From assembly GCA_028291345.1 (NCBI GenBank), contig JAQGIF010000320.1:1-50128 (forward strand): DNA of 50,128 bases. Direction: 5' to 3'. How positions within the stretch are numbered: position 1 is the first letter of the stretch; each line of letters starts with the position of its first letter. A program made the translations under genes and the position numbers. The DNA is from Rhodospirillales bacterium (GTDB taxonomy: Bacteria > Pseudomonadota > Alphaproteobacteria > BOG-932 > Roseiterribacteraceae). The notes beneath the pieces are model-generated. The model was not told where the DNA came from. It was given only the letters and a program-made list of their open reading frames with translations, and made no database searches. Shown piece by piece: positions 1-50,128 of the stretch.

Positions 1-310
1 ACATGCTCCGGCACGCTGTCGGTCGCATAATCGCGGATATTGCAGACCGTGATGCCGTGCGCCCGGCAATAATCCTTGTCGACGCAATCGCTGCCGGTCG
101 CCGCCAGCGCGATCAGCCGCAGCCTGGCCAGCTCGGCCAAGGTGTCAGCGCGAGCGGCACCTTATTGACGATCGCGATAATGGCATCCCTAAGCCGCTCC
201 GCTTGAACCGGCGTCATCGCCGCATATTCGCGATAGTCATGCGCGAAACTCGGCGCCCGCAGCGCAACGCCCAGTGTCGCGCGGTCGAGAAAGACGATGC
301 TGTGCCGCAA
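1..310 (-). pseudogene. D-2-hydroxyacid dehydrogenase, N-terminal part, frameshifted
   Basis: The reverse strand reads into the catalytic-domain start of a D-isomer-specific 2-hydroxyacid dehydrogenase (glycerate/hydroxypyruvate reductase type): SIVFLDRATLG near the start and IAIVNKVPL about 50 residues in. The frame then closes with PWPSWPGCG and a stop. In another frame the protein continues with DTLAELARLRLIALAATGSD and then VCNIRDYATDSVPEH up to the window edge, which is the expected family continuation. Restoring one base near 150-154 (ctcgcgctgac back to ctccgcgctgac, giving L-R-A-D-T) joins the two. The lesion is therefore a single-base deletion, either a true mutation or a sequencing error. 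The first in-frame start is TTG at 310, so the start is uncertain. The NAD-binding domain lies outside the window. Confidence 0.75.
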
Positions 311-420
311 GTGCCGGTTCCGCTGTCCTAAGGCTTTGACGCGCCGGGGCCCCCATCATAGGGTTGTGGCCGGACAGGCGCGAGAGCCAGGTCCCAACAA
401 AATAGTGGAGGAATGGGGAA

Positions 421-1554
421 ATGGTCTCAGCACCGAGGTGCCTGATCGCAAGCCTTGCCCTGACGCTGGTGGCCGGCTGCATGCAGCACGCCGCCCCGGC
501 CGCCCAGCAGGCGGCCGCGCCCGAACGGCCCAAAGTGGTGGTCGATGCCGGCGACACGGTCCATATCCCGCCGATCGCAGTGCCGGTTTCGCGCTTCATT
601 AGCCCCGAAGCCAAGACCACCCTGCATGAGATCATGACCCACCCATACCCGCCGATCCCCGGCCCCCATGCGCCGTTGGAGGATTACCAGAAGGGCCGCG
701 AGGCCCTGAACCGCGATGTCTATGCCCCGATGATTGCACGGGACAAGGCAAAATACGCGGTCGATCTGGGGTCGGAGACCATCGCCGGCGTCTATGCCGA
801 TACCGTGACGCCCAAAGGCGGCGTGGCCCTGGCGAACAAAGATCGCATCCTGGTGAATGTCCATGGCGGAGCCTTCTATAACGGCGCGCGTACCGAGAGC
901 CTGGTCGAATCCATCCCCATAGCCGCCCTCGGCAAGATCAAGGTGATCAGCCTAGATTACCGCGAGGGGCCGGAATACAAGTTTCCGGCCGCCAGCGAGG
1001 ACGTGGCCGCCGTCTACAGGGAGCTGCTAAAGCATTACAAATCGAAGAATATCGGTATCTATGGATGTTCCGCTGGCGGAACGCTGACGGCCGAGGCGAT
1101 GGCCTGGTTCCAGAAGGAGAAGCTGCCCAATCCAGGCGCGATCGGCATTTTCTGCGCCGGTGGGGTACGTGGCATCGCCGGCGATTCCGCCTATATCGCC
1201 CCCCCGTTGGCCTACGCCCAGATGCCGCCCCCGCCGATGATGCCCGCCGTGGACGCGCAGGAGCCGGGTGGTTATTTCGCCGGGACCGAGGCCGTGGACC
1301 CGCTGGTGTCTCCTGCCAATTCCTTGTCCATCCTGGCCAAGTTCCCTCCGACATTGATCATCAGCGCCTCACGCGATATGGCGCTGAGCGCCGCGCTTTT
1401 TACCCATACCCAGCTTTTGAAGGCCGGCGCGCATGCGGAACTCTATGTTGCTGAGGGCCTATGGCACGGCTTCCTGTTCGATCCCGACCTGCCGGAGGCG
1501 CAGGACGCTCTGGCCGTCGTCACAAAGTTCTTCGACCATCATCTGGGGAAATAA
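421..1554 (+). CDS. alpha/beta-hydrolase esterase, lipoprotein, hormone-sensitive-lipase type
   Basis: This 377-residue protein is probably a membrane-anchored carboxylesterase. The N-terminus is a lipoprotein signal with lipobox LVAGC (Cys20). The oxyanion motif HGGAF precedes the nucleophile elbow GCSAG with Ser217. Asp319 (in SRDMALS) and His349 (in GLWHGF) complete a plausible catalytic triad. The HSL/family IV consensus is GDSAG, so the Cys before the Ser is a variant. The ATG at 421 has a GGAGG about 10 bases upstream. The next gene starts 2 bases after its stop, and the downstream SDR and enoyl-CoA hydratase follow closely, so the three probably form an operon for ester or acyl-chain catabolism. 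The substrate cannot be read from the sequence. Confidence 0.85.
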   Translation: MVSAPRCLIASLALTLVAGCMQHAAPAAQQAAAPERPKVVVDAGDTVHIPPIAVPVSRFISPEAKTTLHEIMTHPYPPIPGPHAPLEDYQKGREALNRDVYAPMIARDKAKYAVDLGSETIAGVYADTVTPKGGVALANKDRILVNVHGGAFYNGARTESLVESIPIAALGKIKVISLDYREGPEYKFPAASEDVAAVYRELLKHYKSKNIGIYGCSAGGTLTAEAMAWFQKEKLPNPGAIGIFCAGGVRGIAGDSAYIAPPLAYAQMPPPPMMPAVDAQEPGGYFAGTEAVDPLVSPANSLSILAKFPPTLIISASRDMALSAALFTHTQLLKAGAHAELYVAEGLWHGFLFDPDLPEAQDALAVVTKFFDHHLGK

Positions 1555-1556
1555 CC

Positions 1557-2381
1557 ATGGCCGCACTAGATCTTTTCGGACTTGAAGGCAAAGCCGCTTT
1601 GGTAATCGGCGGCGGCCAGGGCATGGGCGAAAGCACCGCTCGGATGCTCGCCGCGGCCGGATGCGATGTCGCGGTGGTCGATGTCGAGCGCGACCGCGCC
1701 GAACGGGTTGCCGACGCGGTGTGCGGGATCGGCCGCAAGGGCTTCGCCATCATCGCGAACGTGCTGGACGACGATCAGGCGGCCTATGCGGTTGAGGAGG
1801 CCGAACGTCAATTGGGCGGGTTGGACGTCATGGTCTCGATCGTTGGCCAGGCCCTGTTCACCCCCATCATCGAAATGACGCCTGAGGATTGGGACAAGGA
1901 CCATCGTCGCAATCTGCGCTATTTCTTCGTCAGCGCCCGGCTGGTGGCGCGGTCGATGATCGCGCGCGGCAAGGGTGGCGCGGTGGTCTGCATCGCCTCC
2001 ACCGACGGGATACAGTCGGCGCCGTTCCACGCAGCCTATGGTGCGGCCAAGGCCGGGTTGATCCAGTTGACCGCGACGATGGCGACCGAATGGGCGGTTC
2101 ACGGCATCCGCGTCAACGCCGTGGCGCCCGGCAGCATCAGCACGCCGCGTCTGCCCGAAACCCAGGCCCATCGCGACGCGATGAAGGCCAGCCTGGTGCC
2201 GATGGAACGATCCGGCACGACCGATGATATCGGCAAGGCTGTCCTCTTTCTGGCTTCGGACATGGCCAGCTATACTACCGGCCACACGCTGCTGGTCGAT
2301 GGCGGCTGGATGGCCGCCAACCTGTTCGACGCGCGCAAGATGGCGATCAAGAAAAGCACCGAAAACCGCCTGTCAAACTGA
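1557..2381 (+). CDS. short-chain dehydrogenase/reductase (SDR)
   Basis: A 274-residue NAD(P)-dependent oxidoreductase. The Rossmann motif is GGGQGMG (Gly18, Gly22, Gly24), and the catalytic Ser148, Tyr161 and Lys165 (YGAAK) have the classic spacing. The C-terminus has the usual VDGGW segment. An acidic VVDVE stretch at the end of beta-2 suggests NAD rather than NADP. The usual NNAG motif after beta-4 is replaced by VSIVGQA. The ATG at 1557 was chosen because it starts the Rossmann fold at the normal distance and lies 2 bases after the esterase stop; a longer frame reaches back into the esterase gene. The substrate is unknown, and the neighbours (esterase, enoyl-CoA hydratase) point to a small hydroxyacyl or alcohol intermediate. 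Confidence 0.9.
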   Translation: MAALDLFGLEGKAALVIGGGQGMGESTARMLAAAGCDVAVVDVERDRAERVADAVCGIGRKGFAIIANVLDDDQAAYAVEEAERQLGGLDVMVSIVGQALFTPIIEMTPEDWDKDHRRNLRYFFVSARLVARSMIARGKGGAVVCIASTDGIQSAPFHAAYGAAKAGLIQLTATMATEWAVHGIRVNAVAPGSISTPRLPETQAHRDAMKASLVPMERSGTTDDIGKAVLFLASDMASYTTGHTLLVDGGWMAANLFDARKMAIKKSTENRLSN

Positions 2382-2393
2382 GTGAGAGCTGAA

Positions 2394-3233
2394 ATGTCGG
2401 AAGCCAAACCCATGGACTATATCCTTTACGAAGTGCGCGACCGGGTCGCCGTCATCACCTTGAACCGGCCCAACCAGCGCAATGCTCAGAACAAGCAGCT
2501 GTTGATGGAGCTGGACCATGCCTGGGACATGGCGGCCGAAGACAAGAATGTCCGCGTCATCGTGCTCAAGGCCAACGGCCCGCATTTCTCCGCCGGCCAC
2601 GACATCGCCCGCGACGAAACCTATGAGGCCAAGGTGGCCGAGGTGCTGGGCGACGTCCACAGCACCGGCCTCTACGACCTGCATGCCTGGGAGGGAAAAT
2701 ATTACCTGGGCTATTGCCGCAAATGGCGCGACGTGCCCAAACCCTCGATTGCCGCGGTCCAGGGCGCCTGCATCGCCGCCGGACTGATGCTGGCCTGGCC
2801 GTGCGACCTGATCGTCGCCGCCGAAAATGCGAAGTTCAGCGACCCTGTCGTCCGCATGGGCATCGGTGGCGTCGAGTATCACGGCCATACGTGGGAGTTC
2901 GGGGCGCGCAAGGCCAAGGAACTGCTGTTCACCGCCAAGTCGATCACCGCCGCCGAGGCCGAGAAGCTCGGCATGGTCAACCGCGTCGTTCCGCTGGACC
3001 AGTTGGAAGAGTCGGCGATGGCTTTGGCCAACGAGATCGCCCAGATGCACCCCTTCGCACTGGCGATGGCCAAGCGCGCAGTCAACCAGACCCTGGACAT
3101 ACAGGGCCAATATGCTGCGCAGCAGGCTGTTTTCGATGTCCATCAACTTGGTCATGGTAGTGCACTAGCGCAGACCGGGGAGGCCGTCCTGATGTGGCTG
3201 GACGGCCTGAAGCCGGCCAATAAGGCGAGTTAG
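2394..3233 (+). CDS. enoyl-CoA hydratase/isomerase family protein
   Basis: A crotonase-fold protein of 279 residues. The N-terminal ITLNRPNQRNA segment and HFSAGHDI carry the first oxyanion-hole region. The second, GACIAAGLMLAWPCDLI, is followed by AENAKFSDP. Crotonases hydrate, isomerise or hydrolyse acyl-CoA thioesters, but the precise reaction cannot be assigned. The catalytic Glu pair of classical enoyl-CoA hydratases is not obvious around VVRMGIGGVEYHG, so it may act on a non-standard substrate. ATG 2394 is preferred over the GTG at 2382 because a GAGAG stretch lies just upstream. It is the third gene of the esterase-SDR-hydratase run. Confidence 0.88.
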   Translation: MSEAKPMDYILYEVRDRVAVITLNRPNQRNAQNKQLLMELDHAWDMAAEDKNVRVIVLKANGPHFSAGHDIARDETYEAKVAEVLGDVHSTGLYDLHAWEGKYYLGYCRKWRDVPKPSIAAVQGACIAAGLMLAWPCDLIVAAENAKFSDPVVRMGIGGVEYHGHTWEFGARKAKELLFTAKSITAAEAEKLGMVNRVVPLDQLEESAMALANEIAQMHPFALAMAKRAVNQTLDIQGQYAAQQAVFDVHQLGHGSALAQTGEAVLMWLDGLKPANKAS

Positions 3234-3285
3234 GGATTTATCGCTGAGCCTTCGCCCTTGGGGGCTATCGCATTTGAATTTGTTT

Positions 3286-3364
3286 CGTCATTCCCGGAAA
3301 GCGGGAACCCGTCCAGCGGCCAGCACAGCCGGAGCCATGGGTTCCCGCTTTCGCGGGAATGACG
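3286..3364. repeat. imperfect inverted repeat, REP-like hairpin
   Basis: Left arm 3286-3310 and right arm 3339-3364 are reverse complements over 25 of 26 bases. The core is cgtcattcccgcgaaagcgg, and the left arm lacks one c. A 28-base spacer separates the arms. It sits between the hydratase stop and the Anbu start. Such CATTCCCGCG...CGCGGGAATG palindromes are typical dispersed intergenic repeats in GC-rich proteobacteria. As RNA it would form a long hairpin that could end or protect the upstream transcript. I saw no second copy in this window. Confidence 0.8.
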
Positions 3365-3384
3365 AATAGTTAGGAACTGACTAA

Positions 3385-4134
3385 ATGACTTACTGCGTCG
3401 GTCTCGATCTCAAGGGCGGGATGGTCCTGCTGTCCGACACCCGCACCAATGCCGGTGTCGATAATATCTCCACCTTTTCGAAGATGCATGTCTTCGAGAA
3501 GAAAGGCGACCGCGTCATCGTCCTTCTCGGGGCAGGCAATCTCGCAACCACGCAGGCGGTGGTGAACCTGCTGAACGAGGGGCTCGAGATCGACGGCAAG
3601 GTCCGCACGCTCGCCACCGTGAAGACGATGTTCCGCGCGGCCGAACTGGTGGGCGAGGCAATCCGAAGGGTCTATCGCATGGACGGCAAGTCGATGGAGG
3701 ACCACAACGTGTCCTTCGATGTCTCGTTCCTGATGGGCGGCCAGATCAGACAAGGCAAGCTGTCGCTGTTCGAAATCTACTCAGCCGGCAATTTCATCGA
3801 GGCGACGCAGGACACACCCTATCTGCAGATTGGTGAGCATAAATACGGCAAGCCGATCCTGGACCGCACCGCGCGGTTCGAAACCGAACTGTATGACGGG
3901 GTGAAATTGGCGCTGGTCTCGATGGATTCCACTTTGCGCAGCAACCTGTCGGTCGGCCTGCCGATCGACCTTTTAGTCTATCGCCGCGACTCGCTCGAAA
4001 TCGAGCTTAAGCGCCGGATCACCGAAAGCGACGATTATTTCCGGATGCTGCGCGAGCGCTGGTCGGCGGCGCTGCGCGAAGCCTACCGCACCATTCCGCA
4101 ACCGAGCTGGCCTCCCGCGAAGGAGACGGCATAA
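3385..4134 (+). CDS. Anbu, proteasome-like (HslV-related) peptidase
   Basis: This 249-residue Ntn-hydrolase belongs to the Anbu (ancestral beta-subunit) family. The diagnostic start MTYCVGL is followed by SDTRTNAGVDNIS, MHVFEKKGDRVIVLL and GNLATTQAVVNLL. Removal of Met1 would expose Thr2 as N-terminal nucleophile, as in proteasome beta subunits. The length matches the family. Anbu is usually encoded with an alpha-E protein, a circularly permuted ATP-grasp protein and a transglutaminase-like protease; none of these is in the window. The gene stands alone between the palindromic repeat and a convergent GST, with about 150 bases upstream for its own promoter. Its cellular substrate is not known. 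Confidence 0.92.
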   Translation: MTYCVGLDLKGGMVLLSDTRTNAGVDNISTFSKMHVFEKKGDRVIVLLGAGNLATTQAVVNLLNEGLEIDGKVRTLATVKTMFRAAELVGEAIRRVYRMDGKSMEDHNVSFDVSFLMGGQIRQGKLSLFEIYSAGNFIEATQDTPYLQIGEHKYGKPILDRTARFETELYDGVKLALVSMDSTLRSNLSVGLPIDLLVYRRDSLEIELKRRITESDDYFRMLRERWSAALREAYRTIPQPSWPPAKETA

Positions 4135-4178
4135 AAGCTGGGTCTATCGCAGCTTGACGCACGGCCGAAGCCGCGTGA

Positions 4179-4835
4179 TCAGAACTCGCTTTCGAATTCC
4201 AGCTCCTCTTCATCCTCGTTCATGGCGGCGTCCATCCACTCCACCATGGTGGGCATCGCCAGTATCCGCTGGCAATAGCCGCTGCAGACCGCGTCCAGCT
4301 TGATGTTATAGGTCAGGAACCTGAGCACTACCGGCGCATACATGGCATCGGCCATGGTCAATTCGCCGAACAGAAACGGGCCACCCGACCCTGCTAGGCA
4401 GTCGTTCCAAATCGTGGAAATCCGTTCGATATCCTGCCAGGCGATGACGTAGGGGTCGTAACCCGGCAGAGCGCGGCCCCGGATATTCATCGGGCAGGTC
4501 GTGCGCAGCCGATGAAACCCGGCGTGAATCTCGCAGCAGACAGCGCGGCAATGGGCGCGTACCGCCGGATCCTTGGGCAGCATGGCGACGTCGGGTGCGA
4601 TCTCGTTCAGATATTCGCCGATCGCCAGCGGGTCCCATATCTTGATGCCATCATGGATGAGGGCCGGCACGAGGATCGAGGGCGATAACAGCAGGACTTC
4701 GGCGCGATGCGCGGGGTTGTCCAGCGCTACCGTCTCCTCGACAAAATCCAGCCCCGCCATCTTGGCAATCAACCAGCCGCGCAGCGACCAGGATGAGTAG
4801 TTCTTGCTGCCAATGATCAATTTGGGCTGAGCCAT
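4179..4835 (-). CDS. glutathione S-transferase family protein
   Basis: A 218-residue cytosolic GST-fold protein. The N-terminal thioredoxin-like domain begins LIIGSKNYSSWSLRGWL, where the Ser pair is the likely glutathione-activating site. ILVPALIHDG contains the cis-proline, and IWDPLAIGEYL corresponds to the GSH gamma-glutamyl site (normally E/D-S). The C-terminal helical domain follows. The protein ends in an acidic tail, EDEEELEFESEF. ATG 4835 was chosen because AAGGAG lies 5 bases upstream; a GTG two codons earlier has no spacing for it. It is convergent with the Anbu gene and monocistronic. Confidence 0.88.
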   Translation of the reverse strand: MAQPKLIIGSKNYSSWSLRGWLIAKMAGLDFVEETVALDNPAHRAEVLLLSPSILVPALIHDGIKIWDPLAIGEYLNEIAPDVAMLPKDPAVRAHCRAVCCEIHAGFHRLRTTCPMNIRGRALPGYDPYVIAWQDIERISTIWNDCLAGSGGPFLFGELTMADAMYAPVVLRFLTYNIKLDAVCSGYCQRILAMPTMVEWMDAAMNEDEEELEFESEF

Positions 4836-5080
4836 TTCCACTCCTTCACAATGTCAAGGATAGACATGCGAAACGCTACAACGACTGGCGGCCTTCTGCC
4901 AATCCGCCGGCCGGATTACCAACCGGGAAGGGCCGCATCCGGACGACATACAAAGTGGTCCGACCGTCCGAATTCTGTATGAGGCGGCTTCCAAGGCGGA
5001 TGGCCGAAATCATGCCGTCTGTTCGCGCGCGGGCCGGATCCGGCCGGATATTTCGGCCCAGGTCCACGGCTTTCGGCAGC

Positions 5081-5685
5081 ATGATTGGCGCGATGATCAT
5101 GATCGGCCTGACCCCGCTCGCCCGTGCCGACGAGGTTCCGCCGCCGGCGCTCAAACACGGGATCAATCTGTCGAACTGGTTCGCCGATGCCGGACGCCAG
5201 CCACTGGCCATACGCGATTTCGAGTAGATCAAGAATGCCGGCTTCGACCATGTCCGCATACCGGTCAATCCCGAGTCGCTGGGCTTCTCCTTGTCCGAAG
5301 GTTCGACCGGGCGTTGTGTTCGATTTCGCGAATCTTGACGTGGCGATAGGCACGGCGCGGGCCGGGGACTGTCGGCCATCATCGACATCCATTCCAGCGA
5401 CAACTTCATGGGCAGATCGAACAGGACCGACGCGCCGAGGCTGGACCAATCGCGCTGTGGCAGCATCTGGCCGAACATTATAAGCCCTTTTCGGACGCCA
5501 GGAAGGCACTCGAGACGAACGATATCGACTGTGACCTGTGGGACTATACCGGCCTGTTCGGCGTCACCCTGCTGACCGGGGACACGATCTCCGATCCCGG
5601 CGACGGCTCGGTCCGCTTAGCCAACCCGGACGAGGGCTCGCGCGCTATCGAGCTCGAGGCGATAAAGCCTTTCGGCGGCGGTTAG
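5081..5685 (+). pseudogene. degraded glycoside hydrolase family 5 (cellulase-like) gene
   Basis: Fragments in all three forward frames line up with a secreted GH5 endoglucanase. A signal-like MIGAMIMIGLTPLARADE leads to KHGINLSNWFADAG and RDFE. A TAG at 5225-5227 then stands where CAG (Gln) is expected before IKNAGFDHVRIPVNPESLG. Near 5290-5300 the frame shifts to RPGVVFDFANLDVAIGTARA, then to GLSAIIDIHSSDNFMG, then to LWQHLAEHYKPFSD, and finally DLWDYTGLFGVTLLTGDTI to the end. The roughly 200-residue remnant is much shorter than a GH5 domain, so the middle with the catalytic acids appears deleted (inference from length). Its stop codon overlaps the stop of the convergent coxL-like gene. The region 4842-5080 upstream holds nothing else I can support. 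Confidence 0.7.
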
Positions 5686-8033
5686 ACCGCTGCCTTGGCC
5701 GCCGCCCGCTGCAAGGTTTCCCAGACGCGCAGCGCGGTCATCGGCATATCGACTTCACGGACGCCTTTATCCCACAGCGCATCCAGCACCGCGTTCATAA
5801 CTGCTGGAGCCGCGCCGACCGTACCGGCCTCGCCGCAGCCTTTGATGCCGAGCGGATTGGTCGTGCACAATATCTCGTTATAGGTGAAGCCGAATGACGG
5901 CAGGTCGTCGGCGCGCGGCATGGTGTAGTCCATGAACGATCCGCTCAGGAGCTGAGCGGTGCCGGGCTCATAGAGGCAGTTCTCGAGCAGGGCTTGCCCG
6001 ATCCCTTGCGCCACGCCGCCATGCACCTGGCCGGCGACGATCAGCGGGTTGAGCACGAAGCCGAAATCGTCGACGACATCGTATGAGATGACAGACACCT
6101 TGCCGGTGTCTGGATCGATCTCGAGTTCGCAGATGTGACAGCCATTGGGGAAGGTATCGCCCTTCTCCTCATGGGTCCCTGACGAGTCGAGCCCTTTCTC
6201 CAGCCGCGCCTTCAATTCCGGCGGCAGCTTCGATCCAGCGCGCGCGGCCTCGGCGACTTCGAGCAGCGGCAGGAACTGGTTGGTGCCATGAACACGGAAC
6301 GCGCCTTCCTCGAAGGTAATCGCATCCTGGGCGGTGTCCATCAGCGCCGCGGCCACTTCCCGGCCCTTGTCGATCACCGCATCGGCCGCCTTCAGAATGC
6401 CATTGCCGCTGTTCCACAGCGACCTAGACCCACCCGTTCCACCGCCCCACGGCGCACGGATGCTGTCGCCCTGGATCAGGTCGATCGAGTCGAACGGAAC
6501 GCCGAGTTTATCGGCGACGATGGCGGCGAAGGTCGTCTCATGTCCCTGCCCATGCGCTGACGTGCCGACGCCGACCTCGACCCGGCCGGCTGGCGTGAAG
6601 GAGATAACGACTGCACTGGCACCCCCCGCCGTCTTTTCGATGTAATAGGCAAGGCCTCGGCCGCGCAGCTTCCCGCGTTTTTCAGCTTCGGCGCGGCGGG
6701 CGGGAAATCCGGCCCAATCCGCCTGCCGCAGGCAATCATGGAGATTCCGCTGGAAATCGCCGCTATCGATGACGGCACCGACATAGGACCGGAAAGGCAT
6801 CTCATGCGACTGGATGAAGTTCCGCAAACGGATTTCGTCCTGGCTCAACCCCATCTCGCGTGCCGCCAGATCCATGATCCGTTCGATGATATAGGCAGCT
6901 TCGGGACGGCCGGCGCCGCGATAGGCCTCGACCGGTACGGTGTTGGTGAAAACCGCGCGAACATGGTTGTACACCACCGGCACCTTATAAACGCCCCCGA
7001 CGACAAACATTGGAACGACGCTTTGGATGCCGGGGCCGAAGCCGAGGCCATAGGCTCCGAGGTTAAAGTCGGTCTTGATCCTGTAACCAAGGATGCGACC
7101 ACCGGCATCGAACGCCATCTCGGCATGGCTCTTCAGGTCCCGGCCGTGGCTGTCGGATTGGAACGCCTCGGTGCGCTCGGACATCCATTTCACCGGCATT
7201 CCGAACTTTTCCGATGCGATCAGAACCAGCGGATATTCGGCGAAGGTAGACATCTTGAGCCCGAAGCCGCCGCCGACATCCGGAGTGATGACACGCAACC
7301 GTTCCGGCGGAATCCGCAAAATGCGCTTGGCAATCGTATCGGCGATCGGGTGCGAGCCCTGACTGGTGGCGTAAAGCTCGTACTGGCCTGTCACCTTGTC
7401 GTATGTGCCGAACGCGCCGCGCGGCTCCATCGAATTGACGACTACGCGATTATTGACCAGGTCGATCCGAGTCACATGGGCCGCCCGGTCAAAGGCGGCG
7501 TCGGTTGCAGCCTCGTCGCCCTGTGCCCAGTCCAGCGCGATATTGCCCGGAGCCTGCGGCCAAACGAGCGGTGCCCCGGGGTCGAGCGCCTCGTCGATCA
7601 AACCAACCGCCGGCAACTCCTCATAGTCGACCAAGATCTGCTCGGCCGCATCCTTCGCGGCATTCAAGCTCTCGGCCACGACGAACGCGACCGGCTCACC
7701 GACATAGCGGACATAATCGACGGTCAGCAGCGCGCGGTCGCCATCGACTCGGGGGGTGCCGTCGCGGTTCTTGAGAAAGGAAGCGGGGAACGCCGCGCCC
7801 AGATGGCCGATGCCGGCTGCCTCAAGCTCAGCGCCGGTGATAATGCCGATCACGCCCGGCGCGGATTTCGCCGCCTCGACATCGATCGACATTATTTTCG
7901 CATGTGCATAGGGGGAGCGAAGGGCATAGCCGATGGCGGCGCCCTCCATCTTCACGTCATCGACATACCGGCCGCGGCCTGTGATGAAACGTCCATCCTC
8001 GGTGCGCCGGATTGGCTGCGACATCAAACCCAT
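5682..8033 (-). CDS. molybdenum hydroxylase large subunit (form II CoxL / xanthine dehydrogenase family)
   Basis: A 783-residue molybdopterin-cytosine-dinucleotide subunit, full length for the family. The start has RRTEDGRFITGRGRYVDD. The active-site signature is AYRGAGR (370-376), which defines form II, whereas true aerobic CO dehydrogenases carry AYXCSFR. The essential Glu is present in GCGEAGTVGAAP near the C-terminus, and GQGHETTFAAIV and GGTGGSRS contact the cofactor. It should hydroxylate a carbon substrate such as an aldehyde or N-heterocycle in the cytoplasm; the substrate is unknown. It is the last gene of the run: the medium-subunit stop is 1 base upstream of ATG 8033. An alternative ATG at 8024 is possible. 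Confidence 0.9.
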   Translation of the reverse strand: MGLMSQPIRRTEDGRFITGRGRYVDDVKMEGAAIGYALRSPYAHAKIMSIDVEAAKSAPGVIGIITGAELEAAGIGHLGAAFPASFLKNRDGTPRVDGDRALLTVDYVRYVGEPVAFVVAESLNAAKDAAEQILVDYEELPAVGLIDEALDPGAPLVWPQAPGNIALDWAQGDEAATDAAFDRAAHVTRIDLVNNRVVVNSMEPRGAFGTYDKVTGQYELYATSQGSHPIADTIAKRILRIPPERLRVITPDVGGGFGLKMSTFAEYPLVLIASEKFGMPVKWMSERTEAFQSDSHGRDLKSHAEMAFDAGGRILGYRIKTDFNLGAYGLGFGPGIQSVVPMFVVGGVYKVPVVYNHVRAVFTNTVPVEAYRGAGRPEAAYIIERIMDLAAREMGLSQDEIRLRNFIQSHEMPFRSYVGAVIDSGDFQRNLHDCLRQADWAGFPARRAEAEKRGKLRGRGLAYYIEKTAGGASAVVISFTPAGRVEVGVGTSAHGQGHETTFAAIVADKLGVPFDSIDLIQGDSIRAPWGGGTGGSRSLWNSGNGILKAADAVIDKGREVAAALMDTAQDAITFEEGAFRVHGTNQFLPLLEVAEAARAGSKLPPELKARLEKGLDSSGTHEEKGDTFPNGCHICELEIDPDTGKVSVISYDVVDDFGFVLNPLIVAGQVHGGVAQGIGQALLENCLYEPGTAQLLSGSFMDYTMPRADDLPSFGFTYNEILCTTNPLGIKGCGEAGTVGAAPAVMNAVLDALWDKGVREVDMPMTALRVWETLQRAAAKAAV

Positions 8034-8034
8034 C

Positions 8035-8835
8035 TTAAGACTCCAATGCCGAGGTCACTGCACGCGCTGCCATCACACCGACCAAGTGCGCGCGGTAGGC
8101 CGCCGTCGCATGCAGATCGGTATTCAGATCGTCCGCATCGACAAGGACACTCGCGATGGCTTCCGGCGTAAACGAGGCGGTCAGCGCCGCTTCCATCTCG
8201 GGCACGCGAAACACGCTGGGGCCCGCCCCCGTCACCGCGACGCGCACGCCGCCAGCCGCCCGCGCGACGAATACGCCCGCGACGGCATAGCGGGATGCAG
8301 GATTGGGAAACTTGGCATAGCCCGCAGCCTCCGGAATCGGGAAGCGCACCTGACGTACGATCTCGCCCGGTTCCAGCGCCGTTTCGAACATGCCGGTAAA
8401 GAAATTGTCGGCCGCGATCTCGCGCCTGTCGGTCACCACGGTCGCGCCGAGCCCCACCACACCGGCCGGATAATCGGCCGCGGGGTCGGCATTCGAGATC
8501 GAGCCGCCGATCGTGCCGCGATGGCGAACCTGCGGATCGCCAATCCCTTCGGCGAGGGCCGCAAGCGCCGGCAGCGCCGCCCTGACCTCAGCGGAATGCG
8601 CGACCGTCGCATGGGTCGTCATCGCGCCGATGCGGACTTCTCCATCGCCGACAAATATCCCGGCCAGGTCGGGCAACCCACCGAGATCGACCAAGTCGCT
8701 CGGACTTGCCAGACGCTGTTTCAAGGTGGGGATCAAGGTCATCCCGCCGGCCAGCAGCCGAGCCTCGGGATTGGCATTCAGCAGTGCGGTGGCTTCGGCC
8801 AGCGAACGCGGCTTGTGATAATCGAACGCGTACAT
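8035..8835 (-). CDS. molybdenum hydroxylase FAD-binding (medium, CoxM-like) subunit
   Basis: A 266-residue FAD subunit that passes electrons from the 2Fe-2S clusters to the acceptor. The two flavin-binding loops are visible: LLAGGMTLIPTL (AGG at 29-31) and TIGGS at 108-112, followed by NADPAADYPA. The C-terminal CO-dehydrogenase flavoprotein domain follows. ATG 8835 was chosen over a longer frame that overlaps the small-subunit gene, because MYAFDYHKPRSLAEA is the normal N-terminus. It sits 1 base downstream of the small-subunit stop and is followed by the large subunit. Confidence 0.92.
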   Translation of the reverse strand: MYAFDYHKPRSLAEATALLNANPEARLLAGGMTLIPTLKQRLASPSDLVDLGGLPDLAGIFVGDGEVRIGAMTTHATVAHSAEVRAALPALAALAEGIGDPQVRHRGTIGGSISNADPAADYPAGVVGLGATVVTDRREIAADNFFTGMFETALEPGEIVRQVRFPIPEAAGYAKFPNPASRYAVAGVFVARAAGGVRVAVTGAGPSVFRVPEMEAALTASFTPEAIASVLVDADDLNTDLHATAAYRAHLVGVMAARAVTSALES

Positions 8836-8836
8836 A

Positions 8837-9316
8837 TTAAGCCTTCGCCATGGCGCGGGCCCCGGCTTCGACCGACGCGACAATGTTATGATAGCCGGTG
8901 CAGCGGCAGATGTTGCCCTCCAGCCACTCGCGAACCTCATGCGGGGTCGGCGACGGGTTGCCCTGTGCGAAATCCACCGCGCTCATGATCATGCCGGGGG
9001 TGCAGAAGCCGCATTGCAGCCCGTGATTCTCATTGAAGGCCGCCTGCATCGGATGGAGTTTCTCAGGCGTCCCGAGCCCCTCGATCGTGGTGACCGCTTG
9101 GCCATCGGCCTGAACCGCAAGCATCGTGCAGGATTTGACCGATCGCCCGTCCAGATGGACGACGCATGCGCCGCACTGGCTGGTGTCACAGCCGATATGT
9201 GTGCCGGTGAGGCCCAGATGCTCGCGCAGGAACGTTACCAGAAGGGTGCGAGGTTCCACCGCCGCGCTAACGTCGTTGCCATTAACCGAAAACATGACGG
9301 TAACAGTGTCGATCAT
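8837..9316 (-). CDS. molybdenum hydroxylase 2Fe-2S (small, CoxS-like) subunit
   Basis: A 159-residue iron-sulfur subunit with both clusters intact. The N-terminal ferredoxin-type cluster uses Cys43, Cys48, Cys51 and Cys63 (CDTSQCGAC...C). The C-terminal cluster uses Cys102, Cys105, Cys137 and Cys139 (CGFC and CRC). It moves electrons from the molybdenum centre to FAD. The start ATG at 9316 directly abuts the stop of the upstream coxG-like gene (TAGATG), indicating translational coupling. Confidence 0.95.
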
Positions 9317-9955
9317 CTAGAAAAGTCCCTTCCAACGAGCTGCTAGGGTAATCACCGCCAGCGCGACCAAGGCCCAAACTAGCCAAGCCTTGCGCTGGGG
9401 GGAAATGGTTTCGGGTCCCATCTCGGCGGGAAGCGGTCGCTCCTCGACGATGACAGGATCGAGCGCGGGACCGGACACCGGAATCTCGGTGACCGCATCT
9501 GGGGATTCGGGCGCGGCATGTTCAAGCCGACGCACGAAATTGCCGAAGAACTCGTCAGTCATCTTCTTGGCCGCCATATCGACCAGGCGCGACCCGATCT
9601 GGGCCAGCTTGCCCGCGACCTGCGCGTGGGCTTCGTAGTGCAGCATCGTCGCGTCGCCATCGGAGACCAAGCGGACGATCGCGCCGCCCTTGACCATGCC
9701 AGCAGCACCACCCGACCCGCTGCCGGTCAGCCTATAGCCATTCGGCGCATCGATATCCGACAGGGTTGCATGGCCCGCGAACTTCGCGCGGACCGGACCG
9801 ACGGCAGCCGAAATCTTGCCTTTGAAGCTGGTATCCGACTCGCGGATCAACTCGTCGCAGCCGGGGATCGACGCCTTCAATATTTCGGGATCGTTCAGCG
9901 CCCGCCAGACCAAAGCCTGCGGAAGCGGAATGCGAAACTCGCCCTTCATGTCCAT
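9317..9955 (-). CDS. CoxG-like SRPBCC protein with C-terminal membrane anchor
   Basis: A 212-residue protein of the CoxG family (START/SRPBCC fold). It opens with [19 protein letters not shown] and has [10 protein letters not shown] and [17 protein letters not shown] Pro-rich linker leads to a single transmembrane helix in the last 25 residues ([16 protein letters not shown]) with basic flanks. In Oligotropha, CoxG recruits the CO dehydrogenase to the cytoplasmic membrane; by analogy this protein would tether the downstream hydroxylase. It is the first gene of the four-gene operon. The 245-base gap to the divergent pckG (9956-10200) should hold both promoters, but I could not single one out. 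Confidence 0.88.
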
Positions 9956-10200
9956 GAGATCTAACTTTCATGCCGCTTGCGCCGGCTACGACTATGCCGC
10001 AGTTGAGACGTCGGCTTATTCGATCCCGGCCCTCTTGTAACGAAAAAATCACCCATAAGATTGCCCGGTGCTGATAGATCGGATTGCAAGGCTGGACAGG
10101 ACGCAATTTGCTCATCAAAAAGCACCGAGCGCGGTATGTTGAGTGCCCCTCAGGTTAGGCCGCATGGGCCCTCGTCAAGGACTATGGAGCTTATAGCGTA

Positions 10201-12012
10201 ATGGATCAGCGTATTTCCTTGCCGACCCAACACAAAAGACTACAGGCATGGGTGGACAATGTTGCCGCGCTGACCAACCCCGATCGGGTCTATTGGTGCG
10301 ATGGTTCCACCGAGGAGTATGACCGGCTGTGCCAGCTACTGGTCGATAATGGGACTTTCGAACGACTGTCCGATTCCAAACGTCCGGATTCCTTTTTGGC
10401 TTTGTCCGATCCCGCCGATGTCGCCCGCGTCGAAAGCCGAACCTTTATCTGCTCGCAGGCAGAAGCCGATGCCGGACCAACCAACAACTGGCGCGATCCA
10501 AAGGACATGCGCGACACACTGACCGGGCTGTTCAGCGGATCAATGCGCGGCCGTACGATGTATGTCGTGCCTTTCTCGATGGGCCCGATCGGTTCGGATA
10601 TCTCCAAGATCGGGGTCCAGCTGACCGATTCGCCGTATGTCGCGGTCTCGATGCGGATCATGACGCGCATGGGCGCGGCGGCGCTGGTTCAACTCGGCAC
10701 GGATGGCGAGTTCATCCCCTGCCTGCATTCGGTTGGAGCGCCGCTGGCGGAGGGCGCCCGGGACGTGCCTTGGCCGTGCAATCCTAAGAATGTCTATGTC
10801 GTCCATTTCCCCGAGACGCGGGAAATCTGGTCGTTCGGCTCCGGCTATGGCGGCAACGCGCTGCTCGGCAAGAAATGCTTGGCGCTGCGCATCGCGTCGG
10901 TGATGGCGCGCGATGAAGGCTGGCTGGCCGAGCATATGCTGGTGCTGAAGCTGACCTCGCCCAAGGGCGTCACCAAATTCGTCGCCGGCGCTTTCCCCAG
11001 CGCCTGCGGCAAAACCAACCTTGCCATGCTGATCCCGACGCTGCCGGGCTGGAAGGTGGAAACCGTCGGCGACGATATCGCCTGGATGAAATTCGGGGCC
11101 GACGGACGCCTCTACGCGATCAACCCTGAGGCCGGTTTCTTCGGCGTTGCGCCGGGCACCAGCGACAAGACCAACCCGAATGCCCTCGCCACCGTAGGGC
11201 GCAACTCGATCTTCACCAATGTCGCGAAGACGCCGGACGGCGACGTCTGGTGGGAAGGCCTGGCCAAGACGCCGCCGGCTAGCTTGACCGATTGGCGTGG
11301 CAATGCGTGGACGCCGGCCACCGGCACTCCGGCGGCCCACCCCAATTCGCGCTTCACTACGCCGGCAGCGCAATGTCCCTCCATCGCATCGGAATGGGAG
11401 GATCCCGCCGGCGTCCCGATCGATGCATTCCTGTTCGGCGGCCGCCGCTCACGGGTCGTGCCGCTGGTGTTCGAAGCCCATGACTGGAGGGAGGGCGTAT
11501 TCCTCGCCGCGCAAATGAGTTCGGAAACCACTGCCGCCGCCGTCGGAGCGGTCGGCGAACTGCGGTTCGATCCGATGGCGATGTTGCCCTTCTGCGGGTA
11601 TCACATGGGTGACTATTTTGCCCATTGGCTCAAAATCGGCGAGAAAAAGGGGGCGAAACTGCCCAAGATCTTTTTCGTGAACTGGTTCCGCAAAGGACCG
11701 GACGGGGAGTTCCTGTGGCCCGGCTTCGGGGAGAACTCCCGCGTTCTCGCCTGGATATTCGAACGCTGCGGCGGATCGGCCAAGGCGGTCGATACCGCGA
11801 TCGGCTATGTGCCGACGATCGGTCAGGACGGCATTGAAACCGCCGGCCTTGCGACCTCGGAAGCTGAACTGGCCCGTCTGCTCGATATCGACGAGAAGGA
11901 ATGGGGAGATACCCTCGACCAAGTCCACACCCATTTCGCCCGCTTCGGCGACAAGCTTCCGGCGGAATTCAGCCAGCAGCTGGATTCGTTCACGAAGCGG
12001 TTGGGTCTTTAG
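10201..12012 (+). CDS. pckG: phosphoenolpyruvate carboxykinase (GTP)
   Basis: This 603-residue enzyme converts oxaloacetate and GTP to PEP, CO2 and GDP, the entry to gluconeogenesis. The GTP-type P-loop [13 protein letters not shown] has the hyper-reactive Cys269 and Lys271. [13 protein letters not shown] is a GTP-class metal/substrate motif, and NWFRK near the C-terminus is also typical. The length fits the family (about 600). The ATG at 10201 is preceded by a weak ATGGAG. The 3' end overlaps the convergent sigma-factor gene by 23 bases. It is monocistronic. Confidence 0.96.
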
Positions 12013-13249
12013 CAGACAGCTTCCCACGCTGCTTCTGGAGAAACCGCCGAACGGCGGGATCGGCCTCGAGGCCGATCGCCCTGTCATAGGCATGAAGCGC
12101 CTCCTCGGCCTCGTCCGCCCGCGCGTGCAAGGCGGCACGCGCCGCCCAATAGGGCTGATAATCGGAAAGCCTTAGATCATGTTCCAGGGCATCGAGCGCG
12201 GCCAGGCCTGCGGAAGGGCTGCGCGCCTCGGCGATTGCGATCGCCCGGTTGATCGCCACGACCGGCGATCCTGTGATCGCCGACAGCGCGGTATAAAGCT
12301 GCTCGATCGCCGCCCAATCGGTTCGCCCAGTCAAGCGACGTGCAACATGAGCCGACTGAACCGCCGCCTCCAGCTGATAGCGGCCGATACGACCGATCGA
12401 AGCTGCCCGGAAAAGCAAGGTTTCGGCTCTGTCAGCCAAATGCTTGTCCCAGAGCGCAGCATCCTGCTCGGCCAGCGGCACATAGTCCCCCTCGACATTC
12501 CGCCGCGCCCCTCGGCGCGCTTCGGCGTGCAGCATCAGCGACAACAGGCCCAACGCCTCGGGCTCATCCGGCAACAGCGAGACGACGAGTTGACCTAGCC
12601 AGACTCCGTCCTCTGCCAGGCTGCGCCGTCGCGTCTCCGTGCCCTCCGGGTCCGACCATCCTTCGGAAAAGGTCGCGTAGATGGCGGCAAGCACAGCATC
12701 CAGCCGATCCGCCAGCTCGCTCTCTTCAGGCGCGCGAAACGGAATACCGGCCTGCTTGATCTTGTTTTTCGCCCGCACCAGACGCTGGCCCATCGTCGCG
12801 GGTGAGACCAAGAAGGCTGAAGCGATGGCGGCGGCGTCGAAGCCCAGTATGGTTTGGAGAATTAACGGTGCGCGAATGCTGGCATCGATCGCTGGATGGG
12901 CGCAGGCAAACATCAGGCCCAGGCGATCATCGGGAATTGGGGCTCCGTCCGTGGCGTTGAGTTCCATCATGAGGCGCAGATGTTCTCTCGCATCTTCAGC
13001 GGTTTGGCGGCGTCGAATCCCGTCCAGCATCTTGCGGCGCGCCACGGTGAGCAACCAAGCCTCGGGCCGAGCTGGGATCCCGGTTCGCGGCCAATCGAAA
13101 AGGGCAGTCGCGAAGGCGTCGGACAGCGCGTCCTCGGCCCCCGCCACATCGCGCATCCGCGCTGCCAGGAAGGCGACCAGCTTGCCGTAGCTTCGCCGCG
13201 CAACCGCCTCCGCGGTCTCACGACTTTGCCGGCCGGCCTCATCCTGCAT
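11990..13249 (-). CDS. ECF sigma factor, ECF42-like, with C-terminal TPR-like extension
   Basis: A 419-residue sigma-70 family protein. The N-terminal region 2 contains [15 protein letters not shown] and [16 protein letters not shown] region 4 helix-turn-helix follows ([21 protein letters not shown]). About 230 further C-terminal residues (DUF6596 type, [21 protein letters not shown]) are characteristic of ECF42 sigma factors. This group has no classical anti-sigma factor and is encoded next to YCII-related DGPF proteins, exactly as here: the YciI gene ends 4 bases upstream. The C-terminal extension is thought to control activity. The 3' end overlaps pckG by 23 bases. Confidence 0.9.
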
Positions 13250-13253
13250 CCCG

Positions 13254-13601
13254 TCACATCTCCCAGATCGGGCGAACCTCGACGGTTCCGTGGCTTGCCC
13301 CAGGGCAACGGGCGGCCCACGACAGTGCCGTATCGAGATCGGGGACGTCGATCAGATAGTATCCGCCCAACTGCTCCTTGCTCTCCGCGTACGGGCCGTC
13401 GAGAACTTTGGTCTCGCCGTTCACGATCCGCACGCTTGTGGCGGCATTCGTGCCCCTAAGCCGATCAGAACCCAGCCTGACGCCCGCAGCGGTCAGCGCG
13501 TCGGTATAGGCCCCATAGGCAGCCATCGCCTGTCCCATCTGTTCCTGGGTCATGGTCGGCCAGTGCGCCTCGTTGGCATAAATCAGCAGCATGTATTTCA
13601 T
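13254..13601 (-). CDS. YCII-related (DGPF-domain) protein
   Basis: A 115-residue ferredoxin-like fold protein beginning MKYMLLIYANEAHW and carrying DGPYAESKEQLGGYY, the DGPF-type motif. Its function is unknown; family members partner genomically with ECF41/ECF42 sigma factors and may modulate them or be targets. It precedes the ECF42-like gene by 4 bases, so the two are one operon. Two adjacent ATGs (13604 and 13601) follow GAGGAG; I chose the second for better spacing. The bases between it and the methyltransferase stop at 13705 are enough for a promoter. Confidence 0.88.
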   Translation of the reverse strand: MKYMLLIYANEAHWPTMTQEQMGQAMAAYGAYTDALTAAGVRLGSDRLRGTNAATSVRIVNGETKVLDGPYAESKEQLGGYYLIDVPDLDTALSWAARCPGASHGTVEVRPIWEM

Positions 13602-13704
13602 CATCGTCTCCTCAGGTCGGTTATGGCGTGGCAGCATGCCCCCGCTGGCTGAATGACGTTCGAACAGACCGGATTCCGACAGAAGCCGGAATTATTTCGC
13701 CGGC

Positions 13705-14547
13705 TCACATCTTTTGCGCGGCGAACAGCCCATAACGCATTGCGCCGCTGCGATAGGCCCACAAGATGCGCAGCAGGGTTATGGCGAAGCTGCGGTCGGA
13801 ATTCTGCGGGTCAAGCAGGAAAGTGCGATAACTGCGCTGGGTCGCAACTCCCTTGGCGGCGCGGACTAGGCACAGCCACCACGTGCGCCAGACATAGGGC
13901 GTCAGATCCTCGAAGCTGGTGACCTTGAGGCCCGCCTCGGCCATCATCGTCCGGTATTCGCTCTCCGATCCCATGCTGGGCAGCCGCCCCTCGCGGCAGA
14001 TCGGTTCCAGCAGATGGTTGATTGCAGCCGGGCTGGGCTTTTCCGACGATAACCAGACGCAGTTGGCGAAGCGGCCGCCGGGTTTCAGCGTACGCGCCAC
14101 CTCCGCGAAGAAGAGCGGCTTATTGACCATATGCTCCGAGCTTTCGATCGACAGGACCGCGTCGAAACTTTCGGCCGGAAACGCGTTCTCCAGCCAATCT
14201 TGCTGCATCAGTCTGGGATTGACGCGTGGATGGGCGCTGCCGGCATAGGCAAGTTGCGCGCCCGACAGAGTCAGCCCGGTAACCTCGCAGCCCCAGCGGT
14301 CGACCAGCAGGCGCGATGTGCCGCCATAGCCGCAGCCGACATCGCAAACGGTTTGGCCGGGTTTAATCTCCAGCCGTTCGGCCACTGCGGCGCTGAGGGC
14401 CTCGCAGGCCTCGAGTGGAGTTTCCCGGCCGCTGCGCCACAGCCCATGATGCACATGCTCGCCCCATATCTCGCGATAGAAACGATCCAGATTGTCGTAG
14501 TGCTGGGCGACGCTTTCGGCGGTTTGGATGGTTTTGGGAATGATCAT
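13705..14547 (-). CDS. SAM-dependent methyltransferase, CFA/tocopherol methyltransferase-like
   Basis: A 280-residue class I methyltransferase. The SAM motif I is VCDVGCGYGGTSRLL, the acidic motif II region lies in CEVTGLTLS, and motif III-like SFDAVLSIESSEHM precedes LKPGGRFANCVW. The N-terminal HYDNLDRFYREIWGEHVHHG is typical of cyclopropane-fatty-acyl and gamma-tocopherol methyltransferase-like enzymes that act on lipids or small molecules. The substrate is not identifiable. It starts 6 bases after the stop of the small lipoprotein gene, so the two are likely co-transcribed. Confidence 0.85.
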   Translation of the reverse strand: MIIPKTIQTAESVAQHYDNLDRFYREIWGEHVHHGLWRSGRETPLEACEALSAAVAERLEIKPGQTVCDVGCGYGGTSRLLVDRWGCEVTGLTLSGAQLAYAGSAHPRVNPRLMQQDWLENAFPAESFDAVLSIESSEHMVNKPLFFAEVARTLKPGGRFANCVWLSSEKPSPAAINHLLEPICREGRLPSMGSESEYRTMMAEAGLKVTSFEDLTPYVWRTWWLCLVRAAKGVATQRSYRTFLLDPQNSDRSFAITLLRILWAYRSGAMRYGLFAAQKM

Positions 14548-14553
14548 CCGGGG

Positions 14554-14943
14554 TCAGCCTGCCAGGAATTCGGAACGCAGCGCCAGGATCGCCTCGTCGT
14601 CCAGCTTCAGCCCATCGCGGACACAGCGGTCCCTCGATCCATAGGTCTTGTCGACCGCGTCGAACCCGGCCTGCAGATATGCCGGCCGAACACCGAGCAG
14701 CGGTTCTAAAAGCTTTAGGTTGATACGGCCTTTCATGATCGCTCGCAGCCGTTCGTTTTGATTGCCGAGATAGGGCGCGGTCCAACTGACGGTGAAGACT
14801 TGATTGTCTAAGCTAGTGACGCTTGCAGCGGTAAAGGGGATGGGCTTGCTGCCGACTTGCGACGCACGCATACAGCCCGACAAGCCGCCGCCCATGACGA
14901 TGGCGATTAAGGCTATTGCGCCTTTGGTAATGCGTATCGACAT
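14554..14943 (-). CDS. small putative lipoprotein
   Basis: A 129-residue protein with a lipoprotein signal: basic start MSIRITKG, hydrophobic core AIALIAIVMGGG and lipobox LSGC. The mature part has no family I recognise. The C-terminal AILALRSEF suggests a soluble periplasmic domain. The ATG at 14943 was chosen because it starts the signal peptide. The open frame continues upstream in phase through the C-terminal remnant of the phosphodiesterase pseudogene, giving a spurious 223-codon frame. Its partner is the downstream methyltransferase; a role in envelope lipid processing is only inference. Confidence 0.7.
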   Translation of the reverse strand: MSIRITKGAIALIAIVMGGGLSGCMRASQVGSKPIPFTAASVTSLDNQVFTVSWTAPYLGNQNERLRAIMKGRINLKLLEPLLGVRPAYLQAGFDAVDKTYGSRDRCVRDGLKLDDEAILALRSEFLAG

Positions 14944-14999
14944 GCAGGCTCCCCTAAATTTCCGGAGTCTAGATGGGGCCGGTGAAGTTGAGAAGCGGA

Positions 15000-15994
15000 A
15001 GCCGTCTTGATGTTGGAACAGCGGCGTGCCGGCGGCATTCGGCAACTCGACGCCCACCAGCTTTGGGATGGTCGGCGCGAGAGCCCGCATATCGACCTCG
15101 CCGAGCGAACCACGGGCAGCAATGTGCGGCCCCGTGATGACGAGCGTAGCCCGCATCTCGGGATGATTGGGGAAATAGCCATGCATTCGCTTCAGCGTTC
15201 CCGGTATGACGAGCGGCCCGCGCACCTTGTTTCGAACTCGTAATCGATTCGCGCGTCGGCGAAGAAGTCCGCGTCCGGGTTGCTGCCCCGGGCTTGAATG
15301 TCGGATCGCGAAATGACCTGCGCGATGCCTGAGGCCGGGTCCGCCGCCAGACGATCCAGCCGGGCCTTGACCTTGGCGGCAAGCGCCGGATCGTCGCGCC
15401 GCGCCAGAACGACCGCGGCCGAGCTTCCTGCGAACCGGCCGTACTCGTGCTGCTCATGATCGAGGCTGGACAAATGGAGGATTAAAAGGGCTGGGTGTTT
15501 GAGCGCGATGATCGCCGCCGCGGCCTTAGATTTGCCCTCGTTGGCGGAAGGGTCTTCGCTGGCCATGTCTACCAGCGTCACATGCGCCTTGGCCTCGGTC
15601 GCGTCGAGCAGCCCCAGCGTGCAAAGCGCCCGGACCAGCTTCAGATCGCCGGGCGTGTGCGAACGCCGATATTCGGGCACATTGTCATCGATCCGCGGCG
15701 CATCCATCGTCACCGGCCAGCCGAGGCTTGCCACCGGCCGCCCAGCGGCATGGACCACGTCCGATAAGGTAACGGCGAAACGCCGGTCACCAGGGTCGTG
15801 TGATTGGGGTAGGTAACGCTGGGCAGTGCAACACGCACGCCCGTAGCATAAGAGCCTTCGTGCATCAGGCGCTGCAGGTTGGGGACAGGCACGCCCCGCT
15901 TCTCGGCCTCGAACACATGGCCGGGACGCAGACCATCGATCGAGATCATCACCACGGGAGGCGCCCTCGCCCCGTGTCTAGTGTCAGCAAGCAA
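15000..15994 (-). pseudogene. decayed nucleotide pyrophosphatase/phosphodiesterase (alkaline phosphatase superfamily)
   Basis: Three out-of-phase pieces make one type I phosphodiesterase. The first piece has VVMISIDGLRPGHVFE (metal site) and YPNHTTLVTGVSP (Thr nucleophile region). The frame then jumps to VVHAAGRPVASLGWPVTMDA, with the segment that normally lies between (RHG... to ...VPT) missing, so a deletion joined them. The middle piece carries LILHLSSLDHEQHEYG, then breaks near 15220. The last piece has MHGYFPNHPEMRATLVITGP and DMRALAPTIPKLVGVELP. At least two frame changes and an internal deletion exclude a working enzyme. The first piece has only a TTG start and no complete signal peptide. 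Ends are approximate. The 15995-16110 gap up to gyrB shows nothing else. Confidence 0.85.
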
Positions 15995-16110
15995 GAAGTC
16001 GCGAGGAAGCGATCAACATGCGCATAGCCGCCTCCAGCCAGGATCATTTCACGCCGATATTTAAAGGGGTTGGTTTGAAACTGAACCGATACCTATCCGA
16101 CGCGCGTCTT

Positions 16111-18618
<2,508 letters not shown>

Positions 18619-18639
18619 TTAAGTAGTATAGATGATTCG

Positions 18640-19824
18640 CTATGCGGGGGTGATATGCGCGTCGCGAATGCTGAAATGCTGGGCAGCGCCGTCCAGGGCG
18701 TCGAACAAGGCGCGATCCGTTCCCGTCATCCAGGCTTGAACACCGAGTGCACCGATTTCGCCATACAGCGCCTGCCGCCGCGCCTCGTCCAGATGGGCCG
18801 CGACTTCATCCAATAGCAGAATAGGCGTGCGGCCACGTTCGGCCATCGCCAACCGCGCCGCGGCCAGTATGATCGCGACCAACATGGCCTTCTGCTCGCC
18901 GGTTGATGTCAGCGCCGCCGGCACGTTTTTCTCGCGATAGGTCACACCCAGATCGCCGCGATGAGCGCCGATCTGGGTTTCGCCTTGGGCGGCATCGCTG
19001 CTGCGGTTCCGCGCTAAACCCGCTTTCAACCAGTCCTCGACCGCTAGCGCCGGTTCCTGCATCAGCCGGGCTTCTATCGGACCTTGCGCGGTGATGATCG
19101 GGCGCGGAAAAGGGCCCGTCGCAGCATCAAGTGCCTGCGCCAGCCGCCCAACCATATCCACCCGAGCCGCTGCAAGTGCAACGCCCGTGGCTGCCAGTTC
19201 GGCCTCCACCGCATCGAGCCAGGCAGCCTCGCCCGGGCGTTCAGCCAGCAACCGGGCGCGCTGCCGCAAGCCCAGGTCGTGCCGCGTCACCCGCCCAGCA
19301 TGCGCTGGGTCCAACCCAAAGATCAGCCTATCCAGAAACCGACGCCGCGCCTTCGCCCCTTCGATGAACAACCTATCCATATGGGGTGTTAGCCAAACAA
19401 CGGAAAGGATCTCGGCCAGAGCGGCTTGGCTGCGGCCTAGCCGGCCATCGATCTGGATCGTCCGGCGTTCGCTGCCGGCCTCTCGGCCCGTACCCACCAG
19501 TGTCTCGCCAGCCGGGCCGACGATCGTCGCAGCAACACCCCAGACAGCATCCGGATGGGCGCCTATTCGCTGAAAATCGGCTGAGCGAACGCTGCGCAGA
19601 CCACGCCCGGGAGACAGCAGGCTGATCGCTTCAAGAAGGTTAGTTTTGCCGGCGCCGTTCGGGCCGGTGAGGACCACCGCGCCGGGGCGCGCTTCGATCC
19701 TGGCGGCACTATAACAGCGAAATTCCGTCAAGGTCAGCCGCGCCACCGAGGCTGAAACAACCGGCTTTCTGATCGAAGGCAAGCTGGGCGCGTCGTTTGC
19801 AGGCTGATTACGCGCGGCGATCAT
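18640..19824 (-). CDS. recF: DNA replication and repair protein RecF
   Basis: A 394-residue SMC-like ATPase that loads RecA at gaps with RecO and RecR. Walker A is GPNGAGKTNLL, the signature is SLLSPGRGLR plus the LTSTGEQKAML region, and Walker B is ILLLDEVAAHLDE. ATG 19824 gives an N-terminal extension of about 26 residues before the conserved VARLTLTEFRCY. A GTG at 19746 would give the compact family start, so the start is uncertain. It is 14 bases downstream of dnaN. Confidence 0.96.
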   Translation of the reverse strand: MIAARNQPANDAPSLPSIRKPVVSASVARLTLTEFRCYSAARIEARPGAVVLTGPNGAGKTNLLEAISLLSPGRGLRSVRSADFQRIGAHPDAVWGVAATIVGPAGETLVGTGREAGSERRTIQIDGRLGRSQAALAEILSVVWLTPHMDRLFIEGAKARRRFLDRLIFGLDPAHAGRVTRHDLGLRQRARLLAERPGEAAWLDAVEAELAATGVALAAARVDMVGRLAQALDAATGPFPRPIITAQGPIEARLMQEPALAVEDWLKAGLARNRSSDAAQGETQIGAHRGDLGVTYREKNVPAALTSTGEQKAMLVAIILAAARLAMAERGRTPILLLDEVAAHLDEARRQALYGEIGALGVQAWMTGTDRALFDALDGAAQHFSIRDAHITPA

Positions 19825-19838
19825 GGAAAACGGGCTAT

Positions 19839-20957
19839 CTAGACCCGCATCGGCATGAGGACGTAAAGCGCGCTGCCGTCCGACGTATCGCGGATGATCG
19901 TGGGCGATGCAGCGTCCGCGATCGTCAACCGGCAACCATCGCCTTCGATCTGCTGCGTGATGTCGAGCAGATAGCGTGAGTTGAAGCCGATCTCGAGGGG
20001 CGTCGACGTATAGACGATCTCAAGCTCCTCGGTTGCGCTGCCGCTCTCGGGACTATTGGCTGACACGGTCAGCGAGCCACGATCGATCGTCAGCTTTACC
20101 GCGCGGGTTTTCTCGGTCGCGATGGTCGCGACGCGATCAACCGCACTGGCAAATTCGCGCGGATTGACCTCAAGCACCTTATCATTGCCGCTCGGGATCA
20201 CGCGTTCGTAATCAGGGAAGGTGCCATCGATCAGCTTGGATGTGAGAACCACATGATCGAAGGCGAAGCGCAGTTTCGTGTCGGACAGCGAAATTTCGAT
20301 CTGACCCGTCACGTCATCCAGCAGCTTGCGCACCTCGGCCACGGTCTTGCGCGGCACGATGACCCCAGGCATGTCGGCCGCGCCCTCCGGCAGCGGCATT
20401 TCGACCCTGGCAAGGCGATGGCCGTCGGTCGCAACCGCGCGTAGTACCGGAACATCGCCCGATCGCGCCGCATGCAGGTAAATGCCGTTCAAATAATAAC
20501 GTGTCTCCTCGGTGGAGATGGCGAAGCGCGCACGATCGATCAGAGTGCGGAGCTCGGCGGCCCCCAGGGAAAAGCTGACCGGCATCGTCGATCCCGCCAT
20601 CTGCGGAAAATCTTCGGTCGGCAAGCAGCCCAGGCGGAAATTCGACCGCCCGCCGCGAACCGACAGCACACCCGATTCCGGATTGGTTTCGAATTCGACG
20701 TTACTACCGTCCTGCAGCTTCCGGACGATATCATATAGCGTATGAGCAGGGGCCGTGGTCGCACCCACCTGAGTGACTTCGGCCGGCACCGACTCGACAA
20801 TCTCGAGATCCATGTCGGTGGCCGAAAGCGACAGCTTTCCGTCAGCGGCGCGCAACAGCACATTCGACAGAATGGGGATCGTATTCCGCCGTTCGACGAC
20901 ACTCTGGACGTGAGCAAGCGACGGAAGAAGCTTAGCGCGTTCGATGATGAATTTCAT
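19839..20957 (-). CDS. dnaN: DNA polymerase III beta sliding clamp
   Basis: A 372-residue clamp, the expected family length, that tethers Pol III to DNA. The N-terminus MKFIIERAKLLPSL and the C-terminal RYLLDITQQIEGD plus YVLMPMRV are typical. ATG 20957 was chosen; a longer frame upstream adds residues not found in the family. It is the first gene of dnaN-recF-gyrB. In many bacteria dnaA precedes dnaN; here the upstream neighbour is an acetyltransferase and I saw no DnaA-box cluster in the 121-base gap. Confidence 0.97.
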   Translation of the reverse strand: MKFIIERAKLLPSLAHVQSVVERRNTIPILSNVLLRAADGKLSLSATDMDLEIVESVPAEVTQVGATTAPAHTLYDIVRKLQDGSNVEFETNPESGVLSVRGGRSNFRLGCLPTEDFPQMAGSTMPVSFSLGAAELRTLIDRARFAISTEETRYYLNGIYLHAARSGDVPVLRAVATDGHRLARVEMPLPEGAADMPGVIVPRKTVAEVRKLLDDVTGQIEISLSDTKLRFAFDHVVLTSKLIDGTFPDYERVIPSGNDKVLEVNPREFASAVDRVATIATEKTRAVKLTIDRGSLTVSANSPESGSATEELEIVYTSTPLEIGFNSRYLLDITQQIEGDGCRLTIADAASPTIIRDTSDGSALYVLMPMRV

Positions 20958-21078
20958 GACCGATGGCAATACTGTGCAGGGCCGATATTTGTACGCGAGC
21001 AACGCACGCTAAGCAATCATTCCGCGATGGCGGCAAGCGGCTTTCCCGTGGCGCGCGTAAGGCGGAAAAATGTGGCGT

Positions 21079-22161
21079 TTATGTGTCGACGCTACCGCCT
21101 CTCAGCCTGCGGAGTGCCGTACCGACCAAATGCCGTGCGACCAGCATCGGACGCCGTTTGATATCGATTGACAGCACGCCGACATGGGCAGTGCGATTGG
21201 TCGCCCACGCCCGCTTGTAGGCGTCGTCGCCCCTCCCGAAATCGATTGATGCGATTCCCTCCCCCTCCATCAACGTGCGAATCGCAAATGCGGTCAGCAA
21301 GGTTCCCGGCGATTGTTTGTCGAACTGCCGGTCGTGGGCCAGCTTCAGAACCGTCGCTGTTCGTCCGACCACGACCCAGAGCTGGGTCGCGATGGGTCGA
21401 CCGTTAAGACGGCAGGTCGCAAGCCGTAGCCATCCAGCCGACGCAAGATTGCGCATAAGCGTCGGTTGAAATCCCCGAAACGGCTCCGCCTCCTTCCAGC
21501 TGGCCGCATAGACCGCCTCATAATCAGCGATGCTCCGCGCAACCTCGACCGCGGTGCTATCCGTTCCGGTAAGGGCAAAAGCCGCGCCTTCGCGTTCAAG
21601 CTTGGCGCCTTTGCGGCGGATTACTTCGCGCAGCGCGCCATCCCGCGCCGAAAGATAGTCAGCAAAGCTGCGACCCTCGACGCTTTCCCACCACCTGCCG
21701 AAATGGGCATAGCGCACCATAGCCCGTCCTGGGCGCGCCAAACCCGCAAGAAACGGTTCCAGCGTCGGAAGGCTGGAGTCGAGAGAGTCGAACCCGATAG
21801 CCGCTTCGCCAGAGAGATGATGCGCCAGCTTTCTTCCAAGAATGTAGAATATCTCGGAGGCACTCCGGTCCGGTGCCATGAGAGGGCGAAAGTCACAACT
21901 ATAAAAACTTGTCAGGCTTGACACAGCGGGATCGCCGCTCGCCGAGCGTTGACAGGGAATAATCGCGCTCGTTCCACCATCGCCGTCGCCAAGCGCGAAG
22001 AAAAGTGGTTGCGCGCCGGGGGAAAGTCCGGCGGCGACAAAGCTTTCATACCACGGCCGGCTGGTGAACAAACTTTGGCGGCCGATCCCACCTAACAGAG
22101 CCCCCGCCGACGGGGGCAGCGCTTCGATTGAATCAAAACAATCAAGATTTGGCCGATTCAC
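21079..22161 (-). CDS. BioF2-like (Acetyltransf_6) GNAT protein
   Basis: A 360-residue protein of the CelD/BioF2-like GNAT group, related to FemAB proteins. The N-terminal half has LFTSRPWYESFVAAG, and the C-terminal half has WLRLATCRLNGRPIATQLW and the hallmark IASIDFGRGDDAYKRAWA near the end. Such proteins often sit in exopolysaccharide clusters, where they may acylate sugars or amino groups. It starts with GTG overlapping the YdcF stop (GTGA), so the two are translationally coupled. Divergence from the sugar transferase/PrsK/R/T block supports an envelope or polysaccharide role by inference. Confidence 0.82.
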   Translation of the reverse strand: MNRPNLDCFDSIEALPPSAGALLGGIGRQSLFTSRPWYESFVAAGLSPGAQPLFFALGDGDGGTSAIIPCQRSASGDPAVSSLTSFYSCDFRPLMAPDRSASEIFYILGRKLAHHLSGEAAIGFDSLDSSLPTLEPFLAGLARPGRAMVRYAHFGRWWESVEGRSFADYLSARDGALREVIRRKGAKLEREGAAFALTGTDSTAVEVARSIADYEAVYAASWKEAEPFRGFQPTLMRNLASAGWLRLATCRLNGRPIATQLWVVVGRTATVLKLAHDRQFDKQSPGTLLTAFAIRTLMEGEGIASIDFGRGDDAYKRAWATNRTAHVGVLSIDIKRRPMLVARHLVGTALRRLRGGSVDT

Positions 22162-22961
22162 GTGGGGTCACGCTGACTGGGTTGACCGGACGCCGCACAG
22201 GCGCCAAACCGGTAAGCAACCAAGCCTATCCATTCGTGCAATGCGTAAAAACTGCGGACCCACGCGGTCGTATGCGGCAGGAAGTCGGAAAGCCCGCGAA
22301 TTTCGTGCGTATCGCCATGAAGCGGCGCCGGCACCATTGGATAGCCAACTTGGCGGAAAGCCAATATAGCCCGCGGCATGTGCCAGGCATGGGTGACGAC
22401 GATCGCCGAGGAGATACCTGCCTTTCGCAAGATGTCGGCGCTGTAGCGCGCATTCTGGCAAGTGTTTTCAGCTGCTGTCTCGCGCCATTCGACGGGAAGA
22501 CCGAACGCGCCGGTGAACAGATCCGCCATCAGGTCCGCGACCGCCGGTTGATCGACGCCGACCTTGCCGCCGGTTATCAGCACGGGCAGGTTTTTCGCAC
22601 GGACGATAATGGCGGCACGGGCCAGGCGCTGCAGCGACAACGGTCCCGGCTCAGCCTTCAACAGCGGATCGGGCGTGCGCTCACCATCGGCGCCGAGGAT
22701 AATAATGGCTCCCGGCTGTTGTCCGCCCAGAGCAATCGGCTGAACCGCCTCGAGACTGCTGATCAGCGCGCCCCCGACCACTGGCATTGATAGCGCGTAC
22801 AGTGCCGCGAGACTGACACTCGCCATCGCAATGCCGAGCCTCCGCCGTCGGCGCATAACTACCAGCCCCAGCAACAACCACCAGATTAGACCAGCGGGCG
22901 GAATCAGAATAAGCGGAAGGGTCGCCCGGAAGAAACAGCTTAAGTCGTTCAGCAATGACAT
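22158..22961 (-). CDS. YdcF family (DUF218/SanA-ElyC-type) membrane protein
   Basis: A 267-residue protein with two N-terminal membrane segments (PLILIPPAGLIWWLLLGLVV and IAMASVSLAALYALSM) and a DUF218 domain. The motifs are AIIILGADGE, LPVLITGGKV, ENTCQNARYSADIL and VVTHAWHMPRAILAF. Family members (ElyC, SanA, YdcF) are envelope proteins linked to peptidoglycan or surface polymer metabolism. It leads a two-gene unit with the acetyltransferase and is divergent from the sugar transferase across a 366-base gap. Confidence 0.88.
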   Translation of the reverse strand: MSLLNDLSCFFRATLPLILIPPAGLIWWLLLGLVVMRRRRRLGIAMASVSLAALYALSMPVVGGALISSLEAVQPIALGGQQPGAIIILGADGERTPDPLLKAEPGPLSLQRLARAAIIVRAKNLPVLITGGKVGVDQPAVADLMADLFTGAFGLPVEWRETAAENTCQNARYSADILRKAGISSAIVVTHAWHMPRAILAFRQVGYPMVPAPLHGDTHEIRGLSDFLPHTTAWVRSFYALHEWIGLVAYRFGACAASGQPSQRDPT

Positions 22962-23327
22962 CCCATTCTCCGGTCGCGGAGCCTTGTACTTAGCACGAAG
23001 GTTTAGTCTATTTCGCGAGGTGGTCAGTATACATTAGTGCCGCGTAGGACATTAATCTTCTTGTTATTGTACAACCTATCCCGGAATTCTCGTGTTTTTA
23101 GATAGCGATCTCCGATTGCATCAAGGTATTTGATTGTCAGTTTTCTTTTATGGCGGGGTGGTTTGCTTGAATTTCATAAAAAACAATATACAGTCAAAAG
23201 AGCCGCGTGAGGAGGCATCTCCTATAACTTTCACCGGGGCTCGCCCCGGATGAAAATGTAATCAGGGAAGGAGCGTGACCGATCGGCGCGAGAATCTTAC
23301 CGACCAGTATGGCTGGAGTTTAAGTCG
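22962..23327. other. 366-base divergent intergenic region
   Basis: A gap clearly richer in A and T than its surroundings, between ydcF (minus) and the sugar transferase (plus). It should hold promoters for both arms. It contains the stem-loop at 23229-23255 and a possible leader ORF at 23275-23334. A near sigma-54 element at 23151-23166 has the wrong spacing. No gene larger than the leader ORF is supported. Confidence 0.6.
23229..23255 (+). promoter_or_regulatory. stem-loop in leader of the sugar transferase gene
   Basis: The stem tttcaccgggg pairs with ccccggatgaaa around a ctcg tetraloop: 6 GC pairs, then one bulged a at 23250, then 5 more pairs. No T-run follows on either strand, so it is not a standard terminator. 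It lies about 70 bases before the ATG and could be a 5'-UTR structure or a protein-binding palindrome. Confidence 0.5.
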
Positions 23328-23334
23328 ATGCTGA
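23275..23334 (+). CDS. possible 19-codon leader peptide
   Basis: A GTG-started ORF encoding VTDRRENLTDQYGWSLSRC. GGGAAGG lies 3 bases upstream of the GTG. Its stop TGA overlaps the start of the sugar transferase (ATG at 23328). This arrangement could couple or attenuate translation. It is too short for coding statistics and the sugar transferase has its own GGAG, so this is speculative. Confidence 0.25.
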   Translation: MTDRRENLTDQYGWSLSRC

Positions 23335-24749
23335 GACTGTTCGGGCATTTTATCCCAATTAAGATGCTGGCGCTCTTAATCCTCGAAATGGCAGTGCTTG
23401 GCGGCACCGTCTATTATCTCTTATCGACTGGAGTTCACTCCCCGCAACTGCTCAAGGATCTTCGCGGGCAACTCGGCCAATTTTCGTTTCTTTTTGCGGT
23501 CGTCGTCGGAGTAGCCATGGTGTCGATGGGTCTTTATAGCCGGTCTGCGATGAGCGATTACCGCACGCTGGCAATCAAGGTGCTGATCGCATTGGCTCTG
23601 GTGGTGCCCGCCAACATCGTCGGCACAACCCTCTTCCATGAAGAGCTTTATGAAAGCGCCAACGCCAGCACCTATTGGTGGTTCAAGGCGCCCGTTGTCT
23701 GGCTGTTCGTTATCTTGCTAACGCGCATCCTGTTCAGCTTCGCCAATAAGCGCGAATTCATGAAGCGGCGCATTTTTGTCCTCGGGGCCGGGACGCGCGC
23801 CGCCGCGGTTCGCCAGATGGCTTTTCATGGCTCGAACCAGTCTTTTATTGTGGCGGGCACGTTCGATCCCGGCACATCGGCCGATCGCCGTGAGAGCCGG
23901 GACTCCTACCAGACTGTTGCCGACGCCGAGACAGGGACTGCGGATTGGGTCGATGTCGTTCGTCGCGCGCACGCCTCGGAAATCGTTGTTGCCTTGGAAG
24001 ACCGGCGCGGCTTGCCGGTCAGCCAGTTGCTCAGGTGTAAGATCGACGGAATTCAGGTGATCGACTATCAAACATTCTGCGAACGCGAGACTTGCCGCCT
24101 CGATCTCGACGAGCTGAGGCCCAGCTGGCTGATTTTTGGATCGGGCTTCACCCGCGGGATCGTGACTGACCTTTTAAAGCGGTCGTTCGATATTCTGGTG
24201 TCCTCGATTTTCCTGCTCATGACGCTGCCGTTCACTCTAATTGCGGCGGCCTTGATTAAGTTGGAAAGCCCCGGCCCCATCCTGTATCGGCAAGAAAGGG
24301 TGGGGTTGCATGGCCGCCCGTTCATGGTGCTCAAACTGCGCAGCATGCGGCAGGACGCGGAAACCGGCGGTTCACCGCAATGGGCGCAGTTGCGCGACCC
24401 GCGCGTGACCCGGGTCGGCGCGGTGATCCGCAAGGCGCGTATCGACGAGTTGCCGCAACTGATCAACGTTCTTCGCGGCGACATGAGCTTTGTCGGGCCA
24501 AGGCCCGAGCGGCCTTTCTTCGTCGATCAACTGGGCAAGGAAATACCGTTCTATCGCGAACGGCACTGCGTGAAGCCGGGCATTACCGGCTGGGCACAGA
24601 TCAACTACCCCTACGGCGCTTCGCTGGAGGACAGCCGGCAGAAACTCTCTTATGATCTCTATTACGTGAAGAACCACGGCCTATTTCTCGATTTCATCAT
24701 TATTCTGTCGACAGTTCGAGTGATTTTGATGCAACAGGGCGCACGGTGA
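23328..24749 (+). CDS. exopolysaccharide sugar transferase, EpsB_2/WbaP-like (PEP-CTERM associated)
   Basis: A 473-residue inner-membrane polyprenyl-phosphate glycosyl-1-phosphate transferase that starts repeat-unit assembly on undecaprenyl phosphate. The N-terminal half has several membrane spans and a Rossmann-like CoA-binding segment (RRIFVLGAGTRAAAV). The C-terminal catalytic domain begins LLKRSFDILVSSIF, continues with SPGPILYRQERVG and LKLRSMRQDAE, and ends with DELPQLINVLRGDMSFVGPR and KPGITGWAQINY. Proteins of this length beside PrsK/R/T correspond to the PEP-CTERM-system sugar transferase family. ATG 23328 has GGAG 9 bases upstream. It leads the four-gene plus-strand block. Confidence 0.9.
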   Translation: MLRLFGHFIPIKMLALLILEMAVLGGTVYYLLSTGVHSPQLLKDLRGQLGQFSFLFAVVVGVAMVSMGLYSRSAMSDYRTLAIKVLIALALVVPANIVGTTLFHEELYESANASTYWWFKAPVVWLFVILLTRILFSFANKREFMKRRIFVLGAGTRAAAVRQMAFHGSNQSFIVAGTFDPGTSADRRESRDSYQTVADAETGTADWVDVVRRAHASEIVVALEDRRGLPVSQLLRCKIDGIQVIDYQTFCERETCRLDLDELRPSWLIFGSGFTRGIVTDLLKRSFDILVSSIFLLMTLPFTLIAAALIKLESPGPILYRQERVGLHGRPFMVLKLRSMRQDAETGGSPQWAQLRDPRVTRVGAVIRKARIDELPQLINVLRGDMSFVGPRPERPFFVDQLGKEIPFYRERHCVKPGITGWAQINYPYGASLEDSRQKLSYDLYYVKNHGLFLDFIIILSTVRVILMQQGAR

Positions 24750-24793
24750 CCCGCTCGTGCGATCATGACAATCGCAAGCCACACTAACCTCCT

Positions 24794-26884
24794 ATGACCT
24801 ACGCCCTGTCATCGACGGCTCTTCACACGCTAACAGCGGTCGTCTTCCTGGCTTTGAGTATATTCGTCGGCGTCCGCGGGCGGGGGAGCCGAACCGGGCG
24901 GTTTTTGGCCGCGGCGGCATTGGCGACCGCTCTTTGGGCGGGAGCAGTCGCGGTCGAGGGTGGTTTCGGCCGCCTGACTTCGATCCTCGAAACGATTCGG
25001 ATCGCTGCGTGGGCACTGTTCGTGGCGCATCTTCTGCGCGGCGTCATGAAGGAACGGCGAAACCTGCCCCGTTGGATTCTGGCGGGTCCTATCATCGCGC
25101 TTGTCGTTACGACCTTGGCGCTCGAGGTCCCCGAGGCCTTCCCGGTGGGCGAGCATTGGCTTTCGCAAATCAGCTGGCTGGCACAGACGGACCGTGTCGT
25201 GCGGATTTTGCTCGCGGTTTCCGGCTTTCTTCTGCTCGAGAATCTCTATCGCAATTCGCTTCCGGAATCACGCTGGCACATCAATCTTCTGACGATCGGC
25301 ATAGGGCTGACGTTCATTTACGAAATCCTGCTTTATGCTGACGCGACGCTGTTTCACAGCGTGTCCCCGGCGCTGTTTGTCGCACGTCCGTTGATCGACA
25401 TGCTGGCGGCGCCCCTGATCGCGCTCGCTGTCGCGCGCAATCGCCGTTGGCTCGTCGATATCCGAATATCTCGCAACGTTATCTTCCATAGTTCGACGCT
25501 TTTGATCAGCGGGATTTTCCTTCTCGCGATCGGCGTTGCCGGTGAGGTTTTGCGCGATATAGGGGTTACCTGGGGCCCGGTGCTGGAGATCGCCCTCGTA
25601 TTCGGTGCGCTGGTCTTCGTAGCGGTCGCCTTTACTTCAGGGCGTGCCCGCTCAGAACTGCGGGTGTTCTTAGTCCAGAATTTCTTCCGCTCGCGCTATG
25701 ATTACCGGAAAGTGTGGCTGAGCTTTATCGGCACCCTGTCGAACCCGTCATTTTCCGGGGAGCAATTGCGCGTCCGCGTCATTCGCGCCGTCGCCGATAC
25801 AGTCGATAGCCCCGCGGGAAGCCTCTGGCTTTCCGACGGCGAAAGAATAGCCTTTTCGCCGGTCGCAAGCTGGAACCTTCCGCGCGGCGGAGACCCGGTT
25901 GATCCCGAATTTTCCCGGGCTTTCCGAGACGGTCAGTGGATCGTGGAGTTCGGCAATCCAGGTGACGCCGTCATCCCTGAATCTCTCGCCCAAATGCAGC
26001 GGGTCTGGCTCGCGGTTCCGCTCAGCCATTTGGGTCGCTTGCTGGGCTTTATCCTACTGGTGGAACCGCGCGCTGCCATCCCCCTGAACTGGGAGAATTA
26101 TGAGTTGCTGCGGATCGCGAGTCGGCAGGTGGCAAGCTATCTGGCGGAAGAACAGGCGGCACGAGCGCTGGTCGAGGCCCAGCATTTGCAGGCTTACAGC
26201 CAGCGCTTTGCCTTTGTCGTACATGATATCAAGAACGTGGTCAGCCAACTGTCGCTGGTACTATCAAACGGCGAACGTCATGCGGACGATCCTGAATTTC
26301 AGCGCGATGTTCTGGAAACCGTGCGCCATTCGGTGACCAGCATGAACAAGATGCTGGCCCAGCTACGGGCCAATCGGGAAGCCGAGGCGACTGAAACAGT
26401 GGTACCGGCCGTAGTGGCCGAAGAGTTATTGAAAGCATGGCGGCCGAAAAAGCAGGTTGAGATTCATTTCCACAGCGACGCCACCACCGCGCGGGTCAAA
26501 ATCGGCCGCGATCAACTCGACTCGACGCTGCGCCATTTGCTCGACAATGCGGTCGAGGTCTCGATGGCGGGAGCTGAAATATCGATCGAAGTCCGACAGG
26601 CGGCCGACAAAATCATAATGGATATCCGTGATGCCGGCGACGGGATGAGCGCGGATTTCATCGCCAACCAGCTGTTTCAGCCATTCCGGTCGACGAAATC
26701 CGAAGGACATGGCATTGGCGCCTACCAGGCTCGCGAACTTATCCGCGCCGCTCACGGCGATCTATTGGTCTTGAGCGAGACCGGCGGCCAAGGGACGATC
26801 ATGCGTATCGTGCTTCCTGTGGAGCGCGCAATCCGTCCGGTTCTTCCGTTGCATCAAGGGAAGATGCTAGGAATACCGTCGTGA
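24794..26884 (+). CDS. prsK: sensor histidine kinase PrsK
   Basis: A 696-residue membrane kinase of the PEP-CTERM-system type. The N-terminal 280 or so residues hold several hydrophobic segments (LTAVVFLALSIFVGVRG and LISGIFLLAIGVAGEVL among them). A GAF-like region around residues 300-450 follows, then the dimerisation helix with phospho-acceptor His477 in FVVHDIKNVVSQLSL. The ATPase domain has RHLLDNAVEVS (N box), DIRDAGDGMS (G1) and GHGIGAYQARELI (G2). Its stop overlaps the PrsR GTG start (GTGA), so kinase and regulator are coupled. In Zoogloea, PrsK/PrsR with RpoN control PEP-CTERM protein and floc formation; a similar envelope-sensing role is inferred. Confidence 0.93.
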   Translation: MTYALSSTALHTLTAVVFLALSIFVGVRGRGSRTGRFLAAAALATALWAGAVAVEGGFGRLTSILETIRIAAWALFVAHLLRGVMKERRNLPRWILAGPIIALVVTTLALEVPEAFPVGEHWLSQISWLAQTDRVVRILLAVSGFLLLENLYRNSLPESRWHINLLTIGIGLTFIYEILLYADATLFHSVSPALFVARPLIDMLAAPLIALAVARNRRWLVDIRISRNVIFHSSTLLISGIFLLAIGVAGEVLRDIGVTWGPVLEIALVFGALVFVAVAFTSGRARSELRVFLVQNFFRSRYDYRKVWLSFIGTLSNPSFSGEQLRVRVIRAVADTVDSPAGSLWLSDGERIAFSPVASWNLPRGGDPVDPEFSRAFRDGQWIVEFGNPGDAVIPESLAQMQRVWLAVPLSHLGRLLGFILLVEPRAAIPLNWENYELLRIASRQVASYLAEEQAARALVEAQHLQAYSQRFAFVVHDIKNVVSQLSLVLSNGERHADDPEFQRDVLETVRHSVTSMNKMLAQLRANREAEATETVVPAVVAEELLKAWRPKKQVEIHFHSDATTARVKIGRDQLDSTLRHLLDNAVEVSMAGAEISIEVRQAADKIIMDIRDAGDGMSADFIANQLFQPFRSTKSEGHGIGAYQARELIRAAHGDLLVLSETGGQGTIMRIVLPVERAIRPVLPLHQGKMLGIPS

Positions 26885-28269
26885 ACGAAGACAAGCCGAA
26901 ACTGCTGATTCTCGAGGACGATGAGGGGCTTCGCCGGCAATATCGGTGGGCCCTCTCGGATTATAGTCTGTTTTTGTCCGGCACGCGGGTCGAGGCATTG
27001 GATCTGATGCGGATCGAACATCCCCCAATGGCGGTGATCGATCTGGGTTTGCCGCCTGACCCCGACGGCGCGACCGAAGGATTGGCCGCGCTGGAGGCCA
27101 TTCTCGCCATGGCGCCGGAAACGAAAGTCATTGTCGCGAGCGGCAATGAAAGCCGAGCCCATGCGCTTAAGGCCGTGTCGCTTGGCGCATATGACTTCTA
27201 CCAAAAACCGATCGAAATCGACGTTCTGCGCACAATCCTCGATCGCGCATTGCGGCTCTACCGCCTTGAAGATGAAAACCGGCAGCTTACCCAGCTTAGC
27301 CTTTCATCGTCGCCAATCGACGGCATCATCGGCGCAAGCCAGGAAATGATGCGTCTGTGCCGGACGATCGAGAAAATCGCCCCCACGAATGTCGCGGTCT
27401 TGGCGCTCGGCGAAAGCGGGACGGGAAAAGAACTGGTGGCGCAGGCGATCCATATGCTGTCGCCACGTCGCAACCGGCCGTTCATTGCGATCAATTGCGG
27501 CGCCATCCCGGAAGCGTTGCTGGAGAGCGAGCTTTTCGGTCACGAAAAGGGCGCATTCACCGGGGCGATCAAGCAGACGATCGGGAAGATCGAAAGCGCG
27601 CATACGGGGACCCTGTTTCTCGACGAAATCGGTGACCTGCCCCATCCGTTACAGGTCAAGCTGCTGCGTTTCTTATCGACCCGCCTGATCGAGCGGATCG
27701 GTGGTCGTCAGCAGATTCCCGTGGATGTGCGTATTGTGTCCGCTACCAATCAGAATCTCGAAGAGCGTATGGCCGATGGACGGTTTCGTGAGGATCTGTT
27801 CTACAGGTTGAACGAAGTTATCATCCGCATTCCACCCCTGCGCGACCGCGAAGAGGATTCTGTGCTGCTCGCCAGCTATTTCCTTAAACGCCTGAACGCA
27901 CAGTTCGACCGCAAGCTGCGCGGCTTTACGACCGAGGCCATTTCCGCGATCGCTTCCAATAGTTGGCGCGGCAATGTCCGCGAGCTCGAAAACCGAATTA
28001 AGCGTGCGGTTGTGATGGCCGATGGTACTCATATCACCGCTGCCGATCTTGAACTGGCGGCTGGTGTAGCCGATACAGATGACTTCGATCTGCGCGCCGC
28101 CCGTAGCCGGGCGGAACGCACCGTCATCCAGCGGGCGCTGACCCAAAGCAATGGAAATCTGAGCGCAGCCGCGAAGTTGCTTGGCGTCAGCAGGCCAACG
28201 CTTTACAGCCTGTTGGAAGGTTTAGGGATGGCGGTTGCTTCGTTGGGAGCGTCCGACGTGTCCACTTAA
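26881..28269 (+). CDS. prsR: sigma-54-dependent response regulator PrsR
   Basis: A 462-residue NtrC-type activator and partner of PrsK. The receiver domain has Asp54 as phospho-acceptor (VIDLGLP). The AAA+ domain has Walker A GESGTGKE (177-184), the sigma-54 contact loop GAFTGA (224-229) and Walker [11 protein letters not shown]. The C-terminal Fis-type HTH reads [20 protein letters not shown]. It should activate RpoN promoters of exopolysaccharide or PEP-CTERM genes. I found no canonical -24/-12 element in this window, so its targets probably lie elsewhere or are degenerate. The start is GTG 26881. Confidence 0.94.
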
Positions 28270-28328
28270 ATTGATGATATGTGCGTATTCATACGCCGGT
28301 GCGGCAAAGGCCCTGTAGGGAGACTTCG

Positions 28329-31154
28329 ATGACTTTGAGTCAGCAATTTCGAAACAGCTTGCTCGCTTCGGCGGCCATATTCGCCGTGCCATTAGCACTC
28401 GCCGCGCCGACATTCTGGAGCCCCTCGGCGCTGGCCGCCACGAGCGATCCGGCGGCCGCCAAGAAATATGAGGCGGAAGCCGATCAGCTTATCGCGAAAG
28501 ACGATTTGAAGAGCGGCGAGATCGAGCTCAAGAACGCGGTCAAAGCGGATCCCGAAAATGGCGACCTTCGAATAAAGCTCGCCAATCTCGAAATCCAGAT
28601 GAACGATATTGAGGGCGCGCAAATCGAACTCAAGGCCGCACGCGACCACGGCGCGCCCGAGGCCAAAATTATTCCCATGCTAGGCCGCACCTATCTTATC
28701 CAGGGCAAGTTCGACCAGCTCCTCCAGGATTTTCCGGTTCGCGACGATGCCTCTCCGGAAGTGCGTATCGCAACGCTCGTCGTCCGGGCGGAAGCGCAGA
28801 TCCAGTTGAAAAAGACTGAAGATGCCAGATCATCCCTCATCGCGGCGGAGCAGGTCGATCCCAAGGCGACAGCGCCGAAACTAGGTCTGGCGCGGATCGC
28901 TTTTACGCTCAATCAGTTCGACGATGCGTTGAAGAAAGCAAACGAGCTCCTGCAGATCGACCCGACGGCGGATACTCATCTTCTGAAAGGCGAGATTCTG
29001 ACTCGCAAGGAAGACCGCCCCGGCGCAGTGGCCGAATTCAATGAGGCGATCAAGATCGAGCCGAACAATCTCGGCGGTTACATCGAGCGCGCTCAGCTTC
29101 TGATTGCGCAAAGCGAGGATGCAAAGGCGCAGGCAGACGTCAAAGCGGCCCTTGCGCTCGCTCCGCGTTCGGTTCCCGCCCAATATCTTCAGGCTCTCCT
29201 TCTCGCCCGTGCAAAGGACTATGCCGGTGCGGATACGACCCTCACAAAATATGCGTCTACGTTTCCCAGCTTCCCGCGCGGTTACTATCTGCAAGCGGTC
29301 GTGAAATCGTCTTTAAAGCAATATGAGCAGGCCGAGTCCGCGATCACCGCCTATTTGGGCGCCGTTCCCGATGATGTGGGCGGCGAAAAAGTGCTCGCGG
29401 ATATCCAGCTGAAGAAGGGCAATGCCGCAGGCGCGGCGGACACTCTGGAAAAAATTACGGCGGATGCCCCCGACGACGCTCAGTCGCTGGCCATGCTAGG
29501 CCAAGCGTATATGCAGCTCGGCAAATCGCAGCAGGCGGTCGATGCGTTCGATCGGGCCAGCAAGCTGGCGCCCGACAATGCGACGGTGCTGCGGGGGTTG
29601 GCACTCAACCACCTGTCCCAGGGGCAAAACACACAGGGTACTTCGGAACTCGAAAAAGCGCTCCAGCTTGCGCCGGACGACGACCCGTCGGCGCAGGCCC
29701 TAATCCTCGTTTATGTTCGGCAGAAGGAATTCGATAAGGCGAAGAAATTGGTCGACGATATGCGCAAGCGTCAGCCCCAGGACCCGGTGGCCGCCAATAT
29801 GGCGGGGATGATCGAGTTGGCACAACAGCATCTGCCCGAAGCCGAAGCGGCCTATACCGCCGTCGCGAAGCAATTTCCCGATTTCGTGGCGACGAAGCTG
29901 CAGCTCGCCTATATCTATGCCGCGCAGGGGCGGATGGATCAGGCTCGCGATACCTATCAGGGCATTCTGGCGAAAGATCCGGGCAATCTGGCCGCCCTGC
30001 AGAACCTGACCGCGCTGCTTACCCAGCACAAGCAAACCGACCAGATCGTCGACCTCTGGCAGAAATCGCACCGGGCCCAGCCCGACAACGTTCCCGTGTC
30101 GATTGGGTTGATCCAAGCCTATATCGGCAAGAAGGATTTCGATGCTGGCTTGGCGTTGGTTCGAGACATGCAAGTGCGGTTGCCGAATGAAGCCCGCCTT
30201 TTTGCAATGCGCGCCGAACTCGAATTGCAGAAGAATACACCGAAGGATGCGGTTGTCAGCCTGCAGAGGCTTACCGAATTGCAGCCGCAAGATCCTGCCG
30301 CTCGCCGTGACTTGGCCATTGCGCAGGAAAGGTCGGGAGATCTGCCCGCCGCCATCGCTTCCATCGGCGAAGCGCGAAAGGTCGACCCCAATAATATCGG
30401 GCTCGCAGCGGAGGAAGTCAGGCTGCTCGGTCAGCGCAATCCTGACGACGGCATAGCTGCGGCGCAAAGGCTTGCGGCGGCCATGCCCGATCAGCCGGCA
30501 GCTCAGGCATTAGAAGGCGACTATCTGATATCGCTGAAGCGCCCTGCCGATTCGAAAACGGCTTATCAGAAGGCTTTCGACGCGCACCCCTCCCTTGTGC
30601 TCGTAGAGCGACTTACTGCATCGGCGGTCCGTGACGGCAAAGGCGCTGAGGGCGCAAAGATATTGAACGATTGGGCGGCTGCTCACTCGGATGACATCCC
30701 GTCGAAATTCGCCGTGGCGAATTTCGCGCTCGGTCAGAAAGACTGGCTGAAAGCCAAGGCCGGCTATGAAGCTCTTTTGACCAAGGAACGCTCAAGCGAC
30801 CCGCTGATTCTCAACAATCTCGCCGTGATCTATCAACGCGACAATGATTCGCGCGCGCTGGAATATGCGCAAAAGGCGCATACGGTCGCGCCTCAAAATT
30901 CTGCGATTAGCGATACGCTGGGCTGGATCTTGGTCCAAAAGGGCGACGTGCCAAACGGCATCAAGTTTCTGCAGCAAGCGTCCGATAGTTCGCCGGATAG
31001 TCTGGATATTCAATATCACCTTGCTTTCGCGCTCGATGCGTCCGGAAAGAAGCCAGATGCGACGGCCGTGCTCAAAAAGGCGCTGGGTGCCGGACGAGAC
31101 TTCGATAGCAAGAAAGATGCTCAGACATTACTCGACAAGCTGTCGAAGGCCTGA
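28329..31154 (+). CDS. prsT: large TPR-repeat protein PrsT
   Basis: A 941-residue exported protein built almost wholly of tetratricopeptide repeats, for example FDRASKLAPDNATVLRGLAL and FNEAIKIEPNNLGGYIERAQ. It matches the PEP-CTERM-system TPR family in length and in following PrsR. Secretion is suggested by a signal with core LLASAAIFAVPLALAAP and a likely signal peptidase I site after SALA. The family is named lipoprotein, but no Cys lipobox is present here. It may be a periplasmic scaffold for polymer export. ATG 28329 follows AGGGAG; a longer frame from 28281 adds no recognisable sequence. Confidence 0.9.
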   Translation: MTLSQQFRNSLLASAAIFAVPLALAAPTFWSPSALAATSDPAAAKKYEAEADQLIAKDDLKSGEIELKNAVKADPENGDLRIKLANLEIQMNDIEGAQIELKAARDHGAPEAKIIPMLGRTYLIQGKFDQLLQDFPVRDDASPEVRIATLVVRAEAQIQLKKTEDARSSLIAAEQVDPKATAPKLGLARIAFTLNQFDDALKKANELLQIDPTADTHLLKGEILTRKEDRPGAVAEFNEAIKIEPNNLGGYIERAQLLIAQSEDAKAQADVKAALALAPRSVPAQYLQALLLARAKDYAGADTTLTKYASTFPSFPRGYYLQAVVKSSLKQYEQAESAITAYLGAVPDDVGGEKVLADIQLKKGNAAGAADTLEKITADAPDDAQSLAMLGQAYMQLGKSQQAVDAFDRASKLAPDNATVLRGLALNHLSQGQNTQGTSELEKALQLAPDDDPSAQALILVYVRQKEFDKAKKLVDDMRKRQPQDPVAANMAGMIELAQQHLPEAEAAYTAVAKQFPDFVATKLQLAYIYAAQGRMDQARDTYQGILAKDPGNLAALQNLTALLTQHKQTDQIVDLWQKSHRAQPDNVPVSIGLIQAYIGKKDFDAGLALVRDMQVRLPNEARLFAMRAELELQKNTPKDAVVSLQRLTELQPQDPAARRDLAIAQERSGDLPAAIASIGEARKVDPNNIGLAAEEVRLLGQRNPDDGIAAAQRLAAAMPDQPAAQALEGDYLISLKRPADSKTAYQKAFDAHPSLVLVERLTASAVRDGKGAEGAKILNDWAAAHSDDIPSKFAVANFALGQKDWLKAKAGYEALLTKERSSDPLILNNLAVIYQRDNDSRALEYAQKAHTVAPQNSAISDTLGWILVQKGDVPNGIKFLQQASDSSPDSLDIQYHLAFALDASGKKPDATAVLKKALGAGRDFDSKKDAQTLLDKLSKA

Positions 31155-31166
31155 CCCGGCGAGTTC

Positions 31167-32411
31167 TCAGCGGCGGAAAACACCGACCAGTTCGATATGG
31201 GGCGACCATAGAAACTGGTCGACGGGTGTCACCTCATCCAGGCGATATCCGCCTTGCGCCAGAATCGCGGCATCCCGGGCAAAGCTGACCGGGTTGCACG
31301 AGACATAGACCACACGCGGAATCCCGGAGTCCGCTAGCATTCGCGCTTGAGCTTGCGCCCCGGCCCGGGGCGGGTCGACCACCGCTGCCGCAAACACGTT
31401 CAATTCTTTAACGGTCAACGGCTCGCGAAACAGGTCGCGTGCAATCGCGGCAATGGGCCGGCCGCGAACAGCATGCTGGAGGGCGGCAATCGCAGCGCTG
31501 TCCCCATCGAACGCGGTAGCCGCGCCTGCCTTGCTCGCAGAAATCGTGAAAGTACCGAGCCCGGAGAACAGATCAACCACCTGCCCTCGGATATCGGAGA
31601 TCGCGTCCTGAACGAGATTCGCCAATAGAGTTTCGCCCTCGATACTCGGCTGCAGAAACGCACCCTGCGGAAGGGCGACCAGATATTCGCCAAGACGAAT
31701 CCGCGGTGAGCGACGTGCTGCAACCGGTTCGGCGGCGGCGGTCAGGTTTGCGCGCCAGGAAATCCGAGCAAGGTCGATAGACTCGGCAAATTCTGCCAGC
31801 GCTTCGCGGTCGGCAAGATTGAGCGGTCGTCGCCGGATCAAGACAAAATCGATTCCTGTCTCTGTCCAGGTCAGCGCAATATCAGCTGTTTCACCGGAAT
31901 TGAGCAGTACGCTCAACCGGTCGCGCAACGGCGCGATTAAAGACACGAGTTCTGGTCGCAATACCCAGCATTCCTGAAGGTCGGCCAGCCGGTGAGATGC
32001 GCGCTCCGCAAAGCCCAAAATGACGCGCTTGCCGATCCGGCTTGCGGCCAGCGTCGCACGGCGGCGCGTTCCGGGTGCGACCGAAATGGTCTCTGCGACC
32101 GTCGTACTGGCGAGCCCCGACCGAGTCAGAGCCGTGACGATCCGCGACCGTTTCCAATTCTCGGTAAAACCCGCCTCCAGATGTTGCAGAGCACAGCCGC
32201 CGCACCGTCCGAAATGCCGGCAGGGCGGTTCGACACGAAGAGCACTAGGTGTCAGAAGCTCAAGCAGCGTGCCGGAATCCTTATCAGTGCGCGAGACGCG
32301 CGCCTGGTCGCCGGGGGCAGTGAATGGAACATACAGACGACCTACGGGGCTTTCGGCGACGCCGTCGCCCGATCCGCCCAGATGATCAATGGTGACCGTC
32401 GCTTCGGTCAT
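31167..32411 (-). CDS. TrmA/RlmD-family RNA (uracil-C5) methyltransferase
   Basis: A 414-residue SAM-dependent enzyme with an N-terminal TRAM-like domain (VTIDHLGGSGDGVAE). An iron-sulfur Cys set, Cys64, Cys70 and Cys73 (CRHFGRCGGC), is followed by a methyltransferase domain with VVDLFSGLGTFTISA. The DPPRAG motif and catalytic Cys in YVSCNPVSFARD are intact. The family makes 5-methyluridine in 23S rRNA or tRNA; the exact site (RlmD-like or other) cannot be fixed. It is 13 bases downstream of the RlmI-like gene. Confidence 0.9.
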   Translation of the reverse strand: MTEATVTIDHLGGSGDGVAESPVGRLYVPFTAPGDQARVSRTDKDSGTLLELLTPSALRVEPPCRHFGRCGGCALQHLEAGFTENWKRSRIVTALTRSGLASTTVAETISVAPGTRRRATLAASRIGKRVILGFAERASHRLADLQECWVLRPELVSLIAPLRDRLSVLLNSGETADIALTWTETGIDFVLIRRRPLNLADREALAEFAESIDLARISWRANLTAAAEPVAARRSPRIRLGEYLVALPQGAFLQPSIEGETLLANLVQDAISDIRGQVVDLFSGLGTFTISASKAGAATAFDGDSAAIAALQHAVRGRPIAAIARDLFREPLTVKELNVFAAAVVDPPRAGAQAQARMLADSGIPRVVYVSCNPVSFARDAAILAQGGYRLDEVTPVDQFLWSPHIELVGVFRR

Positions 32412-32424
32412 CGAAGGACGCCTA

Positions 32425-33612
32425 TCAATCCAGCGCCAGGGTCAGCGACTTTAGATAAGCGCTTTCCGGCAACGTCGGATGAACAGGATGGTCGGGACCC
32501 GCGCCGGCCTGGCGCAGGATACGTCCCTGGCGGCCGGCGTCGTGCAGTCCGCGCGCGACCGCGTCGGCGAACTCCAGAACGCCGACATTTTGACTGCAGG
32601 ACGCCGCGAACAGAATTCCGCTCGGGGACACCAGTCCTGCCGCCTGGCGGGCTAGTTTGCGATATCCCTTGATCGCGACCGGGATATCCTTGCGCGATTT
32701 CGCGAACGCTGGCGGATCGATAATGACGACATCATATTGCTCTCCAGCCGCGGCCATAGCGTCAAGCGCCTCGAACACCTCCCGGTGCTTCGTTTCGCAC
32801 CGATCCGCGATGCCGTTTAAGCGCGCCGACCGGAGGGCAGCCTCGAGAGCTGGCGCGGAGCGGTCGAGCAAAGTCACGGATGCAGCACCCGCCAACGCCG
32901 AGGCGATGCCGAAACCGCCGCCATAGCAATAGGCGTCCAGAATTCTGGCACCGGATGCAAAGCGGGCGACAAAGGCACGGCTGTCGCGCTGGTCGTAGAA
33001 CCAGCCGGTCTTTTGCCCTTCCAGTGGATCGATCTGAAATCGCGCGCCGTTTTCAGTCAATTCCACCGGGCCGGACAATGTCCCGTAAACGAGCCGGCTT
33101 TCGGTCGCCAATCCTTCCAACGCACGCGTGGGACTGTCGTTCTTCAGTATCACCGCCTTTGGGTTCACGGTCTCGACCAGGGCCCGAATAATGTCGTCGG
33201 TGGCAAGATCGGGACCCGCGGCATTCAATTGAACAACGAGCACGTCCCCCATGCGGTCGACGATAACAGCCGGAAGCCCGTCAGCTTCGGCATGAACCAG
33301 CCGGTAAAAAGGCTCCGGATAGAGCCGCTGTCGCAGACGCAGCGCCGCAGCGAACCGCGCAGCAAAGAAAGTGCGATCGATCACCGTGTCGGTATCGGTC
33401 GCCAGCACCCTGGCCGCGATCAGCGTATGGGGGTTGAAGAAGGCAACACCCAGCCGCTCTCCCCCGGCCGTCGTCAGGGTAACGGTCGTGCCGGGCGGAA
33501 TGGCCTTTGCCTCCGCATCCATCATGATTTCGTTGGAATAGGCCCACGGATGCCCGTGCCGCAATCGGGCATCCTGCCTCGGCTGCAACCGGACGGTCGG
33601 ACGTTTCTTCAT
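32425..33612 (-). CDS. RlmI-like 23S rRNA (cytosine-C5) methyltransferase
   Basis: A 395-residue protein with an N-terminal PUA domain (RHGHPWAYSNEIM) and a class I methyltransferase domain. SAM-binding residues lie in RILDAYCYGGGFGIASALAG, and the catalytic region has VVIIDPPAFAKSRKDI and LFAASCSQNVG. The closest known role is m5C1962 methylation of 23S rRNA. It is followed by the TrmA-like gene and preceded by infC, forming a translation-related run. The start ATG is at 33612. Confidence 0.9.
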   Translation of the reverse strand: MKKRPTVRLQPRQDARLRHGHPWAYSNEIMMDAEAKAIPPGTTVTLTTAGGERLGVAFFNPHTLIAARVLATDTDTVIDRTFFAARFAAALRLRQRLYPEPFYRLVHAEADGLPAVIVDRMGDVLVVQLNAAGPDLATDDIIRALVETVNPKAVILKNDSPTRALEGLATESRLVYGTLSGPVELTENGARFQIDPLEGQKTGWFYDQRDSRAFVARFASGARILDAYCYGGGFGIASALAGAASVTLLDRSAPALEAALRSARLNGIADRCETKHREVFEALDAMAAAGEQYDVVIIDPPAFAKSRKDIPVAIKGYRKLARQAAGLVSPSGILFAASCSQNVGVLEFADAVARGLHDAGRQGRILRQAGAGPDHPVHPTLPESAYLKSLTLALD

Positions 33613-33669
33613 CGTATCAACGTTATCCTGGGGCCAGCGCAGTCATAGGCCGGCCCAACCGGGCCGAAA

Positions 33670-34200
33670 CTATCTTGGTGCCAGCACCATCGTCATCTGA
33701 CGGCCCTCGAGCTGAGGCGTCTGTTCGACCTTCGCCAGCGGATCGAGCTGATCCTTGACCCGCATCAGGACGTTCATACCCAGATCCTGGTGCATCATCT
33801 CGCGGCCACGAAACCGCATGGTGACTTTCACCTTGTCGCCCTCGTCCAGGAAGCCGGTCGCGGCGCGCATCTTCACGTCGTAATCATGGTCATCGATATT
33901 GGGACGGAGCTTGATCTCCTTCACTTCGATGATCTTTTGCTTCTTGCGGGCTTCGTTCTTCTTTTTCTGCTGCTCGTATTTGAACTTGCCGAAATCGAGC
34001 AGTTTGCAGACGGGTGGATCGGCATTCGGCGAAATCTCGACCAGGTCGAATCCCGACTCTTCCGCCGCCGCCAACGCCTCGCGCGTTGTCACGACGCCAA
34101 TCATCTCACCGTCTACCCCGACCAACCGTACCGTCGGTACGTTGATCTCGAAATTCACGCGCGGCCCGTCACGTGACGGCGCGTCATTAAACCTGGCTAT
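33670..34200 (-). CDS. infC: translation initiation factor IF-3, probably starting at AUA
   Basis: IF-3 blocks subunit joining and polices start-codon choice. The two-domain protein has [32 protein letters not shown], the lysine-rich linker and [18 protein letters not shown] at 34158 would start inside the conserved N-terminal segment. Reading upstream in frame gives [19 protein letters not shown], with the family-typical RDGPRVN. The frame begins at ATA 34200-34198, with GAGGGG about 8 bases upstream and no ATG, GTG or TTG in between. Many bacteria start infC at AUU, AUC or AUA so that IF-3 represses itself. The result is 176 residues, close to the E. coli 180. It follows thrS by 21 bases. 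Confidence 0.85.
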
Positions 34201-34221
34201 GGAGTTTCCCCTCTATAAGTT

Positions 34222-36195
34222 TCATCGTCCGCGCGAACCTACACGATCTAAAGGCGATGCCATAGTAGAATGGAGTTGCCCGACCGCGCTGTCGAGGGGG
34301 AGGAACTCCTGTTTTTCAGCGCCGAGTGTCCTCAGTGCAACAGTTCGCTCCGCCGCTTCGCGTTTTCCGACCACAGCAATGACCGGAACCTTGGCCAAAC
34401 TATGCTCGCGAATCTTATAATTGATCTTCTCGTTGCGCAGGTCGGTCTCAACCCGAAGGCCCGCAGTGGCCAGTCTTTCCGCCACTTCCTGGGCGTAGTG
34501 ATCGGCTTCCTGAGTGATGGTCGCGACCACGATCTGCAGTGGTGCCAGCCAGCCCGGCAGGCGACCGGCATAGTTTTCGATCAATATGCCGATAAAGCGT
34601 TCCATCGATCCAAAAATCGCCCGATGCAACATCACCGGCCGATGGCGCGCACCGTCCTCGCCGACATATTCTGCGTTCAGGCGCTCGGGCATGTTGGGAT
34701 CGAGCTGCAATGTGCCACACTGCCAGCTACGGCCGATCGCGTCGGTTAGATGAAACTCCAGCTTCGGGCCATAAAATGCGCCTTCGCCTGGCAACTCCTC
34801 GACGATCAGACCTGCGCTCTTGGCGGCGACCGCCAGATCGTGCTCCGCGCGGTCCCATGCTTCCTCTGTCCCGATACGTTGATCGGGCCGAAGTGCCAGC
34901 TTGACCTTCACCTCGGTGAAGCCGAGATCGTCATAAACTTGCTTCAGCAGGTTACAGAAACTGGCGGTTTCTGACACCACCTGATCGACCGTACAGAAGA
35001 TATGCGCATCGTCCTGGGTGAACTGCCGCACGCGCATGATGCCATGCAGGGCTCCCGACGGTTCGTTGCGGTGGCAAGATCCGAACTCGGCCATCCGCAG
35101 GGGCAGGTCGCGATAGGATTTCAGACCCTGGCGATAGATCTGCACATGGGCCGGGCAATTCATCGGCTTAATGCCGTACTGGCGAACCTCTTCATGCTCG
35201 TGGCCGTGCCCGACTTCGACCTTGAACATATTATGGCCGTAGGTGCCCCAATGTCCCGACGCCTCGAACAGGGATTTCTCTATGAGTTGCGGGGTTTTGA
35301 CTTCGACATAGCCGTTCGCTTCCAGCCGGCGCCGAAGATAAGCTTCCAGGGTCCGGTAGAGGGTCCAGCCTTTCGGGTGCCAGAACACGCTGCCGGCGGC
35401 TTCCTCTTGCAGATGGTACAAATCCATCTCGCGGCCGAGGCGGCGATGGTCGCGCTTCTCTGCCTCCTCCAGCATGTTGAGATAGGCGTCCAATTCCTTC
35501 TGGTCGCGCCAGGCGGTACCATAGATGCGCTGAAGCATCGGGTTGCGTGAATCACCGCGCCAATAAGCGCCGGCCAGCTTGGTCAGCTTGAACGCCTTCC
35601 CCAGCTTTCCGGTCGATGCCATGTGCGGACCTCGGCATAGATCCAGCCATTCGCCTTGGCGATAGACAGTAGTCGGCTCGTTCGCGGGGAAGCCCTCGAT
35701 GAGTTCGGCTTTAAATAGCTCGCCCTTCGATTTGAAATAATCGATAGCGGCGTCACGGTCCCACACTTCGCGTACGATGGGCGCGTTGCGATCGACCACG
35801 CGCTGCATCTCCGCCTCGATCTTGGCGAGATCGTCCAGAGTGAAGGGCTGGTCGCGGGCAAAGTCGTAATAGAAGCCGTTTTCAATATTCGGCCCGATCG
35901 TTACCTGGGTGCCGGGATATAGCCGCTGCACCGCTTCGGCCAGAACATGGGCCGCGTCATGGCGGATCAGTTCCAGCGCCTCAGGCGAGGCGCGGGTAAC
36001 GATCGCGAGATCGGCATCATGCTCGATGGGCTGGTCCAGATCCTGCAAATGGCCGTCCACCTTGGCCGCCAACGCATTCTTCGCCAGCCCCGGCCCGATT
36101 ACCGCGGCGACTTGCGCGCCCGTAACGCCACGCGGCAGGCTACGGACACTGCCGTCGGGCAACCTGATATCGATATTGGGAACTGAGCTATCCAT
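34222..36195 (-). CDS. thrS: threonine--tRNA ligase
   Basis: A 657-residue class II synthetase. The TGS domain is at the start ([19 protein letters not shown]), the editing domain has [12 protein letters not shown], and the catalytic core has [14 protein letters not shown] (zinc Cys) and [14 protein letters not shown]. The C-terminal anticodon-binding domain has [20 protein letters not shown]. It lies upstream of infC, as in many proteobacteria, and probably shares its transcript. I saw no clear leader structure in the short upstream region. Confidence 0.97.
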
Positions 36196-36369
36196 GATGA
36201 GGCGGAGAGTTAAGGAGGCGCGGTGGTTAGGTCAAGGCAGAGGACGAATGAACAGCGTGAAAGCATGGTGGGTAAGATCCTGTCAATTTGCACGAAGAAC
36301 TCAGAGCGGAGCTTGAACCGCGCCCAAAGGCCGCCAAGTCTTAACCATAAATATCGAGATGAATCAGCT

Positions 36370-36804
36370 ATGACTAACCCCAAGCATATCGTCTGTCCCC
36401 ATTGCGGCGCGATCAACCGAGTGCCGGGCGATCGATCAGCCGTGCCGGCACAGTGCGGCACCTGCAAGTCCAAGCTTTTTGCTGGCGAACCGCTGCCTGT
36501 CGACTCTGCGTCGTTCGACCGCCACACTGCCAAGAACGACATCCCCGTGCTGGTTGATGTCTGGGCGCCCTGGTGCGGTCCCTGCCGCAGCATGGCGCCG
36601 CAATTCCAGCGCGCAGCGCAGATGCTGGAGCCGGACGTCCGGTTACTTAAGCTGAATTCGGATGAGCAACCGGAGATTTCGGCGCGTTACGGTATTCGCA
36701 GCATTCCGACGATGCTGCTGTTCAAGAACGGCAAGCTGACCGCGCAAACGTCCGGCGCGATGGAGGCGACGCGGATCGCCAACTGGGCCCGCTCCAATCT
36801 GTAG
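36370..36804 (+). CDS. trxC: thioredoxin 2 (zinc-binding)
   Basis: A 144-residue disulfide reductase. The N-terminal zinc ribbon uses Cys9, Cys12, Cys29 and Cys32. The thioredoxin domain has the active site WCGPC (Cys69 and Cys72) and the cis-proline in IRSIPTMLLF. The length fits TrxC. ATG 36370 was chosen because it begins the zinc ribbon; the longer frame back to 36223 adds unrelated residues. It is divergent from thrS, with about 170 bases between them. Confidence 0.95.
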   Translation: MTNPKHIVCPHCGAINRVPGDRSAVPAQCGTCKSKLFAGEPLPVDSASFDRHTAKNDIPVLVDVWAPWCGPCRSMAPQFQRAAQMLEPDVRLLKLNSDEQPEISARYGIRSIPTMLLFKNGKLTAQTSGAMEATRIANWARSNL

Positions 36805-36822
36805 GTCGGCCAACCTGTAGGG

Positions 36823-37266
36823 TCAGCCGGCGGAGAGATCGACGGTATCGGTCTTGGACCATCTCAGATTCAGCTTGCGATGGCTGAAATACCAGCGGCC
36901 ATCCACCTTGCGGAACTGGTTATCGTAGATGATCGACATGATGTAGTCCGAGGCCTTTGTGTCCGACTCCTTGGTCAGATGATGGGCCGTACAATAGGTC
37001 TCGCCGCGCGCAGTGTCGCCTTCGACCCAGACCAAGTCATTGTGCACCATGTGCATGGTCCTGAGATACATCGACTTCAACGCGCTCGGTACTACTGCGA
37101 CGATCTGATCACGGCCGGTCATGGTATGGCCTGGCGAGACGATCTCGCCATCCTCGGTGAAGATCGCCGCAAACTCCGCCGCGTCGTGCGCGTCGCAGGC
37201 CCGGGCGTAGCGCAAGGCCAGTTCGCGCAGTTCCCGCTTGTCGTCTTCGATGGTCGATGAGCTCAT
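36823..37266 (-). CDS. SnoaL-like (NTF2-fold) protein
   Basis: A 147-residue alpha+beta barrel protein typical of the SnoaL_4 family: YARACDAHDAAEFAAIFTED near the start, MHMVHNDLVWVEGDTARGE in the middle and DGRWYFSHRKLNLRW at the end. Members are small dehydratases or isomerases, or have unknown roles. ATG 37266 was chosen over a longer frame whose extra residues lack family similarity. It lies just downstream of the convergent trxC and may be co-transcribed with the upstream peptidase gene, which ends about 70 bases before its start. Confidence 0.8.
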   Translation of the reverse strand: MSSSTIEDDKRELRELALRYARACDAHDAAEFAAIFTEDGEIVSPGHTMTGRDQIVAVVPSALKSMYLRTMHMVHNDLVWVEGDTARGETYCTAHHLTKESDTKASDYIMSIIYDNQFRKVDGRWYFSHRKLNLRWSKTDTVDLSAG

Positions 37267-37337
37267 GGTTTTTCCCCGGACCTGATGTCGATGCGCTGTC
37301 TTTACCTGTCTTGGGCGCCAAGCGGAATCATTATCGG

Positions 37338-39518
37338 TCAATGTGTAGCAGTCGTCGCCAACTGCATCCCCAACTGGTCGAACAGGAAGGCCAGATAGTC
37401 GGCGCCCTGGTCGATCCGGACCGACAGCGCGCTGCCATGGCCATGCCCGGAATCGTCGCTGGTGCGCAAATAGACTGGCTGTCCGGACGAGGTCGCCTTT
37501 TGCAGCCGCGCCGCCATCTTGCGTGATTGCAGCGGATTGACCCGACCGTCATTGGCGCCCGTCATGAACAGCACCGAAGGATAGGCCGTCCCATTCTGAA
37601 TATGGTGATAGGGTGAATAGGCGTAGAGCGCCTTGAACTGATCCGGATCCTTGACCGTTCCGAATTCGGTCGTGTTGAAGGTGCCGTTGGGGTCGAGTTC
37701 CACGCGCAGCATGTCATAGATGCCGACCTGCGCCACCACTGTGCGGAATGCGCCGGGATGCTGGGTCAGTTCCGCGCCCATCAGCAACCCGCCGTTGCTG
37801 CCGCCCAAAATGGCGAGCTGCTTACCGGTCGTGTAGCGGGCATCGACCATGTATTGCGACGCTGCGAAAAAGTCGTCGAAGACGTTTTGCTTATGGGTTA
37901 AGGCGCCGTTTCGATGCCAGTCCTCGCCAAATTCGCCGCCCCCGCGGATATTGGCGACCGCATAGACTCCGCCGCCATTCAGCCAGACCCGTCGTTCCGC
38001 GCCAAGGAAGCGCGGCGTCATGCTGATGCCGTAGCCGCCATAGCCGTAGAGCAGAACGGGGTTTGTACCGTTCAAGGAAATCCCCTTGCGGCGGATGATA
38101 TTGACCGGAACCTTGGTGCCGTCCTTCGAGACAGCAAATGCCCGAATTGCTTCCACATCATCAAAACTTATGGGGCTGGTCTGGACCAGCCCGGTTTCTT
38201 CCGCCTTGCCCGTCGCGGGATCGTAGCGCAAGAAATAAGGCGGCCGGAGATAGGTAGCGACCGAGAACAGCACGCTGTCTTTCGCAGCGGGCACGATCTC
38301 GTCAACCGCGACGACGTCCGGCAGTGGCACGATCCCCAGCTTTTTGCCGTTCAGGTCGTAAATATCGACACGCGAGGGACCGCCGACGAGTTTCTTGACA
38401 TAGATCCGGTCGCCCGCGATCGCGAATGGTTGTTCGTCGTCTTCACTGACCGGCGCAATCGCTCCATCGTCCTCGGGCACGATTACTTGCGCATGACGAA
38501 TATTCAAATCGCCCGGCGCGAGCTTCAGGACCTTGCTGTGCGGGGCGCCAGACCGCGAAACCAGGTACAGCGCATGATCGGGCCCGCGCGTGGCGGCGAT
38601 GATCTGGTCGTGGTAACCGGCAATCTGGATCCAGCGGTCAGCGTTCAGCGCATAAACGACAAAGCGCCCGCTATCGCCATTTTCGACGATCGCGGTTGGA
38701 TGACCCGGATCGAAACTGTCATCGAGCTGGATTTCCGCGATCTTGGCGTCGGGAATGTCTTTGCCCAACAGGTCGGTGTCGCCGACCGACGGCTGGCCGA
38801 TTCGGTGGAAATAGACATGCTGGTAGAAATGCCGATCTTCGACCGGCCTGTCGGCAGGATAGCGCGTATACCAAAACGACTGCCCGTCCGCCGCCCAGGC
38901 CATGCTGCCACCGGCGGTCGGATATTGGACGTTCGCTATCGGATCATCGATTTCCTTGGATGTAGCAACGTCGAAGATATGCAGCGTCCCGTCCTCGCTG
39001 CCGCCCTCGGACACCGAAACCGCGACGCGCTTGCCGTCTGGCGAAGGCACATACCAATCGATGGCGATGGTACCCTTGGCGTTGATCGTATTGGGATCGA
39101 CGATCACTCGCGCAGCCTTCGGATCGGCGGATAACGGCATCACCGATAGCATGGGTTGCTGCTTCGGCGGCTGGTTGAACATCGCGAAGATCGCATTTCC
39201 GCGGCGCTTCAGCCTGTAATAGGAAGGCGAGGTGGCGGAGATCAGCCGGGTCAACTCTTCCTTGATCGGTCCGCGAACCGCTAGCCCGTCCAGATAGGCG
39301 CGGGTATACATATTCTGGGAGTCGCTCCAACCTTTTACCGCGGGGTCGTCGGCGTTTTCCAGCCATCGATAAGGGTCGGCGACCGCGACGCCGTGATAGA
39401 TATCGCTGACAGATTTGACGGCGGTCGGCGGTGCCGATGCATCCGCCGCGAGCACGACCGACGTCCAAGCGGTCAGAAATACGTAAAAGATCACCAGCGG
39501 TAGAATTTTGAGCACCAT
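37338..39518 (-). CDS. prolyl oligopeptidase family serine peptidase (S9A), secreted
   Basis: A 726-residue peptidase with a signal peptide (MVLKILPLVIFYVFLTAWTS then VVLAAD). The N-terminal beta-propeller includes DPYRWLEN. The alpha/beta-hydrolase domain has Ser574 in GGSNGGLLMGAEL, the Asp in TGANDGRVNP and the His in SGHGHGSA. S9A enzymes cut after Pro in short peptides, here in the periplasm. TTAGGAGGAGGG precedes ATG 39518, a strong ribosome-binding site. Confidence 0.94.
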   Translation of the reverse strand: MVLKILPLVIFYVFLTAWTSVVLAADASAPPTAVKSVSDIYHGVAVADPYRWLENADDPAVKGWSDSQNMYTRAYLDGLAVRGPIKEELTRLISATSPSYYRLKRRGNAIFAMFNQPPKQQPMLSVMPLSADPKAARVIVDPNTINAKGTIAIDWYVPSPDGKRVAVSVSEGGSEDGTLHIFDVATSKEIDDPIANVQYPTAGGSMAWAADGQSFWYTRYPADRPVEDRHFYQHVYFHRIGQPSVGDTDLLGKDIPDAKIAEIQLDDSFDPGHPTAIVENGDSGRFVVYALNADRWIQIAGYHDQIIAATRGPDHALYLVSRSGAPHSKVLKLAPGDLNIRHAQVIVPEDDGAIAPVSEDDEQPFAIAGDRIYVKKLVGGPSRVDIYDLNGKKLGIVPLPDVVAVDEIVPAAKDSVLFSVATYLRPPYFLRYDPATGKAEETGLVQTSPISFDDVEAIRAFAVSKDGTKVPVNIIRRKGISLNGTNPVLLYGYGGYGISMTPRFLGAERRVWLNGGGVYAVANIRGGGEFGEDWHRNGALTHKQNVFDDFFAASQYMVDARYTTGKQLAILGGSNGGLLMGAELTQHPGAFRTVVAQVGIYDMLRVELDPNGTFNTTEFGTVKDPDQFKALYAYSPYHHIQNGTAYPSVLFMTGANDGRVNPLQSRKMAARLQKATSSGQPVYLRTSDDSGHGHGSALSVRIDQGADYLAFLFDQLGMQLATTATH

Positions 39519-39594
39519 CGCTTAACCCTCCTCCTAATCTCGGGACGGTAGCATCGCCCGATAAATCGCCCAAGACGATCGCGACCGAACGCGT

Positions 39595-39620
39595 GGAAAC
39601 ATTTCTGAATGCCCCACGTT
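39595..39620 (+). promoter_or_regulatory. candidate EcfG-type general stress promoter of csbD
   Basis: GGAAAC at 39595-39600 is followed after 16 bases by CGTT at 39617-39620. The EcfG/SigT consensus in alphaproteobacteria is GGAAC, 16-17 bases, CGTT, so this is one mismatch with correct spacing. It ends about 50 bases before the CsbD start, and CsbD-family genes are common members of that regulon. PhyR, NepR and EcfG are not encoded in this window. Confidence 0.5.
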
Positions 39621-39671
39621 AGTTAGCCAGAAGGTCGGCCAAACGGGTTCCGACTAGGTTGGAGACAGATA

Positions 39672-39845
39672 ATGGACAAAGATCGGATCAAAGGCACGGC
39701 CAACCAGGCCAAAGGTGCGGTTAAGCAGGCGGCGGGCTCAGTCACCGGCGATGCGAAGTTGAAGGCGGAAGGTAAGGCGCAGAAGACCGCCGGCAAGGTT
39801 CAGAACGCCGTTGGCGGAATGAAAGACGCGGCGCGCGGCAAATAA
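39672..39845 (+). CDS. CsbD family stress-response protein
   Basis: A 57-residue hydrophilic protein, MDKDRIKGTANQAKGAVKQ at the start and AGKVQNAVGGMKDAARGK at the end. It is the CsbD repeat fold: a short Lys/Gly/Ala-rich helix bundle usually induced in general stress. Its function is unknown. ATG 39672 follows TTGGAGACAG. The gene is alone, with a candidate EcfG promoter upstream and glucokinase 140 bases downstream. Confidence 0.9.
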   Translation: MDKDRIKGTANQAKGAVKQAAGSVTGDAKLKAEGKAQKTAGKVQNAVGGMKDAARGK

Positions 39846-39984
39846 TCCACGCCTTGCTTGAAACGCCTCGCCCTCGCTTCTGCAAACAGGGGTGGGGGCG
39901 AATTGTTTTCGCCGCATATCGTTGCCACCCACAGTGACGTCACGTAACTTGCGGCCTCCGGCATCACATGTGGGGAAGCGGTCT

Positions 39985-40965
39985 ATGGAGTCAGCGCTGA
40001 TCGGCGACATCGGGGCGACCAATGCGCGTTTCGCCTTGCTTCAGGATGGTACGGCCACTTCTATCAGGGTTCTCCCAGTTGCTTCCCATGCCTCGCTCCT
40101 AGATGCGATCCACGCTTATTTCGAGGGGCTCGATCAATCCGGCGAGAAGCGTCCGCGAATTGGGGCAGTTGCGGTGGCTGGCCCTGTAACAGGCGACTTT
40201 CTATCCTTCACCAATCACCCCTGGTCATTCTCGATCTCCGGACTTGCCCGCGACCTGGATCTGGATCACCTCGATGTCATCAATGATTTTGTCGCTGTAG
40301 CGCTGGCCGTACCGCGCATCGGCTCCAGCAATTGCAGGCAAGTCGGCGCGGGTTCACCAGAGATCGGCACACCTGTCGGCATCATCGGGCCTGGCAGCGG
40401 CCTCGGGGTTTCCATCGTCGTACCGGTGGATGAGAACGGATCGACCCGATGGGTCCCGCTTTCCGGCGAAGGCGGTCACGTGACGCTTTCGCCGATCACG
40501 GAACGAGAAACGGCCCTTGTTGCCTGGATTCACCGCACCGGACGCGCGCATGTCTCGGCTGAAACTTTTGTCTGCGGCAAGGGGCTGACAACGCTTTACT
40601 CCGGCCTGTCCGCACTTGACGGCGTCGCACAAACCTCCCTTCAGCCGGCGGATGTTGCGGGGCGCGCGATCCGGGGCGAGGATCCGATCGCGGTCGAGGC
40701 GGTGGATATTTTTTGCGGACTTCTGGGGACGGTCGCCGGTAATCTCGCGCTGACGGCCGGCGCGCGGGGCGGCATCTATATCGCCGGTGGAATTGTGCCG
40801 AAAATGGGTGATTTTTTTGACAAGTCACAGTTCCGCCCGCGTTTCGTCGCGAAGGGCCGGATGCGCAGCTTTCTCGAGCCGATTCCGACCTATGTGGTAA
40901 CCGAAGAGTTCCCGGCCTTCCTCGGCCTTGCCGAATTAGTCGAGAGCAACGCAAAGCGGCGCTAA
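39985..40965 (+). CDS. glk: glucokinase
   Basis: A 326-residue ROK-distinct (Glk-type) hexokinase that makes glucose-6-phosphate. The phosphate-1 loop is LIGDIGATNARFAL. GPVTGDFLSFTNHPWSFS binds sugar, INDFVAVA carries the catalytic Asp region, GPGSGLG is phosphate 2, and GEGGHVTLSP and FVCGKGL complete the site. ATG 39985 opens exactly at the first beta strand. It is followed by the gamma-glutamyltransferase gene 41 bases on, possibly on the same transcript. Confidence 0.94.
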   Translation: MESALIGDIGATNARFALLQDGTATSIRVLPVASHASLLDAIHAYFEGLDQSGEKRPRIGAVAVAGPVTGDFLSFTNHPWSFSISGLARDLDLDHLDVINDFVAVALAVPRIGSSNCRQVGAGSPEIGTPVGIIGPGSGLGVSIVVPVDENGSTRWVPLSGEGGHVTLSPITERETALVAWIHRTGRAHVSAETFVCGKGLTTLYSGLSALDGVAQTSLQPADVAGRAIRGEDPIAVEAVDIFCGLLGTVAGNLALTAGARGGIYIAGGIVPKMGDFFDKSQFRPRFVAKGRMRSFLEPIPTYVVTEEFPAFLGLAELVESNAKRR

Positions 40966-41006
40966 GCCGCATTTGCAGGCGCTGCCGATGCGGGTAAGGT
41001 CCCCCA

Positions 41007-42764
41007 ATGCCGGAGTTTAAATATCGTCGATTTTCCTATGCTTTAGTCGCGCTTCTCGCGCTTGGCGGAGCGGCCCGCGCAGCTGACCCAGAAGGCGAAT
41101 CCCAGGGGATCGCCAAGCAGGAAGTTGTCGCCCACAAATATATGGTGGTTGCGGCGAACCCGCTGGCCAGCAAGGCCGGCGCCGACATGCTGGCCGTGGG
41201 CGGCAGCGCCGCCGATGCGGCGATCGCGGCGCAACTGGTTCTAACCCTTGTCGAACCGCAATCTTCCGGGCTGGGCGGCGGCGGTTTCCTGACATTTTAC
41301 GATCACGGCGCCGACAAACTGGTCGTCTATGACGGCCGTGAAACCGCGCCGGCCTCCGCCGATGAAAATCTGTTTCTCGGGCCGGATGGGCAGCCGTTGC
41401 CCTTCGTAAACGCGGCGATCGGCGGAAAGCCCGTCGGCGTGCCCGGCATCGTTCGCCTAATGGAAGCCGTGCACAAGGACTATGGCAAGCTGCCTTGGGC
41501 CAAATTGTTCGAGCCTGCGATCAAACTGGCCGAAAATGGGTTCGCGGTCACTCCCCGCCTTAACTGGTGGTTAACCAGCGCGAAAGATTTCCTGAGCAAT
41601 TCGCCCGATCTCAAGAGCCACTTTTACAAGCCGGACGGATCGCCGCTTGCGGTCGGCGAAATCTATAAATCGCCGGAACTGGCCAAGACCCTGCACAATA
41701 TCGCGGATCGCGGCGCAGCCGCCTTTTATAGCGGGCCGCTGGCCGAGGAGATCGTCAAGACAGTCAATCAGGGGATCGGCGCGGAGGGACATCCCAATCC
41801 GGGCGGGATGGCCCTGGACGACCTCAAGAACTATCAGGCGATCAAGCGAGAAGCTGTCTGCGGGCCCTATCGCCGCTTTGAGATTTGCGGCGCGGGGCCG
41901 CCTAGCGCCGGAGCAGTCGGTGTGATCGAGCTGCTCGGCATGCTGCAACGCTTCGACCCTATGCAGCTGACGCCACAAGTCGCGCGCACTTACCATCTGT
42001 TCGCGGAAGCATCGCGCCGCGCCTTCGCCGATAGAGATGCCTATCTTGGCGATCCGGCGGTGGTCGACGTCCCGGTCAAAGGGTTGATCGATCCGACCTA
42101 CCTGGCGATGCGCTCCGGCACGATCGACCGCGTCCAGGCGACTCCGAACGTCACGGCGGGCGATCCGCCGGGCAAGCATGCCGCTGCGGGGTCCGATGGA
42201 AGCCTGGAGAATGCCGGCACCTCGCATATGTCGCTCGTGGATGCCGCAGGCAACGGCGTTTCCTTTACGACAACGGTGAACGGCCCGTTCGGGTCTCATC
42301 TGATGGCCGGCGGCTTCGTCCTTAATAACCAGCTCACCGATTTCTCATTTCGGCCCGAACTGAACGGCAAGAAGGTCGCGAACCGGGTTCAAGGCGGCAA
42401 GCGGCCGCGCTCGTCGATGGCGCCGCTGATAATCTTCGAAGGGCGCCGACATCTACGTTTGCTGATCGGGTCGCCTGGCGGATCGAAGATCATCGACTAT
42501 GTCGCCCTAGCGACGGTCGCTCATCTGGATTGGGGGCTCGGCATCCAGCAGGCGGTCGATCATGGAAACGTCGTCAATACCGGGGGCCGCACCGAATTGG
42601 AGCAAGGAACACCTGTCGCCCAATTCGCCGACGCACTGAGGGGCATGGGCCATCAAGTCGAGGTCACCAGCGAAACCAGCGGCCTACACGCAATCGCGGT
42701 CATGAAAGATGGGCTGCATGGCGGCGCGGATGGCCGACGGGAAGGCGTAGCAATAGGCGAGTAG
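41007..42764 (+). CDS. ggt: gamma-glutamyltranspeptidase, periplasmic
   Basis: A 585-residue Ntn-hydrolase that cleaves glutathione and transfers gamma-glutamyl groups. The signal peptide RFSYALVALLALGGAARA is followed by GGSAADAAIAAQLVL, SSGLGGGGFLTFYD and DGRETAPASA (gamma-glutamyl binding Arg). Autocleavage should occur before Thr405 in NAGTSHMSLVDA, giving large and small subunits. Thr-Ser replaces the usual Thr-Thr before the His. The small subunit has RPRSSMAPLI and LIGSPGGSKII. It is convergent with the GST at 42771. Confidence 0.95.
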   Translation: MPEFKYRRFSYALVALLALGGAARAADPEGESQGIAKQEVVAHKYMVVAANPLASKAGADMLAVGGSAADAAIAAQLVLTLVEPQSSGLGGGGFLTFYDHGADKLVVYDGRETAPASADENLFLGPDGQPLPFVNAAIGGKPVGVPGIVRLMEAVHKDYGKLPWAKLFEPAIKLAENGFAVTPRLNWWLTSAKDFLSNSPDLKSHFYKPDGSPLAVGEIYKSPELAKTLHNIADRGAAAFYSGPLAEEIVKTVNQGIGAEGHPNPGGMALDDLKNYQAIKREAVCGPYRRFEICGAGPPSAGAVGVIELLGMLQRFDPMQLTPQVARTYHLFAEASRRAFADRDAYLGDPAVVDVPVKGLIDPTYLAMRSGTIDRVQATPNVTAGDPPGKHAAAGSDGSLENAGTSHMSLVDAAGNGVSFTTTVNGPFGSHLMAGGFVLNNQLTDFSFRPELNGKKVANRVQGGKRPRSSMAPLIIFEGRRHLRLLIGSPGGSKIIDYVALATVAHLDWGLGIQQAVDHGNVVNTGGRTELEQGTPVAQFADALRGMGHQVEVTSETSGLHAIAVMKDGLHGGADGRREGVAIGE

Positions 42765-42770
42765 GACGGC

Positions 42771-43406
42771 CTATCCTCTGCCGAATGACAAATCGAACGG
42801 TCCCCCTTTCTCGATTGCCTTTTTATATGCTGGCCTCGCCTCCAGCCGGTCGAGATAATCCCCCAGAACCGGTCGGGCGCCCAGGAAACCAAGGCCGCGT
42901 GCGGTCTGCAGAATGAAGGTGATCTGAAGGTCGGCGGCGGTGAAGCGGTTGTCCACCAGATAGTCGTACCCCGTCAGAAGCAACGAAACGTAATCGAGCT
43001 GAAGGGCGATTTGGGATTCCGCATAGGCCTGGAACGCATCACTCTTGACGCCGAATGCCCCGATGAACAATGGGAACACGACAGGCATGCTGAACGACCC
43101 TTCCGGATAGTGCATCATTTCCAAATAGTGGCCGTACTGCGGGGATGCCCGGTCGGGCGCCAATTTGCCGGCGCCGTGACGATCCACCAGATACTCGACG
43201 ATCGCCCCGGACTCGGCCATCACCGAGCCATCGATCTCAACAGCCGGCGCTTTGCCTAGCGGATGGACCTGCTTCATCTCAGGCGGGGCGAATCCAGGAT
43301 TGCGTTGATAGAATTTGATCTCGTAATCGAGTCCCAGTTCCTCAAGTACCCACAAAATGCGCTGTGACTTCGAATTATTGAGGTGATGAACGACGATTTG
43401 CGGCAT
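42771..43406 (-). CDS. glutathione S-transferase
   Basis: A 211-residue GST. The N-terminal domain has [20 protein letters not shown], the [10 protein letters not shown] segment with the cis-Pro, and [15 protein letters not shown] (the E-S gamma-glutamyl site). The C-terminal helical domain has [17 protein letters not shown]. The Ser after Asn in LNNSKSQR is the likely activating residue. It is divergent from queA and shares about 85 bases with it. Subfamily and substrate are undetermined. Confidence 0.92.
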
Positions 43407-43491
43407 GCGCTTTCCCCTTGATGCCTGTTCGGCCTTTGATGCCAGACTGTGCTACAAGCGCCGCCTTTTAGCGAGCCAAGCAAGCATTTTC

Positions 43492-44526
43492 ATGCGCGTC
43501 GATCTCTTCGATTTCGAATTGCCGCCCGAGCGGATTGCCCAGCGCCCCGTGGAGCCGCGGGACGCTGCCCGGCTGCTGAGCGTCAGGCAGTCCGAATTGA
43601 CCGACCATATCGTCCGTCATCTGCCGAATTTACTCCAGCCGGGCGACCTGCTGGTGTTCAACGACACCCGCGTGATCCCCGCGCGGCTGACGGGACGGCG
43701 CGGTGCCGCGCGTGTGTCCGTTACCTTGCATCAGGCGCTCGGAGGCGACCTGTGGAGGGTGTTCGCGAGACCGGCGAAACGCCTACGATGCGGCGACCGT
43801 ATCACCTTTGCGGATGACTTTTCGGCCAATGTCATTGAGCGCGGCCCTCTGGGCGATGTCATCCTGCGATTCGATCGCGCCGGCGCGGAACTGATGGGTG
43901 CCCTACACACCCATGGGGCGATGCCATTGCCGCCTTATATTCGCGGCGGGGTCGCCGATACACGTGACCGCGACGATTACCAGACGCTGTTCGCACGACA
44001 AGAAGGGGCGGTCGCCGCGCCGACGGCGGCGTTGCACTTCACAACTGCGCTGATGGATGAGTTGACAGCCCGCGGCATCCGCTCGGCGATGCTGACGCTG
44101 CATGTCGGTGCGGGCACGTTCCTGCCAGTCAAGGTCGACGACACGCAAGATCATATGATGCATGAGGAGATCGGAGTTTTGTCGCCAGAGACCGCCGAGA
44201 CGATCAACGCGACACGTCAGGCTGGAGGACGCATCGTCGCGGTCGGAACAACCAGCCTGCGGCTACTGGAAAGTGCGACGGACGACTACGGAAGGGTAAG
44301 CCCATTCGCTGGCGCGACCGCGATCTTCATCACACCCGGCTATCGTTTCAAATCGGTCGATCTGCTGATGACAAACTTTCATTTACCGCGTTCGACATTG
44401 TTCATGCTGGTAGCTGCATTCGCCGGCTTAGAGCGGATGAAATCGGCCTACGGGCACGCGATCAGATCGGACTATCGCTTCTATTCCTACGGCGATTGCT
44501 GCCTGTTGGAGCCTGCTTATGGCTGA
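43492..44526 (+). CDS. queA: S-adenosylmethionine:tRNA ribosyltransferase-isomerase
   Basis: A 344-residue enzyme that adds an epoxycyclopentane ring from SAM to preQ1 in tRNA, giving epoxyqueuosine. Motifs: [68 protein letters not shown] and [21 protein letters not shown] 43492 is the family start; the open frame extends back to 43405 but without similarity. It overlaps tgt by 8 bases, indicating coupling. It is the first gene of the queuosine operon. Confidence 0.97.
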
Positions 44527-45646
44527 GTTCGGATTTACGCTACTGGCGCAGGATGGTAAGGCACGGCGCGGGAGGGTGGCAACGGCGCACGGAACCGTCG
44601 AAACGCCAGCCTTCATGCCGGTCGGCACCGCCGGAACAGTCAAGGGCATGCTCCCAGGTGCCGTCGCCGAAACCGGCGCGGAAATACTGCTTGGCAACAC
44701 CTACCATCTCATGCTGCGTCCGGGCGCCGAGCGGGTCGAGCGGCTGGGCGGATTGCATAAGATGATGGCGTGGGAACGACCGATCCTAACGGATTCCGGC
44801 GGATTTCAGGTCATGTCGCTGACAGGCTTGAGGAAGATGACCGAGGAAGGCGTGATCTTCCGCTCCCATATCGATGGATCGGAGCACCAGCTGACGCCTG
44901 AGCGTTCGATCGACATCCAACGCATGCTCGACGCCGATATCACCATGGCGCTGGACGAATGCACACCGCATCCAGCGACCTACGAGCAGACGGAGACCTC
45001 CCTGGCACTATCGATGCGGTGGGCGGCCCGTTCGAAGGATGCGTTCCTGCGCCGTCCCGGCTACGGGCTGTTCGGCATCGTACAAGGCGGCATCTATCTC
45101 GATCTGCGAAGCCGTTCGGTTGCTGATCTGACGCAAATCGGCTTCGACGGTTATGCCGTCGGCGGACTGGCCGTCGGAGAGGGACAAGAGACGATGTTCA
45201 CAGTGCTGGATCACACCGTACCCGAACTTCCGCGGGATCGTCCGCACTATCTGATGGGCGTTGGCACGCCGGCGGATCTGGTCGGCGCAGTCGCGCGCGG
45301 AATCGACATGTTCGATTGCGTTATGCCGACACGTTCCGGCCGAACTGGCCAGGCCTTCACGGCTCGCGGCAAGGTTAATATGCGTAACGCCCGGCATCAG
45401 GATGATGCGCGGCCACTGGATGAGAATTGCCAGTGCCCGGCTTGCAGGCTATTCAGCCGCGCCTATCTTCATCACCTACAGCGATCAGAGGAAATGTTGG
45501 GGCCCGTCCTGCTGACCTGGCATAATCTGACCTATTATCAGGATTTAATGGCCGGTATGCGACAGGCCATAGAGACTGGCGGGTTCGCGGATTTTGCCGC
45601 AGGCTTTCACAAAGCGCAAAATTGCGGCGACATTCCGCCGCTTTAG
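44519..45646 (+). CDS. tgt: tRNA-guanine transglycosylase
   Basis: A 375-residue enzyme that swaps G34 for preQ1 in GUN anticodons. The catalytic Asp motif [13 protein letters not shown], the substrate loop region [11 protein letters not shown] and [13 protein letters not shown] are present. The zinc ligands are CQCPAC with a His in [12 protein letters not shown]. It overlaps queA by 8 bases, and queF starts 8 bases after its stop. All features of the bacterial type are intact. Confidence 0.97.
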
Positions 45647-45654
45647 GGACGACC

Positions 45655-46119
45655 ATGGCAGAGATAATCTATAGCGGCCTGACCCAACTCGGCGCGGCAG
45701 CCACGATCGCCGCCTCGCCCGACGCGGCGATCCTTGAGAAGGTGTCGAATCCGGAGCCCAGCATGCGCTACCTAGTGCGCTTCACCGCGCCCGAATTCAC
45801 CGCGCTTTGTCCTTTGACGGGTCAGCCCGACTTCGCCCATCTGGTGATCGATTATGTGCCCGGCCCGTTTCTGGTCGAAAGCAAATCACTGAAGCTTTAT
45901 CTGGCGTCGTTCCGCAATCATGGTGGCTTCCATGAGGCCTGCACGCTCGCCATCGCAAAACGGCTCGTTGCGGAGATTGCACCGGAATGGCTCAGGATCG
46001 GCGGTTATTGGTATCCGCGTGGCGGCATTCCGATCGACATTTTTTATCAGACCGGAGCCGAGCCCGAAGGGGTCTGGCTGCCCGACCAGGGGGTGGCACC
46101 TTATCGTGGCCGAGGTTAA
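45655..46119 (+). CDS. queF: NADPH-dependent 7-cyano-7-deazaguanine reductase (preQ0 to preQ1)
   Basis: A 154-residue single-domain (YkvM-type) QueF. The catalytic Cys52 lies in [11 protein letters not shown] with Asp59 nearby. The diagnostic [20 protein letters not shown] includes the nitrile/NADPH contacts. It reduces preQ0 to preQ1 with two NADPH. ATG 45655 was chosen over an upstream in-frame start inside tgt. Its 3' end overlaps queG by 14 bases. Confidence 0.96.
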
Positions 46120-47284
46120 ACGCCCGAAAGAATCAGAACAGCTGGCAGGGGCCGAGCTGAAAGCCGCGCTCGTCGAGCATGCAAAAGCGCTCGGCTTCGA
46201 TGCAGTCAAAATTACCCCCGCAGAACTGACCCCCGAAATCGGCGCCGGTCTTGATGCCTATATAGTCGCTGGCCATCATGGTGAGATGGATTGGCTGGCG
46301 CGCGAGCCCGAACGCCGCCGCCACCCGACCGGCCTATGGCCCGAGGCTCGCTCGGTCATCATGCTGGGCCTGAATTATGGCCCCGACAGCGATCCGTTGG
46401 AGGCGCTGGTCCATAGAGATCGCGCCACCATAGCGGTTTATGCCCTAGGCAAGGACTATCACGATGTCGTCAAGAAACGGCTAAAGGAACTCGGGCGTTG
46501 GCTTGGCAACGCAAGCGGCCTGCCGCTCAAGGTGTTCGTCGATACGGCGCCGGTGATGGAGAAACCACTGGCGCAGGCCGCCGGGCTGGGCTGGCAGGGC
46601 AAACATACCAATCTCGTGTCGCGGGATTTCGGGTCTTGGCTTTTTTTGGGGGAGATATTCACGGCGGCCGAACTGCCGTCCGACGAACCCGAAATCGACC
46701 ATTGCGGAAGTTGCTCAGCCTGCCAGGACATCTGCCCGACGGAGGCGTTTCCCGCACCCTACCGGCTCGATGCCCGGCGCTGCATCTCCTATCTGACGAT
46801 CGAGCATAAGGGCCCGATCCCGGCTGAGTTTCGTGTGCCGATGGGTAACCGCATCTATGGCTGCGACGACTGTCTTGCCGTGTGCCCCTGGAACAAATTC
46901 GCCAGCCGAACGACCGAATTCGCCTTTCACCCTCGAGCGGCTTTGACCACACCCAGGCTAGCCGACTTGGTTATGCTGAGCGATGCAGAATTCCGTGCTC
47001 TGTTCTCCGGTTCGCCGATCAAACGCATCGGCCGGGATCGGTTCGTACGGAATGTGCTGATCGCCATCGGCAATAGTGGCGAGACTGCACTTGGCACTGT
47101 CACGGAGGGGCTACTCGACGACATCTCGCCGCTGGTTCGCGGCATGGCGGTCTGGGCTTTGTCGCGCCTTGCGCCGGCGCGCCTCTACAAACTCGGCCAT
47201 CGGCGTGCGATTGAGACCGAAAGCGATGTGCTGGCGGAATGGGCGCTCGCGGCGCGTGCGGTTGACGATCATGCTGCCGGCTAG
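46106..47284 (+). CDS. queG: epoxyqueuosine reductase
   Basis: A 392-residue cobalamin and iron-sulfur enzyme for the last step, epoxyqueuosine to queuosine in tRNA. The two 4Fe-4S sets are [16 protein letters not shown] and [13 protein letters not shown]. The N-terminal cobalamin-binding part has [11 protein letters not shown] and [13 protein letters not shown], and a short HEAT-like C-terminus follows. GTG 46106 was chosen because the conserved [20 protein letters not shown] follows soon after; an upstream frame would read through queF. This implies a B12 requirement or uptake in the host. Confidence 0.94.
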
Positions 47285-47292
47285 GCACATAG

Positions 47293-47931
47293 ATGCCTAT
47301 GACTTACGCGGTTAAAGAGCTGTTCAAAACATTGCAGGGCGAGGGGGCGCAGGCTGGCCGCGCGGCAGTGTTTTGCCGCTTTGCCGGTTGCAACCTCTGG
47401 TCAGGCCGCGAGGAAGACCGCGCCGAGGCGGTGTGCCAGTTCTGCGACACGGAATTCGTCGGCACCGACGGCGAAGGCGGCGGCAAATTCGCCACGGCTG
47501 GGGAGTTGGCCGAAGCTATTGCCCTGACTTGGGACCGACCGCTTGAACGCCGTTATGTGGTATTCACTGGCGGCGAGCCATTATTGCAATTGGACGCTAC
47601 GCTACTGGAGGCGGTTCATGCCAAAGGCTTCGAGGTCGCGGTTGAAACCAACGGGACACTGGAACCGCCGCGGGGCATCGACTGGGTCTGCGTCAGCCCG
47701 AAGGCAGGCGCTCCATTTCGGTTGAAGGCCGGAAGCGAACTTAAATTGGTATTTCCGCAGGCTGGAATCGATCCTGCAGCGCTGGAGACATTGCCTTTCG
47801 AGCATTTTTGGGTTCAACCCATGGACGGTCCGGCGCGCGTCGCCAATACAGAGGCCGCCGTGGCATTCTGCCTGGCGAACCCGAGATGGCGGCTGAGCCT
47901 GCAGACCCACAAAATTATCGGAATTCCGTGA
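47293..47931 (+). CDS. queE: 7-carboxy-7-deazaguanine synthase (radical SAM)
   Basis: A 212-residue radical SAM enzyme that rearranges carboxytetrahydropterin to CDG. It uses the QueE-specific CX14CX2C cluster motif (CNLWSGREE, then CQFC) instead of CX3CX2C. FTGGEPLLQLD binds SAM, and VCVSPKAGAPF is a C-terminal signature. Two ATGs (47293 and 47299) are possible, with no clear ribosome-binding site. Its stop overlaps queD (TGATG). Confidence 0.95.
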   Translation: MPMTYAVKELFKTLQGEGAQAGRAAVFCRFAGCNLWSGREEDRAEAVCQFCDTEFVGTDGEGGGKFATAGELAEAIALTWDRPLERRYVVFTGGEPLLQLDATLLEAVHAKGFEVAVETNGTLEPPRGIDWVCVSPKAGAPFRLKAGSELKLVFPQAGIDPAALETLPFEHFWVQPMDGPARVANTEAAVAFCLANPRWRLSLQTHKIIGIP

Positions 47932-48296
47932 TGTTCGAGTTGAGCAAGCAATTCCGCTTTGAAGCGGCCCACACCTTGGAGCGCGCCATTGGCACCGATG
48001 GCAGCCGCCGGGTCCATGGCCATTCCTATCGTGCCGAGGTAGCCGTCAAAGGCGTGCCCGACCAGAAGACCGGCATGATCGTCGATCTGGGCCTATTCCA
48101 CCTGTCGTTGCAAAAGGTGCGCGATGGCCTGGACCATCATTTCCTCGACGATGTCTCCGGGCTAGGGCCGGCAACGCTGGAAAATCTGGCGGTGTGGATA
48201 TGGCAGGCCCTGGTTGCAAATGGGGTGACGCCGTCGCGCGTCGTCGTTGCCCGCGACGCCAGCGGCGACTCTTGCCTTTACACCGGACCGGAATAG
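47931..48296 (+). CDS. queD: 6-carboxytetrahydropterin synthase-like protein (QueD family)
   Basis: A 121-residue PTPS/QueD fold. Zinc ligands His14, His29 and His31 are present (EAAH and HGH). The catalytic Cys of QueD, four residues before the first HGH His (C-x-x-x-H-G-H), is Ser25 here. The C-terminal catalytic Glu (ET motif in E. coli) aligns with an Asp in ARDASGDSC. The Asp-His pair LDHHFLD remains. Position between queE and queC strongly supports the CPH4 synthase role. The substitutions suggest a variant active site or a distinct subfamily. The ATG overlaps the queE stop by one base. Confidence 0.88.
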   Translation: MFELSKQFRFEAAHTLERAIGTDGSRRVHGHSYRAEVAVKGVPDQKTGMIVDLGLFHLSLQKVRDGLDHHFLDDVSGLGPATLENLAVWIWQALVANGVTPSRVVVARDASGDSCLYTGPE

Positions 48297-48299
48297 GCG

Positions 48300-48998
48300 A
48301 TGACGAAAGCGGCACTGGTCTTGTTCTCAGGCGGCCAGGATTCAACCACCTGCCTGGCCTGGGCGCTCGACCGTTTCGAGCGCGTCGAGACAGTGGGATT
48401 CGATTACGGCCAGCGCCATCGGATCGAACTCGATTGCCGGGAGGGCATCATCGCCGGCCTGAAGGCATCCTATCCGAACTGGGCGCCTCGCCTGGGCGAG
48501 GACCATACGATCGATCTGTCCGTGTTAGGCCGAATTTCCGAATCCGCCCTGACGCGGGATACGGCGATCGAGATGCAAGATAGTGGCCTGCCGAGTACCT
48601 TCTTGCCGGGCCGCAATATCGTGTTTCTGACCATGGCGGCGGCGCTCGCCTATCGGCGCGGCCTGCCCCATATCATCGGCGGCATGTGCGAGACGGATTA
48701 TTCCGGCTACCCCGACTGCCGAAACGAGACGATCCGGGCGCTGGAGACCGCGCTGAACCTGGGGATGGGCCGCCAGTTCGTCCTGGATACGCCTCTAATG
48801 TGGATCGACAAGGCGGCGACCTGGCGGTTGGCCGAGGCGCTGGGGGGCGACAGGCTGGTGACAATGATCCGCGACGAGACCCACACCTGCTATCTTGGCG
48901 ATCGCGGGCAGCGTCACGACTGGGGCTATGGCTGTGGCACCTGCCCGGCCTGCGCCTTGCGGGCGACCGGTTACGAACGCTATCGGCTCGGCCAATGA
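48300..48998 (+). CDS. queC: 7-cyano-7-deazaguanine synthase
   Basis: A 232-residue ATP-dependent enzyme that converts CDG to preQ0. The PP-loop SGGQDSTT starts at Ser10. [11 protein letters not shown] and [18 protein letters not shown] follow. The zinc Cys set is the Cys in HTCYLG and CGTCPAC near the C-terminus. The stop overlaps the Nudix gene start (ATGA), so the two are coupled. Confidence 0.96.
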
Positions 48999-49660
48999 CG
49001 GGTGATGACGGCAAGGGAACCGCGCGTCCATGGCACGTGCTTGCGAGCAAGATCACCTTCGAGGATCGCTGGTTGAAAGTCCGGACCGATCATTGCGTGA
49101 TGCCGGATGGGACCGAGATTAACCCCTATCACGTCATCGAGTCACGGGACTGGACGGCGGTCGTCGCGCTGACCTCGGATCTGCGGCTTGTTATGATCCG
49201 CGAATATCGCCATGCGCGGAGCAGGCTTATCGAAGGCATTCCCGGCGGCGTAATCGATCATGTCGATGCAGGCGGATCGATGGGCGCTGACGAGGCCGGC
49301 GCCAGGCGAGAGTTGGCTGAGGAGACCGGCTATGGCGGCGGCAGTTTCTTCCCGATCCTTACCACCTATCCCGACCCCGGAAACCAGACCAACGTTGCAA
49401 CAGCGTTCCTGGCGTTGAATGTCGAGCCGATCGGCCGGCAATCCTTGGATTCGAGCGAAGCGATCGATGTGTTCCTGACGGATTTTCCCGATACTCTGAT
49501 GCGCTTGTCCAGCGGCGCGCTGCGTCTGCACGCCGTGCATGTCGCGGCCCTGTGGTCGGCGGCGGGACGGATACTTCTGGCGGATGAAAACATCGCAACG
49601 GCTACGGCCGCTCTCAGAGAGCGCTTGCTTGCTGCGTTCGCGGGCCCTGGGAAACCGTAA
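48995..49660 (+). CDS. Nudix hydrolase, ADP-ribose pyrophosphatase-like
   Basis: A 221-residue Nudix protein coupled to queC. The N-terminal domain [20 protein letters not shown] and [15 protein letters not shown] resemble ADP-ribose or NDP-sugar pyrophosphatases. The Nudix box is present as GGVID... to [13 protein letters not shown]. It is lengthened by about seven residues (HVDAGGSM region), and the first conserved Glu is Gly. The metal-binding REL-EE core is intact. A role in cleaning up a nucleotide by-product of queuosine synthesis is possible but unproven. The 3' end overlaps the histidine kinase by 47 bases. Confidence 0.88.
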
Positions 49661-50128
49661 CGGCGGCCTCCGCCTGAGCGACCATCCGGCGACCGGGCAG
49701 CGTCAGCGACACGGTTGTTCCTTCGCCGAGGATGCTGTCGATCCTAAAAGTCCCGCCGTGCAGTTCGATCAACGCTCGGGTTAGCGGGAGCCCGAGCCCG
49801 GTTCCAGCATGGGCGCGCTGGAACGCCGTTTCCACCTGGCCGAATGGCGACATCACTGTCGGAATGTCGGCCGACGCGATACCAATACCGGTGTCGCTAA
49901 CGGATACCGCCAGATCGCCACGGTCGTCGAAACAGGCGCGGATCGTGATGCTCCCACCCGCAGGGGTAAATTTCAGCGCATTCGATAGAAGATTGGCGAG
50001 ACACTGTTTGAGCTTAGTTGCATCCGCGAGGAGCGTCGGCGGGGGTGTGGGTGTGTCGATGGCGAGCGACAGGTCAGCTTGCTCGAACCGGCCGTTGAAA
50101 AGGCGCTGAGTCGATGAAATGAGTTCTT
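49614..50128 (-). CDS. sensor histidine kinase, C-terminal part (runs off right edge)
   Basis: About 170 residues of a HATPase_c domain. The N box is CLANLLSNALKFTPAG, G1 is VSDTGIGIAS, the F box is PFGQVETAFQRAHAG and G2 is GTGLGLPLTRALIELHGG. The preceding ELISSTQRLFNGRFEQADL is linker from the dimerisation domain. The His-containing helix and sensor lie outside the window. The gene reaches the right edge in frame, so only the 3' end is seen. A short Ala-rich tail ends the protein over the Nudix gene. Confidence 0.9.
   Translation of the reverse strand, partial: ELISSTQRLFNGRFEQADLSLAIDTPTPPPTLLADATKLKQCLANLLSNALKFTPAGGSITIRACFDDRGDLAVSVSDTGIGIASADIPTVMSPFGQVETAFQRAHAGTGLGLPLTRALIELHGGTFRIDSILGEGTTVSLTLPGRRMVAQAEAAVTVSQGPRTQQASAL

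Follow-up and report, generated by a model that had tools for sequence, protein, structure and literature searches.

The stretch of DNA analysed here (the window) is an entire contig, C159, of 50,128 bp, and carries 3.4 kb from its left end a gene for Anbu, a proteasome-type Ntn-hydrolase. An earlier note on this DNA had placed the reading frame exactly, and had described it as lying between an enoyl-CoA hydratase and a GST; both the arrangement and the identification as Anbu are upheld by the present searches, the enoyl-CoA hydratase gene being on the same strand and the GST-family gene on the opposite one. Features of the locus are collected in the table below, together with the Anbu proteins from other genomes that were aligned for comparison.

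Table. Features of the Anbu locus (window coordinates) and divergent Anbu proteins sampled from other genomes
Feature	Location	Strand	Basis
Alpha/beta hydrolase (hormone-sensitive-lipase type) and SDR oxidoreductase, upstream, co-directional	421..2381	+	ORF, family search, G001 comparison
Enoyl-CoA hydratase, upstream neighbour of Anbu	2394..3233	+	ORF, Pfam, G001 comparison
Palindromic element with 13-nt and 14-nt nested inverted repeats, in the gap that precedes Anbu	3284..3366	.	sequence
Anbu (proteasome-type Ntn-hydrolase), Anbu-1 subtype, 249 aa	3385..4134	+	ORF, Pfam, PDB, alignment, tree, S1 pocket
Codon of the nucleophile Thr1	3388..3390	+	sequence, invariant T2 in alignment
GST-family protein, downstream of Anbu, convergent	4179..4841	-	ORF, Pfam
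Eight sampled divergent Anbu	G172 L149, G054 L023, G043 L027, G031 L025		alignment
Eight sampled divergent Anbu, continued	G018 L024, G038 L026, G307 L170, G341 L169		alignment

The Anbu reading frame matches the Pfam family Proteasome (PF00227; E 2.1e-7, 31.2 bits with a cut-off of 22.4). A search of the PDB returned five distinct sequences at E<=1e-3 (E 2.6e-89 to 3.3e-70) and none besides, three of which are named Anbu (5loy, 5nyj, 5nyf) and two simply Peptidase (5nyw, 5lox); 5nyw is taken here to be an Anbu as well. For 5lox, the identity with Anbu is given in PMC8665760. Thr1, Asp17 and Lys32 (Thr1 numbering) are named as the catalytic residues of Anbu, with Thr1 as the nucleophile (PMC6376114), and all three are invariant across an alignment of 12 sequences that includes the window protein. 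A split-ring (lock-washer) assembly with a C-terminal helix, H5, is a further trait of the Anbu family. Removal of the start methionine, which presumably occurs, would expose Thr1. The S1 pocket of Anbu-1 in P. aeruginosa is described as T20, F30, T48, L52 and S55, and that of Anbu-2 as basic, with paired arginines (PMC5666114). In the alignment, the window protein keeps T20, F30 and L52, has G48 instead of T48 and T55 instead of S55, and lacks paired arginines of the Anbu-2 kind, so that tree position and pocket residues together assign it to the Anbu-1 subtype. Among three species of the genus, dN for Anbu is 0.05-0.16 and dS 0.93-1.18 (0.05 and 0.93 in the comparison with G001, a second species of the genus); as dN lies far below dS, the gene is under purifying selection.

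The order lipase, SDR, enoyl-CoA hydratase, Anbu is the same in G001, and seven genes compared around Anbu share 81-93% protein identity with their G001 counterparts. The gap between the enoyl-CoA hydratase and Anbu measures about 150 bp in the window but only some 40 bp in G001, a difference that suggests insertion of the palindromic element; its core pattern has one match in the whole window. No counterpart of the GST-family gene turned up at E<=1e-10 within the initial 40 kb of the contig that carries Anbu in G001, nor one of the enoyl-CoA hydratase on the 6-kb Anbu contig of G002, a third member of the genus. Further along the window, three adjoining minus-strand genes (5682-9316), which by eye resemble a molybdenum hydroxylase set, have counterparts in identical order in G001.

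Anbu is canonically encoded in an operon with an ATP-grasp protein, an alpha-E protein and a transglutaminase-like protein, as in Y. bercovieri (PMC6376114). The earlier note had pointed out that nothing of this module occurs within 50 kb, and a profile search of the window contig likewise gave no match to the ATP-grasp, alpha-E or transglutaminase families. Because Anbu lies so close to the contig end, this observation spans just 3.4 kb upstream of the gene. The doubt is removed by G001, in which Anbu lies on a contig of 88.8 kb that shares the upstream genes and again has no match to any of the three families. Neither in the window nor on the G001 contig, therefore, does Anbu adjoin an ATP-grasp, alpha-E or transglutaminase gene.

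All three partner families are present in the genome on other contigs, as the genome-wide search that the earlier note had proposed as a check makes clear, and the module is therefore split rather than absent. ATP-grasp (PF14403) and alpha-E (PF04168) lie side by side on contig C113 (46449-48595). Both families are also matched inside a single 902-codon frame on C249, which would encode a fused protein, and the transglutaminase N-domain (PF08379) has three matches on C249, one on C252 and one on C292. The C249 genes form a cluster (G000:C249:560-8971, L029) of a transglutaminase, a large protein bearing the transglutaminase N-domain, the fused ATP-grasp/alpha-E protein and another transglutaminase; in the tree, the fused ATP-grasp is far from both of the ATP-grasp types described below. 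A second, complete Anbu operon, which would have made the window copy a paralogue, had been named in the earlier note as the case against its reading; it was sought and not found, the draft genome (401 contigs, 97% complete, 3.9% contamination) holding a single Anbu match.

Could the separation be an artefact, with an operon cut by contig ends or an Anbu contig that is a contaminant? The fragmentation and contamination of the draft and the position of Anbu near a contig end favour such an explanation, and contig ends are likely behind apparent splits in three other genomes (G004, G047, G175). Against this, G001, which is another draft, shows the same gene order at both loci, on contigs that continue to both sides. 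At the C113 locus, the ATP-grasp is 91% and alpha-E 89% identical to the G001 counterpart, with values of 56-83% among the flanking genes, and the G001 pair, located on a different contig from its Anbu, is flanked on both sides by the genes found on C113. In G002 the two loci occupy contigs of 6.0 kb (Anbu) and 7.2 kb (ATP-grasp/alpha-E); alpha-E is followed there by the C113-type neighbour and not by a transglutaminase, and the contigs are too short to tell much about Anbu. Synteny at both loci in G001 rules out an assembly break as the cause of the split in this genus, and the partners present are not of the type found in the operon (see below), so that an artefact of assembly or binning is highly improbable. 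The split module is both similar to and distinct from the canonical operon of Y. bercovieri (PMC6376114) and of the sister genus (G003): the Anbu-1 type, the catalytic residues and the presence of all four families in the genome are shared, but in the operon the four genes lie together (within about 5 kb, and of type A, in G003), whereas in the present genus they lie on separate contigs and the partners are of type B.

The earlier note had also considered that Anbu may work alone. According to such a reading, Anbu would be a general peptidase, the other genes would belong to an unrelated type-B system, and co-occurrence would arise because large genomes contain many systems. A survey of 387 alphaproteobacterial genomes, each at least 90% complete, found Anbu in 124, PF14403 in 167 and both in 122. 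The ATP-grasp family is thus present in 122 of the 124 genomes with Anbu versus 45 of the 263 without (Fisher p 3e-59, with genomes counted as independent although the counts include genomes related to each other). By family, each of the 52 families with Anbu includes one or more genomes that have both, and PF14403 alone is present in 20 more families, a total of 165 families being assumed for the family-level p-value. The dependence is one-sided, the ATP-grasp being present in 45 genomes that give no Anbu match; given this, an independent Anbu should likewise occur without the ATP-grasp. No genome with an Anbu match of at least 200 bits lacks the ATP-grasp family. The two Anbu genomes without PF14403 are G341, whose Anbu is divergent and which counts in favour of Anbu working alone, and G384, whose Anbu is fragmented. 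Fuchs et al. also prefer protein degradation over a role in peptide synthesis for Anbu (PMC5666114), which points the same way. Although the presence of an ATP-grasp in a genome is no proof of interaction with Anbu, the survey makes a solitary Anbu unlikely; it retains some standing as an explanation of the present locus, about which more is said below.

Two groups of genomes in the survey deserve separate mention. In G384 (C18:12454-12994) Anbu is in three fragments, one with a stop, and no PF14403 match occurs in the genome, possibly through joint loss or else through sequence error. Nine genomes (G191, at C1:4232084-4232809, L148; G397, G270, G373, G094, G166, G375, G136 and G217) have a second Anbu copy of 268-296 bits, in no case within 6 kb of an ATP-grasp; each of the nine has in addition a higher-scoring Anbu that does lie this close to an ATP-grasp.

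ATP-grasp trees split the partner genes into two types, the operon type (A) and a second type (B). In a quick tree of 111 rows, 81 members of a clade of 87 have Anbu on the stretch fetched with them, and a clade of 17 is composed of the three rows of the genus, two with Anbu so placed and 12 without. A careful tree of 49 rows unites the 33 type-A rows, at 100/100 support, in a clade that leaves out the genus. Joining the genus ATP-grasp with the operon gene of the sister genus is rejected (p-AU 8e-54), and with it the candidate view of the C113 pair as a displaced half of the canonical operon. A test of whether the genus could be the first branch of type B gave an AU p of 0.23, which runs against a fully resolved placement; that test set the genus and type A on one side of a branch and does not put the genus inside type A. 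The remaining partners agree with type B. A quick tree places the genus transglutaminases from C249 (minus strand), C252 and C292 among those of type B, and 18 of the 19 A-labelled rows group in a separate clade. The genus alpha-E shares 32-37% identity with 16 type-A rows and 37-58% with 13 type-B rows. Apart from the fused protein, the ATP-grasps of the genus are of type B only, whereas the sister genus has the type-A operon. All partner families are thus in the genome, with no partner of type A among them. Of the two readings in the earlier note, the split module is supported, being syntenic in a second species, and the solitary Anbu is not supported; that the partners are of type B, as the trees show, lay beyond its view.

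Anbu itself groups differently. The larger and the smaller tree both place the genus Anbu with that of G076, whose operon is of type A (support 99/92 and 99/94, respectively). A grouping of the genus Anbu with those of other type-B genomes is rejected (p-AU 5e-6, or 5e-8 without G277), and one with the sister-genus Anbu is not (p 0.23). Since Anbu is of the operon type by tree and the partners are of type B by tree, the genus presents a mixed combination. It looks like a hybrid of Anbu-1 with type-B partners, in which the components are known and the arrangement is new. This mismatch between Anbu type and partner type can also be set to the credit of an Anbu that works alone. A linked set in G277, with type-B ATP-grasp, alpha-E and transglutaminase and an Anbu-1 within about 5 kb, suggests that the mixed pairing may exist elsewhere in linked form; the tree position of that Anbu is weakly supported.

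In the survey, type B was called for the 45 genomes above a gap (637 to 569) in BLAST bits against the genus ATP-grasp, the call being made after the gap was seen and only part of the survey genomes having had sequences examined for type. Among the matches listed, Anbu lies within 6 kb of an ATP-grasp in 2 of the 35 type-B genomes with Anbu and in 71 of the 87 others (at least 74 with G220, G241 and G276), the remainder including contig breaks or unresolved cases (G070 and G315 for type B; G004, G047 and G175 for the others). Ten of the 45 type-B genomes have no Anbu match at all, a further point in favour of Anbu working alone.

Most type-B genomes with Anbu carry a divergent form of it. Where an Anbu match below 200 bits occurs together with the ATP-grasp, 23 of 24 genomes are of type B, versus 12 of 98 for stronger Anbu matches (p 4e-15, genomes counted as independent). 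Of the 26 matches below 200 bits, one of which (G087) is a fragment, none has an ATP-grasp within 6 kb: six share a contig with one at a distance of more than 370 kb, and the others sit on different contigs or belong to genomes lacking a PF14403 match. Eight of these proteins (see table) were aligned; all keep Thr1, Asp17 and Lys32, and two arginines fall in the S1 region. The group may accordingly be described as Anbu-2-like, the S1 residues of the sampled members being the sole basis of this designation. Like the window Anbu, the divergent proteins are not beside a type-B ATP-grasp; unlike it, the eight sampled carry the two S1-region arginines, the window protein being of the Anbu-1 kind. 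A plasmid search with a divergent Anbu returned 25 records, all below 60% identity.

A distinct arrangement is seen in G044 (L043:8245-12303), G028 (L044:9726-11384) and G070 (L155:6059-7484), in which Anbu is convergent with a type-B transglutaminase. The ends of the two genes are 12 bp apart in G044 and G028, and the G044 locus continues with alpha-E and ATP-grasp on the opposite strand. A remnant of Anbu was looked for beside the C249 transglutaminase, at the position that Anbu occupies in G028 and G070, and by the orthologous transglutaminase in G001; there is no Anbu match on C249, nor in the G001 stretch holding that gene.

Separation of Anbu from its partners extends to named genomes. 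At 11 of 80 named Anbu loci the available flank contains no partner, with little upstream sequence at two (L059, L092), and all 11 genomes carry PF14403, which argues against an Anbu that works alone. In Azorhizobium and Xanthobacter, Anbu lies about 407 kb and about 852 kb, respectively, from the ATP-grasp on what is, judging by equal length, one contig; in Labrys sp. KNU-23 the gene order is kept, with about 10 kb between transglutaminase and Anbu. These dispersed modules resemble the genus in that Anbu is apart from ATP-grasp and alpha-E and the partners are kept in the genome, but differ in that the type-A ATP-grasp, alpha-E and transglutaminase stay together and Anbu alone is apart. The ATP-grasp rows from nine of the 11 genomes all fall in type A in the 49-row tree, so that unlinked Anbu is not confined to type B, and separation alone is no pointer to type B. 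Among the titles listed by literature searches, none concerns dispersed or stand-alone Anbu.

A further explanation holds that the module is split in the genome only, its loci forming one regulon, for example under nitrogen control, and acting as the usual operon does. In P. putida, PP_2685, annotated as bacterial proteasome, beta subunit, and PP_2688, a circularly permuted ATP-grasp, respond to the source of nitrogen (log2 4.44 and 3.99; PMC8050072), and COG3484, a proteasome-type protease, is named in a study of the sigma-54 regulon (PMC12316311). A shared promoter of this kind was not found in the present genus: a simple scan of 400 nt upstream, run without a positive control, gave no sigma-54-like site with two mismatches or fewer at Anbu or ATP-grasp in three species, or at the type-B transglutaminase in two, with a background of about 0.1 such sites per 400 nt. 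A common regulon is accordingly given little weight, less than an Anbu that works alone, which is itself held to be rather improbable.

The reading preferred here, with a fair measure of confidence, is that the sole Anbu found in the genome works in trans with a dispersed amidoligase module. Type-A partners would have disappeared from the genus, or would never have lasted in it; Anbu would have remained, or have come in on its own, and would have come to serve the type-B set. The ATP-grasp with alpha-E may make or attach a short peptide or amide, which the transglutaminase-like enzyme may trim or transfer, and Anbu, as a Thr1 hydrolase, may cut the product or the tagged protein. For the Y. bercovieri operon, PMC6376114 reports that the ATP-grasp releases phosphate from ATP, that pull-down of the operon proteins gave no specific interaction and that no peptidase activity was detected. 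A link between Anbu and ligase through a shared product requires neither a single operon nor a matching partner type; as Anbu is nearly never without the ligase family, is often unlinked and is here re-partnered, coupling is probably through the product. The survey relies on draft genomes, and all function is deduced from sequence.

Extended to the class, the same material suggests a picture that is offered tentatively, at somewhat less than even expectation: Alphaproteobacteria would possess the Anbu system in two versions, one a type-A operon that includes Anbu-1, the other a dispersed type B whose ATP-grasp/alpha-E pair is mostly accompanied by Anbu-2-like proteins of basic pocket, with the present genus as a re-partnered natural hybrid. 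That Anbu can be off its operon and yet almost never without the ATP-grasp family argues for a functional dependence for which the genes need not share an operon. Because the two partner types are associated with Anbu subtypes, they provide a way to pair peptidase and ligase specificity, for the testing of which the hybrid genus would offer a natural partner swap. If the hybrid is real, it would imply that a common product, rather than a fixed complex, brings peptidase and ligase together.
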